A DNA stretch of 64,000 nt, from NCBI RefSeq assembly GCF_019357495.1, contig NZ_CP079110.1:1178001-1242000 (forward strand). Direction: 5' to 3'. Below the pieces are notes generated by a model, which ran no database searches, was not told the origin of the DNA, and saw only the letters and a list, made by a program, of their open reading frames with translations. This DNA is from Nosocomiicoccus ampullae (GTDB taxonomy: Bacteria; Bacillota; Bacilli; Staphylococcales; Salinicoccaceae). Below are positions 1-64,000 of this stretch, in pieces (positions within the stretch are counted from its first letter, which is position 1; every line of letters begins with the position of its first letter). The position numbers and the translations under genes are program-made.

Positions 1-184
1 GTTCAGCATTTAAAGGATCTGCTGCTCTAAAGAGTATAGGTCTCTTGATTGTCTTATTAATTTGTAAATGCCCGGCTTGCTCTGTTGTAATAGTACGCGT
101 TGTTTCGTCACTTTCAACCTCTTGATACGTACTACACCCTACTAGAGTAAAGAATAGTAAGCCCGTCGTAATTAACTTCTTCAT
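1..184 (-). CDS. Lipoprotein, partial (3' end outside window)
   Basis: Reading from 184 down to 1 gives 61 codons without a stop, so the gene runs off the window. The N-terminus is a lipoprotein signal peptide: MKK, a hydrophobic core, then the lipobox LVGC with Cys at residue 17. This predicts lipid modification and anchoring on the outer face of the membrane. The part seen afterwards is polar and shows no family I can name. Its ATG overlaps the TGA of the upstream VanZ-like gene in an ATGA arrangement (181-184), suggesting co-transcription and translational coupling. Function unknown. Confidence 0.75.
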   Translation of the reverse strand, partial: MKKLITTGLLFFTLVGCSTYQEVESDETTRTITTEQAGHLQINKTIKRPILFRAADPLNAE

Positions 185-735
185 GAATTATCCCTACTAA
201 TATAACCAATTATAAATATTTCTACTTTTTTAAAAAAGTATGCAATAAGTATTCCAATTAATGTACCAACTACATTTAAAATAACATCGTCAATATTCGT
301 CGTACGTCCAAGGGGCAATATATATTGCAACGTTTCGATACTTATTGAAAGTAAACATCCTAATATACTTGTTAAAAAATCTTTTTCAGTAATTAAATAA
401 ATGAAAAATCCGAGTGGTATAAATAATACGATATTCATACCTATGTTGTTGATAATCGCCTCATCAGTACCGTAATAATATAATTCTTTCATCGACTGAA
501 ACGGCGCTACATTTAACGTATGGCCTTCTATATTCGTTGGCATCAACGTAATTAAAAGTATTCCAATTACACTCATCATCATACCGACAAAAAGTACAAA
601 GTCTCGCAGCTTTTTATATGTATTTAATCGATATCCAAATTTTCTATTAATATATATTGATATTAATAACAATATTAAAATAAAACCAAAAAAGGTTGGA
701 ATTACCGGCCAAAACGCCTCAAATAAAACTGACAT
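181..735 (-). CDS. VanZ-like family membrane protein
   Basis: 184 residues with about five hydrophobic segments (roughly 10-30, 45-65, 95-115, 120-140, 150-172). Features typical of the VanZ-like domain are visible: LMPTNIEG after the second segment, NIGMNIVLFIPLGFF, the ETLQYILPLGRTTNIDDVILN stretch with conserved polar residues, and a final glycine-rich segment. In VanA-type clusters VanZ gives low teicoplanin resistance, but most chromosomal homologues have no known role. The SD is TTGGAGTAG just before the ATG. The stop overlaps the start of the lipoprotein gene, so the two probably form an operon. Confidence 0.85.
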   Translation of the reverse strand: MSVLFEAFWPVIPTFFGFILILLLISIYINRKFGYRLNTYKKLRDFVLFVGMMMSVIGILLITLMPTNIEGHTLNVAPFQSMKELYYYGTDEAIINNIGMNIVLFIPLGFFIYLITEKDFLTSILGCLLSISIETLQYILPLGRTTNIDDVILNVVGTLIGILIAYFFKKVEIFIIGYISRDNS

Positions 736-825
736 TCATCTACTCCAATACTATCCTACATAGACTCACTTATTTTATTATTTTACCACACACTTATTAT
801 TAAAGCGTAATTTAAAAGATAAGAT

Positions 826-862
826 AGATAAAAAATGACATTGAGAGTTCTCAATGTCATTA
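826..862 (-). terminator. Intrinsic terminator of the ABC exporter operon
   Basis: A 13-bp perfect inverted repeat (834-846 with 849-861) is followed, in the minus direction, by a T-run at 829-833. The arm includes the stop codon of the ABC gene ending at 860. Confidence 0.8.
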
Positions 863-2590
863 CTTTTTCATTACTTGTTTATAGTACATTTCTTTATATT
901 TACCATCTTTAGCAATTAGCGCTTGATGATTTCCTGATTCAACGATGTTTCCTTTATCTAGCAATAATATCTGATCTGCATGTTGTATTGTCGATAATCG
1001 GTGGGCAATAATCACTGTCGTACGGTTTGAAGATACAATTTTCATTGCTTTTTGCACGAGTTGTTCTGTTTCACTATCCACGTTAGATGTTGCCTCATCG
1101 AGAATTAGTAATGTCGGTTTAAATGCAAGTGCACGAGCAAATGAAATCAGTTGACGCTCTCCAAGAGATAAGGTCGAACCACTTTCTATTAGCTCCTCAT
1201 GAATTCCGTTTTCAAATCGTTCTAAAATCATTTCTCCCCCAACAGAAATCAGCGCATCTTTTGCTTCTTTTTCAGTGATACTTTCATTACCAAGACGAAT
1301 ATTATATAACAGCGTTCCGTTATAAATATACGGATCTTGCAAAACGATTGCCGTATGCTTTCTCATCGACTGCTTATTAATCGTTTTCGTGTCGACACCG
1401 TCAAATAATATTTCTCCACTATCTGGGTCATAAAATCTCATTAGTAAGTTAATAATCGAACTTTTACCAGACCCCGTATGACCAACAAGTGCAAGCGTTT
1501 CGTTTTGGTTAACTTTAAAATTAATGTCGTTTAATACAGGGTGTCCTTTAACATAAGAAAAGTTAACATCTTTAAACTCGATATTACCATTAAATATTTT
1601 CAGCTCACCAGTGTCTTCTTTTTCTTCTTCTTCGTCGAGTAATTCATATACTTTATTTGTCGCAACTCGTGCTTGTTCGATAACATCAAACACACCAATA
1701 ATTCCGTATAATGGCATCATAATCTTTCCTGCATAGTCAATCATTAAGTACATAGAACCGATGGACCACGTTGTATTTTGGAATAAAAACATATAACTAA
1801 ACACAAATATTAAAAACATAAGTACGACGCTCTTTAACGATTCAATTAAGTTCGTGTTTGTTAATGCATTTAATCGTGATAAGCGAACAGAACTTTCATA
1901 GTAATCTTCATTCAGTTTTAAAAATTCGTTAAACACTTTGTCTTCGTTGTTAAACGCTTGAATAACACTCATTCCACTGATTGATTCATTAATCGATGCG
2001 TTCATTTCACTATTTTTCTCACGTTTTATCATATTGTATTTGTTAGATGCTTTACGATATAAGTATAGCCATAAAAATAATACCGGTAAGATGAGTAGCA
2101 TGAGTAATCCTGCATATACGTTAACAATAAACGATGCAATAACAACTCCAATAATCGTAAATCCACTTGTGATGAGCTGTGATAGCACTTGAGTAAATAC
2201 TGTTAAAATCGTTTCAGTATCATTAGTAATTCGCGCAACGACTTTACCTGCTGGTAAGTTATCAAAATATCTCACTGGAAGTTTTTGTATGTGTCTAAAT
2301 ACTTTTAGGCGGATATTTTGAATGACTTTACTTCCGGCTTTTAATGTAATTATTTTAGAATAATAGGCAACTAGACCATTTGTGATTTCAACGAGTAAAT
2401 ACACTAAAAGCATAATGACAATACCTTTAACAACGATATTATCTTTCACTAAATAGTTATCTAAAATAATTTTTAATATAAACGGACCGAATAAATTAAG
2501 TCCAACCGCAATTAAACTAAGAAGCGCACCAAATATAAGGAGAGATCGCTGACCGATTGTAAATTCATATAGACGTTTAATTTGGTTCAA
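860..2590 (-). CDS. ABC exporter half-transporter (TMD-NBD), consensus-ATPase partner of a heterodimer
   Basis: About 576 residues: six-helix exporter TMD (1-310) then an ABC ATPase. Walker A GHTGSGKSS near 370, Walker B LLILDE with the catalytic Glu near 500, and H-loop IIAHRLS. The signature is degenerate: LSLGE instead of LSGGQ. The open frame extends to an ATG at 2641, but the only good SD (GGGGGTGAG, about 2602-2594) lies just before a TTG at 2590, so I take TTG as the start. This overlaps the upstream partner gene by 14 nt. With that partner it resembles the heterodimeric exporters YheI/YheH, BmrCD and LmrCD. Likely substrates are drugs or lipids, but this cannot be told from sequence. 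Confidence 0.85.
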   Translation of the reverse strand: MNQIKRLYEFTIGQRSLLIFGALLSLIAVGLNLFGPFILKIILDNYLVKDNIVVKGIVIMLLVYLLVEITNGLVAYYSKIITLKAGSKVIQNIRLKVFRHIQKLPVRYFDNLPAGKVVARITNDTETILTVFTQVLSQLITSGFTIIGVVIASFIVNVYAGLLMLLILPVLFLWLYLYRKASNKYNMIKREKNSEMNASINESISGMSVIQAFNNEDKVFNEFLKLNEDYYESSVRLSRLNALTNTNLIESLKSVVLMFLIFVFSYMFLFQNTTWSIGSMYLMIDYAGKIMMPLYGIIGVFDVIEQARVATNKVYELLDEEEEKEDTGELKIFNGNIEFKDVNFSYVKGHPVLNDINFKVNQNETLALVGHTGSGKSSIINLLMRFYDPDSGEILFDGVDTKTINKQSMRKHTAIVLQDPYIYNGTLLYNIRLGNESITEKEAKDALISVGGEMILERFENGIHEELIESGSTLSLGERQLISFARALAFKPTLLILDEATSNVDSETEQLVQKAMKIVSSNRTTVIIAHRLSTIQHADQILLLDKGNIVESGNHQALIAKDGKYKEMYYKQVMKK

Positions 2591-4319
2591 CCGTCTCACC
2601 CCCATGTTTAAAGTACTCATGTTGCGTTTTGTACCATCCATCTTTTTGAGTTAACTCATCATGTGTTCCTGACTGAACGATTTCACCGTCATCAATAACG
2701 ATAATTTGATCTGCATGTTCAACCGCAGAGAGTCTATGCGTAATAATGATTGTTGTTTTATCTTTGCGTGTTCGTTTTAATGCGTCGATAATATGTGCTT
2801 CAGTATTTGCGTCAACCGCACTTAATGCGTCATCTAATATAAGAATTTCTGGATTTTTAATTAAACTTCGCGCAATTGAGATTCTCTGTTTTTGACCGCC
2901 AGATAACGCGACACCCTTTTCTCCAACTTTCGTCTCTAAACCGTCAGACATATTATTTAAGTCATTAATTAATGCACTATTTTCAATCGCAGCTTGCAGT
3001 TCTTCATCTGTAGCATTCTCTTTACCAAAGAGTATGTTTTCTCTCACTGTTTTACTAAATAAGAAATTCTCTTGAGGAACATATCCAATTAAATCTCTGA
3101 GTTCTTCTTTACTAATATCTTTAATCGGCTTCCCATCGATAATGAATGAACCATTTCCTTCAGTATAGTACTTTAAAAATTGCTTAATAAACGTTGTTTT
3201 ACCGCTTCCAGTTTTACCAACGATTCCAAGTGTTTGCCCTTTTTTCAGTTCAAGATCAATTCCTCTTAAGTTATCTCTAGTAGATGTCGGATATGTAAAC
3301 GAATAATTTTTAAACGACACGTCGTTATTTTTTACAGCTCCATCAGATAATAAGACGTCATCCGTTTCGTATAATACGTCTTCAATTCTATTTAATGATG
3401 CGCGCCCTCTTTCAGTAATATCTAACATCATTCCAAATGCAAACATTGGCCAAATCATCATATTTAAGTAAATATTAAATGTTATAAATTCTCCAAGCGT
3501 AACGATATCATTTTGGATAAAATAAGCACCCGCCGCAAACGAAATGATAAATGATGATGCGACAATCAATGTTGTGACTGGTTCAAATAGTGCTTCTAAT
3601 CTTACAACTTTCATGACACGTTCAATGTAATTTGATGTCATCGCTTTAAAATCGTTATATTCTTCATTTTCTTGAACGTAACTTCTCGTTACTCTTACAC
3701 CTTCAACGACCTCTAGTACATTATTATTCATTTTACCGAATGCTTCTTGTGCAGTCATATGATGATCCATAATCTTTCTACCAATTTTAACTTCAGTCAC
3801 AATTAATAATGGAAGTGGTAATAGTGCAATAATCGTTAATACAGGATTAACGACGACCATCATCGTGATTAAAATAATCGTTCCGTATATTAGCGTATCT
3901 AAAATTGTAACAATTCCAGCCGTTGTTCCCATCGTAACACTGCGTAAATCATTCGTAATTCTTGCCATTAAATCTCCAGAGCTATTTCTTTCATAAAAAG
4001 ACGGAGACATCGCCAAATATTTTTTTACTAAGCGCTTACGTAAAATCGCATCGATATGATACCCTGACTGAGAAATATAATATATGCTTAAAAATGTAAG
4101 CAAATAAATTGATATAATAACAACAGAAAACAATATGAGAATATTTCTCATTAGCGTGACAGATAATGTTTCTGTCGTTATAAAATCGATTGTTTTCCCA
4201 ATAATCAGTGGTGGCATAATTTCAAGTAAATTTAAAATAATTGCGGACACTAAAATTATAATGAATTTAAATTTATGCTTTTTATAGTACCAACTGATTT
4301 TCTTTAAAAAAGTAATCAT
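2577..4319 (-). CDS. ABC exporter half-transporter (TMD-NBD), degenerate-site partner
   Basis: About 580 residues: exporter TMD with six hydrophobic segments, then an NBD with Walker A GKTGSGKTT, canonical signature LSGGQKQR and Walker B ILILDD, where the catalytic Glu is replaced by Asp. The H-loop THRLS is intact. Asp here plus LSLGE in the partner would fall in the same composite ATP site, the usual arrangement in asymmetric heterodimeric exporters. An in-frame GTG lies one codon upstream, but AAAGGAG is 6 nt before the ATG at 4319. First gene of a two-gene operon; the downstream half-transporter starts inside its last codons. Confidence 0.87.
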   Translation of the reverse strand: MITFLKKISWYYKKHKFKFIIILVSAIILNLLEIMPPLIIGKTIDFITTETLSVTLMRNILILFSVVIISIYLLTFLSIYYISQSGYHIDAILRKRLVKKYLAMSPSFYERNSSGDLMARITNDLRSVTMGTTAGIVTILDTLIYGTIILITMMVVVNPVLTIIALLPLPLLIVTEVKIGRKIMDHHMTAQEAFGKMNNNVLEVVEGVRVTRSYVQENEEYNDFKAMTSNYIERVMKVVRLEALFEPVTTLIVASSFIISFAAGAYFIQNDIVTLGEFITFNIYLNMMIWPMFAFGMMLDITERGRASLNRIEDVLYETDDVLLSDGAVKNNDVSFKNYSFTYPTSTRDNLRGIDLELKKGQTLGIVGKTGSGKTTFIKQFLKYYTEGNGSFIIDGKPIKDISKEELRDLIGYVPQENFLFSKTVRENILFGKENATDEELQAAIENSALINDLNNMSDGLETKVGEKGVALSGGQKQRISIARSLIKNPEILILDDALSAVDANTEAHIIDALKRTRKDKTTIIITHRLSAVEHADQIIVIDDGEIVQSGTHDELTQKDGWYKTQHEYFKHGGETVEPN

Positions 4320-4351
4320 CACATACTCCTTTCTTCTATATAATTATGTAT

Positions 4352-4379
4352 AAAAATAGGAGGGAATCATCCCTCCTAC
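4352..4379 (-). terminator. nagB terminator
   Basis: Stem 4357-4365 with 4370-4378 (arm TAGGAGGGA), 4-nt loop, and an A-run at 4352-4356 that reads TTTTT on the minus strand. It separates nagB from the ABC operon. Confidence 0.8.
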
Positions 4380-4428
4380 TAATGATTTAACTATATATTA
4401 CGATTTTTAAAATAATTATTCAATACAA

Positions 4429-5160
4429 TTATTCTTCGCCACGTGCAGCTTCATCAGTAATTAAAATAACATTATCATGGTTATGAAGAATAGATGCCGG
4501 AACATCTTCAGACACTTTTCCACTTACGAATAATTCACGTGCACGTTGTTTATTATCTCCTGAAATAAGTAAGATAATTTGCTTAGCTTTCATAATCGTT
4601 TTAAGTCCCATCGATAGTGCTTCTGTTGGAACGTCTTCTTTCTTCTCAAAAAATCTTGAGTTATCTTCAATTGTTTCATCAGTTAACTGAACTTTTCCTG
4701 TTAATGATTCAAAGCTCGTACCTGGTTCATTAAACGCAATATGACCATTACGTCCAATTCCTAATACTTGAATGTCGATACCAGTTTCGTCGATTAATGA
4801 TTCATATTCTTTTACTTCTTTATCTAAATCACTTGCGACACCATTTAAGATATTGATATTTTCTTTAGGAATATCTAATTTACTAAATAAGTGTTCGTCC
4901 ATAAAATAATGATAACTTTGATCGTCGTCTTCATCTAGACCAACATACTCATCTAAGTTGAATGTCGTTAAGTGTGATAAATCTAATTTTTCATCGTTAA
5001 TAAGTGTTGCGAGTACTTCATACATCCCTTCTGGTGTTGAACCAGTCGCAAGCCCTAACGAAAATGTTTCGTTCTCTTTTAATGCGTCAAAAATAATTTG
5101 TGCCGCTTCACGACTCATATCTTCATACGTTTTCGTTTTAATTTCTTTAAAATTTGTCAT
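4429..5160 (-). CDS. nagB: Glucosamine-6-phosphate deaminase
   Basis: 243 residues, the usual length for Gram-positive NagB. It converts glucosamine 6-phosphate to fructose 6-phosphate and ammonia in the cytosol, linking amino-sugar catabolism to glycolysis. Visible family motifs are LATGSTPEGMY near the N-terminus (phosphate binding), TFNLDEYVGL with the catalytic Asp region, and GIGRNGHIAFNEPG with the active-site His. SD GGAGGC lies 6 nt upstream. It is transcribed alone: its own promoter lies in the 3' end of the next gene and a terminator follows. No nagA is in the window. Confidence 0.96.
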   Translation of the reverse strand: MTNFKEIKTKTYEDMSREAAQIIFDALKENETFSLGLATGSTPEGMYEVLATLINDEKLDLSHLTTFNLDEYVGLDEDDDQSYHYFMDEHLFSKLDIPKENINILNGVASDLDKEVKEYESLIDETGIDIQVLGIGRNGHIAFNEPGTSFESLTGKVQLTDETIEDNSRFFEKKEDVPTEALSMGLKTIMKAKQIILLISGDNKQRARELFVSGKVSEDVPASILHNHDNVILITDEAARGEE

Positions 5161-5208
5161 TGTTTGCCTCCACTAAACTACAGAGTTGTAACCCTTTGTT
5201 ACATTCAG

Positions 5209-5269
5209 TACTTAACTACTATCTACGTTAAGTATTCATACATTATATTCCTTTTAAAATTAACTGTAA
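5209..5269 (-). promoter_or_regulatory. nagB promoter with inverted repeat
   Basis: On the minus strand TTACAG (5264-5269), a 16-nt spacer and TATAAT (5242-5247) form a good SigA promoter. Its -35 box lies just before the stop codon of the upstream transporter gene. Just downstream, TACTTAAC and GTTAAGTA (5209-5216, 5227-5234) form a perfect 8-bp inverted repeat, a possible operator or hairpin. A smaller repeat, GTAAC-N5-GTTAC, lies nearer the gene. Confidence 0.55.
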
Positions 5270-6468
5270 AACGATAACTGTAAAATATCATAGATTGATA
5301 TAAAAATAAGTGCGAAGAGTACAATTAATGAAATCACACCATATACAAATAACCACGCCGGATGATTGTAGTCCTTTGTGATATCTTTACGTTTAGATGC
5401 ATGTAAAACTCCACCTAATATCACAGGTATAATGAGTCCATTTAATATTGACGCTACATTAATGAGCATCACATCTTCTCCAGCAAGTAAGTAAACGAAC
5501 CAACTCGTTAATACAATCATCATTAAAATCGTATCAATATGAGTTTTAATAATGACGTTTACTGGCTTAATAAACGTTCCAATCGTATAAGTTGCTCCGA
5601 TAATTGAAGAAATAGAAGCAGCAATAAATAAAATTCCAAGTGCATATATGCCTAGATCACCGAAAATTTCTAAAAATGCCCCTTCTAATATACTATCTTC
5701 AAAGATAATGACATTTTTATTCGTTAACCCTAGAATTGTTAAAAATAATATAAAGCGTACGGCAGTTACAATTAGCACACTAAAAACTGCTGCTTTTGTC
5801 ACTTCTTTTTTATATTGTTCACCTGTTACACCAACGTCAATTAAACGGTGCGCACCTGAGAAACTAATATATCCTCCTATAGATAACGCGACCATCGTTG
5901 CAATTGACGTAATCGTATTAAATTCAATGTCTGGAATCACTGTACGTGCAAATACGAGTGAATATGGTACGTCAAACATAACAAATAAGAAACTTAATAA
6001 GATAATTGATGCGATAAAACTAAACAATACGATAATAAAAGTATAAAGTGTCATCCGATTTTTATTGAATAAAAATATTAATATCCCAATTAATATACCA
6101 ATGGATGCACCGAGTTTAACATCGATATTAAATAATAAACTCATCCCGATCCCAAGTCCTGCAATGTTTAATATATTAAAAGCAACTCCACCTAGTAATA
6201 CAAGCACCGACGTAAATGGCAGAGATTTTGGGATAATTTTTTCAATGACAATATTTGCAGGTTGATTCACTGCAGTGAGTATTCTCCAAATGTTCATTTG
6301 AATACCTAACTCGATAATTGCAGTCATTATAATAATAAATGCTAAATTCTCTTTAAATTGGAACGTATCTTCAGCTGTCGATAATAAAAATAAAGGACCA
6401 ATTGAAGCGGTGGCCATTAAAAATATCGCACTAAATATTTTACGTTTAGTTGTAACAGTTTGATTCAT
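5260..6468 (-). CDS. NRAMP-like (YcsG-type) multispanning transporter
   Basis: 402 residues with about 11 hydrophobic helices and short loops. The start ATG at 6468 follows SD GAGGTGAG; a GTG three codons earlier is less likely. The overall pattern, including the TM1 stretch ATASIGPLF and the TM6-like SIGGYISFSGAHRL, resembles the YcsG branch of the NRAMP/APC fold. The metal-binding motifs of true NRAMP proteins (DPGN in TM1, MPH in TM6) are absent, so manganese or iron transport should not be assumed. In Bacillus, ycsG lies with 5-oxoprolinase genes; none are here. Substrate unknown. Confidence 0.6.
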   Translation of the reverse strand: MNQTVTTKRKIFSAIFLMATASIGPLFLLSTAEDTFQFKENLAFIIIMTAIIELGIQMNIWRILTAVNQPANIVIEKIIPKSLPFTSVLVLLGGVAFNILNIAGLGIGMSLLFNIDVKLGASIGILIGILIFLFNKNRMTLYTFIIVLFSFIASIILLSFLFVMFDVPYSLVFARTVIPDIEFNTITSIATMVALSIGGYISFSGAHRLIDVGVTGEQYKKEVTKAAVFSVLIVTAVRFILFLTILGLTNKNVIIFEDSILEGAFLEIFGDLGIYALGILFIAASISSIIGATYTIGTFIKPVNVIIKTHIDTILMMIVLTSWFVYLLAGEDVMLINVASILNGLIIPVILGGVLHASKRKDITKDYNHPAWLFVYGVISLIVLFALIFISIYDILQLSFYS

Positions 6469-6492
6469 GACCCTCACCTCAATTGACCCTTT

Positions 6493-6912
6493 TTAATAAA
6501 GTGGTTTTAATATGTTATTAAATTGTTGTGTAACAAATAGCTTACGTCCTAAAAAGCGTAAATAAGTTCCGAAATTACTCGTTTCAACATCTGATGAAAT
6601 TACAAGTTCAGAACGTGACTCTACTGGCACGACGTTAATCATCGTGTGAAGTAAAAAGTCAAAACCATAAATCGTAAACTCTAAACGACGATTTTCAACA
6701 TGTTTTGTAACTTTTCCTAAATAAGTCTGCCCATTAAAAGTAATTTGAAATTTTGTTCCTTCTCTTCTTAAGTCTTTTGATTCAGATACGTATTTAATCG
6801 CTGATAGACCTTCAATTGAATCGATGAGTGTTTCATCTGATGATAAATACTCAAAAAATGTTTCTGGCAGCAGTTCTAACTCTTTGTTGTGAAAATATAG
6901 TTGAAGTTTCAT
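6493..6912 (-). CDS. SRPBCC-like (START-fold) hypothetical protein
   Basis: 139 residues, soluble, no signal peptide. A short helix near 15-30 (ETFFEYLSSDETLIDSIEG), a run of beta-strands and a long C-terminal helix (GTYLRFLGRKLFVTQQFNNIL) match the polyketide-cyclase/SRPBCC layout, a fold that binds small hydrophobic ligands. This assignment rests on pattern, not on a diagnostic motif. SD GAGGAG is 7 nt before the ATG. It lies between the YcsG-like and YitT genes on the same strand with short gaps, so all three may be one transcript. Function unknown. Confidence 0.55.
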   Translation of the reverse strand: MKLQLYFHNKELELLPETFFEYLSSDETLIDSIEGLSAIKYVSESKDLRREGTKFQITFNGQTYLGKVTKHVENRRLEFTIYGFDFLLHTMINVVPVESRSELVISSDVETSNFGTYLRFLGRKLFVTQQFNNILKPLY

Positions 6913-6929
6913 TGATTTCTCCTCTTATC

Positions 6930-7823
6930 TTAAATAATAAAGTTACCAAGCACATCGTTTACGTCGTGTACAACTACGAATGCAGATTCATCATTTTTCT
7001 TAATGACACGTTTTAATCGACCGAGTTGGTTTTTGTTAATAACAATATATAACACATCTTTGTTTTCTTGTGTGTAATATCCTCTACCATGCATGATTGT
7101 TACACCACGCTTAATATCTTTTGTGACGTGTTCAGCGAGTAGTTCTGGTTTATTTGAAATAATCGTCACTGCTTTTTTAGGATTCATACCTTCGACAATG
7201 AAGTCCATTACTTTTGTTGCAACGTATAATGCAATTATAGTAAGTAGTACTCTTTCTAAAGGAATTACTGTTAGACCTGAAAGTACAACAAGTAAATCAA
7301 AGAACAGTAACGCATAAGAAACATTTACATCTAAATATTTGTTTGCGATACGTGCTAAAATCGTCGTACCAGCAGTCGTTGCACCTACTCTAAAAATTAA
7401 CCCTATACCGATACCGATGAACATTCCACCAAAAATCATATTGACAATGACGTTTTCAAATTGCATTTGCCAAGTCTCTGTAAACCAGAGCATCAGTGAT
7501 GTCATTGGTATTGAGAATATTGTATAATACATCGCGCGTCTCGATAAAAATTTAAAACCAATCGCTAAAATAATCGAGTTAATAATTAAGTTCGTTAGTG
7601 CAGTAGACCAACCAAACGCATAGAAAAGTATGATCGATATCCCGATAACCCCACCTTCAGCGAGGTTTCCACCGATCATAAACGTATTAACTCCTACTGC
7701 GAATATAAAAGAGCCGATAGTGATAACGATTGCGTTAATTAATGTTTGAACAGTCCAATTTTTATTAAATGAAAGCTTTCGCTTGTTAAAACTTTCAATT
7801 TTTTCTTTTTTATTCGCTTCCAT
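6930..7823 (-). CDS. YitT family membrane protein (DUF161 + DUF2179)
   Basis: 297 residues. After a basic N-terminus come five or six membrane segments (about 30-210) with typical YitT features: GVNTFMIGGNLAEGGVIGIS and GLIFRVGATTAGTTILAR. A soluble C-terminal DUF2179 domain follows (about 220-297; HGRGYYTQENKDVLYIVINK). Many Firmicutes carry several paralogues; the transported substrate, if any, is not established. SD AAAAGGAG precedes the ATG. It diverges from the VOC gene at 7951. Confidence 0.88.
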   Translation of the reverse strand: MEANKKEKIESFNKRKLSFNKNWTVQTLINAIVITIGSFIFAVGVNTFMIGGNLAEGGVIGISIILFYAFGWSTALTNLIINSIILAIGFKFLSRRAMYYTIFSIPMTSLMLWFTETWQMQFENVIVNMIFGGMFIGIGIGLIFRVGATTAGTTILARIANKYLDVNVSYALLFFDLLVVLSGLTVIPLERVLLTIIALYVATKVMDFIVEGMNPKKAVTIISNKPELLAEHVTKDIKRGVTIMHGRGYYTQENKDVLYIVINKNQLGRLKRVIKKNDESAFVVVHDVNDVLGNFII

Positions 7824-7950
7824 TTAACCGACTCCTTTTATTAATAGTATAGGTTTAATTTTATAAGATTTGAGAACTTTATTCAATGCACTTATCGAGT
7901 TAATTCACACCTTTGATATAATTGACACAATAAAAGAAAGGAGAATTTTA

Positions 7951-8340
7951 ATGAAATCAATGACCCCATTCTTAATGTTTGACGGACGTGCGGAAGAAGC
8001 AATTTTATTTTATAGATCAGTGTTTAAAGATTTTGAAGTTGTGTTTATAAACTACTTTGAAACAGGCGATATGAAAGGCAAAGTAATGCAAAGCCTTGTC
8101 AATATTCATGAAAACAACATTATTATTAATGACGCTTCAATTACTCATGATTTTTCATTCACACCATCTATGAATTTTTTCATCGAATGTGAAAGTGAAC
8201 AAGAACAAATTGATTTATATGAAAAACTTAAATCAAAAGGCTCAATATTAATGCCATTAGATGATTACGGCTTTAGTAAGCAATATGCATTTGTCACTGA
8301 CCCATTTGGTGTTGGTTGGCAGTTAAATTTATCTGAATAA
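7951..8340 (+). CDS. VOC family (PhnB-like) protein
   Basis: 129 residues. The N-terminus MTPFLMFDGRAEEAILFYRSVF and the C-terminus FGFSKQYAFVTDPFGVGWQLNL-like region (about 105-127) match PhnB-type members of the vicinal oxygen chelate superfamily, which are dimeric beta-alpha-beta-beta-beta folds. Family members include glyoxalases and antibiotic-binding proteins; PhnB-like members mostly lack a known role. The frame is open 81 nt further upstream, but AAAGGAG sits 7 nt before the ATG at 7951, which also fits the family length. Single-gene unit followed by a strong terminator. Confidence 0.85.
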   Translation: MKSMTPFLMFDGRAEEAILFYRSVFKDFEVVFINYFETGDMKGKVMQSLVNIHENNIIINDASITHDFSFTPSMNFFIECESEQEQIDLYEKLKSKGSILMPLDDYGFSKQYAFVTDPFGVGWQLNLSE

Positions 8341-8346
8341 ATATAA

Positions 8347-8375
8347 AAAAACCGAAGTCTAAGACTTCGGTTTTA
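8347..8375 (+). terminator. Terminator of the VOC gene
   Basis: Stem CCGAAGTC/GACTTCGG (8352-8359, 8363-8370), extended by A/T pairs, with A-rich and T-rich flanks. It could act on both strands, ending the small minus-strand gene as well. Confidence 0.85.
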
Positions 8376-8409
8376 ATCTATATTACGTATTCATTAATAA
8401 AAATACGAA

Positions 8410-8544
8410 TTATCCAAGTAATTTAGAGAAAATATTTGTAAATTTACGGTTAGATTTACTTTCTTTAAGAATTTTATTGTTTAAAGCTTCTGTTTTATAT
8501 TCTTTAATACGTTGTTCAACCGGAATAATGTTAGTAGTATACAA
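8410..8544 (-). CDS. Small basic protein, 44 residues, TTG start
   Basis: A perfect SD, AGGAGG, lies 6 nt before a TTG at 8544. The frame runs 44 codons to TAA (8410-8412). The product is soluble and basic: VEQRIKEYKTEAL in the first half suggests an amphipathic helix, followed by a Lys/Ser/Asn-rich tail and a hydrophobic end (FTNIFSKLLG). A consensus SigA promoter lies 59 bp upstream and a terminator lies beyond the stop, so this is a complete independent unit. I do not recognise the family. The SD, promoter and terminator together make it likely to be expressed. Confidence 0.65.
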   Translation of the reverse strand: MYTTNIIPVEQRIKEYKTEALNNKILKESKSNRKFTNIFSKLLG

Positions 8545-8602
8545 TTTGTTTCCTCCTGATTTTTATTATTTATTTCATTTAGTTATTTTCTTTACTGTCT
8601 TA

Positions 8603-8631
8603 ATTATAGGCTTTATATCAACGTTTATCAA
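8603..8631 (-). promoter_or_regulatory. SigA promoter of the 44-residue gene
   Basis: On the minus strand TTGATA (8626-8631), a 17-nt spacer and a perfect TATAAT (8603-8608). The start of transcription would be near 8596, giving a leader of about 50 nt. Confidence 0.75.
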
Positions 8632-8881
8632 TGTTTTTGATTGTTTAAATACAAAGTAAATCTATTAATAATATTCTGTTATTTCAAATACTTTATTTTA
8701 AAAACGAAATATAATTTCTTTTATTTTTATAATTAATTAAATTATACATATAAATGTATATTAATACGTATGATAACGTTTTAACATGACTATTATAAGT
8801 TTTTAGATAATTAATACAAATTTACGTAACATTTTACACTGAAATTTTAGTGTAAAATGTATACGTTTTCTCAAAATTCAT
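8632..8881. other. AT-rich gene-free gap with one long palindrome
   Basis: Apart from the promoter at its edge, this gap has no credible ORF on either strand. It contains a perfect 12-bp inverted repeat, ACATTTTACACT (8829-8840) and AGTGTAAAATGT (8849-8860), with an 8-nt spacer. Neither side has a T-run, so it is not an ordinary terminator; an operator or RNA hairpin is possible. Confidence 0.6.
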
Positions 8882-8912
8882 TAAAAAAAGAATGTGCTTT
8901 CACACATTCCTT
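8882..8912 (-). terminator. Methyltransferase terminator
   Basis: GAATGTG/CACATTC stem (8890-8896, 8903-8909) with a long T-run on the minus strand (complement of 8883-8889). Confidence 0.75.
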
Positions 8913-8917
8913 TTTAC

Positions 8918-9712
8918 TTATTTTTTGTTCCTATTTTTAAATATCGCTGTACTTAACACGTGTGGTATGTCGTAACTATCTTTTTTCTCAGTACTTTGAA
9001 GCATATTATCAATTTCTGTTAATACTGATTCCTTTCGATGATCACTAAAACGAGATAGCCAAGAAGACGTCTCAATTCTCTTTAGCCATTCTTCATCTGT
9101 AAATTTTACTTGGTAATCTTTCTTAAAAAGATTTGTTAAGTCAAATTTATGATAGTTAAAGTCACTAAACCATTCGACTGGGAAGCTGTTAATCATTTGA
9201 ATTGAGTATTTTTTAGATCCTGCTGGCTCTAATTGATTGTATTTAGAATTAGAACGAATAATTCTCATTGTTTCTTTCATCATTGAATTATTTACTCTAA
9301 ACCCTATATCTGAAATAATCATTAAGCCATGTGGTTTTAATAATCTTTTCACTTCTTTTACTGCTTCATTTGAGTCGAAATATTGCCATGCACGAAGTGC
9401 GAAAATTATATCGTACCCCTCATCTTCAACAAGACCTGTATCTTCTGCGACTCCATCATAAAATGTTACATTTTTACCATTCGTATAGCCCTTACCCATA
9501 TTTCTAAATACTTCACTCGGCTCTAACGCGTCAACAACTACACCTTTATCTGAAAGCATTGCTGATAAAAACCCGGGACCGGCACCAAGGTCTAATATAC
9601 GTTTACCATTAATATCTACACCCATTTGCTTCAATCCATCAAAAAGTTCTTCTGGAATATCGTTACGACTATTAAAGTATTCTTCTTCAAAATTTTGTAG
9701 CTTAAAACTCAT
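8918..9712 (-). CDS. Class I SAM-dependent methyltransferase
   Basis: 264 residues. Motif I ILDLGAGPGFLSAML (about 40-54) and an acidic motif II (ALEPSE) bind S-adenosylmethionine; motif IV-like EGYDIIFALRAWQYF follows near 105. The C-terminal half (about 150-260) is helical and less conserved, as in UbiE/BioC-like enzymes of the Methyltransf_11/25 group. The substrate cannot be deduced. Single gene, divergent from the efflux unit at 9818. Confidence 0.85.
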   Translation of the reverse strand: MSFKLQNFEEEYFNSRNDIPEELFDGLKQMGVDINGKRILDLGAGPGFLSAMLSDKGVVVDALEPSEVFRNMGKGYTNGKNVTFYDGVAEDTGLVEDEGYDIIFALRAWQYFDSNEAVKEVKRLLKPHGLMIISDIGFRVNNSMMKETMRIIRSNSKYNQLEPAGSKKYSIQMINSFPVEWFSDFNYHKFDLTNLFKKDYQVKFTDEEWLKRIETSSWLSRFSDHRKESVLTEIDNMLQSTEKKDSYDIPHVLSTAIFKNRNKK

Positions 9713-9817
9713 TCGTTATCCATCCTTATAATTCAATCTGTTTTATTGTATTCTCACTATAATTAACGGTATGATTAATAGATAATTGTCTATGTATAAA
9801 TTTGGGGTGAATCGTTT

Positions 9818-9997
9818 ATGTCTAAAACGTTACTTGCGTTTACATTAATTGCGCTAATGATTTTATTATCCTACTGGGGTGTGACATTTGTTGCACCGAA
9901 TTTTGGTTACGCACGATCAGTCGCAATATCTATTATATTAGGAAGTGTAGCAGGATTCTACATATATACTATTATTGATAACAATTATTTAGATTAA
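9818..9997 (+). CDS. Small two-helix membrane protein, 59 residues
   Basis: ATG at 9818 is preceded by SD GGGGTGA (8-nt spacing). The 59-residue product has two hydrophobic segments (about 4-24 and 34-54) joined by a short loop (APNFGYARS) and ends in a polar tail. The stop is 16 nt before the TTG start of the DHA2 efflux pump, whose SD AGGAGGG lies in that gap, so the two are almost certainly co-transcribed. It may be a small partner or regulator of the pump. No family recognised. Confidence 0.7.
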   Translation: MSKTLLAFTLIALMILLSYWGVTFVAPNFGYARSVAISIILGSVAGFYIYTIIDNNYLD

Positions 9998-10013
9998 CGA
10001 GGAGGGTCTTCCC

Positions 10014-11495
10014 TTGGAAAAGCCAACAGAAAAACCGGATTACCGGTTGATTATCATTTTAATTAGTGGTGCATTTATTGCATTTTTATCAAACACATTT
10101 TTAAACGTCGCATTACCATCGATTAAAAATGACTTTAATATTTCAACAGGAAGCGTTCAGTGGGTATCAACGTCATACATGCTAGTTGCTGGGATTATTA
10201 TACCAATGACCGCTTACTTCATGAACCGTTTTAGTGCGAAAAAGATATTCTTAAGTGCGATGGGATTATTTTTAATTGGAACGACAATTTCAGGACTCTC
10301 ATTTGCATTTCCAATGTTAATTGCCGGACGTATGATTCAAGCAACCGGAGCTTCTATTTTAATGCCCTTACTTATGAATACGATGATTCGTAGTTTCCCT
10401 CCTGAAAAACGCGGAACTGCGATGGGGTTATTCAGTTTAGTTATGTTCTTCGCACCAGCAATTGGTCCGACACTTTCAGGGATTATTATTCAAAAACATG
10501 ATTGGCATGTATTATTTTTAATGATGATTCCTTTATTAATCATCATTTTGGTTTCTGGTTATATCTTACTTCCAGACGTAACCATTCAAAAGAAAGCCGT
10601 GATGGATATTCCATCGGTGATTATGTCAACGATTGGATTCGGTGCTTTATTATACGGACTCGTTTCAGCGGGTAACAATAAGCTTCTAGCGATAGAGACA
10701 TTTGTTCCAATACTCATTGGTGTAATCGTCATTTACTTCTATGTCATAAGACAAATGAAATTAGAAGTACCAATGTTAAATTTTAGAGTGTATAAGTACC
10801 GTATGTACTTACTTGGTACACTAATTAGTATGGCGACAAACATGGGATTATTTGCCGGAATGATTTTAATTCCAATATTTTTACAAGACATTCAAAATAG
10901 AACACCACTAGAGACAGGCCTTCTAATGTTACCGGGCGCATTAATTTTAGGTTTCTTATCTCCAGTATCTGGAAAATTATTTGATATGTATGGCCCTAAA
11001 GTAATGGCGATTACTGGTTTAGCACTCGCAACAGTCACAACTGCATTTTTAGGTCGTCTTACAATTGACACAAGTTTTACTTATATTTTAACAATTTACG
11101 TTATTCGAGCATTTGGTATGACTCTAGTTAACACACCAGTGATGACAAACGGAATGAATGATTTACCAAGAGATCTAACACCAGATGGATCTTCACTCAA
11201 CTCGATGCAAAACCAAGTGTCTGGAGCTGTAGGGATCGCCCTACTCATTTCAGTTATGCAAGGATATGTAAACTTTAAATTAAGAACGATAGATTATGTA
11301 ACACCTGAAATTGAAAACGAAATAATGATTCAAGGTATTAACTTAGCATTTAACGTCGGAGCAGTATTTATGGGGCTTGGACTCATTACTGCATTCTTTT
11401 TAAAGCGTGTCTCAAGTGACGATACTCTGGATAGTAAATCATTCTCTGCACGACCTGTTGGAGAAGCACGAAAAATAAACCGTAAAGAAGATTAA
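10014..11495 (+). CDS. MFS efflux pump, DHA2 (14-TM, EmrB/QacA type)
   Basis: 493 residues with 14 predicted membrane segments, the length and layout of the drug:H+ antiporter-2 family. Visible motifs: a motif A-like stretch after TM2 (MNRFSAKKIFLS), motif C in TM5 (GLFSLVMFFAPAIGPTLSG) and LLMLPGALILGFLSPVSG later. The start is TTG with SD AGGAGGG 7 nt upstream. Family members export lipophilic cations, dyes, fatty acids or antibiotics; the substrate here is unknown. Second gene after the 59-residue protein. Confidence 0.88.
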   Translation: MEKPTEKPDYRLIIILISGAFIAFLSNTFLNVALPSIKNDFNISTGSVQWVSTSYMLVAGIIIPMTAYFMNRFSAKKIFLSAMGLFLIGTTISGLSFAFPMLIAGRMIQATGASILMPLLMNTMIRSFPPEKRGTAMGLFSLVMFFAPAIGPTLSGIIIQKHDWHVLFLMMIPLLIIILVSGYILLPDVTIQKKAVMDIPSVIMSTIGFGALLYGLVSAGNNKLLAIETFVPILIGVIVIYFYVIRQMKLEVPMLNFRVYKYRMYLLGTLISMATNMGLFAGMILIPIFLQDIQNRTPLETGLLMLPGALILGFLSPVSGKLFDMYGPKVMAITGLALATVTTAFLGRLTIDTSFTYILTIYVIRAFGMTLVNTPVMTNGMNDLPRDLTPDGSSLNSMQNQVSGAVGIALLISVMQGYVNFKLRTIDYVTPEIENEIMIQGINLAFNVGAVFMGLGLITAFFLKRVSSDDTLDSKSFSARPVGEARKINRKED

Positions 11496-11517
11496 TCTTC
11501 TTTACGGTTATTTTTAT
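11473..11517. terminator. Bidirectional terminator shared by efflux gene and pepT
   Basis: A perfect 14-bp stem (11478-11491 with 11496-11509) with loop TTAA; the efflux gene's stop codon TAA (11493-11495) is the loop itself. T-tracts lie on both sides (11510-11517 on plus, 11473-11477 on minus), so it can end both convergent transcripts. Confidence 0.88.
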
Positions 11518-12731
11518 CGTTCAGCAATTCTTTTTACGATTTCAACGATTGTTTTTGAAGCTTTTTCCATATCATCAACCGATGTAAATTCATGTCTACC
11601 GTGCATATTTTCTGTACCAGTAAATATATTTGGTGTCGGTAATCCCATATATGATAACTGAGAACCATCTGTTCCACCACGTACTGGACGAATGATCGGT
11701 TCGATACCAAGTGATTCCATCGCTTCTTTTGCGATATCCACGATGTAAAATTTTGGTTCAATTTTTTCTTTCATGTTGTAGTACTGGTCATTTAATTCTA
11801 ATAAGACGTTTTCTTTACCATATTTAGATTGGTATGCTTCAACAATTTTTCTCATATGATTTTTACGTGACTCAAAATTATCTTTATCGAAGTCACGAAT
11901 AATATATTCTAATTCTGTTTCATCAGTTGATCCGCTAATATTTAATAAATGGAAGAAACCTTCATATCCTTCACTATGTTCAGGTGTATCTGTTTCGTCA
12001 AACTCTAATGCAAATTTTGAAGCGATTGTGAGACTATTTACCATTTTACCTTTAGCAGTACCTGGATGAATATTTTTGCCTTTAATAATCACTTTGACAC
12101 CTGCAGCATTAAAGCTTTCATACTGAAGCTCACCGACTGGTCCTCCATCAATCGTATAGGCAAAGTCTGCATTAAATTTCTCAACATCAAACTTATGAGG
12201 CCCGCGACCGATTTCTTCATCTGGTGTAAATGCAACGCGGACGTCACCATGTTTTATATCACTATTCAAAATTTCTTCAGCTGCAGTGACAATCGCAGTA
12301 ATTCCTGCTTTGTCGTCTCCACCTAAAAGTGTTGTCCCATCAGTTGTAATAAGTGTATGTCCATAATAATTTTTTAAATTTGGAAAATCTTTTTCTTTCA
12401 TAACGATATCGTTTTCTCTATTTAAAATAATGTCTCCACCGTTATATTCAACAATTTGTGGGTTAACATTTGTTCCTGTAAAATCTGTTGCGGTATCGAC
12501 GTGTGCTAAAAATCCAACAGTTTCCGCGTCGACGTTTCCAGGAATAGTTGCAAATAAATACCCATTATCATCTAACGTAATTTCTTTTAATCCTAATTCT
12601 TCCAGTTCATCTTTTAGCATAATTAAAAGATCCCACTGCTTACTTGTCGATGGTGTTGTTTCACTACATGCGTCCGACTGTGTATCTACTTTTGCGTAGC
12701 GAATCAGTCTTTCTGTTAATTTTTCTTTCAT
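11514..12731 (-). CDS. pepT: Tripeptide aminopeptidase (peptidase T)
   Basis: 405 residues, standard for PepT. A cytosolic zinc peptidase (M20B) that removes the N-terminal residue from tripeptides. Visible: [10 protein letters not shown] with the first metal His and Asp, GGDDKAGI with the bridging Asp, TPDEEIGRG with the catalytic and metal Glu, the dimerisation lid domain (about 200-315), and [16 protein letters not shown] near the C-terminus. SD AAAGGGGG precedes the ATG. Single gene, convergent with the efflux pump. Confidence 0.96.
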
Positions 12732-12765
12732 GAAATTCCCCCTTTTACATTATTATACCGAACTT

Positions 12766-13827
12766 TTAAAACCCTGAATCAAACTTAATATCATTTTTCT
12801 CATTATATTTTTCAATACTTAAATCGATTAACTTATCAAGTAATTCACTATAAGGAATACCGCTTTCTTCCATCAGTTTTGGATACATTGAAATGGATGT
12901 AAATCCTGGTAACGTATTAATTTCGTTGACGATTACTTCGCGAGACTCTGTTAAAAATACGTCGACTCTCGCGTAGCCTAAACAATCTAATGTGCGATAC
13001 GTATTTTCAGCGACTGCTCGAATTTTTGCCGTTTCATCGTCCGTTAATTTTGCAGGAATAATTAATGTCGCACCGTCATCTGTTAAATATTTTGATTCGT
13101 AATCATAAAAGTCAACGTTAGAGACTATTTCTCCCGGAACTGATACTGTTAACTCATCATTACCAAGTACAGATACTTCAATTTCTCTCCCGACAATCGC
13201 CGCTTCGATGAGTACTTTATCATCAAAATCGAAAGCACTATTTAAAGCGTCGTTAAATTCTTTTTCATTATTGACTTTACTCACACCAACAGATGACCCT
13301 TGGTTTGCTGGTTTTATAAACATCGGTAACCCGAGCGCTTCTTCGATAAGATTATAATCAACCGCTGATTTCTCGTAGCGATGAACGACAACACCGTCTG
13401 CAACTTGAATGTGATGATAGTCTAATAGACGTTTTGTAACATCCTTATCCATCGCAACAGCACTACCTCTTGTGTCACAACCAACATAGGCAACGTTCGC
13501 ACATTCAAGTAATCCTTGTACGTTTCCATCTTCACCGTAAGTTCCGTGGAGTACTGAAAAAATTGAATCGAGTTTTATTTTTGTCGTTTCAGTCTCAAAT
13601 TGTTGCCCAGGAACAACTTTCATTGTTTCCTTCTCCTCGACTAACGTTAAGTCAATTTCTGAAAGGTTAGTTGTTGTGACCCACTCACCTGTTTTTAATA
13701 CATGAATTAAACGTACATTATATTTCTCTTTGTCTAACGCATCTAATACACTTTTTGCTGATCGTAATGACACTTCATATTCAGTGGATTTCCCACCGTA
13801 AATTAAACCAATATTTAACTTTTTCAT
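12766..13827 (-). CDS. ddl: D-alanine--D-alanine ligase
   Basis: 353 residues from the ATG at 13827, which follows SD AAAGGACG; the longer open frame to 13959 would run into the divergent ABC gene and does not fit the family. ATP-grasp enzyme joining two D-Ala for peptidoglycan precursors. Visible: IGLIYGGKSTEYEVS at the N-terminus, VLHGTYGEDG, the ATP-grasp lysine loop KPANQGSSVGVSK, and the C-terminal NEINTLPGFTSISMYP with metal ligands. alr, which supplies D-Ala, lies far away in this window (62-63 kb). Confidence 0.96.
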   Translation of the reverse strand: MKKLNIGLIYGGKSTEYEVSLRSAKSVLDALDKEKYNVRLIHVLKTGEWVTTTNLSEIDLTLVEEKETMKVVPGQQFETETTKIKLDSIFSVLHGTYGEDGNVQGLLECANVAYVGCDTRGSAVAMDKDVTKRLLDYHHIQVADGVVVHRYEKSAVDYNLIEEALGLPMFIKPANQGSSVGVSKVNNEKEFNDALNSAFDFDDKVLIEAAIVGREIEVSVLGNDELTVSVPGEIVSNVDFYDYESKYLTDDGATLIIPAKLTDDETAKIRAVAENTYRTLDCLGYARVDVFLTESREVIVNEINTLPGFTSISMYPKLMEESGIPYSELLDKLIDLSIEKYNEKNDIKFDSGF

Positions 13828-13957
13828 AATTAAACGTCCTTTATAATAAAATCGTCTATATTTTAGCATAAACAATATTTCTAAATCATCTAATTTTAAG
13901 TTTAGACTATTTTTAATATGATATACTTTTTGTATTACATTATAAAGGAGAACTGTC

Positions 13958-15673
13958 ATGAGGCGATTTTTTTCATACTACAAACCTTATAAAGGCTTAT
14001 TTATGTTAGATTTTTCATCGGCAGTTTTTGTCGGGTTGCTTGAATTATTATTTCCACTTATCGTTAGTGGATTTATAGATAATCTACTCCCAACAGAGAA
14101 CTTTAAACTAATATTCATAGCAACTCTTGGATTACTTGCGGTATACATTTTGAATACTTTTTTACAATATATTGTGACGTACTATGGACACTTACTTGGA
14201 ACTAATATTGAAAGAGATATACGTAACGACTTATATAGTCACATTCAGTACTTATCTTATCGTTACTTTGATAATACGAAAACCGGTAAACTATTAACAC
14301 GATTAACAAATGACCTTATGAATATCGGTGAGATAGCCCACCACGGTCCTGAAGATTTATTTATTGCGATAATGACGCTATTAGGCGCTTTCGGGATTAT
14401 GCTTTGGATCAACCCAGAACTCGCTGTTATATCATTTGTCATTGTTCCACTTATTCTAGTTATCGCGATTTACTTCAACAAAAAGATGACAGTCGCATTT
14501 AGAGAGTTATTCGGACGTGTGTCTGAATTTAACCACCTCATTGAAGATAAAATCGGTGGCATTCGCCTCGTTCAAGCATTCGCACGTGAAGAAGATGAAA
14601 TTAAAGCGTTTAAGGAAATTAACAGAAACTTTAGAAAAACAAAATTAAAAGCGTATAAAATTATGGCATTAAATAACTCAATTTCTTATATGCTCATGCG
14701 TTTTGTGACAGTGTTTATTTTAATTGCCGGTGCGTACTTTGTATTAAACGATAAAATTTCTTACGGAGATTTTGCGGCATTCATTTTAATTTCTAATATT
14801 TTATTTAAGCCACTTGAAAAAATTAACGCAGTCATCGAACTATACCCAAACGGTATCGCAGGATTTAAACACTTTACTGAAACGATGAACGAAGTATCTG
14901 ATATTCAAGAAAAAGAAAACCCAATTATTTTAAAAGATACAACAGGTGAAATTACATATGAAAATGTTAATTTCTCATATGAAGATAAAAAAATATTACA
15001 TGATTTATCGTTTGAAGTGAGTAGCGGAGAGACAGTAGCACTCGTTGGTCCGAGTGGTGCAGGTAAAACGACAATCACCAACCTTTTACCACGATTTTAC
15101 GATGTCACGAGTGGCTCAATCAAAATCGATGGTGTCGACATTAAAGAGTACTCTCTAAAATCTTTAAGAGAAAATATCGGTATCGTCCAACAAGATGTCT
15201 TCTTATTCTCTGGAACATTAAGAGAAAACGTCGCTTATGGTAAACCTGACGCGACAGATGAAGAGATTTACGATGCACTCTATAAAGCACAACTGAAAGA
15301 TCTCGTAGATAGTTATGAGGACGGTCTCGATACAATTGTCGGAGAGCGCGGGGTTAAATTATCGGGTGGACAGAAACAAAGAATTTCTATCGCAAGAATG
15401 TTCTTAAAAAATCCACCAATTCTAATACTAGACGAAGCAACAAGTGCGTTAGACACTGAAACTGAAAGAGAAATTCAATCTGCATTAAATAGACTCGCAG
15501 TCGGTCGTACAACACTCGTTATCGCACATAGACTCGCAACAATTAAAAATGCAGACCGTATTTTAGTTGTGACACCAAATGGAATAGAAGAATCTGGTAG
15601 TCACGAAGAACTATTAGAAAATACCGAAGGAATTTACCGCGCGTTACACGACGCACAATTTGCAGCTCTTTAA
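13958..15673 (+). CDS. ABC exporter, homodimeric (Sav1866/MsbA type)
   Basis: 571 residues: six-TM exporter domain (1-310) and a fully canonical NBD with Walker A GPSGAGKTT, signature LSGGQKQRISIA, Walker B ILILDEATSALD and H-loop AHRLA. Both site halves are intact, so a homodimer is expected, unlike the pair at 860-4319. SD AAAGGAG lies 8 nt upstream. It resembles Sav1866-type multidrug/lipid exporters in length and architecture; the substrate is unknown. Divergent from ddl with about 130 bp between starts. Confidence 0.88.
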   Translation: MRRFFSYYKPYKGLFMLDFSSAVFVGLLELLFPLIVSGFIDNLLPTENFKLIFIATLGLLAVYILNTFLQYIVTYYGHLLGTNIERDIRNDLYSHIQYLSYRYFDNTKTGKLLTRLTNDLMNIGEIAHHGPEDLFIAIMTLLGAFGIMLWINPELAVISFVIVPLILVIAIYFNKKMTVAFRELFGRVSEFNHLIEDKIGGIRLVQAFAREEDEIKAFKEINRNFRKTKLKAYKIMALNNSISYMLMRFVTVFILIAGAYFVLNDKISYGDFAAFILISNILFKPLEKINAVIELYPNGIAGFKHFTETMNEVSDIQEKENPIILKDTTGEITYENVNFSYEDKKILHDLSFEVSSGETVALVGPSGAGKTTITNLLPRFYDVTSGSIKIDGVDIKEYSLKSLRENIGIVQQDVFLFSGTLRENVAYGKPDATDEEIYDALYKAQLKDLVDSYEDGLDTIVGERGVKLSGGQKQRISIARMFLKNPPILILDEATSALDTETEREIQSALNRLAVGRTTLVIAHRLATIKNADRILVVTPNGIEESGSHEELLENTEGIYRALHDAQFAAL

Positions 15674-15680
15674 ATAAAAT

Positions 15681-15712
15681 AACCATCCCTTATTAAAAGG
15701 GATGGTTTTTTA
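15681..15712. terminator. Bidirectional terminator between ABC exporter and nitroreductase
   Basis: 11-bp stem AACCATCCCTT/AAGGGATGGTT (15681-15691, 15697-15707) followed by TTTTA on plus and an A/T-rich tract on minus; it overlaps the nitroreductase stop codon. Confidence 0.82.
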
Positions 15713-16279
15713 TAACCAAATTGTTTTTTCTTTTTTGTCTGTACGTTTTCTACTAAGCTCTTTTGCATTATCGTTTTCTCCGAAGAATATAGCTCCAACG
15801 ACTTCTTCGTCTTCTTCTATACCTAATGCTGATTTTACTTCTTTACTATTATAAACAGGTCCAGTTTTCCAAATCGAATCGATACCCATGCTCGTCGCTT
15901 GAATGAGCATATTTTGAATCGCAGCGCCGACTGCTAATATGTCTTCTTCATATTTACCACGTGTTTTATTTTTATTTTTACTATAGACTGCTAAAATGAC
16001 TGTTGGTGCGACCATTGTTTTATTGACCATTTTCACTTTCATACGTTCAAATTCTTCTTCAGTAATATCTCGATTTTTTTGGAATTCCACCGCAGCATCA
16101 TAGAACTTCTGCATATTATCACCTTGCATAACAAAAAACTTCCAAGGCTCTGTAATATGGTGATTTGGTGCTTGGATTGCCGCTTCTATAATCGTTTCAA
16201 CCGCTTCTTTAGAAATCGGTTCAATTTTCTTAAATATTTTTGTACTTTTTCTATCATAAATTGGTTTAATAACGTCCAT
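15710..16279 (-). CDS. Nitroreductase family protein
   Basis: 189 residues from the ATG at 16279 (SD AAGGAG, 8-10 nt upstream; a TTG two codons earlier is too close to it). FMN-binding fold: N-terminal YDRKSTKIF, AAIQAPNHHITEPWKFFVM (a typical FMN contact segment) and AAIQNMLIQATSMGIDSIWKTG. Family members reduce nitro compounds, quinones or flavins with NAD(P)H. The substrate is not predictable. Lies 12 nt downstream of the MalK-type ATPase gene and probably shares its transcript. Confidence 0.85.
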   Translation of the reverse strand: MDVIKPIYDRKSTKIFKKIEPISKEAVETIIEAAIQAPNHHITEPWKFFVMQGDNMQKFYDAAVEFQKNRDITEEEFERMKVKMVNKTMVAPTVILAVYSKNKNKTRGKYEEDILAVGAAIQNMLIQATSMGIDSIWKTGPVYNSKEVKSALGIEEDEEVVGAIFFGENDNAKELSRKRTDKKEKTIWL

Positions 16280-16291
16280 TAACAATTCTCC

Positions 16292-17233
16292 TTATTGAAA
16301 TTCGTGTAGTGATTCAAATTGTATATTTATTTCATCACCAATGTCTATATTATTCTCTCTAGTGAGTAAGACAAGTCGCTGATTTTTATATGTAAATGAT
16401 ACAAATATATCTCCACCAATTTTGTTTACGTCTATCACTTGTACTTTAATACCGTCTTCTACAATATAAATGTCTTCTCGTCTCACCCCACAAAGTTTAC
16501 CATGATATTTAAAAACATTCATCGGATGAGTTCCGAAAAACTGTGCGACAAACGGATTATTCGGATGACTATATACTAGAGATGCGTCACTAAACTGCTC
16601 GACTTCTCCGTCATTAAGAACGAGTATTTTATCGCCTAATTTCATTGCTTCATTATGATCGTGTGTGACATAGATAATCGTTTTTTTCTCTTCAGTTTTA
16701 ATACGTAAAATAAGATCTGTAATTTCACGCTTTAAACTTGTGTCAAGACTCGCAAGTGGTTCGTCCATTAATATAATATCCGCATTTGTCGCAAGACTTC
16801 TAGCGAGGGCGACACGCTGCCTTTCTCCGCCTGAAAGTTCATGTGGGCGCTTATTTAAATGGTTAAAAATATCCAGTTCAGTCGCAATCGTTTCAACATG
16901 CGTTGTTAACTCCTCTTTACTCATATTTTTCTTAATACTAAATTCGATATTTTGTTTTACTGTTAAGTGTGGGTATAATGCAAGATTTTGAAAGACAAAC
17001 GTTAAATTACGATCTTTTGGCTTGGAATAGGTCATATTTTTATTTTCTATAAAAACTTCACCGCTTGACGGTTCTAGAAGTCCAGCGATTATTCTTAAAA
17101 TCGTACTTTTGCCAGACCCAGACGGTCCAACAACTGCGAGGCACTCCCCTTCTTTAATATTAAAACTCACATCATTAAGTGCAGTGCTCTCTTTAAAGTA
17201 CTTACTAATATTATTTAATTTAACTTTACTCAT
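16292..17233 (-). CDS. Orphan ABC ATPase, MalK/MsmX type with short TOBE domain
   Basis: 313 residues from the ATG at 17233. ABC domain about 1-230: Walker A GPSGSGKST, signature LSGGERQRVALA, Walker B IILMDEPLASLD, H-loop THD. A short C-terminal TOBE-like region (about 235-313) is present; MalK/MsmX proteins are usually near 365 residues, so the regulatory domain is reduced. No permease or binding protein lies nearby, as for MsmX-type ATPases that serve several sugar importers. A TATAAT ends 6 nt before the ATG and no SD is visible, which suggests a leaderless message. Confidence 0.78.
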   Translation of the reverse strand: MSKVKLNNISKYFKESTALNDVSFNIKEGECLAVVGPSGSGKSTILRIIAGLLEPSSGEVFIENKNMTYSKPKDRNLTFVFQNLALYPHLTVKQNIEFSIKKNMSKEELTTHVETIATELDIFNHLNKRPHELSGGERQRVALARSLATNADIILMDEPLASLDTSLKREITDLILRIKTEEKKTIIYVTHDHNEAMKLGDKILVLNDGEVEQFSDASLVYSHPNNPFVAQFFGTHPMNVFKYHGKLCGVRREDIYIVEDGIKVQVIDVNKIGGDIFVSFTYKNQRLVLLTRENNIDIGDEINIQFESLHEFQ

Positions 17234-17239
17234 AAATCT

Positions 17240-17245
17240 ATTATA
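17240..17245 (-). promoter_or_regulatory. -10 box directly before the ATPase start
   Basis: TATAAT on the minus strand, 6 nt from the ATG at 17233. Transcription would begin at or next to the AUG. The -35 region is weak. Confidence 0.45.
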
Positions 17246-17344
17246 CATAATACACTTACTTATTGAACTATCTTGAAAAATTTAGCATAATGTAAGTGAT
17301 AGGCAATATATGCTTAATAATATTTTAGGAGTGGGAATTCTTTC

Positions 17345-18229
17345 ATGTCACATTTAGACAAAGTAACAAATGGTAATGGATTTATTGCAGCGTTAGACCA
17401 AAGTGGTGGTTCAACACCTAAAGCTTTACGCTTATATGGTATCTCTGAAGATAGCTACGATACTGAAGAAGAAATGTTTGATCTTGTACACAAAATGCGT
17501 ACACGCATCGTGACGTCACCAGCATTTACGAGTGACAAAATTTTAGGTGCAATTCTTTTTGAACAAACAATGGAAAGTAAAGTAGATGGTAAATACACTG
17601 CTGAATATTTAACTGATAAAGGTATCGCACCATTCTTAAAAGTAGACAAAGGACTTGCAGATAAAGAAAACGGTGTTCAGTTAATGAAACCAATGCCTGA
17701 ACTTGATGAGTTATTAGACCGTGCAAACGAACACGGCATCTTCGGTACAAAAATGCGCTCAGTTATTCATGAAGCAAATGAAGATGCAATTAAAGAAGTT
17801 GTAAAACAACAATTCGATATCGGTAAAAGAATTTTAGACAAAGGTTTAGTACCAATCATCGAGCCAGAAGTTGATATTCACTCAGAAGATAAAGAAAAAA
17901 TCGAAGACATTATGAAAGTTGCGATTTTAGACGAATTAGACAAATTAGAAGAAGGACAAGACGTCATGCTAAAACTGACAATCCCTTCAGTAAGAAACAA
18001 CTTTAAAGAATTAGTCGAACACCCACGTGTGATTCGTGTTGTTGCATTATCAGGTGGGTATAGCCGTGCAACAGCAAACGAACTATTAAAAGAAAACGAT
18101 GGTATCATCGCAAGCTTCTCACGCGGATTAACAGAAGGATTATCCGTCGATCAAACTGATGAAGAATTCAACAACATGCTTGAAGATTCAGTAGAAAAGA
18201 TCTACGACGCTTCAGTAAATAAAAAATAA
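17345..18229 (+). CDS. fda: Fructose-bisphosphate aldolase, class I
   Basis: 294 residues; the staphylococcal-type class I (Schiff-base) aldolase, unrelated to the metal-dependent class II FbaA. Splits fructose 1,6-bisphosphate into DHAP and glyceraldehyde 3-phosphate in glycolysis. Visible: [16 protein letters not shown] at the N-terminus, [17 protein letters not shown] and the region [10 protein letters not shown] containing the likely Schiff-base lysine, then [10 protein letters not shown] for phosphate binding. SD TAGGAGTGGG upstream. Its terminator has been split by the IS at 18251. Confidence 0.94.
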
Positions 18230-18240
18230 TTAAACATGAT

Positions 18241-18250
18241 AAAACCGAAA
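18241..18250 (+). terminator. Left arm of the interrupted fda terminator
   Basis: AAAACCGAAA here and TC...GATTTCGGTTTT after the IS (19736-19755) rejoin, when the IS and one AAA copy are removed, into a 12-bp stem (AAAACCGAAATC/GATTTCGGTTTT), a 6-nt loop AATAAC and a T-run. The IS landed in the left arm. Confidence 0.85.
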
Positions 18251-18258
18251 TGCACTGA

Positions 18259-18288
18259 CCCCCTAAATCCGGACACGGATTTAGGGGG
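18259..18288 (+). promoter_or_regulatory. Hairpin sequestering the OrfA Shine-Dalgarno (copy 1)
   Basis: Perfect 13-bp stem (18259-18271 with 18276-18288), 4-nt loop GACA. The right arm ends in AGGGGG, the only SD-like sequence before the OrfA ATG at 18297 (8-nt spacing). RNA entering from outside would fold this stem and hide the SD. Confidence 0.7.
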
Positions 18289-18296
18289 TTATTCGT

Positions 18297-18833
18297 ATGT
18301 CAAAGTATAGTTATGATTTGAAGTTAGAAATTATAAGAAGATATGAAGAAGGTTTTGGAGCAATCATTCTTTCAAAAGAGTTTAATATAAGCCATGACAC
18401 GATCAACAATTGGATAATGGCTTATAATCTCTATGGCGAAGTTGGTTTAAAGAAAAGTTTATCTAAAACACGTTATTCTGGTGAGTTTAAGTTATCCGTA
18501 TTAAAATATAGGATAAATAACGAAACTTCCTATTCAGAAACAGCTCAAGTCTTTGGAATCAAGAATCCATCTACAATAGCTGGTTGGCAGCGAAAGTATG
18601 ATTTGGAAGGCTTTAGTGGTTTGTGTGGTACTTTAGGAAGACCTAGAAAACGTGAGGGAACGACTATGCCTAAGAATAACGATGAACCAAAAGAACTATC
18701 AAAGTCTGAGAGAGAAGAACTTATTGAACTAAGAGAAAGAAATGAGTACCTCGAAGCAAAACTGCTTTACCAAAAAAAGTTGGATGCCTTGCTTCGGGAA
18801 AAGCGTGCTCAAACAAAGAAAAGACGCAAGTAG
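18297..18833 (+). CDS. IS3-family OrfA (copy 1)
   Basis: 178 residues. Two helix-turn-helix segments: SYDLKLEIIRRYEEG...LSKEFNISHDTINNWI (about 3-40) and a second insertion-domain HTH (about 60-105, ETAQVFGIKNPSTIAGWQRKYD). A charged coiled coil follows (about 130-165, SEREELIELRERNEYLEAKL), as in IS150 OrfA. It binds the terminal repeats and supplies the N-terminal half of the OrfAB transposase by frameshifting at 18773-18779. Identical to the copy at 55141. Confidence 0.93.
   Translation: MSKYSYDLKLEIIRRYEEGFGAIILSKEFNISHDTINNWIMAYNLYGEVGLKKSLSKTRYSGEFKLSVLKYRINNETSYSETAQVFGIKNPSTIAGWQRKYDLEGFSGLCGTLGRPRKREGTTMPKNNDEPKELSKSEREELIELRERNEYLEAKLLYQKKLDALLREKRAQTKKRRK
18773..18779 (+). promoter_or_regulatory. 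Programmed -1 frameshift site (copy 1)
   Basis: Heptamer A AAA AAG in the OrfA frame (codons AAA at 18774, AAG at 18777). After slipping -1, reading continues from 18779 without a stop into OrfB. This is the classic IS3-family site. Confidence 0.85.
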
Positions 18834-19690
18834 TACTAGAAGTAAGGCAAATTAAAACAGAAGTTAAACTGAGTACTTGGTTAGAGATTTCTGAGTTACC
18901 AAGATCTTCATTTTATGAATGGAAAGAAAAATTAAATCAGGTAAATGAATCTGAGCAGCGATTAGTTCAACAAATACAATCCATCATTCAAGAATCTAGA
19001 TTTACTTACGGCTATAGAAGAGTTGTACTCGCACTAAAGAATCTAGGTATTATTGTGAACCATAAAAGAGTGCTCAGACTTATGAAGAAGTACAATTTAT
19101 TGTGTACGAAATTCACAACAAGAAGTAGAAAGTATAGTTCGTATAAAGGTGAAGTTGGAAAAATTGCAGATAATGAGCTAAACAGAGCATTTAACGTAGA
19201 TCAGATGAATGAAGTTTATGTCAGTGATGTAACTGAGTTCAAAGTGGACAACTCAGATGTAAAAGTGTATCTCTCACCCATTATGGACTTATATAATAGT
19301 GAGATTGTGTCATTCAGTATCTCTACATCACCTACAGTAAAATTTACTTGTGAGTCCCTAGAGAAAGCTATTAAGAAGCTGCCTATAGAGCATAATCTCA
19401 TGATTCATACAGATCAAGGGTTTCATTATCAGCATGTCAAATGGACACAATTACTAGAGCAGAATAATATCAAGCAGAGTATGTCTAGACGTGGAAATTG
19501 TTTAGATAATTCACCTATGGAGAATTTCTTTAGTTTGCTTAAACAAGAAATCTATTACGGTGTTAAATATCAAAATGTTCAAGAATTAATCGAGGCATTA
19601 GAAGAATATATTGATTGGTACAACAACAAAAGAATAAAAGAGAAATTAAATGGCCTGTCTCCTGTTCAATACAGGAAACAAGCCATATAA
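18779..19690 (+). CDS. IS3-family OrfB, DDE transposase domain (copy 1)
   Basis: Read after the -1 slip, this adds about 303 residues to 161 from OrfA, giving a transposase of about 464. It contains the HTH_21-like segment (RFTYGYRRVVLALKNLG) and the rve integrase core: first Asp in YVSDVTEF, second in HTDQGFHY, and Glu in DNSPMENFFSLLK, followed by the usual C-terminal WYNNKRIKEKLNGLSPVQYR. No good start codon with SD is present before a GTG at 19055, so expression as a fusion is expected. Identical to the second copy. Confidence 0.92.
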   Translation, partial: VGCLASGKACSNKEKTQVVLEVRQIKTEVKLSTWLEISELPRSSFYEWKEKLNQVNESEQRLVQQIQSIIQESRFTYGYRRVVLALKNLGIIVNHKRVLRLMKKYNLLCTKFTTRSRKYSSYKGEVGKIADNELNRAFNVDQMNEVYVSDVTEFKVDNSDVKVYLSPIMDLYNSEIVSFSISTSPTVKFTCESLEKAIKKLPIEHNLMIHTDQGFHYQHVKWTQLLEQNNIKQSMSRRGNCLDNSPMENFFSLLKQEIYYGVKYQNVQELIEALEEYIDWYNNKRIKEKLNGLSPVQYRKQAI

Positions 19691-19732
19691 GAATTCACGG
19701 ACAAGAATGTCCGGATTTATGGGTTCGGTACA

Positions 19733-19759
19733 AAATCAATAACGATTTCGGTTTTTTTG
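19733..19759 (+). terminator. Right arm of the interrupted fda terminator
   Basis: Target-repeat copy AAA, remaining arm bases, loop, right arm GATTTCGGTTTT and T-run. Unpaired now that the left arm is 1.5 kb away. Confidence 0.8.
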
Positions 19760-19830
19760 TTTATTTCGTTCGTCTTATAATCATTATTATGATACCGTTA
19801 AAGTCAATATAACAAAAAGTAGGTTTAATT

Positions 19831-20499
19831 ATGAAGCTAGATATTTTATACGAAGACAACCACGTCATTGCTGTAACAAAACCAAATAATATCCCCGTTC
19901 AAGCAGATAATTCTAATGATAAAGACATGCTGACAATTGTAAAAGAATATATTAAAGAAAAATATCATAAACCAGGCAACGTATTTTTAGGACTTGTCCA
20001 TCGTCTTGACCGCCCTGTTGGCGGTGCGATTGTGTTTGCGAAGACTTCTAAAGCTGCGAGCCGACTATCCAATGAGATTCGTAAAAATACATTTGAGCGC
20101 AGTTACGTCACTGTAGTAGAAGGACATCTAAAGAGTAATGGCACGCTAAAAGATTATTTAGTCAAAAACCGTAAAACGAACACATCTTTTGTCGCGAGTA
20201 AAGGTGCAAAAGATGCTAAACACGCAGTGCTTGAGTATAAAACTATCGGTCTAGATGAAGCACTCAGTCTACTCGAAGTTAAACTTCATACTGGTCGTTC
20301 ACATCAAATCCGTGTACAACTATCAAATCAAAATGCTCCAATTTTCGGAGATCAACGATATAACAAAAATAGTAAAGTCGGCGAACAAATCGCTTTATGG
20401 AGTTCTGAAATTAAATTTAAACATCCAACTAAAGATGAAGTTATTACAGTTACAAGTACTCCTCCAAACCGCTATCCCTGGAATAGATTCACGAATTAA
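19831..20499 (+). CDS. RluA-family rRNA pseudouridine synthase
   Basis: 222 residues, a minimal catalytic domain without an N-terminal S4 domain. It converts specific uridines in RNA to pseudouridine. The catalytic motif VHRLDRPVGGAIVFAK (Asp in HRLD) is at about 58-73, and LHTGRSHQIRVQL near 150-162 is the conserved uridine-contact motif. The RNA target is not predictable. SD-like AAGTAGG upstream. It lies just after the IS, so read-through from fda or the IS may now reach it. Confidence 0.9.
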   Translation: MKLDILYEDNHVIAVTKPNNIPVQADNSNDKDMLTIVKEYIKEKYHKPGNVFLGLVHRLDRPVGGAIVFAKTSKAASRLSNEIRKNTFERSYVTVVEGHLKSNGTLKDYLVKNRKTNTSFVASKGAKDAKHAVLEYKTIGLDEALSLLEVKLHTGRSHQIRVQLSNQNAPIFGDQRYNKNSKVGEQIALWSSEIKFKHPTKDEVITVTSTPPNRYPWNRFTN

Positions 20500-20520
20500 G
20501 TCAAATAGACTTAATTCGTG
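20490..20520. terminator. Hairpin between convergent genes
   Basis: 13-bp perfect stem (20490-20502, 20508-20520) containing the stop codons of both flanking genes. No good T-run on either side, so it is a weaker terminator or mRNA-end hairpin. Confidence 0.5.
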
Positions 20521-21362
20521 TCTATCATTAACGTTCCGTAACTTGCAACGAGCTTTACTTTATACTCTCCATTTCCAAGTACTTTTCCATCAATTTCCTC
20601 ATCGTATCCATCGATAATAAGTGCACCGAACTGTTCTTTTAGAATTAACTCTGCATTATCAAACATCTTATCTAGCGTAATCATCGCATTACCTGTTGCG
20701 ACTTTACCGTCGATATGCTGATCTTGATTTACATTATCTAAAACGAGTTTCCCAGTGCTGACGTTAAATTTTAAATGCTTTGTATCAACGTCATCAATTC
20801 TCATTTCTCCTGTTTGTAGATAACACGTTAACGTATCTGCTTCTACTTTTTTAATAATCACTTGACCTACATCATTTTTAAATTGTATATCTTTCGCTTT
20901 TATAGAATCCGCATGAATTGAACTGTAGTGCTGAATCATTTCAACGCGATCGATTTTTTTATCTGGTAAATATATTTCTAAACGCGTGTTTTTACTTGCA
21001 TGAGACAGTTTTAAATTAAGACTAAATACACCTTCGTTAACTTCATATTGAAATTTCTCCAAATCGATATCTTTCGTTACGTTAAAATGTAGATACTCAT
21101 CATCCGACTCATAAACATAGACAGGAACAAACGTCGTTTCAAACTTAAAGTGTGTAACATCGTCATCTACCGTCAAATCTTTTTTATTAAATAAATATTT
21201 TTCAGCTAGTGTTTCCGGAGCACCTAACTCGTTAATTAATGCGTCATCGTCATCTTTTTCTCGAAATCGATTCAATAACGAATCGATTATTTTATCTTGT
21301 TGTTTACTAGTTAATGATTGTAAATGGTACTTCACAGTTCCTAAATACTCATAACGGTCCAT
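20511..21362 (-). CDS. HAAS + DUF4097 domain protein
   Basis: 283 residues. The N-terminus (1-55) resembles the HAAS signalling domain (short helices, ending ELGAPETLAEKY). From about 70 on it is a long run of beta-strands of the DUF4097 (putative adhesin, LiaG/LiaX-like) type, with repeats such as VDTKHLKFNVSTGKLVLDNV. No signal peptide or membrane segment is seen. In related Gram-positives, proteins of this build link to cell-envelope stress systems, but no LiaRS-type genes are near. Single gene, convergent with the pseudouridine synthase. Confidence 0.75.
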   Translation of the reverse strand: MDRYEYLGTVKYHLQSLTSKQQDKIIDSLLNRFREKDDDDALINELGAPETLAEKYLFNKKDLTVDDDVTHFKFETTFVPVYVYESDDEYLHFNVTKDIDLEKFQYEVNEGVFSLNLKLSHASKNTRLEIYLPDKKIDRVEMIQHYSSIHADSIKAKDIQFKNDVGQVIIKKVEADTLTCYLQTGEMRIDDVDTKHLKFNVSTGKLVLDNVNQDQHIDGKVATGNAMITLDKMFDNAELILKEQFGALIIDGYDEEIDGKVLGNGEYKVKLVASYGTLMIDTN

Positions 21363-21439
21363 TTAGTAACACCTTTCTTTTTTAAACTTTTTCTTTTCTT
21401 AGTTATACTAATAAGTAAATTCGTAAGGGAGATTTTTTA

Positions 21440-22942
21440 ATGACTTTATTTAATCATGATTCATTATACTATAGCGAAAAAGTAAAACAAAAAGAAGTTA
21501 GTGTAACAGAGCTCGTCGAGCGTGCGTTACATAATATCGAACATTACGACGATATGAACGCTGTCATTCATATACAAAAAGATCAAGCGCTTAATATCGC
21601 AAAAGACATGGATAAAAAGTTAGAAAGTTTATCTTCTGAAAATATAAAAGACTTGCCTCCATTTTTCGGTGTTCCAATTCTTGTTAAAGATCTTGGACAA
21701 GAAGAAGCAGGCATTCCAGCGACGAATGGATCAAAACTTTTTAAAGATTATATTCCGAAAAGTTCAAGTAACTTCGTGAAACAATTAATAGAGAACGGAT
21801 TTGTCATTGTCGGACGTACAAACGTGCCTGAATTTGGATTTAAAATGATTACTGATTCTAAATTATACGGTAATTCATATTCTCCATTTGGTAAGCCCTT
21901 AACATCTGGTGGATCTAGTGGTGGTGCTGCCGCAGCTTTAAAACGAGGCCTGGTCCCTGCTTCATCTGGCAGCGATGGCGGTGGTTCTATTCGAATACCC
22001 GCAAGTTTAAACGGTCTTATTGGACTAAAACCTACAAGAGGACGTACAACAAGCGGTCCAGGAAGTTACAGACAATGGCAAGGTGCGTCAATCGATTTCT
22101 TTTTAACAAAATCAGTCCGAGAGACATATGAATTACTTAAAGTAATGGACAATCGACCGATCGCTTCTCCATACTTACCTCCAAACTTAAACCTTAATGG
22201 TCTGAGTAAACCTAAAAAGAGACTTAAAATTGCATATAGCTATGAATCACCGATTGGTTCTGAAGTCAATCAATCCGCAATTGATAGTTTGAATGATGCA
22301 GTAGAAAAACTTAAAAAGCTTGGACATATAGTTGTCGAAGATAATGTACCAGTAGACGGGCAACAAGCTATTCATTCGTATTTTACTATGAACATGGTTG
22401 AAACCGCTGCGATGTTTAAAGATATGGAAAAAGCTTTAGGTAGAGAAATTAAAAAAGATGATGTTGAGCTTATTTCTTATGGAATGTATAACGCAGGACT
22501 AAGAGTACCAGGATGGATGTATACTCAGTCTTTAAACTACTGGGATACGCTAAGTGATTTATATCATAGTTTCCTTGACGATAATAATTATGACTTTTAT
22601 TTAACACCAACAATGAATGGCCCAACAAAAGATATCGATGCTTTTAGTCCTTCAAAAGAATCTATTGAAAAATTACAAAATATAGAAAACTTGTCTGATG
22701 AAGAAACGTCTTATATATTTGAAGAAGTATTCAAAGTAAGTAGCATGTACAGTCCATATACTTGGACGATAAATTTAACTGGTCAACCGGCAATTAGCCT
22801 TCCAATGTATGAAACAAAAGATGGACTACCAATAGGCAGTATGTTTATTGCACGTAAAGGTGAAGAAGATAGATTACTAGAACTTGCGTATGAGTTAGAA
22901 GAATCCGGGTTTATTAAATCAAATATTCACGAAACTAAATAA
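21440..22942 (+). CDS. Amidase (amidase signature family)
   Basis: 500 residues. Amidase-signature Ser-cisSer-Lys triad: Lys in FFGVPILVKDL, the Gly/Ser box TSGGSSGGAAAAL, and Ser in SDGGGSIRIPASLNGLIGLKP. It hydrolyses a carboxamide in the cytosol; similarity is to general amidases rather than GatA, since no gatB/C is adjacent. SD AAGGGAG upstream. 30 nt from the nhaC-type gene, so the two may be co-expressed. Confidence 0.9.
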   Translation: MTLFNHDSLYYSEKVKQKEVSVTELVERALHNIEHYDDMNAVIHIQKDQALNIAKDMDKKLESLSSENIKDLPPFFGVPILVKDLGQEEAGIPATNGSKLFKDYIPKSSSNFVKQLIENGFVIVGRTNVPEFGFKMITDSKLYGNSYSPFGKPLTSGGSSGGAAAALKRGLVPASSGSDGGGSIRIPASLNGLIGLKPTRGRTTSGPGSYRQWQGASIDFFLTKSVRETYELLKVMDNRPIASPYLPPNLNLNGLSKPKKRLKIAYSYESPIGSEVNQSAIDSLNDAVEKLKKLGHIVVEDNVPVDGQQAIHSYFTMNMVETAAMFKDMEKALGREIKKDDVELISYGMYNAGLRVPGWMYTQSLNYWDTLSDLYHSFLDDNNYDFYLTPTMNGPTKDIDAFSPSKESIEKLQNIENLSDEETSYIFEEVFKVSSMYSPYTWTINLTGQPAISLPMYETKDGLPIGSMFIARKGEEDRLLELAYELEESGFIKSNIHETK

Positions 22943-22972
22943 TAATTTCATTTAATTTCTTAGGAGGTATAT

Positions 22973-24373
22973 ATGAAAAGAAAACCTACATTTATTGAGT
23001 CGATATCATGTTTTATTGTCCTTGCTGCTTTAATCGGAATTGGATTTGGTATATATGAAATCCCTATTCAACCCCTACTTTTAATTACAGCACTATATTC
23101 AGCTGTAATTGCTTTAAGAGTTGGTGTGTCTTGGGATGAAATGGAAGATAATATTATTAAAAACCTAAAAACAGCAATGCCAGCAATTTTCATTATTTTT
23201 GTCGTCGGTATTATAATTGGAACGTGGATTTACTCTGGAACTGTACCGATGTTAATTTATTATGGCTTAAAATTAATTCATCCGAGTTACTTTTTAGTTA
23301 TGGCATTTGTAATTGTCGCGATAGTTTCAGTCGCAACAGGAACAGCTTGGGGATCTACAGCGACGGCTGGAGTTGCACTTATGGGAATAGCAACTGAGTT
23401 AAATATACCACTTGGTATTGCTGCGGGTGCGATCATTTCAGGTGCGATTTTTGGAGATAAACTCTCTCCACTTTCAGATACAACAAACCTTGCAGCTTTA
23501 GTTGTTGAAACAGATCTTTATACACATATAAAACATATGCTCTGGACAACAGTACCGGCTTCTATTGTAGGTTTAATAATTTGGTTTATTGTAGGTCGTC
23601 GTTTTGAAAGCGAGAGCGTAAATGCATCGAGTGTCAATAATTTATTAAATCAACTTGATGATATATACAACTTTAATTTATTTATGTTGTTACCTTTTAT
23701 ATTGATACTCTGGGGCGCTTTTACAAGAAAACCGATTGTTCCAGTCATGTTTTTATCTTCATTACTTGCGATTATTATTGGTACTTTGTCTAATGGTTTT
23801 TCGATTGTTGACGGTGTTACTTCAATGGCCAACGGTTTTACTACAGAAATGATAGATAGTAAAACAACATATTCTGAATCTATACAGTCTCTTCTAAACC
23901 GCGGAGGTATTTTTTCTATGACCACAATTGTAGTTACTATATTTTGTGGATATGCCTTTGCTGGAATTGTAGAAGTTGCGGGTTGTTTAGATACTATTTT
24001 AAATTCATTTTTTAAGTATATTAAGAGTAAAGCTGGCCTAATTGCGTCAACAATTTTAGGTAGTTTAATTATCATTTTTACATCAGGAGTTGCATCTATT
24101 TCTATAATAATGGTCGGTGTACTTATGAGAGATGCTTATAAAGATCAAAATTTACCACCTGAAACTCTGTCACGTACACTAGAAGACTCCGGGACTATGG
24201 TTCTTGCTTTTGTCCCTTGGGGTGTGTCAGCTATATATTATTTAGAAGTACTCGGCGTTGGAGTCAATGAATATGCTATATGGGCGATTCCTTGTTATTT
24301 ATGTATCGTATTTGCACTTATATATGCAATCACAGGCATTGGACTTGGTACAAAAGAAGAAAAACCTAATTGA
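22973..24373 (+). CDS. nhaC: Na+/H+ antiporter, NhaC family
   Basis: 466 residues, about 12 membrane segments. The NhaC signature is visible in [21 protein letters not shown] followed by [24 protein letters not shown] (about 130-180), the ion-binding core of the family. Members exchange sodium for protons, or malate/lactate in MleN-type relatives. An ideal SD, AGGAGGT, lies 6 nt upstream. Follows the amidase gene closely. Confidence 0.9.
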
Positions 24374-24449
24374 TAGTAAGCGTTCGCTTATTGTTGTATT
24401 GATAATTTTCTGCTATCATTTATACATTATTATAGGAATGGAGATTATT

Positions 24450-25028
24450 ATGGACCTTTTAAAACAGCGCATATTAAATGACGGTGAAGCATTAAACGAA
24501 AACGTACTTAAAGTCGACTCTTTTTTAAATCATCAAATTGATCCACTTTTAATGAAAGAAATTGGACAAGAATTTATTCATCGATTTGAAGACGTCGAAT
24601 TTACAAAAGTTTTAACACTTGAATCTTCAGGTATCGCACCATCCGTAATGGTCGGTATGCTTTTAGATATTCCTGTTGTATTCGGTAGAAAAAGACAATC
24701 ATTAACATTAAATGATAATCTATTCACTTCACAAGTATTTTCATATACTAAGCAAGAAACAAATACGATTGCAGTGGCGAAAAAGTTTTTATCTAAAGAT
24801 GATAAAGTGCTTATTATCGATGACTTTTTAGCGAATGGTGAAGCGGCAGGTGCTTTAGTTGATGTTGTAGAACAATCAGGCGCAGAACTTGTCGGTATTG
24901 GAATCGTCATCGAAAAAGCATTCCAAAGCGGTGGTAAAATCTTACGCGATAAAGGTTACCGTGTGGAGTCACTCGCTCGTATTGAATCAATGTATGACAA
25001 ACAAGTCAAATTTGTTGGTGACAATTAA
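24450..25028 (+). CDS. xpt: Xanthine phosphoribosyltransferase
   Basis: 192 residues from the ATG at 24450, after GGAATGGAG; a longer open frame upstream lacks an SD. It salvages xanthine to XMP with PRPP. Visible: [21 protein letters not shown], and the PRPP-binding motif [14 protein letters not shown] (about 124-137). The stop overlaps the start of pbuX as TAATG, so the pair is translationally coupled. The 76 bp after nhaC contain a TTGATA/TATACA-like promoter but no purine riboswitch. Confidence 0.96.
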
Positions 25029-26350
25029 TGGCACTTCAGCAAAATTTAAAAGATGCATCGCTTGGACTTCAACATGTCCTCGCGATGTATGCTGGTGCTG
25101 TTATCGTTCCACTCATCGTTGGTTCTTCCATAGGACTTTCAACCGCACAACTTACATATTTAATTTCAATTGACATAATGATGTGTGGTGTCGCATCAAT
25201 TTTACAAGTGCGGAAAAACAAATTCATGGGAATCGGACTGCCGGTCGTTTTAGGATGTGCCTTTACCGCTGTCGGACCGATTATTAATATCGCAAATACA
25301 TACAGTATTGAAAGTGTCTATGGTGCAATTTTATCTGCAGGGTTATTTGTCGTTATTATCGCGAAATATTTTAGTAAACTGATAAAATTCTTCCCGCCCG
25401 TCGTAACGGGATCTGTCGTAACAATTATCGGGTTAACACTGATTCCTGTAGCGTTAAATAACTTCGCTGGCGGACAAGGTGCCGATGATTTTGCATCACT
25501 TGAAAACATTGGTCTCGGGTTTATTACGTTACTCATTATTCTTTTTGTCTTAAAATTTGCCAAAGGATTTTTCGCGTCGATTGCGATTTTAATTGGAATT
25601 GTCGTCGGTACAGTTATTGCGGCATTTTTCGGACAAGTTGATGTATCTCCAGTAAAAGAAGCATCATGGTTACATTTACCTGCCGTCTTTTACTTCGGAA
25701 CGCCAGAATTCCATTTAGTGCCAATACTGACACTTATTTTAGTTGTAATGGTCAGTTTAGTTGAATCTACAGGTGTATATTTCGCACTCGGCGATATTAC
25801 CGATAAAGAAATTCGTGAAGCAGATTTAAAACGTGGATACCGTGCAGAAGGTTTTGCGATTATGCTCGGAGGACTATTTAACTCTTTACCATATACAACA
25901 TTCAGTCAAAACGTCGGACTCATTCAGTTATCTGGTGTACGTAAATTGAAAATTATTTACATCGCTGGAGTTATGCTAATGATTCTCGGTCTGATGCCAA
26001 AAATAGGTGCAGCAACACTCGCAATACCTGATTCAGTACTAGGTGGCGCGATGATTGCAATGTTCGGAATGGTCAGTGCGTACGGAATTAAAATGCTTAG
26101 TACAGTAGACTTTGATAACCAAAACAACTTAATGGTCGTCGCGATTTCAGTCTCATTTGGACTCGGTGTCACTGCAGTGCCAGATGTATTCAGCAGTTTA
26201 CCATCAAGCATCTCAGTTATCACAGAAAGTGGTATAGTTATGGGAAGTTTAGCAGCGATATTTTTAAATGTCGTATTAAACTTTAACCTAGAAGCAAATG
26301 ATGACATAAAAGATCAAATATATGAAGCGGCACCAGATGAAGAAAAATAG
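25028..26350 (+). CDS. pbuX: Xanthine permease
   Basis: 440 residues, about 13-14 membrane segments, NCS2/UraA family. Visible: LQHVLAMYAGAVIVPLIVG at the N-terminus, family motif region FFPPVVTGSVVTIIGLTLIPVAL, VESTGVYFALGDIT with the substrate-site Glu, and LFNSLPYTTFSQNVGLIQLSG. Imports xanthine for Xpt. Shares 1 nt with xpt. Confidence 0.95.
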   Translation: MALQQNLKDASLGLQHVLAMYAGAVIVPLIVGSSIGLSTAQLTYLISIDIMMCGVASILQVRKNKFMGIGLPVVLGCAFTAVGPIINIANTYSIESVYGAILSAGLFVVIIAKYFSKLIKFFPPVVTGSVVTIIGLTLIPVALNNFAGGQGADDFASLENIGLGFITLLIILFVLKFAKGFFASIAILIGIVVGTVIAAFFGQVDVSPVKEASWLHLPAVFYFGTPEFHLVPILTLILVVMVSLVESTGVYFALGDITDKEIREADLKRGYRAEGFAIMLGGLFNSLPYTTFSQNVGLIQLSGVRKLKIIYIAGVMLMILGLMPKIGAATLAIPDSVLGGAMIAMFGMVSAYGIKMLSTVDFDNQNNLMVVAISVSFGLGVTAVPDVFSSLPSSISVITESGIVMGSLAAIFLNVVLNFNLEANDDIKDQIYEAAPDEEK

Positions 26351-26351
26351 G

Positions 26352-26376
26352 CACACTCTTTATGAGTGTGTCTTTT
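26352..26376 (+). terminator. xpt-pbuX terminator
   Basis: CACACTC/GAGTGTG stem (26352-26358, 26364-26370) then TCTTTTT. Confidence 0.82.
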
Positions 26377-26421
26377 TATATGAAATCATTAATGAAAAAA
26401 TTTTTTCGTAGATGATTTAAG

Positions 26422-26850
26422 ATATCGTTAACGAAAAACTAAACTCGTTGACAGAGAACGAAGTATCGTCAATGAGTTTTTTTATCATAGACAGTTTGAA
26501 GCATATCGTCAACGAAAATCGAAATTTCGGTGATTTCGTAAACAATACTCTAATTATCGTAAACACCACAAAATCTCATTGACAATAGTACCTTTATAGA
26601 GGTACGAGTATCTAATTTCGTTGACGATTTCTGTGATTTACACCAATCGTCGGTTAAAAGTAATTTTCACCGACGCAGATTGGAGTATCGAATGCGAGAT
26701 TTCTGTTCGCCGATAGTACTCAACAAATAGTCGGTGAAATTCGCTATTTCCATTTTTAGCCGACGATACTCTCTTTATTGTCGGTGTATTAGAAACTCAC
26801 CGCCGATACTCCGCATAGCATCGGCTAATTTTTTATCCGCAGACAATTCT
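26422..26850. repeat. Degenerate palindromic repeat array in a convergent gap
   Basis: No ORF with an SD is present. Variants of TATCGTCAACGA and its complement TCGTTGACGA recur at about 26424, 26465, 26505, 26556 and 26617; from about 26645 a related pair, TTTCACCGACG and TCGTCGGTGAA, takes over (26646, 26666, 26730, 26759, 26780, 26799). Each stretch contains short hairpins, and GATACTC/GAGTATC recurs between them. Spacing is irregular (40-55 bp), so this is not a CRISPR. It lies between pbuX and the minus-strand groEL side. Confidence 0.6.
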
Positions 26851-26904
26851 CTTTATCTAGCTTAATAAGATAAAAAGCCTCTTCAAATACTAATTTCTAT
26901 AAAT

Positions 26905-27072
26905 CTAATCTTTCTTAAACGCGAGTATCCCAGCACTTACAAAAAATAAAATCCCTGGTATGATGTAAAATAAAAATAAAAATCCACCCAGTTTTTCTGG
27001 TATAAAATTCGCCAGCAGCAGCATTACAAAGCTAATGACTAACAGTGTAAATATTGTATTTCTAATTTTCAT
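26905..27072 (-). CDS. Small membrane protein, 55 residues
   Basis: ATG at 27072 with SD AGAGG 8 nt upstream. The 55-residue product has two hydrophobic segments (about 6-22 and 29-50) with a proline-containing link (NFIPEKLGG) and a basic tail (FKKD). An extended -10 (TGGTATAAT on the minus strand, about 27105-27113) lies upstream, right after the groEL terminator. Family not recognised. Confidence 0.55.
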   Translation of the reverse strand: MKIRNTIFTLLVISFVMLLLANFIPEKLGGFLFLFYIIPGILFFVSAGILAFKKD

Positions 27073-27121
27073 TATAAAACCTCTAACTCTTAGTATGTAT
27101 TTAAATTATACCAATCTATAC

Positions 27122-27154
27122 GATAAAAAGCCTAGTTCACTTGGAACTAGGCTT
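27122..27154 (-). terminator. groESL terminator
   Basis: 11-bp stem AAGCCTAGTTC/GAACTAGGCTT (27128-27138, 27144-27154) with TTTTT on the minus strand. Confidence 0.88.
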
Positions 27155-27163
27155 AGTTATCTT

Positions 27164-28789
<1,626 letters not shown>

Positions 28790-28801
28790 TCATATCTCTC
28801 C

Positions 28802-29095
28802 TTATTCTACTACTGCTAAAATATCTTGAGCGGGTACGATTAAATAACTTTTACCTTCGTAATCAACTTCTGTTCCTGTAAATGAGTTGTAGACGACTTT
28901 GTCACCTTCAGTGACGCCGATTTTTACAACTTCACCGTTATCTAACGTACGTCCAGGTCCGACTGCGACAACTACACCGTAGACCGGTTCTTCTTTTGAT
29001 GAATCTCCAGTTAAAATAATACCTGAAGATGTAGTTTCTTCTTTTTTATCTTTACTAATATCTAAAATCACTCTATTTTCTAAAGGTCTTAACAT
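28802..29095 (-). CDS. groES: Co-chaperonin GroES
   Basis: 97 residues from the ATG at 29095 (SD GGGGAGGA, 8 nt). The open frame reaches 29137, but the extra 14 codons lie over the SD and operator region. Forms the heptameric lid of GroEL: LRPLENRVILD at the N-terminus, a mobile loop around 18-32 (EETTSSGIILT) and the C-terminal YLIVPAQDILAVVE. First gene of groESL. Confidence 0.97.
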   Translation of the reverse strand: MLRPLENRVILDISKDKKEETTSSGIILTGDSSKEEPVYGVVVAVGPGRTLDNGEVVKIGVTEGDKVVYNSFTGTEVDYEGKSYLIVPAQDILAVVE

Positions 29096-29123
29096 CGTTT
29101 GAGTCCTCCCCAATAATCGTTTT

Positions 29124-29150
29124 TTAGCACTCATCAATGTGATTTGCTAA
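29124..29150 (-). promoter_or_regulatory. CIRCE-like operator (HrcA site), one half degenerate
   Basis: TTAGCACTC, 9-nt spacer, ATTTGCTAA. The first half matches CIRCE perfectly; the second differs at three of nine positions from GAGTGCTAA. Located between promoter and groES SD, as in other Firmicutes. Confidence 0.75.
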
Positions 29151-29159
29151 CTGATTTTT

Positions 29160-29188
29160 ATAATACATCAAAGATAGTCAAATTTCAA
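29160..29188 (-). promoter_or_regulatory. groESL promoter with CtsR box in the spacer
   Basis: On the minus strand TTGAAA (29183-29188), a 17-nt spacer and TATTAT (29160-29165). The spacer is exactly a tandem heptad (CATCAAA-GAT-AGTCAAA on the plus strand, 29166-29182), which fits the CtsR consensus RGTCAAA-NAN-RGTCAAA with two mismatches, both in one heptad. Confidence 0.75.
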
Positions 29189-29265
29189 GTTATAGCATTT
29201 AGTTTTCATGTTTTATATTGTAAAATGGTACTATTGTCTAGAGACTTATTTTAAGGAGTTTGTAT

Positions 29266-30033
29266 ATGAATAGAACTATATATAGTTTATTTATCGTCGT
29301 AATGTTTGGAGTTATTCAAATCGCTGGTATTCCAATCCAACTTTATATCGCACTTAAAAATCCAGGCGCGAGTGTTCAAGAAATTTTAAGCTTATATATG
29401 CCGTATCAGTTCGTCATTTACGTTGTCGGACTTATCGTTATTTTAATTTTAGGTAATATTCATAAAGATAAAAATATCTTTGAAAGAGGCGCTAAAACAC
29501 CACCTCTACAAACAATCGCATGGATTTTTGGTGGTTTAATACTCGCATACGTTGCACAAATCATTACCGCACAAATTAACTTCCGTCTGTTAGGAAATCC
29601 AATGGAAAGTGAAAATACAAAACATATTATGGAAATGATTTCTAACATGCCATATATGATTTTATTTGTTGCTGTAATTGGTCCGATTATCGAGGAATAT
29701 GTATTTAGACGCGCAATTTTCGCTGAAATATACGAGAGACTACCGATGAATAAAGTCGCTGCATTTTTAATTGCAGGTTTAATTTCAGGAATTGTTTTTG
29801 CATTCGCGCACTTTGATTTTACGCATATTTTAATTTACGTCGGTATGAGTTATGTTTTTAGTTTTGTCTACGTAATGACGAATCGACTGCTCGTTCCAAT
29901 CGTCGTTCATATGTTAATGAATGGATGTGTTGTATTACTACAACTCACATTTAAAGATCAAATTGAACAATTAGAAGAACTTCAAACGAACGGCTTAATT
30001 ATCATTAAAGCCATATTCAATACGATAATATAA
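29266..30033 (+). CDS. CPBP family intramembrane metalloprotease
   Basis: 255 residues from the ATG at 29266 (SD AAGGAG, 7 nt). About seven membrane segments. The Abi/CAAX-protease motifs are complete: EEYVFRRAIF (motif 1, EExxxR), FAFAHFDF (motif 2, FxxxH) and VHMLMN (motif 3). Family members include CAAX prenyl proteases and bacteriocin self-immunity proteins; the role beside groESL (like B. subtilis ydiL) is not known. Divergent from groESL. Confidence 0.88.
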   Translation: MNRTIYSLFIVVMFGVIQIAGIPIQLYIALKNPGASVQEILSLYMPYQFVIYVVGLIVILILGNIHKDKNIFERGAKTPPLQTIAWIFGGLILAYVAQIITAQINFRLLGNPMESENTKHIMEMISNMPYMILFVAVIGPIIEEYVFRRAIFAEIYERLPMNKVAAFLIAGLISGIVFAFAHFDFTHILIYVGMSYVFSFVYVMTNRLLVPIVVHMLMNGCVVLLQLTFKDQIEQLEELQTNGLIIIKAIFNTII

Positions 30034-30035
30034 GT

Positions 30036-30068
30036 AAAACTCTCAAGAATTTCTTGAGAGTTTTATTT
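30036..30068. terminator. Terminator between CPBP and DCC genes
   Basis: 12-bp stem AAAACTCTCAAG/CTTGAGAGTTTT with T-tract on plus (30061-30068). It overlaps the end of the convergent DCC gene. Confidence 0.82.
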
Positions 30069-30434
30069 TAAATACATTCGGTAAAATTTTACAGATTTTA
30101 CCGAACATGCACTTTTATATTTATATCTATTATTTGAAACAATATCATATAGCTTATCTCTAAAACCTTTAGGAATAAGCTTTAGTATAATGATTGGCTT
30201 AAATAATTGATTTGCATCCATCAACATATGAATGACCGCGTTTGACTTATTGTATATTTTATCTTTAGAGAGATACGACACACTTTCAGTGTCGATATTA
30301 AATGGGAGTTGTTTAAACCATTCACTATTAAAGTCCGTAATATACAAGTCATCATTTTTATTCACTTTAACTACTAGATTGATAAATCGACTGCATAAAT
30401 TACAATCTCCGTCATATATGAGTACTTTTTTCAT
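30063..30434 (-). CDS. DCC family (DUF393) thiol-disulfide oxidoreductase-like protein
   Basis: 123 residues from the ATG at 30434 (GGAG 7 nt upstream). The N-terminal signature YDGDCNLCSRFINLV contains DxxCxxC, the defining motif of the DCC family, a thioredoxin-like group with poorly known function. The remainder is helical with a basic C-terminus. Single gene. Confidence 0.85.
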   Translation of the reverse strand: MKKVLIYDGDCNLCSRFINLVVKVNKNDDLYITDFNSEWFKQLPFNIDTESVSYLSKDKIYNKSNAVIHMLMDANQLFKPIIILKLIPKGFRDKLYDIVSNNRYKYKSACSVKSVKFYRMYLK

Positions 30435-30472
30435 AACATTACTCCAATACATTAAAGTTTAAATATTAATAT

Positions 30473-30504
30473 AAACAAAACCCCTTTAAGTATAACTTAA
30501 AGGG
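30473..30504 (-). terminator. Terminator of the tusA-yeeE operon
   Basis: 10-bp stem CCCTTTAAGT/ACTTAAAGGG (30482-30491, 30495-30504) followed on minus by GTTTTGTTT. Confidence 0.78.
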
Positions 30505-30528
30505 ATTTCTATTGGACTCTATTTAATT

Positions 30529-30753
30529 TTACACTTTTTCAATTGTGATTGTCCATGACGCATCATCTAACTGCTCAAATTCAGTTACATTGTAGTTATT
30601 TTCAGCTGCCCAGTTTGGTAAAGCTTCTGTTGCTTGAGTGCAGTCAAAATCTATTTTTAAAGCATCTCCAATATCTAATGTTTCCATTTTCTTTTGTGCT
30701 TCGATTAAAGGAAATGGACATACCATTCCTACAGTTCCAAGTTCATAAACCAT
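30529..30753 (-). CDS. TusA-family sulfur carrier
   Basis: 74 residues. The TusA/YedF signature GMVCPFPLIEAQKKM contains the CPxP cysteine (residue 12) that carries sulfur as a persulfide. It lies 14 nt after the YeeE/YedE transporter gene. Together they resemble the thiosulfate uptake pair TsuA/TsuB described for YeeE/YedE proteins, where the TusA-like protein takes the imported sulfur. The specific sulfur acceptor is not known here. Confidence 0.88.
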   Translation of the reverse strand: MVYELGTVGMVCPFPLIEAQKKMETLDIGDALKIDFDCTQATEALPNWAAENNYNVTEFEQLDDASWTITIEKV

Positions 30754-30767
30754 AATATATCTCCTTA

Positions 30768-31826
30768 TTAATTAGATTGTACCGGTGTTTCAATTGCTTG
30801 TTTCATTGGTTTTACATATAAGAAATAACTCATAAACCATGTACCAAAAATCATAAATGGTAATGAAATCCATCCTTGCCAAGACATCGCTGCTGTTGCA
30901 ACAAGTCCATTACCAATTGTACATCCGCCTGCACATGCTGCACCGAATCCCATTAATGCTCCTCCAAAGACTGAGTTTCTAATTGTTATTTTATCTGGTA
31001 ATCTCCATTTAAATTCTCTTGAGCCTCTAGCAGCAATATAAGATCCAACGAAAATTCCTAGAATTAAGAAAACTCCAAAGTCTAAATAATTTACATCTCC
31101 ACTTGTTATGAACATAACTAAGTTTGATGATGGTGTTGTAATTCCTAAGCCACTCTCTCTTCCTGTTGAATATGAAATTGGCCAAGTGATAAGCGCAATA
31201 ATTCCAATTAGAATTGCTGCAGTGAATGGGTGGAATCTACGCTCAAAAAAGAAGTGACGAGCTCCGGTAAATTTTTGTGGTAAACTTGCACGTTGTTTCT
31301 TAGGCTTTCTTAAAGTTTTAATGACAAAATATAATGTGACAGCAGTAAGAATCAATACTAATACGGTAAATGGAATTCCTGTTGTTGATACCATATCTGC
31401 ATTTCCAACAGTCTTACTGTTCATACCTTCCATCACTGGTTTTAAAAGTCCATTTTTTGTCATCGCTGCGAATAACGCATACATTGCGAGTGCAATCCAA
31501 CTTCCTATTAAACCTTCACCTGCACGATACCATGTACCTGTTGCACATCCACCTGCAAGAACGATACCGATACCAAATAAAAATGCTCCGATAATTGTAC
31601 CTATTAAAGGAAATGTGCCATTATCTATTGTTAATACACCAAACCCTGTTAGAGCAATTAAACCAATCGCTTGTATTGTAATTGCAATCAGTAAGGCATA
31701 AAACATATTGTTATTTTTTTGAACGTACATATCTCTAAATCCACCAGTTAAGCAGAACCTAGTACGTTGCATTACGAATCCTAAAAGGATTCCGACTATT
31801 AGCCCACTTACTATAGTCCAAATCAT
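30768..31826 (-). CDS. YeeE/YedE family (thiosulfate uptake) membrane protein
   Basis: 352 residues, about nine membrane segments. Conserved Cys-containing motifs of the family appear twice: GGCATGTWYRAGEG (about 92-105) and GAACAGGCTIGNGL (about 303-316), plus RTRFCLTGGFRDMY near the N-terminus. In characterised members these cysteines pass thiosulfate across the membrane. SD TTTGGAGG upstream. Operon with the TusA-like gene; a long inverted repeat precedes it. Confidence 0.88.
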   Translation of the reverse strand: MIWTIVSGLIVGILLGFVMQRTRFCLTGGFRDMYVQKNNNMFYALLIAITIQAIGLIALTGFGVLTIDNGTFPLIGTIIGAFLFGIGIVLAGGCATGTWYRAGEGLIGSWIALAMYALFAAMTKNGLLKPVMEGMNSKTVGNADMVSTTGIPFTVLVLILTAVTLYFVIKTLRKPKKQRASLPQKFTGARHFFFERRFHPFTAAILIGIIALITWPISYSTGRESGLGITTPSSNLVMFITSGDVNYLDFGVFLILGIFVGSYIAARGSREFKWRLPDKITIRNSVFGGALMGFGAACAGGCTIGNGLVATAAMSWQGWISLPFMIFGTWFMSYFLYVKPMKQAIETPVQSN

Positions 31827-31841
31827 AAAACATCCTCCAAA

Positions 31842-31868
31842 TAATTCATATTTAAATGCTATGAATTA
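31842..31868. promoter_or_regulatory. Candidate operator upstream of the sulfur-uptake operon
   Basis: Perfect 9-bp arms TAATTCATA and TATGAATTA around a 9-nt spacer, between a TTGACT -35-like element (about 31893-31898) and the SD. The regulator is unknown. Confidence 0.5.
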
Positions 31869-31907
31869 ATGTAATATATAAATCATAGTAAGTCAATAGG
31901 AATTACT

Positions 31908-31940
31908 TATAAAAAATTCCGAGTGATTAGTCACTCGGAA
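31908..31940 (-). terminator. hmp terminator
   Basis: 10-bp stem TTCCGAGTGA/TCACTCGGAA (31917-31926, 31931-31940) with a T-run on minus. Confidence 0.85.
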
Positions 31941-31947
31941 AATTGAA

Positions 31948-33078
31948 CTATACTGCTAGACTCATTCTTGGTCCAAATGCTTCGTAATGTACTTTACTCA
32001 TATCATATTCATTGTCTAGAGAAGCATTAATCATCGCTTGGTTAAATGCTAATGAACCTGATATATAAATTGAATAATCATCATAACCACTAATATCATT
32101 TGCTGTTAAATAGCCATCGTCTTTAGTATATCTAATGGTGATATTTACTTTGTCTTTTAATGATTCTAGTTCTTCTTTAAATGGTAGTGTTGTTTCATCA
32201 GTCGTCGATATGATTAAATCAATGTCTTTATTATATTTTACGGCACTCTCTACCATAGACATAATCGGCGTTAAACCAACTCCTCCAGCAATAAATAATA
32301 GTTTTTCATCTGAATGATCTAGTAAGAAATCACCAGCTGGTGCTGAAAGTTCAATAATATCTCCTTCATTTAATTCATCAAATAAATAATGAGAGACTAC
32401 GCCTGCTTCGTCTTTTTCACCTTCACGTTTAACGGCAAATTGTAAACCATCCGCTGTATTAATAGAACAGATCGAATAGTGTCTTAAAGCTTCGTAGGGG
32501 TAATCTTTTGGTTTAACTTTAACTGTAATATACTGACCTGGAATGATTTCAGGTAATGCTTCATCATTTTGAACAGTGAATCTAATCACATCATCTGTTA
32601 AATACTCTTTTTCTTTTACAATGAATGGTTTAAACCCGTCCCAAGCTGCTTCTTCATACATTTTTTCTTCTACATCAATAAATATTTGAGCAATCTGATT
32701 ATAATACTTTTCCCAAGCATTCATAATGTCATCAGTAGCTACATCACCAAGTACTTCTTTAATACCGATGAGTAAATATTTACCGACAATAGGGTAATGT
32801 TCTTTTTTTACATTTAATGCACGATGCTTATGACCGATTCCAATGACTGCTGGTACAATCGCTTCTAAATCGTCGATGTGTTCAGCGGCTGCAAGTACTG
32901 TGTTTGCAAGTGCTTTTGGTTGATCTCCAAACTTTTGATTTGTTTGGTTAAACATGTTTAATAATTCGTCATGGTCTTCGAACATACGCTGATAAAATGT
33001 GCTCGTAATTTCACTACCATGTTCTTTTAATAATGGAACTGTTGCTTTAACGAGATCTTTTTCTTCGTTCGTTAGCAT
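31948..33078 (-). CDS. hmp: Flavohemoglobin (nitric oxide dioxygenase)
   Basis: 376 residues from the ATG at 33078; five codons upstream overlap the SD GGAGGG. Globin domain about 1-135 with the proximal His in GIGHKHRALNVKKEHYP, then FAD-binding (RHYSICS, about 195-205) and NAD-binding (LLFIAGGVGLTPIMSMV) domains. Converts NO and O2 to nitrate, protecting against nitrosative stress. Slightly shorter than E. coli Hmp (396). Own terminator; no clear NsrR or Rex site seen upstream. Confidence 0.94.
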   Translation of the reverse strand: MLTNEEKDLVKATVPLLKEHGSEITSTFYQRMFEDHDELLNMFNQTNQKFGDQPKALANTVLAAAEHIDDLEAIVPAVIGIGHKHRALNVKKEHYPIVGKYLLIGIKEVLGDVATDDIMNAWEKYYNQIAQIFIDVEEKMYEEAAWDGFKPFIVKEKEYLTDDVIRFTVQNDEALPEIIPGQYITVKVKPKDYPYEALRHYSICSINTADGLQFAVKREGEKDEAGVVSHYLFDELNEGDIIELSAPAGDFLLDHSDEKLLFIAGGVGLTPIMSMVESAVKYNKDIDLIISTTDETTLPFKEELESLKDKVNITIRYTKDDGYLTANDISGYDDYSIYISGSLAFNQAMINASLDNEYDMSKVHYEAFGPRMSLAV

Positions 33079-33124
33079 GTTATCCCTCCTCACTTAATTT
33101 TAACATCTATAAATTCATGTAACA

Positions 33125-33155
33125 TAAAAAACCTTGACATTTTTATGTCAAGGTT
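33125..33155 (-). terminator. Terminator of the LemA-TPM operon
   Basis: 10-bp stem ACCTTGACAT/ATGTCAAGGT (33131-33140, 33145-33154) with TTTTTT on the minus strand. Confidence 0.85.
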
Positions 33156-33158
33156 AGT

Positions 33159-33983
33159 CTAGAATCCACGGCCAGCGCCTCCGCCACCGCCGCTTCCTCC
33201 GCCGAAGCCTCCAAAGCCACCGCTTCCGCCAGAGAATCCACCACCACTTCCACCTGAAGGGAAGAATATCGGTGTTCCACTACGGCGATAAGACGGACGT
33301 CGTCTACCTCCACGTGGTGGGCCACCTCGGTTATTTTTATTCACAATGTAAAATAATATTGCAATAACAATTACTAAAACGAGCGTATTAAATAAAAATG
33401 TATAAAACTCATCATCATTAGAAGTTTCTTCTGGTTGTTCATTTGTAAATTCGCCGGTTTCTTCATCGTATCCATAGGCATTTAAACTTTCTTCGTATAG
33501 TGCTTTATAGAGATTTTTTAATGCTTTGTCGTAATCTCCTCGTTTAGCATCTTCTAGTGCGTAGTCGTCGATAATTTTACCGATTTTAGCATCATTTAAA
33601 TACCCTTCAATTTCATAACCTACTTGAACGTCAATTCCTCGGTTATTAAATTCATTGTTATTATCATTATTAAAAAATATAACAATGCCGTTATCTTTTT
33701 CCTTTTTACCAACACCGTATTCTCTTAATGCACGTAGTGCAAAATCTTGACGGTGTTCTTGACCAGTTGACGGCATCGTTAAGAGTAGCATTTCAACACT
33801 TGTTCCTTTTTCTAAATGGGTACCAAGTTCATTTAATTCGTTAATTGTTTCAGAAGTTAACACTTCTGCATTATCTTGAACGAAATAATGATTTTGGTTA
33901 AGTTTCGGTAGATCTACACGCGCTGCTTCAGCAGATGGTGCAATTAATATAAAGATGAGAAGAAGTGGAAATATCCGCTTCAT
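33159..33983 (-). CDS. TPM domain membrane protein (YgcG family)
   Basis: 274 residues. Signal peptide MKRIFPLLLIFILIAPSAEA, then an extracytoplasmic TPM domain (about 30-165: VQDNAEVLTSETINELNELG, DNGIVIFFNNDNN, GYEIEGYLND), an acidic linker, one membrane helix (about 185-205), an Arg-rich cytosolic patch and a Gly/Ser/Phe-rich tail ending GGGAGRGF. TPM/YgcG proteins commonly pair with LemA, as here (1-nt overlap TAATG). The function of the pair is not settled. Confidence 0.9.
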   Translation of the reverse strand: MKRIFPLLLIFILIAPSAEAARVDLPKLNQNHYFVQDNAEVLTSETINELNELGTHLEKGTSVEMLLLTMPSTGQEHRQDFALRALREYGVGKKEKDNGIVIFFNNDNNNEFNNRGIDVQVGYEIEGYLNDAKIGKIIDDYALEDAKRGDYDKALKNLYKALYEESLNAYGYDEETGEFTNEQPEETSNDDEFYTFLFNTLVLVIVIAILFYIVNKNNRGGPPRGGRRRPSYRRSGTPIFFPSGGSGGGFSGGSGGFGGFGGGSGGGGGAGRGF

Positions 33984-34579
33984 TACTCATCACCAGAGTT
34001 ATCCTCTTGATTCGTATTAAAATCTACGCCTGGTACTTCTTTAGCATCTTCACTTGCTTCAAAGTATGGTTTCTTCTCAAAATTAAACACACCAGCGATA
34101 ATGTTACCTGGGAATAAACGAGTTTGTCTGTTATATTCTTCAACTGCTTCGTTATAATCTTTACGTGCAGTCGCAATTCTATTTTCAGCACCTGCGAGTT
34201 CATCACGCAGTCCTGTAAATTGTTCACTTGCTTTTAGGTCTGGATAGTTTTCAGCTACTGCGAGTAAACGTGATAATGCACCTGTCATTTCATCGTTTGC
34301 TTCACTTAATTCACTCACACCTTCAGCACCTGCTAAACGAGCACGCGCATCCGCAACGTCTTCAAATACTTCTTTTTCGTGTGATGCATAGCCTTTTACC
34401 GTTTCGACTAAGTTTGGAATTAAATCTCCACGACGTTGAAGTTGCGTTTCAATTTGTGATTCTTTTTGATTCACTGTTTCATCCAGTTGAACGAAACTGT
34501 TATACTTTGGCATGATTAACATTGCTAAAAAAATAACAACCGCAAGTACCACACCAATAGGTACTAGAAATTTTTTCAT
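33983..34579 (-). CDS. LemA family protein
   Basis: 198 residues. N-terminal membrane helix (about 5-24), then a four-helix bundle with the LemA signature QLQRRGDLIPNLVETVKGY (about 46-64) and later YNEAVEEYNRQTRLFPGNIIAG. The acidic C-terminus is outside the LemA core. First gene of the LemA-TPM operon and overlapping the next gene by 1 nt. Confidence 0.93.
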   Translation of the reverse strand: MKKFLVPIGVVLAVVIFLAMLIMPKYNSFVQLDETVNQKESQIETQLQRRGDLIPNLVETVKGYASHEKEVFEDVADARARLAGAEGVSELSEANDEMTGALSRLLAVAENYPDLKASEQFTGLRDELAGAENRIATARKDYNEAVEEYNRQTRLFPGNIIAGVFNFEKKPYFEASEDAKEVPGVDFNTNQEDNSGDE

Positions 34580-34708
34580 ATTTAAACTCCCTTTATTTAA
34601 ATCTATATTTATTATACTAAATTAACAAAGTACTCTGCTACTTTAAGAGCGTAAACTTTATTAATATAGTATAGTAAAATAATAGTAACATAAAAAATAG
34701 GAGTGAAA

Positions 34709-36412
34709 ATGATGGTTACAAAATTTGAAGATTTTAAATATGAACGTCCGGATTTTGATCTATTTTCTAAAGAAGTCGATGGCTTATTAAACGCTTTTAA
34801 GAAAGCGGATTCTTTAGAATCTCAACAAACTGTTATCAATCAGTTTAACGATAAAATTAAACATATTTACTCTATGGTAACAATCGCAACAATTCGTTCT
34901 TCAATTGATACGAAAGATAAATTCTATTTAGAAGAACGTGAATTTTACGATAAAAATTTACCTGTGCTTTCAGCAATCACAAACGATTATTATGAAGAAC
35001 TTCTAAACAGCCCGTTTCGTAAAGAGTTAGAAGAACTATACGGTAAACAATTATTCTCATTAGTTGAAAATAAACTGAAAGGTTTCGATCCGAAAGTTAA
35101 AGACTTAATGAGTGAAATTAACGCACTAGCTTCTAAATACTCAATTTTACTTTCTTCAGCAGAAATTAAATATGACGGTAAAAAACTCGCGTTAACTGAG
35201 TTTGCACCGTATATGATTAACGACGATAGAGATGTTAGAAAGTCAGCAATTCACGCGAAACAAAAATTTATGAAAGAGCACCGCGATGAAATTGATGAAA
35301 TTTACGACGAACTCGTGAAAAAACGTCATGAAATGGCTGTTGCGCTTGGCTATAATAACTATACTGAACTTGGTTATATTCATATGAACCGTATCGATTA
35401 CGACCGCAGTATGGTAGAAAACTACCGCCAGCAAGTGAAAGACTACGTCGTTCCTTACGTAACTGAATTAAGAAAACGTCAAAAAGAAAGAATCGGCGTA
35501 GAAGATTTAAAATATTACGACTTAGCATATGAATTTAAATCAGGTAACCCAACACCTAAAGGTGGCACTAAAGCAATTATGGAAAATGGTGCAAAAATGT
35601 ACAAAGAGCTTTCTAAAGAGACCGATGAATTTTATACATTTATGTCTGAAAGAAACCTTTTTGATGTTGAAGCAAAAAAAGGTAAAGAAGGCGGTGGATA
35701 TTGTACTTTCATCGAAGACTATAAAGCGCCGTTTATCTTCTCGAACTTTAACGGTACTCAAGGAGACATTGAAGTGTTAACTCATGAAGCAGGACACGCA
35801 TTCCAAATGTATTCTTCTCGTAACTTCTCTGTACCTGAATACATTATGCCAACACACGAAGCATGTGAAATTCACTCGATGAGTATGGAATTCTTTACGT
35901 ATCCATGGATGGAATTATTCTTTGAAGAAGAGACAGATAAGTTTAAATTCTCTCACCTCGCAGGTGCATTAGAATTTTTACCGTATGGAGTGGCAATTGA
36001 TGAATTCCAACACGTCGTATATGATCATCCTGAATTAACGCCAAAAGAGCGACGTGAAGAATGGAAGAAAATTGAAGCTGTCTACCTTCCAGATAGAGAC
36101 TATGAAGATATTCCTGGATATGTAGATGGTGCTTTCTGGCACGGACAAGGTCACTTATTCGATATGCCATTTTACTACATTGACTACACACTCGCACAAG
36201 TGTGTGCATTACAATTCTTTAAACGTGCAAATGAAGATTTCGACAACGCGTTTAAAGACTATTTAACACTATGTAAACTTGGCGGTTCTTTACCATTTGG
36301 TGAACTAGTGAAAGCAGCGAACTTAAATTCACCATTTGAAGATGGTACGTTAAAAGAAATTGTTGAATACGTAAAAACGCACTTAGATAACATTGATGAT
36401 AAAAACTTATAA
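34709..36412 (+). CDS. pepF: M3 family oligoendopeptidase
   Basis: About 568 residues. Zinc metallopeptidase of family M3: HEAGHAFQ (HExxH, about residue 349) with the third ligand Glu in THEACEIHSMSME. Cleaves short cytosolic peptides. SD TAGGAG; an ATG at 34709 or 34712 both fit. The symbol pepF is by family similarity. Single gene closed by a strong terminator. Confidence 0.9.
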   Translation: MMVTKFEDFKYERPDFDLFSKEVDGLLNAFKKADSLESQQTVINQFNDKIKHIYSMVTIATIRSSIDTKDKFYLEEREFYDKNLPVLSAITNDYYEELLNSPFRKELEELYGKQLFSLVENKLKGFDPKVKDLMSEINALASKYSILLSSAEIKYDGKKLALTEFAPYMINDDRDVRKSAIHAKQKFMKEHRDEIDEIYDELVKKRHEMAVALGYNNYTELGYIHMNRIDYDRSMVENYRQQVKDYVVPYVTELRKRQKERIGVEDLKYYDLAYEFKSGNPTPKGGTKAIMENGAKMYKELSKETDEFYTFMSERNLFDVEAKKGKEGGGYCTFIEDYKAPFIFSNFNGTQGDIEVLTHEAGHAFQMYSSRNFSVPEYIMPTHEACEIHSMSMEFFTYPWMELFFEEETDKFKFSHLAGALEFLPYGVAIDEFQHVVYDHPELTPKERREEWKKIEAVYLPDRDYEDIPGYVDGAFWHGQGHLFDMPFYYIDYTLAQVCALQFFKRANEDFDNAFKDYLTLCKLGGSLPFGELVKAANLNSPFEDGTLKEIVEYVKTHLDNIDDKNL

Positions 36413-36445
36413 AAAATAGGGTCACTAACGTGACCCTATTATTTT
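36411..36445. terminator. Bidirectional terminator between pepF and LPXTG gene
   Basis: 11-bp stem AATAGGGTCAC/GTGACCCTATT (36415-36425, 36430-36440) with A/T tracts on both sides. Confidence 0.85.
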
Positions 36446-37116
36446 CTAATTTTAACTTTTGAAGATTTTCTAAATAATAAAAGTAACCCTGATGTTAATA
36501 AAACAATTTCTAATACATAGATTAATTCTATATTTTCATGAATACCTGTATTTGGTAATTCTTTCGCGCCATGTGGTGTTTTCTTTTTACTATCTTTTTT
36601 ATTGTTATTTGTTTTACCTTTCGAGTGATCTTCTTTTGATACTACTGTGTTGTCTTCGACAACTTCACTAGAGTTATTATCAAATTCTTGTTGAGTGTTG
36701 ACATTCGTATCGTAATTATTATAATCACTAGGTTTTTCTTCTACACGAACTGCATCAAGCACTTGTTCGTCAGATTCTTTTAACTGTTTATCAATCTCAT
36801 TTGGGCTGTTTAGTTCACCTGAACCCGAACCTTGTGGTGGTGTGTCTACATTACCATTATTATCATTATTTTCTTTAGGTGCTTCTGGGGTGTTTTCTGT
36901 AGGTGTTTCAGTCGTACCATTTTCTTGATTTTCATTTTGACCTTCTTCTTGGTCATTTGACTCTTCTCCGGACACATTTTCACCAGCACCTTCATCGACA
37001 GCGTTTGTCTCGATTTTTGGAGATGTTTCTACAGCATCTTCTTCAGCATGAACTGGTTGTACCGAAATGATAATATTTAATAAAAATATAGTAGATAATA
37101 ATTTTAATGCTCTCAC
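36439..37116 (-). CDS. LPXTG-anchored acidic surface protein
   Basis: 225 residues. Signal peptide (1-24, cleaved near VHA-EE), then a highly acidic, Glu/Asn/Pro/Thr-rich region without a recognisable fold (25-185), and a complete sortase signal: LPNTG (about 189-193), hydrophobic helix and basic tail KIRK. Sortase A would attach it to peptidoglycan. It may act as a stalk or charge-bearing surface protein; no ligand-binding domain is visible. No operon partner. Confidence 0.82.
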   Translation of the reverse strand: MRALKLLSTIFLLNIIISVQPVHAEEDAVETSPKIETNAVDEGAGENVSGEESNDQEEGQNENQENGTTETPTENTPEAPKENNDNNGNVDTPPQGSGSGELNSPNEIDKQLKESDEQVLDAVRVEEKPSDYNNYDTNVNTQQEFDNNSSEVVEDNTVVSKEDHSKGKTNNNKKDSKKKTPHGAKELPNTGIHENIELIYVLEIVLLTSGLLLLFRKSSKVKIRK

Positions 37117-37234
37117 ACCTATGCCCCCTTCTATGTATTTCTTGATACTAAGTATAGTAAATTGGTATTTATTAATCTACCGAAATAATCATTTGTTACA
37201 AAAGCTTAACGATGATGAAATAATCACTTAACAA

Positions 37235-38032
37235 TTACTTTAAAACATTGATGTTTTTATATTTACTCGTATATAAAAATAAAATGTCTAGTACCATAAA
37301 AAGACCAATTCTACTCGTCATCATAAGTTCTGTATTTGTTTCTTCTTCAGTAAATGAAATCGTATAATCAGATTTCGCTTTTATTTGGTTTAAATCATTT
37401 GTAATCGCTAAAGTCTTAATTGGATAGTCATTGACAAGACGTAGAGCTTTAACAATTTCTGGGTTATAGTCAGTGCTTACAGTAATTAACAAATCTTTTG
37501 AAGTGGGTGTTTTAAAACGATGTCTTAATGTTGTTAAATCATTTACGACGTATACCGATGGATGTATTTCGAGCAATTTATTTTGAAAATCTAAACAGAT
37601 AAACTGACATTCTCCTGTTCCAAATAATACAATTCTCTCTGCTTTATTAATTAGCACTGCCGCTTCAATTAATTCTTTACGATCGACAAGTGTCTCATTA
37701 CTATGTAACGCTCTTAAAGAATTTTGGAATACTTTTTGAAAGATCATCGATTCTTTATCTTTTGAAAGATTAATGTTTCTAGATAACGGGTGAGTGTCTA
37801 GTTCTTGGAGTTCTTTCGTTAATTCAATTTTTAACGACTTAATTCCCGTTAATCCGAGCCTTTTACTAAAGCGGATAACTGCTGCGTCACTCGTACCACT
37901 TTCTTTTGAGATTTCTTGCACAGTCATTTCTATAACTTTTTCTGGATGATTTAATATATAATCTGCGATTTTTAATTCTACAGGGGTAAACGTTTCGTAT
38001 CTTCTACGAATAAGTTCTAGCACGGAAAACAT
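37235..38032 (-). CDS. RpiR/MurR family transcriptional regulator
   Basis: 265 residues. N-terminal HTH_6 domain (1-77: IADYILNHPEKVIEMTVQEISKE, then SDAAVIRFSKRLG) and a C-terminal SIS domain (about 105-245) that senses a phosphosugar. It lies 26 nt downstream of the GH32-like gene on the same strand, so it probably regulates that unit. The effector is unknown. Confidence 0.88.
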   Translation of the reverse strand: MFSVLELIRRRYETFTPVELKIADYILNHPEKVIEMTVQEISKESGTSDAAVIRFSKRLGLTGIKSLKIELTKELQELDTHPLSRNINLSKDKESMIFQKVFQNSLRALHSNETLVDRKELIEAAVLINKAERIVLFGTGECQFICLDFQNKLLEIHPSVYVVNDLTTLRHRFKTPTSKDLLITVSTDYNPEIVKALRLVNDYPIKTLAITNDLNQIKAKSDYTISFTEEETNTELMMTSRIGLFMVLDILFLYTSKYKNINVLK

Positions 38033-38058
38033 TTAATCATCCTCCAGTGTATATATGA

Positions 38059-39540
38059 TTAGATTTTTTTACGGCTCGTTAAAATAGGATTCTCTTTAAA
38101 CTTTCCTAATTTATAATGCGTCATCTCAACGAAACAATCACCGTCTTCAGTCATTACTTCAACTCCGACAGATTCTTCTCGCGGAAAAATTCTTGCTGTC
38201 ATCGTATGTTCTCCACCATTTATAAATATTTCTATAGAAGATTCATCCATAAATATTTGTAAATGTTCTAATGGGCGATTTAATACTTTACTTCTTTTTG
38301 TTCCGTCGACATTTGAAATTAACGCACCACTAAACGTACGGTCTAACGTAATTCGATTTTCATCAGTATTATAATGAATAATCGTCTCCTCACGGTTACT
38401 CTTTCTTAACATGAAATTAAGTTCTCTCGCGTTGTTCTCTTTAATGTCAATGTTTAATTCGTAACTCGATCCATAAAAATCTGTCAGCTGTTTTCGATGC
38501 TCATTAAAATATCCCATTGCTGTAAGCTTTTCTTTACGTAATGATTTTAAATTTGGATGCGGCGTTTGAATTAAAAAGTCGTTAGACACGTTTAACACGC
38601 GAGGCAGTGTTAATGCATTTTTCCAACCATCAACCTCTGTAGGATACTTACTTTCATGGGCGGACATCCAAGCGATTAATACACGTCTACCGTCTTTATC
38701 AGTTGATGTCACTGGACGATAAAAATCAAAGCCAGAGTCAAATTCCCTATAGTCATCGTGATTAACAAATAACGATCCGTATTCAAAATCGTTAATCATA
38801 TATCCAGACTGATAAATATTCCAGAACAAGTCTTTATATTTATCGAGACCTCTTGGGTTAATTATTAACACTTCTGCATCGTCTAAATGAAACAATTCTG
38901 GTGATTCCCAGAAGTATCCAAACATATCGTAGCCAGTATTAATTTCTCCAATGAATTTTAAATCATTTAAACTTTTACCACGGTACATAATGATTCGCCC
39001 AAATTCATCACTATTCATCGTACCAATCATCATGTTAATTTCACCGTCAAAAGAAAATACGTACGGATTTCTAAAATATGTATTATAGCCAGGTTCAATT
39101 TCTCTTAAAATTGGTGTAGAAAATTTTTTAACATTAAAATCAGTATCTACTGTTCCAGCCAGTTGATATGTATGTATACCATCATTTTTCTCTTGCTCAC
39201 CAGTGAAGAAGAGTGTTAATTCATTATTAATTAACGATAAACTGCCACCATATAAATTATACTTATCGTATAAATCGTCTGGTCGAACTTTTATACCTTC
39301 ATTATTAAAGTGGACTAAGTCCTCACTTGTTACGTGATATAAGTATTTCTCTTCGTCTGTTACAGATGGCGTCCATTCATAAAATAAGTGGTATAACCCG
39401 TTAATGTAAAAGAAACCACAAGGCGCACCAAGCTTACCCATTACTGGTTGAACATGATAGTTTAATCGCCATTTACTTGTCATTGTTGTTTTAATCATCT
39501 CTTCAGTTTCAAAGGAATCAAAGTCTTCAATACGCCCCAT
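38059..39540 (-). CDS. GH32-family protein with altered catalytic motifs
   Basis: 493 residues with the GH32 plan: five-bladed propeller (about 30-340) and a C-terminal beta-sandwich (about 350-480, SSIEIFINGGEHTMTARIFP). It would be called sucrose-6-phosphate hydrolase, but the nucleophile motif NDPNG is GAPCG (about residue 40), so the Asp is Ala. The RDP motif is RNP (FRNPYVF) and the EC motif is ES (WESPELF), keeping only the acid/base Glu. SD GAGGAGG upstream. Probably catalytically inactive as a normal invertase, or changed in function. Next to an RpiR regulator. Confidence 0.78.
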   Translation of the reverse strand: MGRIEDFDSFETEEMIKTTMTSKWRLNYHVQPVMGKLGAPCGFFYINGLYHLFYEWTPSVTDEEKYLYHVTSEDLVHFNNEGIKVRPDDLYDKYNLYGGSLSLINNELTLFFTGEQEKNDGIHTYQLAGTVDTDFNVKKFSTPILREIEPGYNTYFRNPYVFSFDGEINMMIGTMNSDEFGRIIMYRGKSLNDLKFIGEINTGYDMFGYFWESPELFHLDDAEVLIINPRGLDKYKDLFWNIYQSGYMINDFEYGSLFVNHDDYREFDSGFDFYRPVTSTDKDGRRVLIAWMSAHESKYPTEVDGWKNALTLPRVLNVSNDFLIQTPHPNLKSLRKEKLTAMGYFNEHRKQLTDFYGSSYELNIDIKENNARELNFMLRKSNREETIIHYNTDENRITLDRTFSGALISNVDGTKRSKVLNRPLEHLQIFMDESSIEIFINGGEHTMTARIFPREESVGVEVMTEDGDCFVEMTHYKLGKFKENPILTSRKKI

Positions 39541-39600
39541 AGTTATTAGTCCTCCTCTAAGGATTGTTTCAGTGCTGCTTCTTCTGCTTTTAAGTATCGT

Positions 39601-40296
39601 CTATATCCTAGATACCGAAATACTAATTTCATAAAGTAAAATCATTGGTAACGTAAGTAAAAAGTGCGTCATAACATCTGGTGGTGCGATTAGTGCTGCT
39701 ACTACAAATAAAATGAAGTACGCATATTTTCTATTTTTCTTTAAAAACATCGGTGTTATAATCCCGAGTTGTGTTGCGAATAACACTAAAATCGGCATTT
39801 GGAATATTATACCAAACGGTAATACTGTACGAACTAAAAATCCGAAGTAATCATTAATGCCAATCGTACTTACAATACCCATTTCAATCGATAGACTAAA
39901 TGTAAATTTTACAATATATGGTACGACAATATAATACGCAAACACCATCCCAAGTAACATAAGTAAAAATGCGATTGGAATGTAGATTAGTGTCACTTGA
40001 CGCTCTTTTTCGTATAATCCAGGACTTACAAATGCCCAAAACTGATATAAAACAACAGGTAATATAATTATAAATGCGATGATGACAATCATCGTTAAAT
40101 ATATTCTTAATGGATCTGTTACGTTAAATGCATGCATCTCGGTCATTTCAAGCCACGGTGCATGTTGTAAATAATTTACGAGAGGCTTTGCAAAATAAAA
40201 CCCAGCAAACAGTGCTGCAACAAAGAAGTACGACGTAAACAATACACGCTTACGTAATTCTTCCACGTGCTCCATTATTTCTTTTTTCTCGTGCAT
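39601..40296 (-). CDS. tatC: Twin-arginine translocase subunit TatC
   Basis: 231 residues, six membrane helices. Family features: IMEHVEELRKRVLF at the N-terminus, FWAFVSPGLYEKER with the conserved loop, and IAPPDVMTHFLLTLPMILLYE near the end. Binds Tat signal peptides and, with TatA, moves folded proteins across the membrane. The frame ends at YEISISVSRI; the next frame continues with a typical basic/acidic TatC tail to 39546, suggesting a 1-nt insertion near 39618. Confidence 0.93.
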   Translation of the reverse strand: MHEKKEIMEHVEELRKRVLFTSYFFVAALFAGFYFAKPLVNYLQHAPWLEMTEMHAFNVTDPLRIYLTMIVIIAFIIILPVVLYQFWAFVSPGLYEKERQVTLIYIPIAFLLMLLGMVFAYYIVVPYIVKFTFSLSIEMGIVSTIGINDYFGFLVRTVLPFGIIFQMPILVLFATQLGIITPMFLKKNRKYAYFILFVVAALIAPPDVMTHFLLTLPMILLYEISISVSRI

Positions 40297-40311
40297 AAAG
40301 CCACCTCACCT

Positions 40312-40339
40312 AAAAAAGGTGGCACGCGCCACCTTTTTT
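40312..40339 (-). terminator. Hairpin terminator between tatA and tatC
   Basis: Perfect 12-bp stem AAAAAAGGTGGC/GCCACCTTTTTT (40312-40323, 40328-40339), U-rich on exit. It lies inside the tat operon, so part of the transcripts should end after tatA. Confidence 0.8.
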
Positions 40340-40344
40340 ATAAA

Positions 40345-40596
40345 CTATTTTTGAACTGTTTCGTCTTCTTTTTTAGTTTGAATCTTAACGACTTCTTCTT
40401 TTTTGTCTTTATCATCTTCAGTTGAATCTTCGCCTAAACCGTTAAATCCTTCTTTAAATTCTTTAACAGTTGTACCAACTGAACGACCAAGCTGTGGTAA
40501 TTTAGTTGGACCGAAAATTAAAAGAGCAACTGCTGCAATTATGATTAAACTAACCGGAGCGACAGCTCCTAAAGTCATAGGAATAAATACACTCAT
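40345..40596 (-). CDS. tatA: Twin-arginine translocase subunit TatA
   Basis: 83 residues: a short N-terminal membrane helix (about 12-29), the hinge FGPTKLPQLGRSVG, an amphipathic helix (about 40-55) and a charged tail. Pore-forming Tat component. It starts 11 nt after the rex stop, so tat genes are likely co-transcribed with the redox sensor. SD GGAGGGG. Confidence 0.95.
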   Translation of the reverse strand: MSVFIPMTLGAVAPVSLIIIAAVALLIFGPTKLPQLGRSVGTTVKEFKEGFNGLGEDSTEDDKDKKEEVVKIQTKKEDETVQK

Positions 40597-40607
40597 TTTT
40601 TCCCCTC

Positions 40608-41243
40608 CTAATACTTATGCTTCATATAGAATAATAGCGCCTGCATTTCAACGCTTAAATCTATGTTATGTACAGTTACTTTCTCTGATACTGCGAGTTT
40701 TTCTGGCGTAAAGTTTAGAATACCTTTAATACCATAGGACTCTATATCATGTGAAAGCTCAACACCAACTTGACCAGGTACAGTTAAAATCGCTATTTCA
40801 GCGTTGATTTCTTTAATTACAGATTCTAATTCACTAATATCTATAACTTCAACACCATTAATTGTACTTCCGACAATTTCTTCGTCTATGTCAAAGGCAA
40901 CTGCTATATTTATTTTATCATGAATTTTTGTAAAATTATAGTTAAGTAATGCACTACCTAAATTACCTGTACCAATTAAAATAACATTTTTAATACCGTT
41001 ACCTTGGACTTGTTCAGAGAAAAACTTAACAAGTGCTCGGACATTATATCCGTAGCCTTTTCTACCAAGCTCTCCGAAGTATGAAAAGTCACGTCGAATT
41101 GTTGCGGAATCTATATCAAGTGCTTCACTAATTTCACGTGAAGACACGCGGTCGACACCATTTTCTTCACTTTGCTTAAAGAATTTGAAGTATAAAGGCA
41201 ATCGATCTAATGTCGCGTTAGGAATTTTCCTCTTCTTTAACAA
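40608..41243 (-). CDS. rex: Redox-sensing transcriptional repressor Rex
   Basis: About 211 residues from a TTG at 41243, which follows SD GAGGTGAG; an in-frame GTG at 41252 lies within that SD. Winged-helix DNA-binding domain (1-80: ATLDRLPLYFKFF, SREISEALDIDSATIRRDFSYFGELGRKG) and a Rossmann domain with GTGNLGSAL that binds NAD(H). Represses fermentative/anaerobic genes when NADH is low. First gene of rex-tatA-tatC. Confidence 0.95.
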   Translation of the reverse strand: MLKKRKIPNATLDRLPLYFKFFKQSEENGVDRVSSREISEALDIDSATIRRDFSYFGELGRKGYGYNVRALVKFFSEQVQGNGIKNVILIGTGNLGSALLNYNFTKIHDKINIAVAFDIDEEIVGSTINGVEVIDISELESVIKEINAEIAILTVPGQVGVELSHDIESYGIKGILNFTPEKLAVSEKVTVHNIDLSVEMQALLFYMKHKY

Positions 41244-41367
41244 AAGACTCACCTCATAATTATTGTCATTTAATTATATCATACAATTTTGTATGTTTTA
41301 GGATTTTTCATCGTATTTTTAATAGATTACATGATACACTACACTTACTAAGAAAGAGGGATTACAT

Positions 41368-43281
41368 ATGATTGTCATGAGTTTACAAAACATCCAAAAG
41401 AACTACGGTTCGACCGAGATTTTAAAAAATATTAGTTTAGAAGTGAAATCGAGAGAAACAATTGGAATTGTCGGTGGAAATGGTGCTGGAAAAACAACGT
41501 TAATGAAAATTATGGCAGACGAATTATCCTATGATGGCGGTCATATATCTACTCCAAAAGATATATCGATTGGTTATTTAACACAAGAAATGTCTTTAGA
41601 GTCAGATAAAACCGTATTAGAAGAAATGAACCTCGCATTTAAAGACGTATTAAAAGCAAAAGATGATATCGACGAAGTTACAAAATGGTTAACAGACCAC
41701 GAATATACGCATCCTGAATATGAAGAGAACGTCAAACGGTTAGAGTACTTACAAAACTTTTTTGAACAACATAACGGATATACAATCGATGTTGAAATTA
41801 AAACAGTAATTACAGGACTTAACTTTTCTTTAGAAGACTTACATCGCCCAATTAGTGAATTCTCTGGTGGGCAAAAAACTCGCCTTCAACTTGGAAAAAT
41901 GCTTTTATATCGCCCAGATATACTACTACTCGATGAACCAACGAACCATTTAGATTTAGAAACTGTTGAATGGTTAGAGAAATACTTAAATCGTTATACG
42001 GGATCAGTTGTTGTGATTTCACACGACAGATTTTTCTTAGATAGAATAGTAGATAAAATTTATGAGATTGAATTTAATCAAGGTACACTATATCTCGGTA
42101 ATTACACAGATTATCAAAATGAAAAACAAAAAACATACGAACGTCAATTAAAAATGTATGAGCGCCAACAAAAAGAAATCCAAAGACTTGAGGACTTTGT
42201 AGATCGTAACATTGCACGTGCTTCAACGAGTGGGATGGCAAAAAGTAGGCGTAAAATGCTTGAACATATGGACCGAATCGATTCACCAACACGTGACACG
42301 AGACAAGCAAAGTTCCATTTTGATATTGAAAAAGAAAGTGGAAACGATGTTTTACGAGTGAAAGATCTCGCAATTGGTTACGATAATGTGTTAAACGAAA
42401 AGTTAAACTTCTTTGTGGAAAAAGAAGATCGATTACTTGTTCTAGGGCCAAATGGTATTGGTAAATCGACATTAATTAAAACGATTGCTAAAAAGTTACC
42501 AAAACTCGGAGGCGAGATTACGTACGGGACAAATGTTTCAATCGGATACTATGACCAAAAACAAGCAGAGTTTTACTCTAGAAATACGATATTAGAAGAA
42601 TTATGGAAAGAATATCCACATTTTCAAGAGCAAGACATTCGTAAAATACTCGGTCAATTTTTATTCACACAAGACGATGTCAATAAGCATGTCTATCAGC
42701 TAAGCGGTGGAGAAAAAGCGAGAATTCAACTCGCAAAACTAATGCTACAAAAAAATAACTTATTACTACTCGACGAGCCGACAAACCACTTAGACATTCA
42801 AAGTAAAGAGATGCTCGAGTCAGCGTTGATAGATTATCCAGGCACTTTAATCGCCGTATCACACGACCGTTATTTCATTAAAAAACTCGCTAATCGCATT
42901 ATGGAGATGGATGTTAATAAAACTAAAATTATTAACGGTGATTATGAATATTATGTTCATAAAAAAGAAGAAGAAAATGCTCAGCTATTATTTGAGGATA
43001 ATAAAGACGAACATGTAACAAACGATGATTACGAAAGACAAAAAGAGCGCCGTAGTATTATGCAAAAGCTATCTAGAGAAGGAGAATCGCTAGAACAATC
43101 CATTGAAAAAATCGAATTAAAAATTGAAACAATTGAGACAGAAATGACAGACCCAGAAGTTTTCAACGATTTTGAAAAGGTAAACGAATTAAATGAAATG
43201 TTAAATGAACTCAAAGAGAAACTTGAAGAAAAGTTATCCCGATGGGAAGAAATAGAGTTAGAGCTTGCAGAATTTGAATAG
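41368..43281 (+). CDS. ABC-F family ATPase (YdiF type)
   Basis: 637 residues, soluble, two ABC domains without membrane segments. First: GGNGAGKTT, FSGGQKTRLQLG, LLLDEPTNHLD. Second: GPNGIGKST, LSGGEKARIQLA, LLLDEPTNHLD. A linker helix pair (about 245-290) and a C-terminal coiled coil (about 545-637) are typical of YdiF/Uup proteins. ABC-F proteins act on ribosomes; antibiotic resistance cannot be claimed. SD AAGAGGG. Divergent from rex; the stop codon abuts a DnaA-box cluster. Confidence 0.92.
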   Translation: MIVMSLQNIQKNYGSTEILKNISLEVKSRETIGIVGGNGAGKTTLMKIMADELSYDGGHISTPKDISIGYLTQEMSLESDKTVLEEMNLAFKDVLKAKDDIDEVTKWLTDHEYTHPEYEENVKRLEYLQNFFEQHNGYTIDVEIKTVITGLNFSLEDLHRPISEFSGGQKTRLQLGKMLLYRPDILLLDEPTNHLDLETVEWLEKYLNRYTGSVVVISHDRFFLDRIVDKIYEIEFNQGTLYLGNYTDYQNEKQKTYERQLKMYERQQKEIQRLEDFVDRNIARASTSGMAKSRRKMLEHMDRIDSPTRDTRQAKFHFDIEKESGNDVLRVKDLAIGYDNVLNEKLNFFVEKEDRLLVLGPNGIGKSTLIKTIAKKLPKLGGEITYGTNVSIGYYDQKQAEFYSRNTILEELWKEYPHFQEQDIRKILGQFLFTQDDVNKHVYQLSGGEKARIQLAKLMLQKNNLLLLDEPTNHLDIQSKEMLESALIDYPGTLIAVSHDRYFIKKLANRIMEMDVNKTKIINGDYEYYVHKKEEENAQLLFEDNKDEHVTNDDYERQKERRSIMQKLSREGESLEQSIEKIELKIETIETEMTDPEVFNDFEKVNELNEMLNELKEKLEEKLSRWEEIELELAEFE

Positions 43282-43360
43282 TTCTCCACAAAATCTTTTA
43301 TATTTTACACAAGTAATCCATAAGTTATGCACAGAGTTATCCACAGCTGTGTATAACTTT
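43282..43360. promoter_or_regulatory. DnaA-box cluster downstream of the ABC-F gene
   Basis: Three perfect matches to TTATNCACA: TTATGCACA (43325-43333, plus), TTATCCACA (43337-43345, plus) and TTATACACA (43348-43356, minus). Two one-mismatch boxes precede them: TTCTCCACA (43282-43290) and TTTTACACA (43303-43311). The outer boxes can pair as a hairpin followed by TTTTTTATTTT, so the same segment may also end the ABC-F transcript. Confidence 0.7.
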
Positions 43361-43425
43361 TTTATTTTGATTTATTCTATGTATTGGATCGGTGGTGACA
43401 CGAGAGATTTAGATGGTTTATTGAT

Positions 43426-43633
43426 TTATCGGAAGTGATAGTGTGATTTTCTACTATCTCTTTCGTTAGATTGTCTTTTATCGTAAGTTATAGTGTAGTT
43501 ATACACTATCTTTATAGTTAAACGCAATTTTATCGCAAATGATAGTGTACTTCTATACTATCTCTTTGGTTAGACTGCTTCTTATCATAAGTAATAGTGT
43601 ACTTTTCTACTATCTTTTCTGTTAGACAACTTC
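43426..43633. repeat. Tandem repeat, 4 x 52 bp
   Basis: Units begin at 43426, 43478, 43530 and 43582 (each TTATCG/A...), exactly 52 bp apart. Each holds a dyad close to ATAGTGTA-N4-TACTATC, then a CTTT-NNGTTAGA-like segment. In unit 2 the dyad is almost perfect (TAGTGTA/TACACTA). No ORF. It fills the gap between the convergent ABC-F and CAP genes; units differ at several positions, so the array is not newly made. Confidence 0.8.
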
Positions 43634-43670
43634 TCTACTCTCCTCAACTAATAAAAAGCTTTTTCACAAC

Positions 43671-43709
43671 AAAAAAAGATTCTACTCCTGATATATCAGA
43701 AATAGAACC
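43671..43709 (-). terminator. Terminator of the CAP-domain gene
   Basis: Imperfect hairpin (outer TTCTA/TAGAA, inner CTGATATATCAG) at 43681-43706 followed on minus by TTTTTTT. Confidence 0.7.
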
Positions 43710-43720
43710 CTTCATATTAC

Positions 43721-45334
43721 TTATTTACTTTCTTTACGTCTTCTTCCTGTTAGGAATAGCCCAAGTCCTACAAATAGCGCTGTAATACCATAAATTAAGC
43801 CTTTTTGATCCATTGCTTCACCAGTATTTGGTAACTCACTTTTATCATTTGATTCTGTCTTCTCAGCTACATTTGATTGCCCCTCAGATTTATCGACAAC
43901 TTTTGAATCAGATTTATCAGTAGTAGATGAATTACCCTTATTCCCTTCACTTGCTACTTTACTATTATCTTTAGTGTTAGCAGGTGGTGTAGTTGAATTA
44001 TCTTCTTTGTCAGTCTCTAAATCTTCGTCTAATTCTGAATTCTCTTCATTACCATTCGTATCTTTTTCTACTTTAGACTCATCTTGCTCTGTCTCATCAT
44101 TTTGGTCTTCTGATGTTGCTGGTGATTGGTTTTCTTTATCAGATGATTCTACTTGTTCTGAGTCTTGTCCTTTATCAGTTTCAGAATTTTCTGGAGATGT
44201 AGTAGATTCAGATGAATCATCCTTATCTGTTTCATCTGGTGCTGGTGATTGATTTCCTTGATCAGGTGATTCTACTTGCTCTGAATCTTGTCCTTTATCA
44301 GTTTCTGGATTTGCTGGAGGTGTAGTAGATTCAGATGAATCATCCTTATCTGTTTCATCTGGTGCTGGTGTTTGGTTTTCTTGATCAGATGATTCTACTT
44401 GTCCTGGCTTTTCCTCTTTATCAGTTTCTGGGTTTGCTGGAGGTGTAATAGATTCAGATGAATCATCCTTATCTGTTTCATCTGGTGCTGGTGTTTGGTT
44501 TTCTTGATCAGATGATTCTACTTGTCCTGGCTTTTCCTCTTTATCAGTTTCTGGGTTTGCTGGAGGTGTAGTAGATTCATCTGGTTGTTCAACTTTTTCA
44601 TTACTATTATTGACTTTTTCTGGGTCAATATCTTCTGCGTTATATGATTTATCGTATGATTCTAAAGAGTTGTGATAAGTAGGCATACCACTTTCATCAA
44701 AACTAGCATTATCTTCTAAAATTTTCTTACGTTTTTCATAATCATCTGCGAAAACTTGAACTCCATACCAAGTAACTTTACCATTATCCTCATGACGATA
44801 AGAACCGTAGCCCATATCAGTTCTACTTGCTAACATATTCTCGTTATGACCTTTAGAATTTCTCCAACCATTAAACGCATAAACATCAAATTCTTCTTGC
44901 GTTAAATCACTTTCTACTTGATAAATATTCTCAGCAATGTAACCATCGTAATCAGCGTCAAACTCTCTCTCGTCACCATATCTATTCTCATATTGTTGTG
45001 TAACTGTTTGACCATCTGGCGTATTATGAGTGAAGTAACCCTCTTGTGCCATATTTTGTGCTTTCCAATTCGCAAAATCTGTTAATTGATTATTATTCTC
45101 CACAGGAACGTCATTATAATCACCGTAACCATCTGGTTGTGTTTGCTCAGCTCTATGGTTATTTACCCAATCTACCATTTCATCATCTTGCCAATTATCT
45201 TCGCCAACTTCGTTTGCTTTCGCAACAAATTCCGACGATAAGTTTGTGATATCTTCAGATACAGGTAAATGTCCTCCACTAATTAATAATGCCGCCGTTG
45301 CTGATGATACTAACATTTTCTTTTTAAACGTCAT
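43721..45334 (-). CDS. CAP-domain LPXTG surface protein with 41-residue repeats
   Basis: 537 residues. Signal peptide (about 1-22), CAP/SCP-like domain (about 50-195: MVDWVNNHRAEQ, ENIYQVE, GWRNSKGHNENMLAS, TWYGVQVFA) with the conserved His and Glu residues, then acidic 41-residue repeats (about 255-420), a Ser/Asp/Lys-rich stretch, and LPNTG (501-505) with hydrophobic helix and RRRKESK tail. Sortase should anchor it to the wall with the CAP domain displayed on a stalk. Bacterial CAP proteins have unsettled roles. Monocistronic. Confidence 0.88.
   Translation of the reverse strand: MTFKKKMLVSSATAALLISGGHLPVSEDITNLSSEFVAKANEVGEDNWQDDEMVDWVNNHRAEQTQPDGYGDYNDVPVENNNQLTDFANWKAQNMAQEGYFTHNTPDGQTVTQQYENRYGDEREFDADYDGYIAENIYQVESDLTQEEFDVYAFNGWRNSKGHNENMLASRTDMGYGSYRHEDNGKVTWYGVQVFADDYEKRKKILEDNASFDESGMPTYHNSLESYDKSYNAEDIDPEKVNNSNEKVEQPDESTTPPANPETDKEEKPGQVESSDQENQTPAPDETDKDDSSESITPPANPETDKEEKPGQVESSDQENQTPAPDETDKDDSSESTTPPANPETDKGQDSEQVESPDQGNQSPAPDETDKDDSSESTTSPENSETDKGQDSEQVESSDKENQSPATSEDQNDETEQDESKVEKDTNGNEENSELDEDLETDKEDNSTTPPANTKDNSKVASEGNKGNSSTTDKSDSKVVDKSEGQSNVAEKTESNDKSELPNTGEAMDQKGLIYGITALFVGLGLFLTGRRRKESK
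44083..44575 (-). repeat. 123-bp tandem repeats inside the CAP gene
   Basis: About four units of 123 bp encode a 41-residue repeat (core ETDKEEKPGQVESSDQ, then APDETDKDDSSES). The first two units are nearly identical and the last two have diverged. Such in-frame repeats can gain or lose units by slippage or recombination. Confidence 0.85.
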
Positions 45335-45440
45335 TTAAAACCATCCTTTTAAATTTTATTGTTTAATTATACAATGTTGTAATATTATTTATGTTCAGTT
45401 TAATCTTACACTAAATAAAAATAATTGTCATTCAAATTTT

Positions 45441-45475
45441 AAAAATAAAAAACACATCAGAATTACTGATGTGTT
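45441..45475 (-). terminator. tsa operon terminator
   Basis: 10-bp stem AACACATCAG/CTGATGTGTT (45451-45460, 45466-45475) with a T-rich exit on minus; overlaps the tsaD stop codon. Confidence 0.83.
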
Positions 45476-46490
45476 AATATACTTCTTCAATCTCTATATA
45501 GTTTTGTCCATTTAAATTTAAATCTGCGAAGTCTCCGCGTTTAAACTGTTCATACGCAACCGCTCCGATCATCGCTGCATTGTCAGTACAATATTTTAAA
45601 CTTGGAATATATAGCTCTATATTATTCTTTTTTGTAAGTGTTTCAAATCGCTCTCTTAATGCACTGTTTGCTGCAACTCCTCCTGCAATAATAAGTGTTT
45701 CTATATTTTCGTCTTTTAATGCACGCATCGTTTTTGTTGTTAATACATCAACTACACTCTCTTGAAAACTTCTAGCAACATCTGCTTTATTGATTTCGAT
45801 GTTTTTCTGTTTTTCGTTATGAAGTTTATTGATGACATGTGATTTTAGGCCACTAAAACTAAAGTTATAACTATCATCTTGAAGTGCACGTGGAAAATCA
45901 TACGTATCTTTTCCTTCTTTTGATAATCTATCGATTTCTGGACCTCCTGGATACGGTAGTCCTATAACTCTCGCAACTTTATCATAAGCCTCTCCGACAG
46001 CATCATCTAAGGTTTCACCAATTACTTCAAAATCTAAATGATTGTTCATCTTTATGAGCTCTGTATGTCCACCTGAAACGATTAATGAAATAAGTGGAAA
46101 TTTAATCTTATGCTCGAGTTGATTCGCATATATATGTCCGGCAATGTGATGGACTGGAATTAGTGGTAAATCGTGTGCGAATGCAAATGCTTTCGCTGCA
46201 TTAACCCCAACAAGTAATGCACCTATTAACCCTGGTCCATATGTTACTGCGACTGCATCGAGTTCTTTTGCTGTAAGGTTAGCATTCTTTAGTGCTTCTT
46301 CAATGACACGAGTAATCATTTCAACATGGTGTCTTGAAGCAACCTCAGGAACTACACCACCAAAACGTTTATGACTTTCTATTTGGCTTTGTACGACATT
46401 TGATAGTACTTGATTTCCATTTTCAATAACACTTGCTGCTGTTTCATCACAACTCGTTTCAATCGCCAATATTTTAATATTTTTCTCCAT
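45474..46490 (-). CDS. tsaD: tRNA t6A threonylcarbamoyltransferase TsaD
   Basis: 338 residues. Transfers the threonylcarbamoyl group to A37 of ANN-decoding tRNAs, with TsaB and TsaE. Motifs: [14 protein letters not shown], metal-binding [21 protein letters not shown], and [20 protein letters not shown]; the start overlaps rimI by 17 nt. Last gene of tsaE-tsaB-rimI-tsaD. Confidence 0.97.
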
Positions 46491-46938
46491 CTAATCTCAC
46501 CCACATGACATGTGCATCTTTTCCGATACCATAATAATCTTTTCGTATTCCACCATATATGAATCCTTTTGATTCATATAAATGAATCGCATTTTCATTG
46601 TTTACATTAACTTCTAAAGATAACTGCTTTACTGAAGGCTGACAATAATCAATGATAAAGTCCATTAGCTGACTCGCATAACCATTCCCACGTTCTTCAG
46701 GCTTAATTGCAATTGTTGTAATTTGCGCATCGTCAATTACAATCCAGACACCGATATAACCAATCACATTATTATTTTTTTCTAATACAAAATAGTGTGC
46801 AAATTGATTTTTATGAATTTCATGAACGTAGGTCTCTTTTGTCCATGGTGAATCGACAAATGATACAATCTCGATATGTTGTACATCTAATATATCTTTA
46901 GGTTCCATCTTACGAATATTTACTGATTCTTTTGCCAA
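46474..46938 (-). CDS. rimI: Ribosomal protein alanine N-acetyltransferase-like (RimI, GNAT)
   Basis: 154 residues, GNAT fold: N-terminal [16 protein letters not shown], the acetyl-CoA loop [15 protein letters not shown] and [19 protein letters not shown] near the C-terminus. RimI acetylates the N-terminus of ribosomal protein S18 in E. coli; that target is not shown here. Overlaps tsaB (19 nt) and tsaD (17 nt), so it is tightly coupled to t6A genes. Confidence 0.93.
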
Positions 46939-47558
46939 TTTCTCTCTGCCTCAGTCAGTCGTAGATAATTTGGAACAACGTCATGTGCATCCACTTTCTC
47001 TAACACGGATTCATCCATGCCTATAATTGAAGCGATTCTCGGTGTTGTATGCACACCATCTACTTCAAATGATTGTTTTTCTAGCGTATTATGCACAACG
47101 ACCGCACCATATTTTAAAACGAATTTGGAATATTCTTCACCAGTTCTTAGTTTTGGCTCTTCTAACACATTTACACCTGTTTGATCAACATCATAAACCG
47201 CACTAAAACAATTACCACGTCTCGCATCCATCATTGGTGCGACAACTCCTCTATAACTCGCTCCAAGAACAAGTAGACTTGAAACAGTATAGATTGGTAT
47301 ATTTAAAGCTATTGCCAATGTTTTTGCAACAGTAACACCGATTCTTAATCCAGTATAGCTACCAGGTCCATTTGCAACTACAATTCTTTCCAAACGAGAT
47401 TTATCAAGTTTTGCTAACTTTAAAACTTGATCAATTGCAGGCATCAATGATTCAGAGTGTGTACCAGAAACATTCATATTAATTTCCGCAAGCAAGACTT
47501 CATCAGCAATAGCTACACTTAATGCACGATTTGATGTATCAATATATAATGTCTTCAT
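46920..47558 (-). CDS. tsaB: t6A biosynthesis protein TsaB
   Basis: 212 residues, ASKHA-fold paralogue of TsaD without its metal site. YIDTSNRALSVAI at the N-terminus and VVANGPGSYTGLRIGVTVAK (about 62-81) mark the family; MDARRGNCFSAVY follows. It scaffolds the TsaD-TsaE complex. It starts immediately after the tsaE stop codon and overlaps rimI. Confidence 0.95.
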   Translation of the reverse strand: MKTLYIDTSNRALSVAIADEVLLAEINMNVSGTHSESLMPAIDQVLKLAKLDKSRLERIVVANGPGSYTGLRIGVTVAKTLAIALNIPIYTVSSLLVLGASYRGVVAPMMDARRGNCFSAVYDVDQTGVNVLEEPKLRTGEEYSKFVLKYGAVVVHNTLEKQSFEVDGVHTTPRIASIIGMDESVLEKVDAHDVVPNYLRLTEAERNWQKNQ

Positions 47559-48008
47559 TTATAATTCACCTACTATACGATCATATACTTCACCTTTAGA
47601 ACATAAAGTAAATCGTCTCTTATCTGTAGTTATATGTTCGATATGTATCTTTAAATACTCATCTGGCAAGTATTCTTCAATAAAATTATACCATTCAATT
47701 ATTGTAATATCCTCATTATTGAAATACTCCTCAAAGCCTAAATCCTCATCGCTATCTTCTAGTCGATAACAATCCATATGATGGACTTTAAATTTAGGTA
47801 AATTATAAGACTTAATAATATTAAATGTTGGAGATGTCATTACTCTTTTCACACCTAAAGATTTACCTAATGCTTGTGTAAAAGTTGTTTTACCAGCACC
47901 AAGATCTCCACTTAATAAAATAACTGTTCCAGATTCAATAAGATTAGCTAATTTACTCGCTAACTCCTTAGTGTCATTTAAATCGTTTATATTAATAGTT
48001 TTTTTCAT
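47559..48008 (-). CDS. tsaE: t6A biosynthesis ATPase TsaE
   Basis: 149 residues. P-loop GDLGAGKTTFTQAL (about 35-48), TSPTFNIIKSY and HHMDCYRLED (about 75-84), with IIEWYNFIEEYLP near 115. ATPase that drives turnover of the TsaBD complex. SD GAGGTAG. Its ATG is only about 40 nt from the rRNA operon terminator. Confidence 0.95.
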   Translation of the reverse strand: MKKTININDLNDTKELASKLANLIESGTVILLSGDLGAGKTTFTQALGKSLGVKRVMTSPTFNIIKSYNLPKFKVHHMDCYRLEDSDEDLGFEEYFNNEDITIIEWYNFIEEYLPDEYLKIHIEHITTDKRRFTLCSKGEVYDRIVGEL

Positions 48009-48039
48009 AATAAACTACCTCAAAATTAAAAAAAGTTAT

Positions 48040-48066
48040 AAAAAAAGGAGACCCTATTGGGTCTCC
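48040..48066 (-). terminator. rRNA operon terminator
   Basis: 8-bp stem GGAGACCC/GGGTCTCC (48047-48054, 48059-48066) with a T-run on the minus strand (complement of 48041-48046). Confidence 0.88.
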
Positions 48067-48072
48067 ACTGAG

Positions 48073-48187
48073 TGCCTAGCGACGTCCTACTCTAGCACGG
48101 GCAAACCGAACTACCATCGGCGCTGGAGAGCTTAACTACTGTGTTCGGCATGGGAACAGGTGTGGCCTCTCCGCTATCGTCACTAGA
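48073..48187 (-). rRNA. rrf: 5S ribosomal RNA
   Basis: About 115 nt matching 5S: the minus strand begins near CTAGTGACGATAGCGGAG, continues CCACACCTGTTCCCATG, and ends near GACGTCGCTAGGC. Ends are set by pairing of the termini and are accurate to a few bases. Confidence 0.95.
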
Positions 48188-48195
48188 CAATACAC

Positions 48196-48215
48196 TCAAA
48201 ACCAAATAGAAGCAA
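48196..48215 (-). other. 3' arm of the pre-23S processing stem
   Basis: ACCAAATAGAAGCAA here is complementary to TTGCTTCTATTTGGT at 51211-51225, on the other side of the 23S gene. The two arms would pair in pre-rRNA as an RNase III substrate. Confidence 0.7.
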
Positions 48216-48238
48216 TTCGTAGATACACGCTTTATCAT

Positions 48239-52859
<4,621 letters not shown>

Positions 52860-52940
52860 AGTTCTCTAGCTCTTTTATCGCGTTTTATACTAGTCGCTCT
52901 AGTTGTGTTACTTCTTCATTTAAAAGTAACCTCTTTATCG

Positions 52941-52975
52941 GAATTAACGTTGACATATTGTCATTCAGTTTTCAA
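52941..52975 (-). other. 16S leader, 5' arm of the pre-16S processing stem
   Basis: Complementary to 51253-51287 downstream of 16S (core ACAATATGTCAA), forming the expected RNase III stem around 16S. No promoter of quality was seen between here and tRNA-Gly. Confidence 0.7.
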
Positions 52976-52995
52976 TGTTCAATGTTTAAAATAAA

Positions 52996-53069
52996 TGGAG
53001 CGGGTGAGGAGAATCGAACTCCCGACATCAGATTGGAAGTCTGAGGTTTTACCACTAAACTACACCCGC
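52996..53069 (-). tRNA. tRNA-Gly (anticodon UCC)
   Basis: 74 nt with encoded CCA. Acceptor GCGGGTG/CACCCGC, anticodon loop CTTCCAA, T-loop GTTCGATTC. The 16S gene begins about 136 nt downstream with no terminator between. Confidence 0.95.
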
Positions 53070-53089
53070 GTTTTGCTTCAACTCTTACT

Positions 53090-53117
53090 ATTATACAGAC
53101 ATTATTTTTAATGTCAA
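53090..53117 (-). promoter_or_regulatory. Promoter of tRNA-Gly and the rRNA operon
   Basis: TTGACA (53112-53117), 16-nt spacer, TATAAT (53090-53095): both hexamers perfect on the minus strand. Confidence 0.85.
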
Positions 53118-53214
53118 CAGTAAAGTTGAAATATTTTTAATAAGTCGTGAACTTCTCTCGTTCACTTTTATTATTATACATTATCTTTTATATATTTGCA
53201 AGAATAAATTTTAA

Positions 53215-53299
<85 letters not shown>

Positions 53300-53319
53300 T
53301 TATCAAGATAACGATATCT

Positions 53320-53348
53320 ATTATATTCGCTTTATATTTCTCTGTCAA
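53320..53348 (-). promoter_or_regulatory. Consensus promoter of tRNA-Leu
   Basis: TTGACA (53343-53348), 17-nt spacer, TATAAT (53320-53325) on minus; fully consensus. Starts about 20 nt before the tRNA. Confidence 0.88.
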
Positions 53349-53466
53349 TACGATTGTTTAGATTTCTCAATATTTTTTGTTTTTATCAGTACCTATATCA
53401 AATACCTACTTTAAATAATATATGTTTTACATCTATATAATGAGGGAATTATAATTTTGTACTAAT

Positions 53467-53495
53467 TTGCAAGTCAAAATTTAGTATGCTATACT
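53467..53495 (+). promoter_or_regulatory. katA promoter
   Basis: TTGCAA (53467-53472), 17-nt spacer, TATACT (53490-53495). Transcription would start near 53502, within the PerR-like box. Confidence 0.75.
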
Positions 53496-53499
53496 TTAT

Positions 53500-53514
53500 T
53501 TAGAATTATTCTAA
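53500..53514 (+). promoter_or_regulatory. PerR-like box of katA
   Basis: TTAGAATTATTCTAA, a perfect 7-1-7 palindrome and 13/15 identical to the PerR consensus TTATAATNATTATAA. It covers the start of transcription, a repressing position. Confidence 0.78.
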
Positions 53515-53534
53515 TTTAAATTTGGAGGTTCATT

Positions 53535-55073
53535 ATGTCTGAACATTATAATCCTGAAGAAGAAAAGTTAACGACTCTATTTGGTAATCCTGTAGGCGAT
53601 CGTGAAAATACTGCTACTGCTGGTCCACGTGGTCCATTAGTTATGCAAGATCCTTATTTCTTAGATATGATGGCGCACTTTGACCGTGAAGTAATTCCAG
53701 AGCGTCGTATGCATGCTAGAGGTTCTGGTGCTTACGGTACATTTACGGTGACAAACGATATAACTAAATATACGAAAGCAAATATTTTCGCAGAAGTTGG
53801 TAAGAAAACTGAAATGTTTGCACGCTTCTCTACTGTAGCTGGTGAACGTGGTGCTGCTGAAGCTGAGCGTGATATTCGTGGTTTCGCTCTTAAATTCTAT
53901 ACTGAAGAAGGAAACTGGGACTTAGTTGGTAACAACACACCTGTATTCTTTTTCCGTGACCCTAAATTATTCCCAAGCTTAAACCACGTTGTTAAACGTG
54001 ATCCACGTACAAATATTAATAATCCAAACTCACAGTGGGACTTCTGGACATCGTTACCTGAGGCGCTTCACCAGGTGACAATCCTAATGACTGATCGCGG
54101 TATTCCGTCAGACTTCCGTCATATGCATGGATTCGGTTCACACACGTACGCAATGATTAACGAAGATAACGAACGTGTTTGGGTGAAATTCCACTTTAGA
54201 ACGCAGCAAGGCATCCGTAACTTTACAGCTGAAGAGGCTGAAGAAGTAGTCGGAAAAGACCGTGACTCATCACAACGCGATCTTTATAACGCGATTGAAG
54301 ATGGAGATTTCCCTAAATGGAAAATGTACATTCAAGTAATGACTGAAGAACAAGCTAGAAATCATTACCACAATCCATTCGACTTAACAAAAGTATGGTA
54401 TAAAGGTGAATACCCATTAATCGAAGTTGGTGAATTTGAACTCAATAAAAACCCTGATAACTACTTCGCAGAAGTAGAACAAGCAGCGTTCGCACCAACA
54501 AACATTATTCCAGGTCTTGGATTCTCACCTGACAAAATGTTACAAGGACGTTTATTCTCATATGGAGATGCGCAACGTTACCGTTTAGGTATTAACCATC
54601 ACCAAATCCCTGTAAACTCACCTAAAGGTGCAACAAACGTGTGCCCATTCAGCCGCGATGGTGCTATGAGAGTTGACGGAAACTTAGGTTCACATATTAA
54701 CTATTATCCAAATAGTTACGGTGCACACAACTCACAAAAAGATAAAAAGCAACCTGAATTAGACTTAGAACTTGGTCAAGTATATGAGTATGACTTCCGT
54801 GAAGATGATGATAATTACTACGGACAACCAGGTAAATTATTCCGTCTCCAGTCTGATGAAGGAAAACAAACAATCTTTAAAAACACTGCGATTGAAATGG
54901 AAGGCGTAGAGGAGCACATTAAGAAACGTCACATCTTTAACTGCTACCAAGCAGATGAAGAGTACGGTAAAGGTGTTGCAGAAGCACTTGGCATCGACAT
55001 CAACGATGTTGACCTTGTAAATGGAGATCATCCATTTGAAGGTAAACCAGTACAAGTTAAAACAGATAACTAA
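53535..55073 (+). CDS. katA: Catalase (haem, clade 3)
   Basis: 512 residues, typical small-subunit catalase that splits hydrogen peroxide in the cytosol. Catalytic His in [13 protein letters not shown] (about 55), Asn in [13 protein letters not shown] and haem-ligand Tyr in [14 protein letters not shown] (about 337). SD TTGGAGG 7 nt upstream. A PerR-like box covers the promoter start. Monocistronic; its terminator is split by the IS beginning at 55095, so read-through into the IS is expected. Confidence 0.97.
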
Positions 55074-55081
55074 TATAGATT

Positions 55082-55094
55082 AAAGAGTGAGGAT
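55082..55094 (+). terminator. Left arm of the interrupted katA terminator
   Basis: AAAGAGTGAGG plus AT. Joined with 56580-56598 this restores an 11-bp stem (AAAGAGTGAGG/CCTCACTCTTT), 5-nt loop ATTCA and a run of T. The IS entered at the arm/loop junction. Confidence 0.87.
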
Positions 55095-55102
55095 TGCACT
55101 GA

Positions 55103-55132
55103 CCCCCTAAATCCGGACACGGATTTAGGGGG
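55103..55132 (+). promoter_or_regulatory. Hairpin sequestering the OrfA Shine-Dalgarno (copy 2)
   Basis: Same perfect 13-bp stem and GACA loop as copy 1; the right arm contains the AGGGGG SD 8 nt before the ATG at 55141. Here the incoming transcript would be katA. Confidence 0.7.
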
Positions 55133-55140
55133 TTATTCGT

Positions 55141-55677
55141 ATGTCAAAGTATAGTTATGATTTGAAGTTAGAAATTATAAGAAGATATGAAGAAGGTTTT
55201 GGAGCAATCATTCTTTCAAAAGAGTTTAATATAAGCCATGACACGATCAACAATTGGATAATGGCTTATAATCTCTATGGCGAAGTTGGTTTAAAGAAAA
55301 GTTTATCTAAAACACGTTATTCTGGTGAGTTTAAGTTATCCGTATTAAAATATAGGATAAATAACGAAACTTCCTATTCAGAAACAGCTCAAGTCTTTGG
55401 AATCAAGAATCCATCTACAATAGCTGGTTGGCAGCGAAAGTATGATTTGGAAGGCTTTAGTGGTTTGTGTGGTACTTTAGGAAGACCTAGAAAACGTGAG
55501 GGAACGACTATGCCTAAGAATAACGATGAACCAAAAGAACTATCAAAGTCTGAGAGAGAAGAACTTATTGAACTAAGAGAAAGAAATGAGTACCTCGAAG
55601 CAAAACTGCTTTACCAAAAAAAGTTGGATGCCTTGCTTCGGGAAAAGCGTGCTCAAACAAAGAAAAGACGCAAGTAG
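55141..55677 (+). CDS. IS3-family OrfA (copy 2)
   Basis: 178 residues, identical to the product at 18297-18833: two helix-turn-helix regions and a C-terminal coiled coil. The slip site for OrfAB lies at 55617-55623. Likely silent under read-through because of the leader hairpin. Confidence 0.93.
   Translation: MSKYSYDLKLEIIRRYEEGFGAIILSKEFNISHDTINNWIMAYNLYGEVGLKKSLSKTRYSGEFKLSVLKYRINNETSYSETAQVFGIKNPSTIAGWQRKYDLEGFSGLCGTLGRPRKREGTTMPKNNDEPKELSKSEREELIELRERNEYLEAKLLYQKKLDALLREKRAQTKKRRK
55617..55623 (+). promoter_or_regulatory. Programmed -1 frameshift site (copy 2)
   Basis: A AAA AAG heptamer in the OrfA frame, as in copy 1. Confidence 0.85.
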
Positions 55678-56534
55678 TACTAGAAGTAAGGCAAATTAAA
55701 ACAGAAGTTAAACTGAGTACTTGGTTAGAGATTTCTGAGTTACCAAGATCTTCATTTTATGAATGGAAAGAAAAATTAAATCAGGTAAATGAATCTGAGC
55801 AGCGATTAGTTCAACAAATACAATCCATCATTCAAGAATCTAGATTTACTTACGGCTATAGAAGAGTTGTACTCGCACTAAAGAATCTAGGTATTATTGT
55901 GAACCATAAAAGAGTGCTCAGACTTATGAAGAAGTACAATTTATTGTGTACGAAATTCACAACAAGAAGTAGAAAGTATAGTTCGTATAAAGGTGAAGTT
56001 GGAAAAATTGCAGATAATGAGCTAAACAGAGCATTTAACGTAGATCAGATGAATGAAGTTTATGTCAGTGATGTAACTGAGTTCAAAGTGGACAACTCAG
56101 ATGTAAAAGTGTATCTCTCACCCATTATGGACTTATATAATAGTGAGATTGTGTCATTCAGTATCTCTACATCACCTACAGTAAAATTTACTTGTGAGTC
56201 CCTAGAGAAAGCTATTAAGAAGCTGCCTATAGAGCATAATCTCATGATTCATACAGATCAAGGGTTTCATTATCAGCATGTCAAATGGACACAATTACTA
56301 GAGCAGAATAATATCAAGCAGAGTATGTCTAGACGTGGAAATTGTTTAGATAATTCACCTATGGAGAATTTCTTTAGTTTGCTTAAACAAGAAATCTATT
56401 ACGGTGTTAAATATCAAAATGTTCAAGAATTAATCGAGGCATTAGAAGAATATATTGATTGGTACAACAACAAAAGAATAAAAGAGAAATTAAATGGCCT
56501 GTCTCCTGTTCAATACAGGAAACAAGCCATATAA
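55623..56534 (+). CDS. IS3-family OrfB, DDE transposase domain (copy 2)
   Basis: Identical to OrfB at 18779-19690, with all three DDE residues intact (DVTEF, HTDQGF, ENFFSLL). Expected as an OrfAB fusion of about 464 residues. Both copies look functional; no frameshift or stop was found. Confidence 0.92.
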   Translation, partial: VGCLASGKACSNKEKTQVVLEVRQIKTEVKLSTWLEISELPRSSFYEWKEKLNQVNESEQRLVQQIQSIIQESRFTYGYRRVVLALKNLGIIVNHKRVLRLMKKYNLLCTKFTTRSRKYSSYKGEVGKIADNELNRAFNVDQMNEVYVSDVTEFKVDNSDVKVYLSPIMDLYNSEIVSFSISTSPTVKFTCESLEKAIKKLPIEHNLMIHTDQGFHYQHVKWTQLLEQNNIKQSMSRRGNCLDNSPMENFFSLLKQEIYYGVKYQNVQELIEALEEYIDWYNNKRIKEKLNGLSPVQYRKQAI

Positions 56535-56576
56535 GAATTCACGGACAAGAATGTCCGGATTTATGGGTTCGGTACA

Positions 56577-56598
56577 GATTCACCTCACTCTTTTTTTT
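56577..56598 (+). terminator. Right arm of the interrupted katA terminator
   Basis: Target repeat GAT, loop bases, CCTCACTC and eight T. Now separated from its left arm by 1482 bp. Confidence 0.85.
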
Positions 56599-56602
56599 AC
56601 AT

Positions 56603-56630
56603 AAAAATATGCCTCCATCACTGGAGACAT
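56603..56630 (-). terminator. tex terminator
   Basis: 9-bp stem with one G-U pair (56609-56617, 56622-56630) and TTTTT on exit (complement of 56603-56607). Confidence 0.75.
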
Positions 56631-56639
56631 ACTTTAAAG

Positions 56640-58778
56640 TTAGTTTTTCATAGTTAGCGCAATTCTTTTTTTCTTTTCATCAACTGATAGTACTGTAACT
56701 TCTACGATATCTCCACTACTTACAACATCGAGTGGATGTTTAATATAACGATTTGCAAGTTGTGATATATGCACAAGTCCATCTTGATCAACACCTACGT
56801 CTACGAATGCACCGAAGTCTGTAACGTTTCTCACTGTTCCAGATAATTTCATACCTTCTTTTAAGTCTGAAATTTCTAAGACGTCACTTTTTAGAATCGG
56901 TGTATCGTACTTATCACGAATATCTCTAAGTGGTGCGATTAAGCTATCGATTATATCGTTTAACGTTGGAAGCCCGATATCATTCTCTTCACTATATTTA
57001 CGTTTATCGAGTGTATTTAACTTTTCTTTAATACTCTCTTCACCAAGTTCGTCAATTGACGCATCAATTTCTTTTAATAAATTATACGTATTTTTATATT
57101 GCTCAGGGTGAATTGGTGTTTGATCTAACGGTTCTTCTCCCCCAACAATTCGTAAAAATCCAACAGCTTGCTCAAATGTTTTCGGTCCAAGACGTTTTAC
57201 TTTCTTAAGATCTGAACGTTTTGTAATTCCTTCCGTTTCTCTAAACTCTACAATATTTCTTGAGATTGTTTTGTTTAAACCAGAAACATGTTCAAGCAAT
57301 TTATAAGATGCTGTGTTTACATCTACACCTACTTGGTTTACTGCTGTCTCTACTACAAAGTCTAGAGACTCGTTTAAGAATTTTTGGTTAATATCATGTT
57401 GATATTGACCAACCCCTAATGATTTTGGGTCAATTTTAACAAGCTCTGCAAGTGGATCTTGAATACGTCTCGCAATTGAAACTGCACTTCTTTCCTCTAC
57501 TTCAAAGTTTGGGAATTCCTCACGTGCTAAATCCGATGCTGAATATACTGAAGCTCCTGCTTCATTGACAATAATAAATGGTATATCTAGTTCATGAGTT
57601 TTTAAGAAGTTCGCTACGAACTCTTCGGTCTCTCTAGATGCTGTTCCGTTACCAATCGCAATTAAGGTTACACTATGTTTCTCGATAAGATCTTTAAAAA
57701 TCGCTTCACTTTTCTCTGTATTTTTAGAGCTGTGTGGATAAATCACATTCTTATCTAAAAATGTACCATTGCTATCGATAACTGCGAGTTTACATCCTGT
57801 TCTAAATGCAGGATCCACCCCTAAAATTGTATGGTTTTTAAGCGGTGGTTGTAACAGTAAACTTTTTAAGTTCTCTTCAAAAATATTTACAGCATGAGTT
57901 TCTCCCTTTTTCGTAATATCATTTCTTACTTCACGCTCTAAACTTGGTAAAATAAGACGTTTTAAACTATCTTCAATCGTTTCTTTAAGAATATCTTCGG
58001 CTTTACTATTCTCACTTATCTCTTGACGATATAAGTAACTTATTATTTTTTCATCGTCATGGTTAAAACTGATACGTAACACATTTTCTTTTTCTCCACG
58101 ATTCATTGCTAGAATTCTATGTGATGGGATAGTTTTTACACGCTCACTATAGTCGTAATACATTTCGTAAATACTTTCTTTATCATCATGGCCCTTTTTC
58201 TCAGTTGAAGCAATTTTTGAATGATTGTTAATGACACTTAATATGTACATTCTATGTTGAGGATTATCTGAAATAATTTCTGCAATAATATCTTTTGCGC
58301 CCTCAATCGCTTCTTTAACTGACTTTACTTCATCAGTTATATAATTTTCTGCTTCTTTTAATAATTCTTCTTCACTCATTTCTTGTTTGTAAAGAAGCGT
58401 TGCTAACGGCTCTAAACCTTTTCTTTTTGCTTCCGTCGCACGTGTTTTTTTCTTTTGTCTAAATGGGCGGTATAAATCTTCGACTCTTGCCTGAGATGTT
58501 TGACGTAATATTTGATTTCTTAAGTCCTCTGTCAATAACCCTTGCTCATCGATTAGACGTATAACGTCTTCTTTTCTCTTTTCTAACTCTTCAAGGTAAT
58601 GATATTCATCTGAAATTTCCTTAATTGAAACTTCGTCGAGTCCACCTGTTTGCTCTTTTCTATAACGTGCGATAAAAGGAACTGTCGCATTGTCTTTTAG
58701 CATGTTTAATACATTTTCAATATATTCGTTTTTTATTTTTAATTTTTTTGATAACTCTTTGACTAATTGTTCGTTCAT
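56640..58778 (-). CDS. tex: Tex-like S1 RNA-binding protein
   Basis: 712 residues. Tex plan: N-terminal helical region (1-180, IARYRKEQTGGLDEVSI), YqgF/RNase H-like domain (about 315-440, ILGVDPAFRTGCKLAVID), helix-hairpin-helix DNA/RNA-binding region (about 490-560) and C-terminal S1 domain (about 640-705, GAFVDVGVDQDGLVHISQLA). A conserved nucleic-acid-binding factor linked to transcription and RNA turnover in other bacteria. Follows sigB, as in staphylococci. SD AGGAGG. Confidence 0.94.
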   Translation of the reverse strand: MNEQLVKELSKKLKIKNEYIENVLNMLKDNATVPFIARYRKEQTGGLDEVSIKEISDEYHYLEELEKRKEDVIRLIDEQGLLTEDLRNQILRQTSQARVEDLYRPFRQKKKTRATEAKRKGLEPLATLLYKQEMSEEELLKEAENYITDEVKSVKEAIEGAKDIIAEIISDNPQHRMYILSVINNHSKIASTEKKGHDDKESIYEMYYDYSERVKTIPSHRILAMNRGEKENVLRISFNHDDEKIISYLYRQEISENSKAEDILKETIEDSLKRLILPSLEREVRNDITKKGETHAVNIFEENLKSLLLQPPLKNHTILGVDPAFRTGCKLAVIDSNGTFLDKNVIYPHSSKNTEKSEAIFKDLIEKHSVTLIAIGNGTASRETEEFVANFLKTHELDIPFIIVNEAGASVYSASDLAREEFPNFEVEERSAVSIARRIQDPLAELVKIDPKSLGVGQYQHDINQKFLNESLDFVVETAVNQVGVDVNTASYKLLEHVSGLNKTISRNIVEFRETEGITKRSDLKKVKRLGPKTFEQAVGFLRIVGGEEPLDQTPIHPEQYKNTYNLLKEIDASIDELGEESIKEKLNTLDKRKYSEENDIGLPTLNDIIDSLIAPLRDIRDKYDTPILKSDVLEISDLKEGMKLSGTVRNVTDFGAFVDVGVDQDGLVHISQLANRYIKHPLDVVSSGDIVEVTVLSVDEKKKRIALTMKN

Positions 58779-58792
58779 AATTTCCTCCTAAA

Positions 58793-58823
58793 TAAGAAAA
58801 CCTAATCAGGATTGATTAGGTTT
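58793..58823 (-). terminator. sigB operon terminator
   Basis: 11-bp stem AAACCTAATCA/TGATTAGGTTT (58798-58808, 58813-58823) with a T-rich exit on minus; overlaps the sigB stop codon and ends just before the tex SD region. Confidence 0.8.
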
Positions 58824-59595
58824 CATTATCCGAATACTTTACAGATTCTTTTAATTTTTTAAGTGCTGCACGTTGTAAACGTGAGACGTGCATTTGACTT
58901 AATCCAATTTTTTCACCGGTCTCTTTTTGACTAAGACCTTCTAAAAATGTATAACGAATAATCTGTTGTTCTCTTTCAGATAATATTGGCAATAGCTTTT
59001 CAATAAGCATACGTTCTTCGCTTAATTCGTAGTTTTCGTCTTCACTACCCATTACGTCGAGTAATGTAACTGAAGCTCCTTCGTTATCAGCATCAATCGT
59101 ATAATCTACACTAAGGGCATTATAGCTTTGACCCATTTCCATTGCCTCTAACACTTCTTCCTCAGTCGAATCTATATATTCCGCAATTTCTTTAACTGAG
59201 GGCGAGCGTCCTAATTTATTTGTCAACTCGTCAGTTGAACGTTTAATTTTGGGGCCTAATTCTTTAATACGCCTCGGAACATGTACACTCCATGTCTTAT
59301 CACGTAAGTAACGTTTAATTTCTCCAAGGACTGTCGGTACAAGATATGCCTCAAATTTACGATCAAATGACAAATCAAATCTTCGAATCGCGCCTAAAAG
59401 ACCAATCATTCCGACTTGAACAAGGTCTTCATGATGGGATTGCCCTTTTGAATAGCGATATGCTAAAGATTCGATAAGCTTTTCATAATGATATACTAGA
59501 CGGGTCTGTGCCTCATCACTGCCAGTTTCTTGATAATCAGTGATTAAGCGATTGATCTCATCTCTTGAAAGCTCTTTTCTAGTTTGTGATTCCAT
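58816..59595 (-). CDS. sigB: RNA polymerase sigma factor SigB
   Basis: 259 residues from the ATG at 59595; an in-frame TTG at 59619 has no SD. Region 2 (HYEKLIESLAYRYSKGQSHHEDLVQVGMIGL, with RFDLSFDRKFEAYLVPTVLGEIKRYLRDKTW), region 3 and region 4 HTH (SQKETGEKIGLSQMHVSRLQR) are complete. Directs the general stress regulon to GTTTAA/GGGTAT promoters. Overlaps rsbW by 17 nt, coupling the synthesis of sigma and anti-sigma. Confidence 0.96.
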   Translation of the reverse strand: MESQTRKELSRDEINRLITDYQETGSDEAQTRLVYHYEKLIESLAYRYSKGQSHHEDLVQVGMIGLLGAIRRFDLSFDRKFEAYLVPTVLGEIKRYLRDKTWSVHVPRRIKELGPKIKRSTDELTNKLGRSPSVKEIAEYIDSTEEEVLEAMEMGQSYNALSVDYTIDADNEGASVTLLDVMGSEDENYELSEERMLIEKLLPILSEREQQIIRYTFLEGLSQKETGEKIGLSQMHVSRLQRAALKKLKESVKYSDNET

Positions 59596-60043
59596 CCTTA
59601 TGCACCTGACCTTCGCCAATATACTTGACCATACTGATTGTCACGCCTTCAGAGCGTTTTACGTTCACATCATCCATCAGTGATTCAATCAGGAATAAAC
59701 CGAGGCCTCCTTCTCTTAAAAAGCTTATTGAGTCCGTTTCTGTGTATGGTCCAATTTCTTCTTTTACTGTTTCATAGTCGAAACTCTGTCCTGAGTCTTG
59801 TACTATGATTTCTACTTGCTCTTTACTTACGGCAAATCCAATTGTTATTTCATTGTCATTGTCTGAATATGCATGCTTTACCGCGTTAGTGACTGCTTCA
59901 CTTACCGCTATTTTAGTATCTTCAATTTCTTCATACGACGCATCTACACTATTTAATACACCTGATAATGTTAAACGTACGAGTCCAACATACTCTGGTT
60001 TTGAGGGAATCTTCATTTCTATATACTCATATTTTTTAGTCAT
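59579..60043 (-). CDS. rsbW: Anti-sigma factor / serine kinase RsbW
   Basis: 154 residues, GHKL fold: N box DTKIAVSEAVTNAVKHAY (about 42-59), G1 box IVQDSGQSFD and G2 box GGLGLFLIESLMDDV. Binds SigB, or phosphorylates RsbV. Start overlaps rsbV by 8 nt and end overlaps sigB. Confidence 0.96.
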   Translation of the reverse strand: MTKKYEYIEMKIPSKPEYVGLVRLTLSGVLNSVDASYEEIEDTKIAVSEAVTNAVKHAYSDNDNEITIGFAVSKEQVEIIVQDSGQSFDYETVKEEIGPYTETDSISFLREGGLGLFLIESLMDDVNVKRSEGVTISMVKYIGEGQVHKDGITN

Positions 60044-60368
60044 TTGAATTAACTCCTGATTTTGTAATGTGAATTAAATCATATAAACCTGTTATTTCAA
60101 ACAGTTTCATAATACGTTCATTTGCACCGGATATTCTTAACTCTTTATTGTATTTGTTTAAGTCTTTTAATGTTCCAACAAAAAGACCAAGCCCTGTTGA
60201 ATCCATATATGTAAGATCTGTTAAATCAACGTGTAAGTTATGAGTCCCTTCTGATACGATTGGACTAAGTACTTTTTTTAATTCTGGTGCTGTGTAAATA
60301 TCAAGTTCTCCTCCGACTTGAACATAAAACACCTCAGGTTGTTCTCTTACTTCAATCTTAATGTTCAT
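60036..60368 (-). CDS. rsbV: Anti-anti-sigma factor RsbV
   Basis: 110 residues, STAS domain. The phosphorylatable serine is in LTYMDSTGLGLFVG (about 51-64). Dephosphorylated RsbV binds RsbW and releases SigB. First gene after the internal SigB promoter at 60411-60435. Confidence 0.96.
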   Translation of the reverse strand: MNIKIEVREQPEVFYVQVGGELDIYTAPELKKVLSPIVSEGTHNLHVDLTDLTYMDSTGLGLFVGTLKDLNKYNKELRISGANERIMKLFEITGLYDLIHITKSGVNSND

Positions 60369-60410
60369 AACAGTAACTCTACTCCATTCACAAATATATA
60401 TAGTATATAG

Positions 60411-60435
60411 ATACCCTCATATGTCGAAGTTAAAC
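60411..60435 (-). promoter_or_regulatory. SigB-type promoter of rsbV-rsbW-sigB
   Basis: GTTTAA (60430-60435), 13-nt spacer and GGGTAT (60411-60416) on minus: a perfect SigB consensus, placed 1 nt after the rsbU stop. It makes the operon autoregulated. Confidence 0.9.
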
Positions 60436-60436
60436 G

Positions 60437-61450
60437 TTAACTTTTCGCTTTTATTAAAAGCATCGTTAAATCATCTTTTCTCGTTTGATCTTGCATACGA
60501 GTTAAATTCTCATATAAATACTGAACGATATCTTGTGGATGCTTATCCCGATTATCTCTAATCATATATTTAACATCTTCCATGTCGATAAACGACCCGT
60601 CATGTTTTCTTAACTCAGACACTCCATCTGTATAAATAAAAATCATATCATTATCATTTAATTTTACTGTATCTTCATCATATGAAACGTCTTCTATGAC
60701 ACCTAACACAAGTCCTCTTGTGTTCAACGTCTCAAATACATCATCTTCATAACGATAAATAAAAGCTGGTTCATGTCCAGCGCTAGAATAGTTCAACTCA
60801 AAATTATTATAATCATACACACCATAAAACATCGTAATAAACATATTTTTATTGATGTTCTTTTCAACTAAAGTATTAATTTTCTCTAACACTCGGTTTG
60901 GTCTATAAGTAAGATGTGATAACTCTAATGAGAATTTTAACATTGCCATCGCGATAGCTGCAGGAATCCCAGAGCCTATTACATCTGCAACCGCAAGTCC
61001 TATTTTACCATCCCTTTTGTCTAAAATTGTAAAATAGTCACCATTCACTTTACTTGCAGCTACACTTATCGCACCAAGTTGTGTATTTTCAATTGACGGT
61101 ATACTTGACTTTAACATTGTTTGTTGTACATTAGCTGCAACATCTAGCTCTTGGTCATGATGGTTAATTTGATTTAGCATCGCACGGTAATCACGGTATG
61201 TAAACCCGAAAGATATCATCACTTCTTCTAATATTTCTAAAGATTTTTTGATTTCTTCACCGTCGTTAATATGTAAATGATTTAACATTTGAATATGTAA
61301 AGATACAATTTCCTCAGGAGAAGTGTCTATTTCAATGACATTTTGACTAAATGTTTGTGCACGTGCAATTGCTTCATCGACAGCATCGTCATAAATAAAT
61401 AGCTTTAAAATCGTTTCGTATTCTTCTGTAAGCTTATCGATGTATGTCAC
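60437..61450 (-). CDS. rsbU: PP2C phosphatase RsbU
   Basis: 337 residues, GTG start with SD GGAGGAG. N-terminal helical domain (1-110), then a PP2C/SpoIIE phosphatase domain (about 120-335) with VNGDYFTI, AVADVIGSGIPAAIAMAML and IYTDGVSEL metal-binding motifs. Dephosphorylates RsbV-P to activate SigB. No rsbR/S/T genes precede it; mazEF does, as in staphylococci. Confidence 0.95.
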   Translation of the reverse strand: MTYIDKLTEEYETILKLFIYDDAVDEAIARAQTFSQNVIEIDTSPEEIVSLHIQMLNHLHINDGEEIKKSLEILEEVMISFGFTYRDYRAMLNQINHHDQELDVAANVQQTMLKSSIPSIENTQLGAISVAASKVNGDYFTILDKRDGKIGLAVADVIGSGIPAAIAMAMLKFSLELSHLTYRPNRVLEKINTLVEKNINKNMFITMFYGVYDYNNFELNYSSAGHEPAFIYRYEDDVFETLNTRGLVLGVIEDVSYDEDTVKLNDNDMIFIYTDGVSELRKHDGSFIDMEDVKYMIRDNRDKHPQDIVQYLYENLTRMQDQTRKDDLTMLLIKAKS

Positions 61451-61467
61451 GAAAACTCCTCCTCACT

Positions 61468-61854
61468 TTAATGTTTAACATGATGTTTTTTACTTTTTTT
61501 ATTCTTTTTAGGATTTTCAGATAGTCCTAAGCTAATGCTTAAAGCAGCATCAACTTCTTTCATTTTTTCATTATCTAAATATGTAAGCTTTTCTTGTAAC
61601 CTAGTTTTATCTATCGTTCGTATTTGCTCTAGAAGGATAACCGAATCTGTTTTAAAATTGTATTTTTCAGCATTCACTTCTACATGTGTTGGGATTTTCG
61701 CTTTATCAATTTTTCCTGTAATCGCAGCGACTATTAAGGTTGGAGAGAACTTATTCCCAACATCGTTTTGAATAATAACAACAGGGCGTTTACCGCCCTG
61801 TTCAGAGCCTTGAACTGGAGAAAGATCAGCTAGGTATACTTCTCCACGTTTCAT
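61468..61854 (-). CDS. mazF: mRNA interferase MazF
   Basis: 128 residues. PemK/MazF fold with N-terminal [31 protein letters not shown], the classic signature, then [14 protein letters not shown] near 75. Sequence-specific endoribonuclease held by MazE. The basic C-terminal tail ([12 protein letters not shown]) is a lineage-specific extension. ATG follows directly after the mazE stop. Confidence 0.95.
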
Positions 61855-62037
61855 CTACTCACCATCTTTATCATTATTATTTAAATATTCATTTAGAAGC
61901 TTTTGGGAGTAGATTTGTTCCACCTCACATTCAAGATGAAACCCCTCTCTAGCGATTATTAAGTTCAATTCTGACATCTCAATGTAACCATCTTTCATAG
62001 ACTGGATTAAATTTTCGTCTAACATATATGAACTCAA
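61855..62037 (-). CDS. mazE: Antitoxin MazE
   Basis: About 60 residues. IQSMKDGYIEMSELNLIIAREGF matches the staphylococcal MazE type (not E. coli AbrB-like MazE) and the C-terminus is acidic. A TTG at 62037 has AGGGAG 9 nt upstream; an ATG at 62046 would touch the SD. Translationally coupled to mazF (adjacent stop and start). Confidence 0.88.
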   Translation of the reverse strand: MSSYMLDENLIQSMKDGYIEMSELNLIIAREGFHLECEVEQIYSQKLLNEYLNNNDKDGE

Positions 62038-62093
62038 AACAACCATCTCCCTATAATATCCTCATTTTAACACATTTAGAATATTCATTTAAT

Positions 62094-63236
62094 TTATTTT
62101 AAAATGTCATTTGAAATAGATACCTGGTCTGACTCCTTGTAAATACGCGGTAAACGTCTTGTTAATAAACATGTTGATTCGTATGGAATTGAACCGACGT
62201 GTTCGCTAAATCGTTCGAGTGATTGCGGACTGTCATAGTCATTATCGATAATAATTACTTCATCGCCAGCTTTCGCATCAACTTCAATCATCGAGGCATC
62301 CATACATACCCTACCGACAATTGGACGATTCTCACCATTTACTTTAACCGCGTAACCAGAATGTTGTCTTAGTAAACCATCTCCATATCCAACAGGAATT
62401 GTTGATATTTCTGTATTTTTATCAACAATGTATGTCTCATCGTAGCCAACAAAATCATTTTTTACTAAATGATGTGAGTCAACAACATGAGTGATGAGTC
62501 TTAAAGCAGGACTGAGATTAATATTCGATTTTTCTTTTACCATTAAACTCGGATAATATCCATATAAAGAAATCCCGATTCTTACCGCATTTGTATATTC
62601 CTCATCAAATAATAGTGCACCTGCTGAGTTTAAAGCATGGATATATTTTGGTCTTTCGACTTGGTCAACTATTTCTTTAAACTTATCGAGTTCTTTTTGT
62701 GCACCGTAAGATGTTGATGACGCGAGCGCGAGATGAGAAAAAATACCTTCATAAACGAAATGGTCTGAGTCTTTAATTAGCTGGATCATCTCTTTAATTT
62801 CTTTGACACTATCTGTACCATAACGGTTCATGTAGCTATTGACTTTAATATGGATCCAGACGTTTTTATCATATTCTCTGGTATTGTTTTCTAACGCCGC
62901 TTCAAGCCACTTAGCATTCGGTGCCGTTAGTGCAATTCTATGCTGAATTGCTTTATTAATATGCTCTGGATTTATAATGCCTAGTACGAGAATTTTTGAT
63001 TTAATGCCATGCATGCGTAACTCAATAGCTTCATCTAATGTACCGACCGCAAAAAAGTCAACACCTTTTCCTTCGAGAAACTGACATACTTTTTCTGCAC
63101 CATGTCCATACGCATTTGATTTTACAACCGCAATAAATGTCTTATTTTCATGTAATTGACTCATTTTTTCATAGTTTTGATAAATACGGTCTAAATCGAC
63201 TTCGACATAAGCATCTCTAAAAAACCTATCTTCCAT
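62094..63236 (-). CDS. alr: Alanine racemase
   Basis: 380 residues. PLP enzyme giving D-alanine for the cell wall. PLP lysine in AVVKSNAYGHG (about residue 37), catalytic Tyr in RIGISLYGYYP (about 254), VGYGDG and GRVCMDASMIEVD in the C-terminal domain. Between acpS and mazEF, the staphylococcal order. Confidence 0.97.
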   Translation of the reverse strand: MEDRFFRDAYVEVDLDRIYQNYEKMSQLHENKTFIAVVKSNAYGHGAEKVCQFLEGKGVDFFAVGTLDEAIELRMHGIKSKILVLGIINPEHINKAIQHRIALTAPNAKWLEAALENNTREYDKNVWIHIKVNSYMNRYGTDSVKEIKEMIQLIKDSDHFVYEGIFSHLALASSTSYGAQKELDKFKEIVDQVERPKYIHALNSAGALLFDEEYTNAVRIGISLYGYYPSLMVKEKSNINLSPALRLITHVVDSHHLVKNDFVGYDETYIVDKNTEISTIPVGYGDGLLRQHSGYAVKVNGENRPIVGRVCMDASMIEVDAKAGDEVIIIDNDYDSPQSLERFSEHVGSIPYESTCLLTRRLPRIYKESDQVSISNDILK

Positions 63237-63251
63237 ATTCCATCCCGTCCT

Positions 63252-63590
63252 TTAATCTATAATAATTACCGTTGCAGTCGCATACATTTTAGAATGTGAT
63301 ATTGAAATTAATGCAGAGCGCCCGTTAATGTATGGTTTACCATTATCCTCATTTAAAATTTCAATATGCTTAAAGTTTAATTTGCCTATACCTGTTCCAA
63401 CTGCTTTTGCATATGCTTCTTTTCCTGCAAATCGTCCTGCTAAAAATTCTAACTTTCTTCTATTACTTTTAATATTATTATAATTATTAAATTCTATTTC
63501 GCTTAATATTCTGTTTGCAAGTCGATCATTTTTGTTTGCCTGATTTATACGGTCGATTTCAATAATATCTGTTCCGAGTCCTTTAATCAT
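63252..63590 (-). CDS. acpS: Holo-[acyl-carrier-protein] synthase
   Basis: 112 residues. Transfers 4'-phosphopantetheine from CoA to acyl carrier protein. Motifs: GLGTDIIEIDRI (Mg-binding Asp) and FAGKEAYAKAVGTGI (about 52-66), with ISISHSKMYATATVI at the end. Starts 8 nt inside the PH-domain gene upstream. Confidence 0.96.
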   Translation of the reverse strand: MIKGLGTDIIEIDRINQANKNDRLANRILSEIEFNNYNNIKSNRRKLEFLAGRFAGKEAYAKAVGTGIGKLNFKHIEILNEDNGKPYINGRSALISISHSKMYATATVIIID

Positions 63591-64000
63591 CTTCGTCCAC
63601 CCTACTACGTTTTACTCTAACGATTTCTCTTATACTACTTCTCAATTCATCTGCACGATTTTTTTCAAGTTCAGGGATATACGTGCCGCCTCCTGCGGTT
63701 GAAATTTCTATACCTTTTAGGCCGAAGCGCTTCATAACAGGACCTTCAGTAACGTCGACGTTTTGTATTCTAAACAGTGGAATAACGATATGTTTTTTGT
63801 TAAAAATTCCGCTATTTACAACAAGTACATCGTCAGTGACTTGAAACTCAAAGTATTTATAAAATAGTCTCGGATAAACCAACATATTATATAGTACCTC
63901 ATATAAAAAGAATACGGCTGCGATACCAATGACGACAAATGCTGGTATTTTTATAAATGGAAAAAAGTAAATAAGCACAAGTCCTATAATAATTACTGCG
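63583..64000 (-). CDS. PH domain (bPH2, YdbS/YdbT-like) membrane protein, partial
   Basis: Frame open to the window edge, so the N-terminus is missing; a GTG at 63978 is internal. Visible part: one membrane helix (FVVIGIAAVFFLYEVLY), then a bPH2 domain (YFEFQVTDDVLVVNSGIFNKKHIVIPLFRIQNVDV ... GIEISTAGGG) and a charged tail. Such proteins lie next to acpS in Bacillus (ydbS-ydbT). Overlaps acpS by 8 nt. Confidence 0.82.
   Translation of the reverse strand, partial: AVIIIGLVLIYFFPFIKIPAFVVIGIAAVFFLYEVLYNMLVYPRLFYKYFEFQVTDDVLVVNSGIFNKKHIVIPLFRIQNVDVTEGPVMKRFGLKGIEISTAGGGTYIPELEKNRADELRSSIREIVRVKRSRVDEDD

Follow-up and report, generated by a model that had tools for sequence, protein, structure and literature searches.

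The gap directly 3' of the ydiF orthologue in Nosocomiicoccus carries a tight cluster of boxes for DnaA, the initiator of chromosome replication. We consider it probable that this site is the local orthologue of the Bacillus subtilis gcp/ydiF cluster, an extra-oriC DnaA-binding region that would lower the level of free DnaA, and that its boxes double as the terminator of ydiF.

A cluster of perfect DnaA boxes lies 3' of ydiF

We analyzed a 64-kb stretch of DNA (the window) from a genome of 1.55 Mb in two contigs (G000), in which dnaA is at position 1 of contig C1. The boxes and the genes around them are as follows; positions are those of the window unless a contig is named.

40608-41252, minus strand: rex
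41368-43281, plus strand: ABC-F ATPase gene (NF000355, ribo_prot_ABC_F), the ydiF orthologue by its position beside rex and near tsaD
43282-43290, plus strand: weak (one-mismatch) DnaA box TTCTCCACA, directly past the ydiF stop codon
43303-43311, plus strand: weak (one-mismatch) DnaA box TTTTACACA
43322-43368, plus strand: candidate intrinsic terminator of ydiF (stem, loop and T-rich tail)
43325-43333, plus strand: perfect DnaA box 1, TTATGCACA, the left arm of the hairpin
43337-43345, plus strand: perfect DnaA box 2, TTATCCACA, inside the hairpin loop
43348-43356, minus strand (inverted): perfect DnaA box 3, TTATACACA, the right arm of the hairpin
43721-45334, minus strand: CAP/LPXTG-type surface protein gene (CAP-like domain, LPNTG-type C-terminal anchor)
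45474-46490, minus strand: tsaD (gcp), convergent with ydiF (TIGR03723, 453.6 bits)
C1:1341-1424: box group in the dnaA-dnaN gap (oriC)
C1:1549043-1549265: box group in the rpmH-dnaA gap (oriC)

The original prediction, made from the window alone, named three perfect TTATNCACA boxes within 32 bp and two one-mismatch boxes just 5' of them. Indeed, the three perfect boxes lie at 43325-43356, two direct and one inverted, and the weak ones start at 43282 and 43303. The window holds 8 perfect boxes versus 4.3 expected, and 89 boxes with at most one mismatch versus 99.7 expected; because it is not box-rich overall, only the clustering is unusual. One-mismatch boxes by themselves mean little because their total is at the chance level, and their large number in the window was rejected as a signal.

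Genome-wide there are 77 perfect boxes, and groups of at least three occur in only four places, namely the two oriC gaps, the rlmH region and the ydiF 3' gap. By a Poisson estimate, a genome should contain 5e-5 box triples spanning up to 32 bp, or 8e-4 if spans up to 100 bp are allowed. The ydiF 3' gap thus holds several consensus boxes in about 250 bp, outside oriC and beyond chance. An Rfam search of the site gave no significant match, and comparison with plasmids gave weak, short matches only.

The gene order is tatC-/tatA-like genes (identified by reading their translations), rex, the ABC-F gene, the cluster, the surface protein gene, tsaD, rimI, tsaB and tsaE, which, minus the surface protein gene, is presumably the B. 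subtilis arrangement. The cluster had been placed between the ABC-F gene and the tsaD operon; it does lie directly 3' of the ABC-F gene, but the surface protein gene and a repeat array intervene before tsaD. The site thus directly follows the 3' end of ydiF and faces that of tsaD, which is next but one because of a single inserted gene. This gene is missing in the sister genome G017, in which tsaD directly adjoins the cluster. TsaD is 94% identical to that of Candidatus Nosocomiicoccus stercorigallinarum, the closest named relative.

The inserted segment is itself repetitive. The surface protein gene carries a 123-bp tandem repeat (44117-44579), and the interval between it and the cluster holds an array at 43425-43627 in which a 52-bp unit containing the hairpin ATAGTGTAnTTnTnTACTATC occurs four times in tandem; the 64-kb window contains no further copy of the unit (0.27 expected by chance). 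A strong hairpin with a T-run at 43674-43713 on the minus strand is the likely terminator of the surface protein gene.

The second extra-oriC group consists of four perfect boxes just before rlmH (C1:33760-33847; locus L005, 1501-1588), between a metallo-hydrolase gene and rlmH, and it is the only other extra-oriC cluster of at least three perfect boxes in the genome. We take rlmH to be the gene known as yydA in B. subtilis. The yydA region, a strong DnaA-binding region of B. subtilis (PMC4447404), has its counterpart in this four-box group, and it differs from the ydiF/tsaD site in being at another locus, upstream of a gene and not between 3' ends.

The cluster is conserved across families

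To follow the cluster in relatives we read the sequence past the 3' end of the ydiF orthologue, taking 31 genomes from the same family, 20 others from its order and 40 from its class; for tsaD, the 3' side was read in 30 genomes. A cluster was scored as present if 250 bp held at least four boxes with at most one mismatch, including two or more perfect ones. Families carry analysis labels, of which f1 is the own family and f3 is inferred to be Staphylococcus-like.

The gap position, expected from the original prediction to be a conserved one, carries the cluster in 31/31 genomes of f1, in 14/15 of f3 and in many more distant families (1/1 in f2, 8/8 in f6, 3/3 in f16, 4/5 in f24, 2/2 in each of f12, f13, f21, f29, f31 and f35, and 1/1 in each of f7, f40 and f43); comparison of the boxes with those of relatives, proposed at the outset as a check, thus finds them conserved. 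This makes 15 of the 23 families sampled, and because genomes of one family are related and their counts not independent, we give more weight to the count of families than to that of genomes. By the same rule the cluster was absent from eight families, f4 (0/4), f18 (0/2), f28 (0/2) and the single genomes of f8, f11, f34, f36 and f38. A cluster 3' of tsaD also occurs in one f37 genome, outside the 23 families, and two further f7 genomes, read on the tsaD side, have none within 1 kb of tsaD. Permuted consensus words under the same rule gave 12 positives in 5460 trials (0.2%), and the gaps of the three genome sets held 116, 44 and 61 perfect boxes versus permuted-word means of 0.7, 0.4 and 0.4.

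In relatives, the gene to the right of the cluster is usually tsaD. Where genes are inserted between ydiF and tsaD the cluster mostly remains 3' of tsaD (f13, f21, f24, f29, part of f12, and G033), and it adjoins ydiF in the single f7 genome for which both sides were read. Scans of complete genomes showed three recurrent places for closely spaced direct pairs of perfect boxes: the surroundings of oriC; a point 27-37 kb from dnaA, which we take to be the rlmH site; and ydiF/tsaD. A fixed distance from oriC was rejected, because in complete genomes the interval between dnaA and the site varies from roughly 10 to 38% of the genome. Because the same cluster stands beside the same genes in most of the Bacillales-type bacteria examined, we regard it as an old replication-control site.

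Within the genus, box 2 and the weak box at 43282-43290 are unchanged in all three species, box 1 is found in all three with A or G as its N base, and the weak box at 43303-43311 is kept in G018 and changed in G017. With three perfect and two weak boxes, the cluster is smaller than in most other genera, which usually have 7-12 in total, and DnaA binding here may be weaker for this reason.

The cluster is missing from the locus in G057, of staphylococcal type, and in G171, of family f24, so it is dispensable. In G057 (C1:2458012-2461176; loci L074 and L132), which is Staphylococcus-type, ydiF and tsaD are still neighbours and the cluster is lost, a natural deletion. Its sole close direct pair of perfect boxes sits 37 kb from dnaA. 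Relocation of the G057 cluster, considered after a match to the 15-base motif RYGTTCNNTNTTGAC at C1:615730, was rejected: the region there has no cluster and the match is a chance one.

The perfect boxes form a predicted terminator

The hairpin and T-run pointed out in the original prediction were also recovered. The 13-bp stem (43322-43334 and 43347-43359) encloses a loop at 43335-43346 and has a stability of -15.1 kcal/mol (z = -4.6 versus shuffles); it is followed by TTTTTTATTTT and a T-rich tail at 43358-43368. A stable stem-loop with a T-run at once after it, 3' of a gene, is what an intrinsic terminator looks like, and we infer from its sequence that transcription would end here. A generic terminator scan did not list the hairpin, the scan having a loop limit of 8 and the loop here being 12. 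In the three Nosocomiicoccus-type genomes it is the sole candidate for a ydiF terminator, at -14.6 kcal/mol in each. Boxes 1 and 3 pair at their free N position as G.U in G000, A-U in G018 and G-C in G017, which is one position in three species only.

We scanned 13 relatives from other genera for terminators at this place. Eight had a candidate, none of them over a perfect DnaA box and one overlapping two weak box matches; in the other five the scan gave no candidate. A terminator had been named at the outset as a competing or additional explanation of the boxes. The second half of this stands for Nosocomiicoccus and the first does not, because the relatives tested have boxes without a terminator built of them. 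One sequence in this genus therefore appears to serve both as a predicted DnaA site and as a putative terminator.

The B. subtilis counterpart suggests a role in holding DnaA

The gcp/ydiF region of B. subtilis is reportedly among the oriC-proximal clusters of Okumura et al. in 2012. The B. subtilis box cluster near gcp (tsaD) and beside ydiF that the original prediction invoked, as a site that titrates DnaA, agrees with a list by Smith and Grossman (2015) in which region 4, given as 'downstream of gcp; downstream of ydiF', is one of eight that bind DnaA with high affinity in vitro (PMC4447404). Region 4 has 10 predicted boxes in 300 bp and Kd values of 0.15 uM for ATP-DnaA and 0.33 uM for ADP-DnaA, and at 55 nM the recovery of its DNA was 16-fold higher with ATP-DnaA than with ADP-DnaA (PMC4447404). 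Deletion of six extra-oriC clusters in B. subtilis caused early initiation, which was partially relieved by re-insertion of one cluster (PMC5295017, PMC13220808).

The site studied here shares with the B. subtilis region its place past the 3' end of ydiF, towards tsaD (gcp), and its cluster of TTATNCACA boxes, and homology of the two is supported. The two differ in box number (10 predicted in B. subtilis, five here including the weak ones), in the terminator hairpin that the boxes also form here and in the CAP/LPXTG-type gene inserted here before tsaD; moreover, high-affinity binding has been measured in B. subtilis, whereas here it is predicted on the B. subtilis model.

By analogy with B. 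subtilis, DnaA would occupy all three perfect boxes, direct and inverted, cooperatively, their spacing being about one helical turn, and DnaA bound at the site would leave less free DnaA for oriC. The replication fork would double the site some time after initiation, once it has travelled the 330 kb (21% of the chromosome) that separate the site from oriC. Nosocomiicoccus would have a cluster reduced to three strong boxes and two weak ones, with box 1, box 2 and the inverted box 3 making up stem, loop and stem of the putative ydiF terminator. A gap sealed by this terminator would spare bound DnaA from transcription, as suggested for datA.

Weighing other explanations

The site might be only the intrinsic terminator of ydiF, with a palindrome that resembles inverted DnaA boxes by accident. 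Its 13-bp stem and T-run would suit this explanation, as would a hairpin kept at -14.6 kcal/mol in all three species though the N base of the boxes varies (A-U, G-C, G.U). However, box 2 lies in the loop, where no box sequence is needed, yet is identical in all three species; the same gap holds up to 12 boxes in relatives, whose terminators, where found among those tested, overlap no perfect box; and a terminator has no requirement for TTATNCACA, seen in 15 families. We give this explanation very little credence. Still harder to accept is a role of bound DnaA in regulating transcription of ydiF or the opposing gene. DnaA is a transcription factor and most other B. subtilis clusters sit upstream of genes, but both neighbours end towards this site, as they do in B. 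subtilis, promoter-like sites in the gap are not in excess (1 found versus 3.7 expected), and neither gcp nor ydiF is in the DnaA-regulated gene sets quoted in PMC8203912.

It also seems unlikely that, beyond holding DnaA, the cluster alters the nucleotide state of the protein (by recharging it or by hydrolysis of ATP-DnaA) in the manner of E. coli DARS and datA. Like our site, datA, DARS1 and DARS2 are non-coding box groups outside oriC; they set initiation timing, as ours is predicted to do, and datA is likewise intergenic and would be disturbed by transcription. The arrangement of two direct boxes and one inverted box recalls the DARS core of three boxes with one end box opposed (PMC5742627), a likeness by orientation pattern alone, and its 11-12 bp spacing recurs in five families. 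However, the E. coli elements have other neighbours, and datA and DARS2 need IHF (DARS2 also uses Fis), whereas B. subtilis has no IHF, datA or DARS (PMC13220808), and its gcp region prefers ATP-DnaA while DARS prefers ADP-DnaA. The lack of IHF and the preference for ATP-DnaA in B. subtilis make such an action less likely, and we retain the B. subtilis-type DnaA-binding cluster as our reading of the site.

A LexA-like motif follows the boxes in relatives

The cluster of many relatives ends in a triad of two direct boxes and one inverted box at 11-12 bp spacing, of which we counted 36 in the gaps of five families; in the window the spacing is 12 and 11. The inverted box is directly followed by (G/A)(T/A)AC-RNRY-GTTC, usually then by NNTNTTGACA, in the other f1 genera, nearly all f3, most f6 and f40. 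Loci L072, L044 and L092 (3' of ydiF) are examples of the LexA-like palindrome AC-RNRY-GTTC after the terminal inverted box. The LexA consensus of B. subtilis is CGAAC-RNRY-GTTYC, which the inner motif fits as a sequence, its left half being imperfect. Full CGAAC-N4-GTTCG sites occur elsewhere in several of these genomes, in some of them no more commonly than a reversed control. Many genomes of the own family have extra GTTCG half-sites flanking the cluster on both sides. In Nosocomiicoccus the LexA-like motif is lost and the T-run is in its place. A promoter for a conserved transcript, suggested by TTGACA past the motif in relatives, was not supported because, as read by eye, TTGACA came without a consistent -10 at the right distance.

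These features might mark the tsaD/ydiF cluster as a compound control element of ancient standing in Bacillales, in which the triad leads directly into a LexA-like operator (AC-RNRY-GTTC), in many cases with TTGACA at a constant distance, and not as a loose DnaA sink. The operator would be shared by the remaining f1 genera, by the Staphylococcus-like f3 and by two further families, and in Nosocomiicoccus it would have been lost while the triad was turned into the ydiF terminator. We put this forward tentatively and with some doubt; if true, such an element would link DnaA availability to the DNA-damage response.

Significance

The site belongs to the known B. subtilis type of DnaA-box cluster, with the merger with a terminator as its local twist, and what was unexpected is the depth of conservation and the LexA-like motif in relatives. 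The literature cited here treats the clusters as a B. subtilis matter, and that species was considered to have no single cluster with a strong effect on timing (PMC5295017). We found no earlier report of the conservation of this cluster in a literature search that left Ishikawa 2007 and Okumura 2012 outside its range. Conservation at the same place in about 15 families argues that the cluster is under selection. Together with its natural losses in G057 and G171 and its natural rebuild in Nosocomiicoccus, it offers a comparative set for the study of initiator titration outside B. subtilis.
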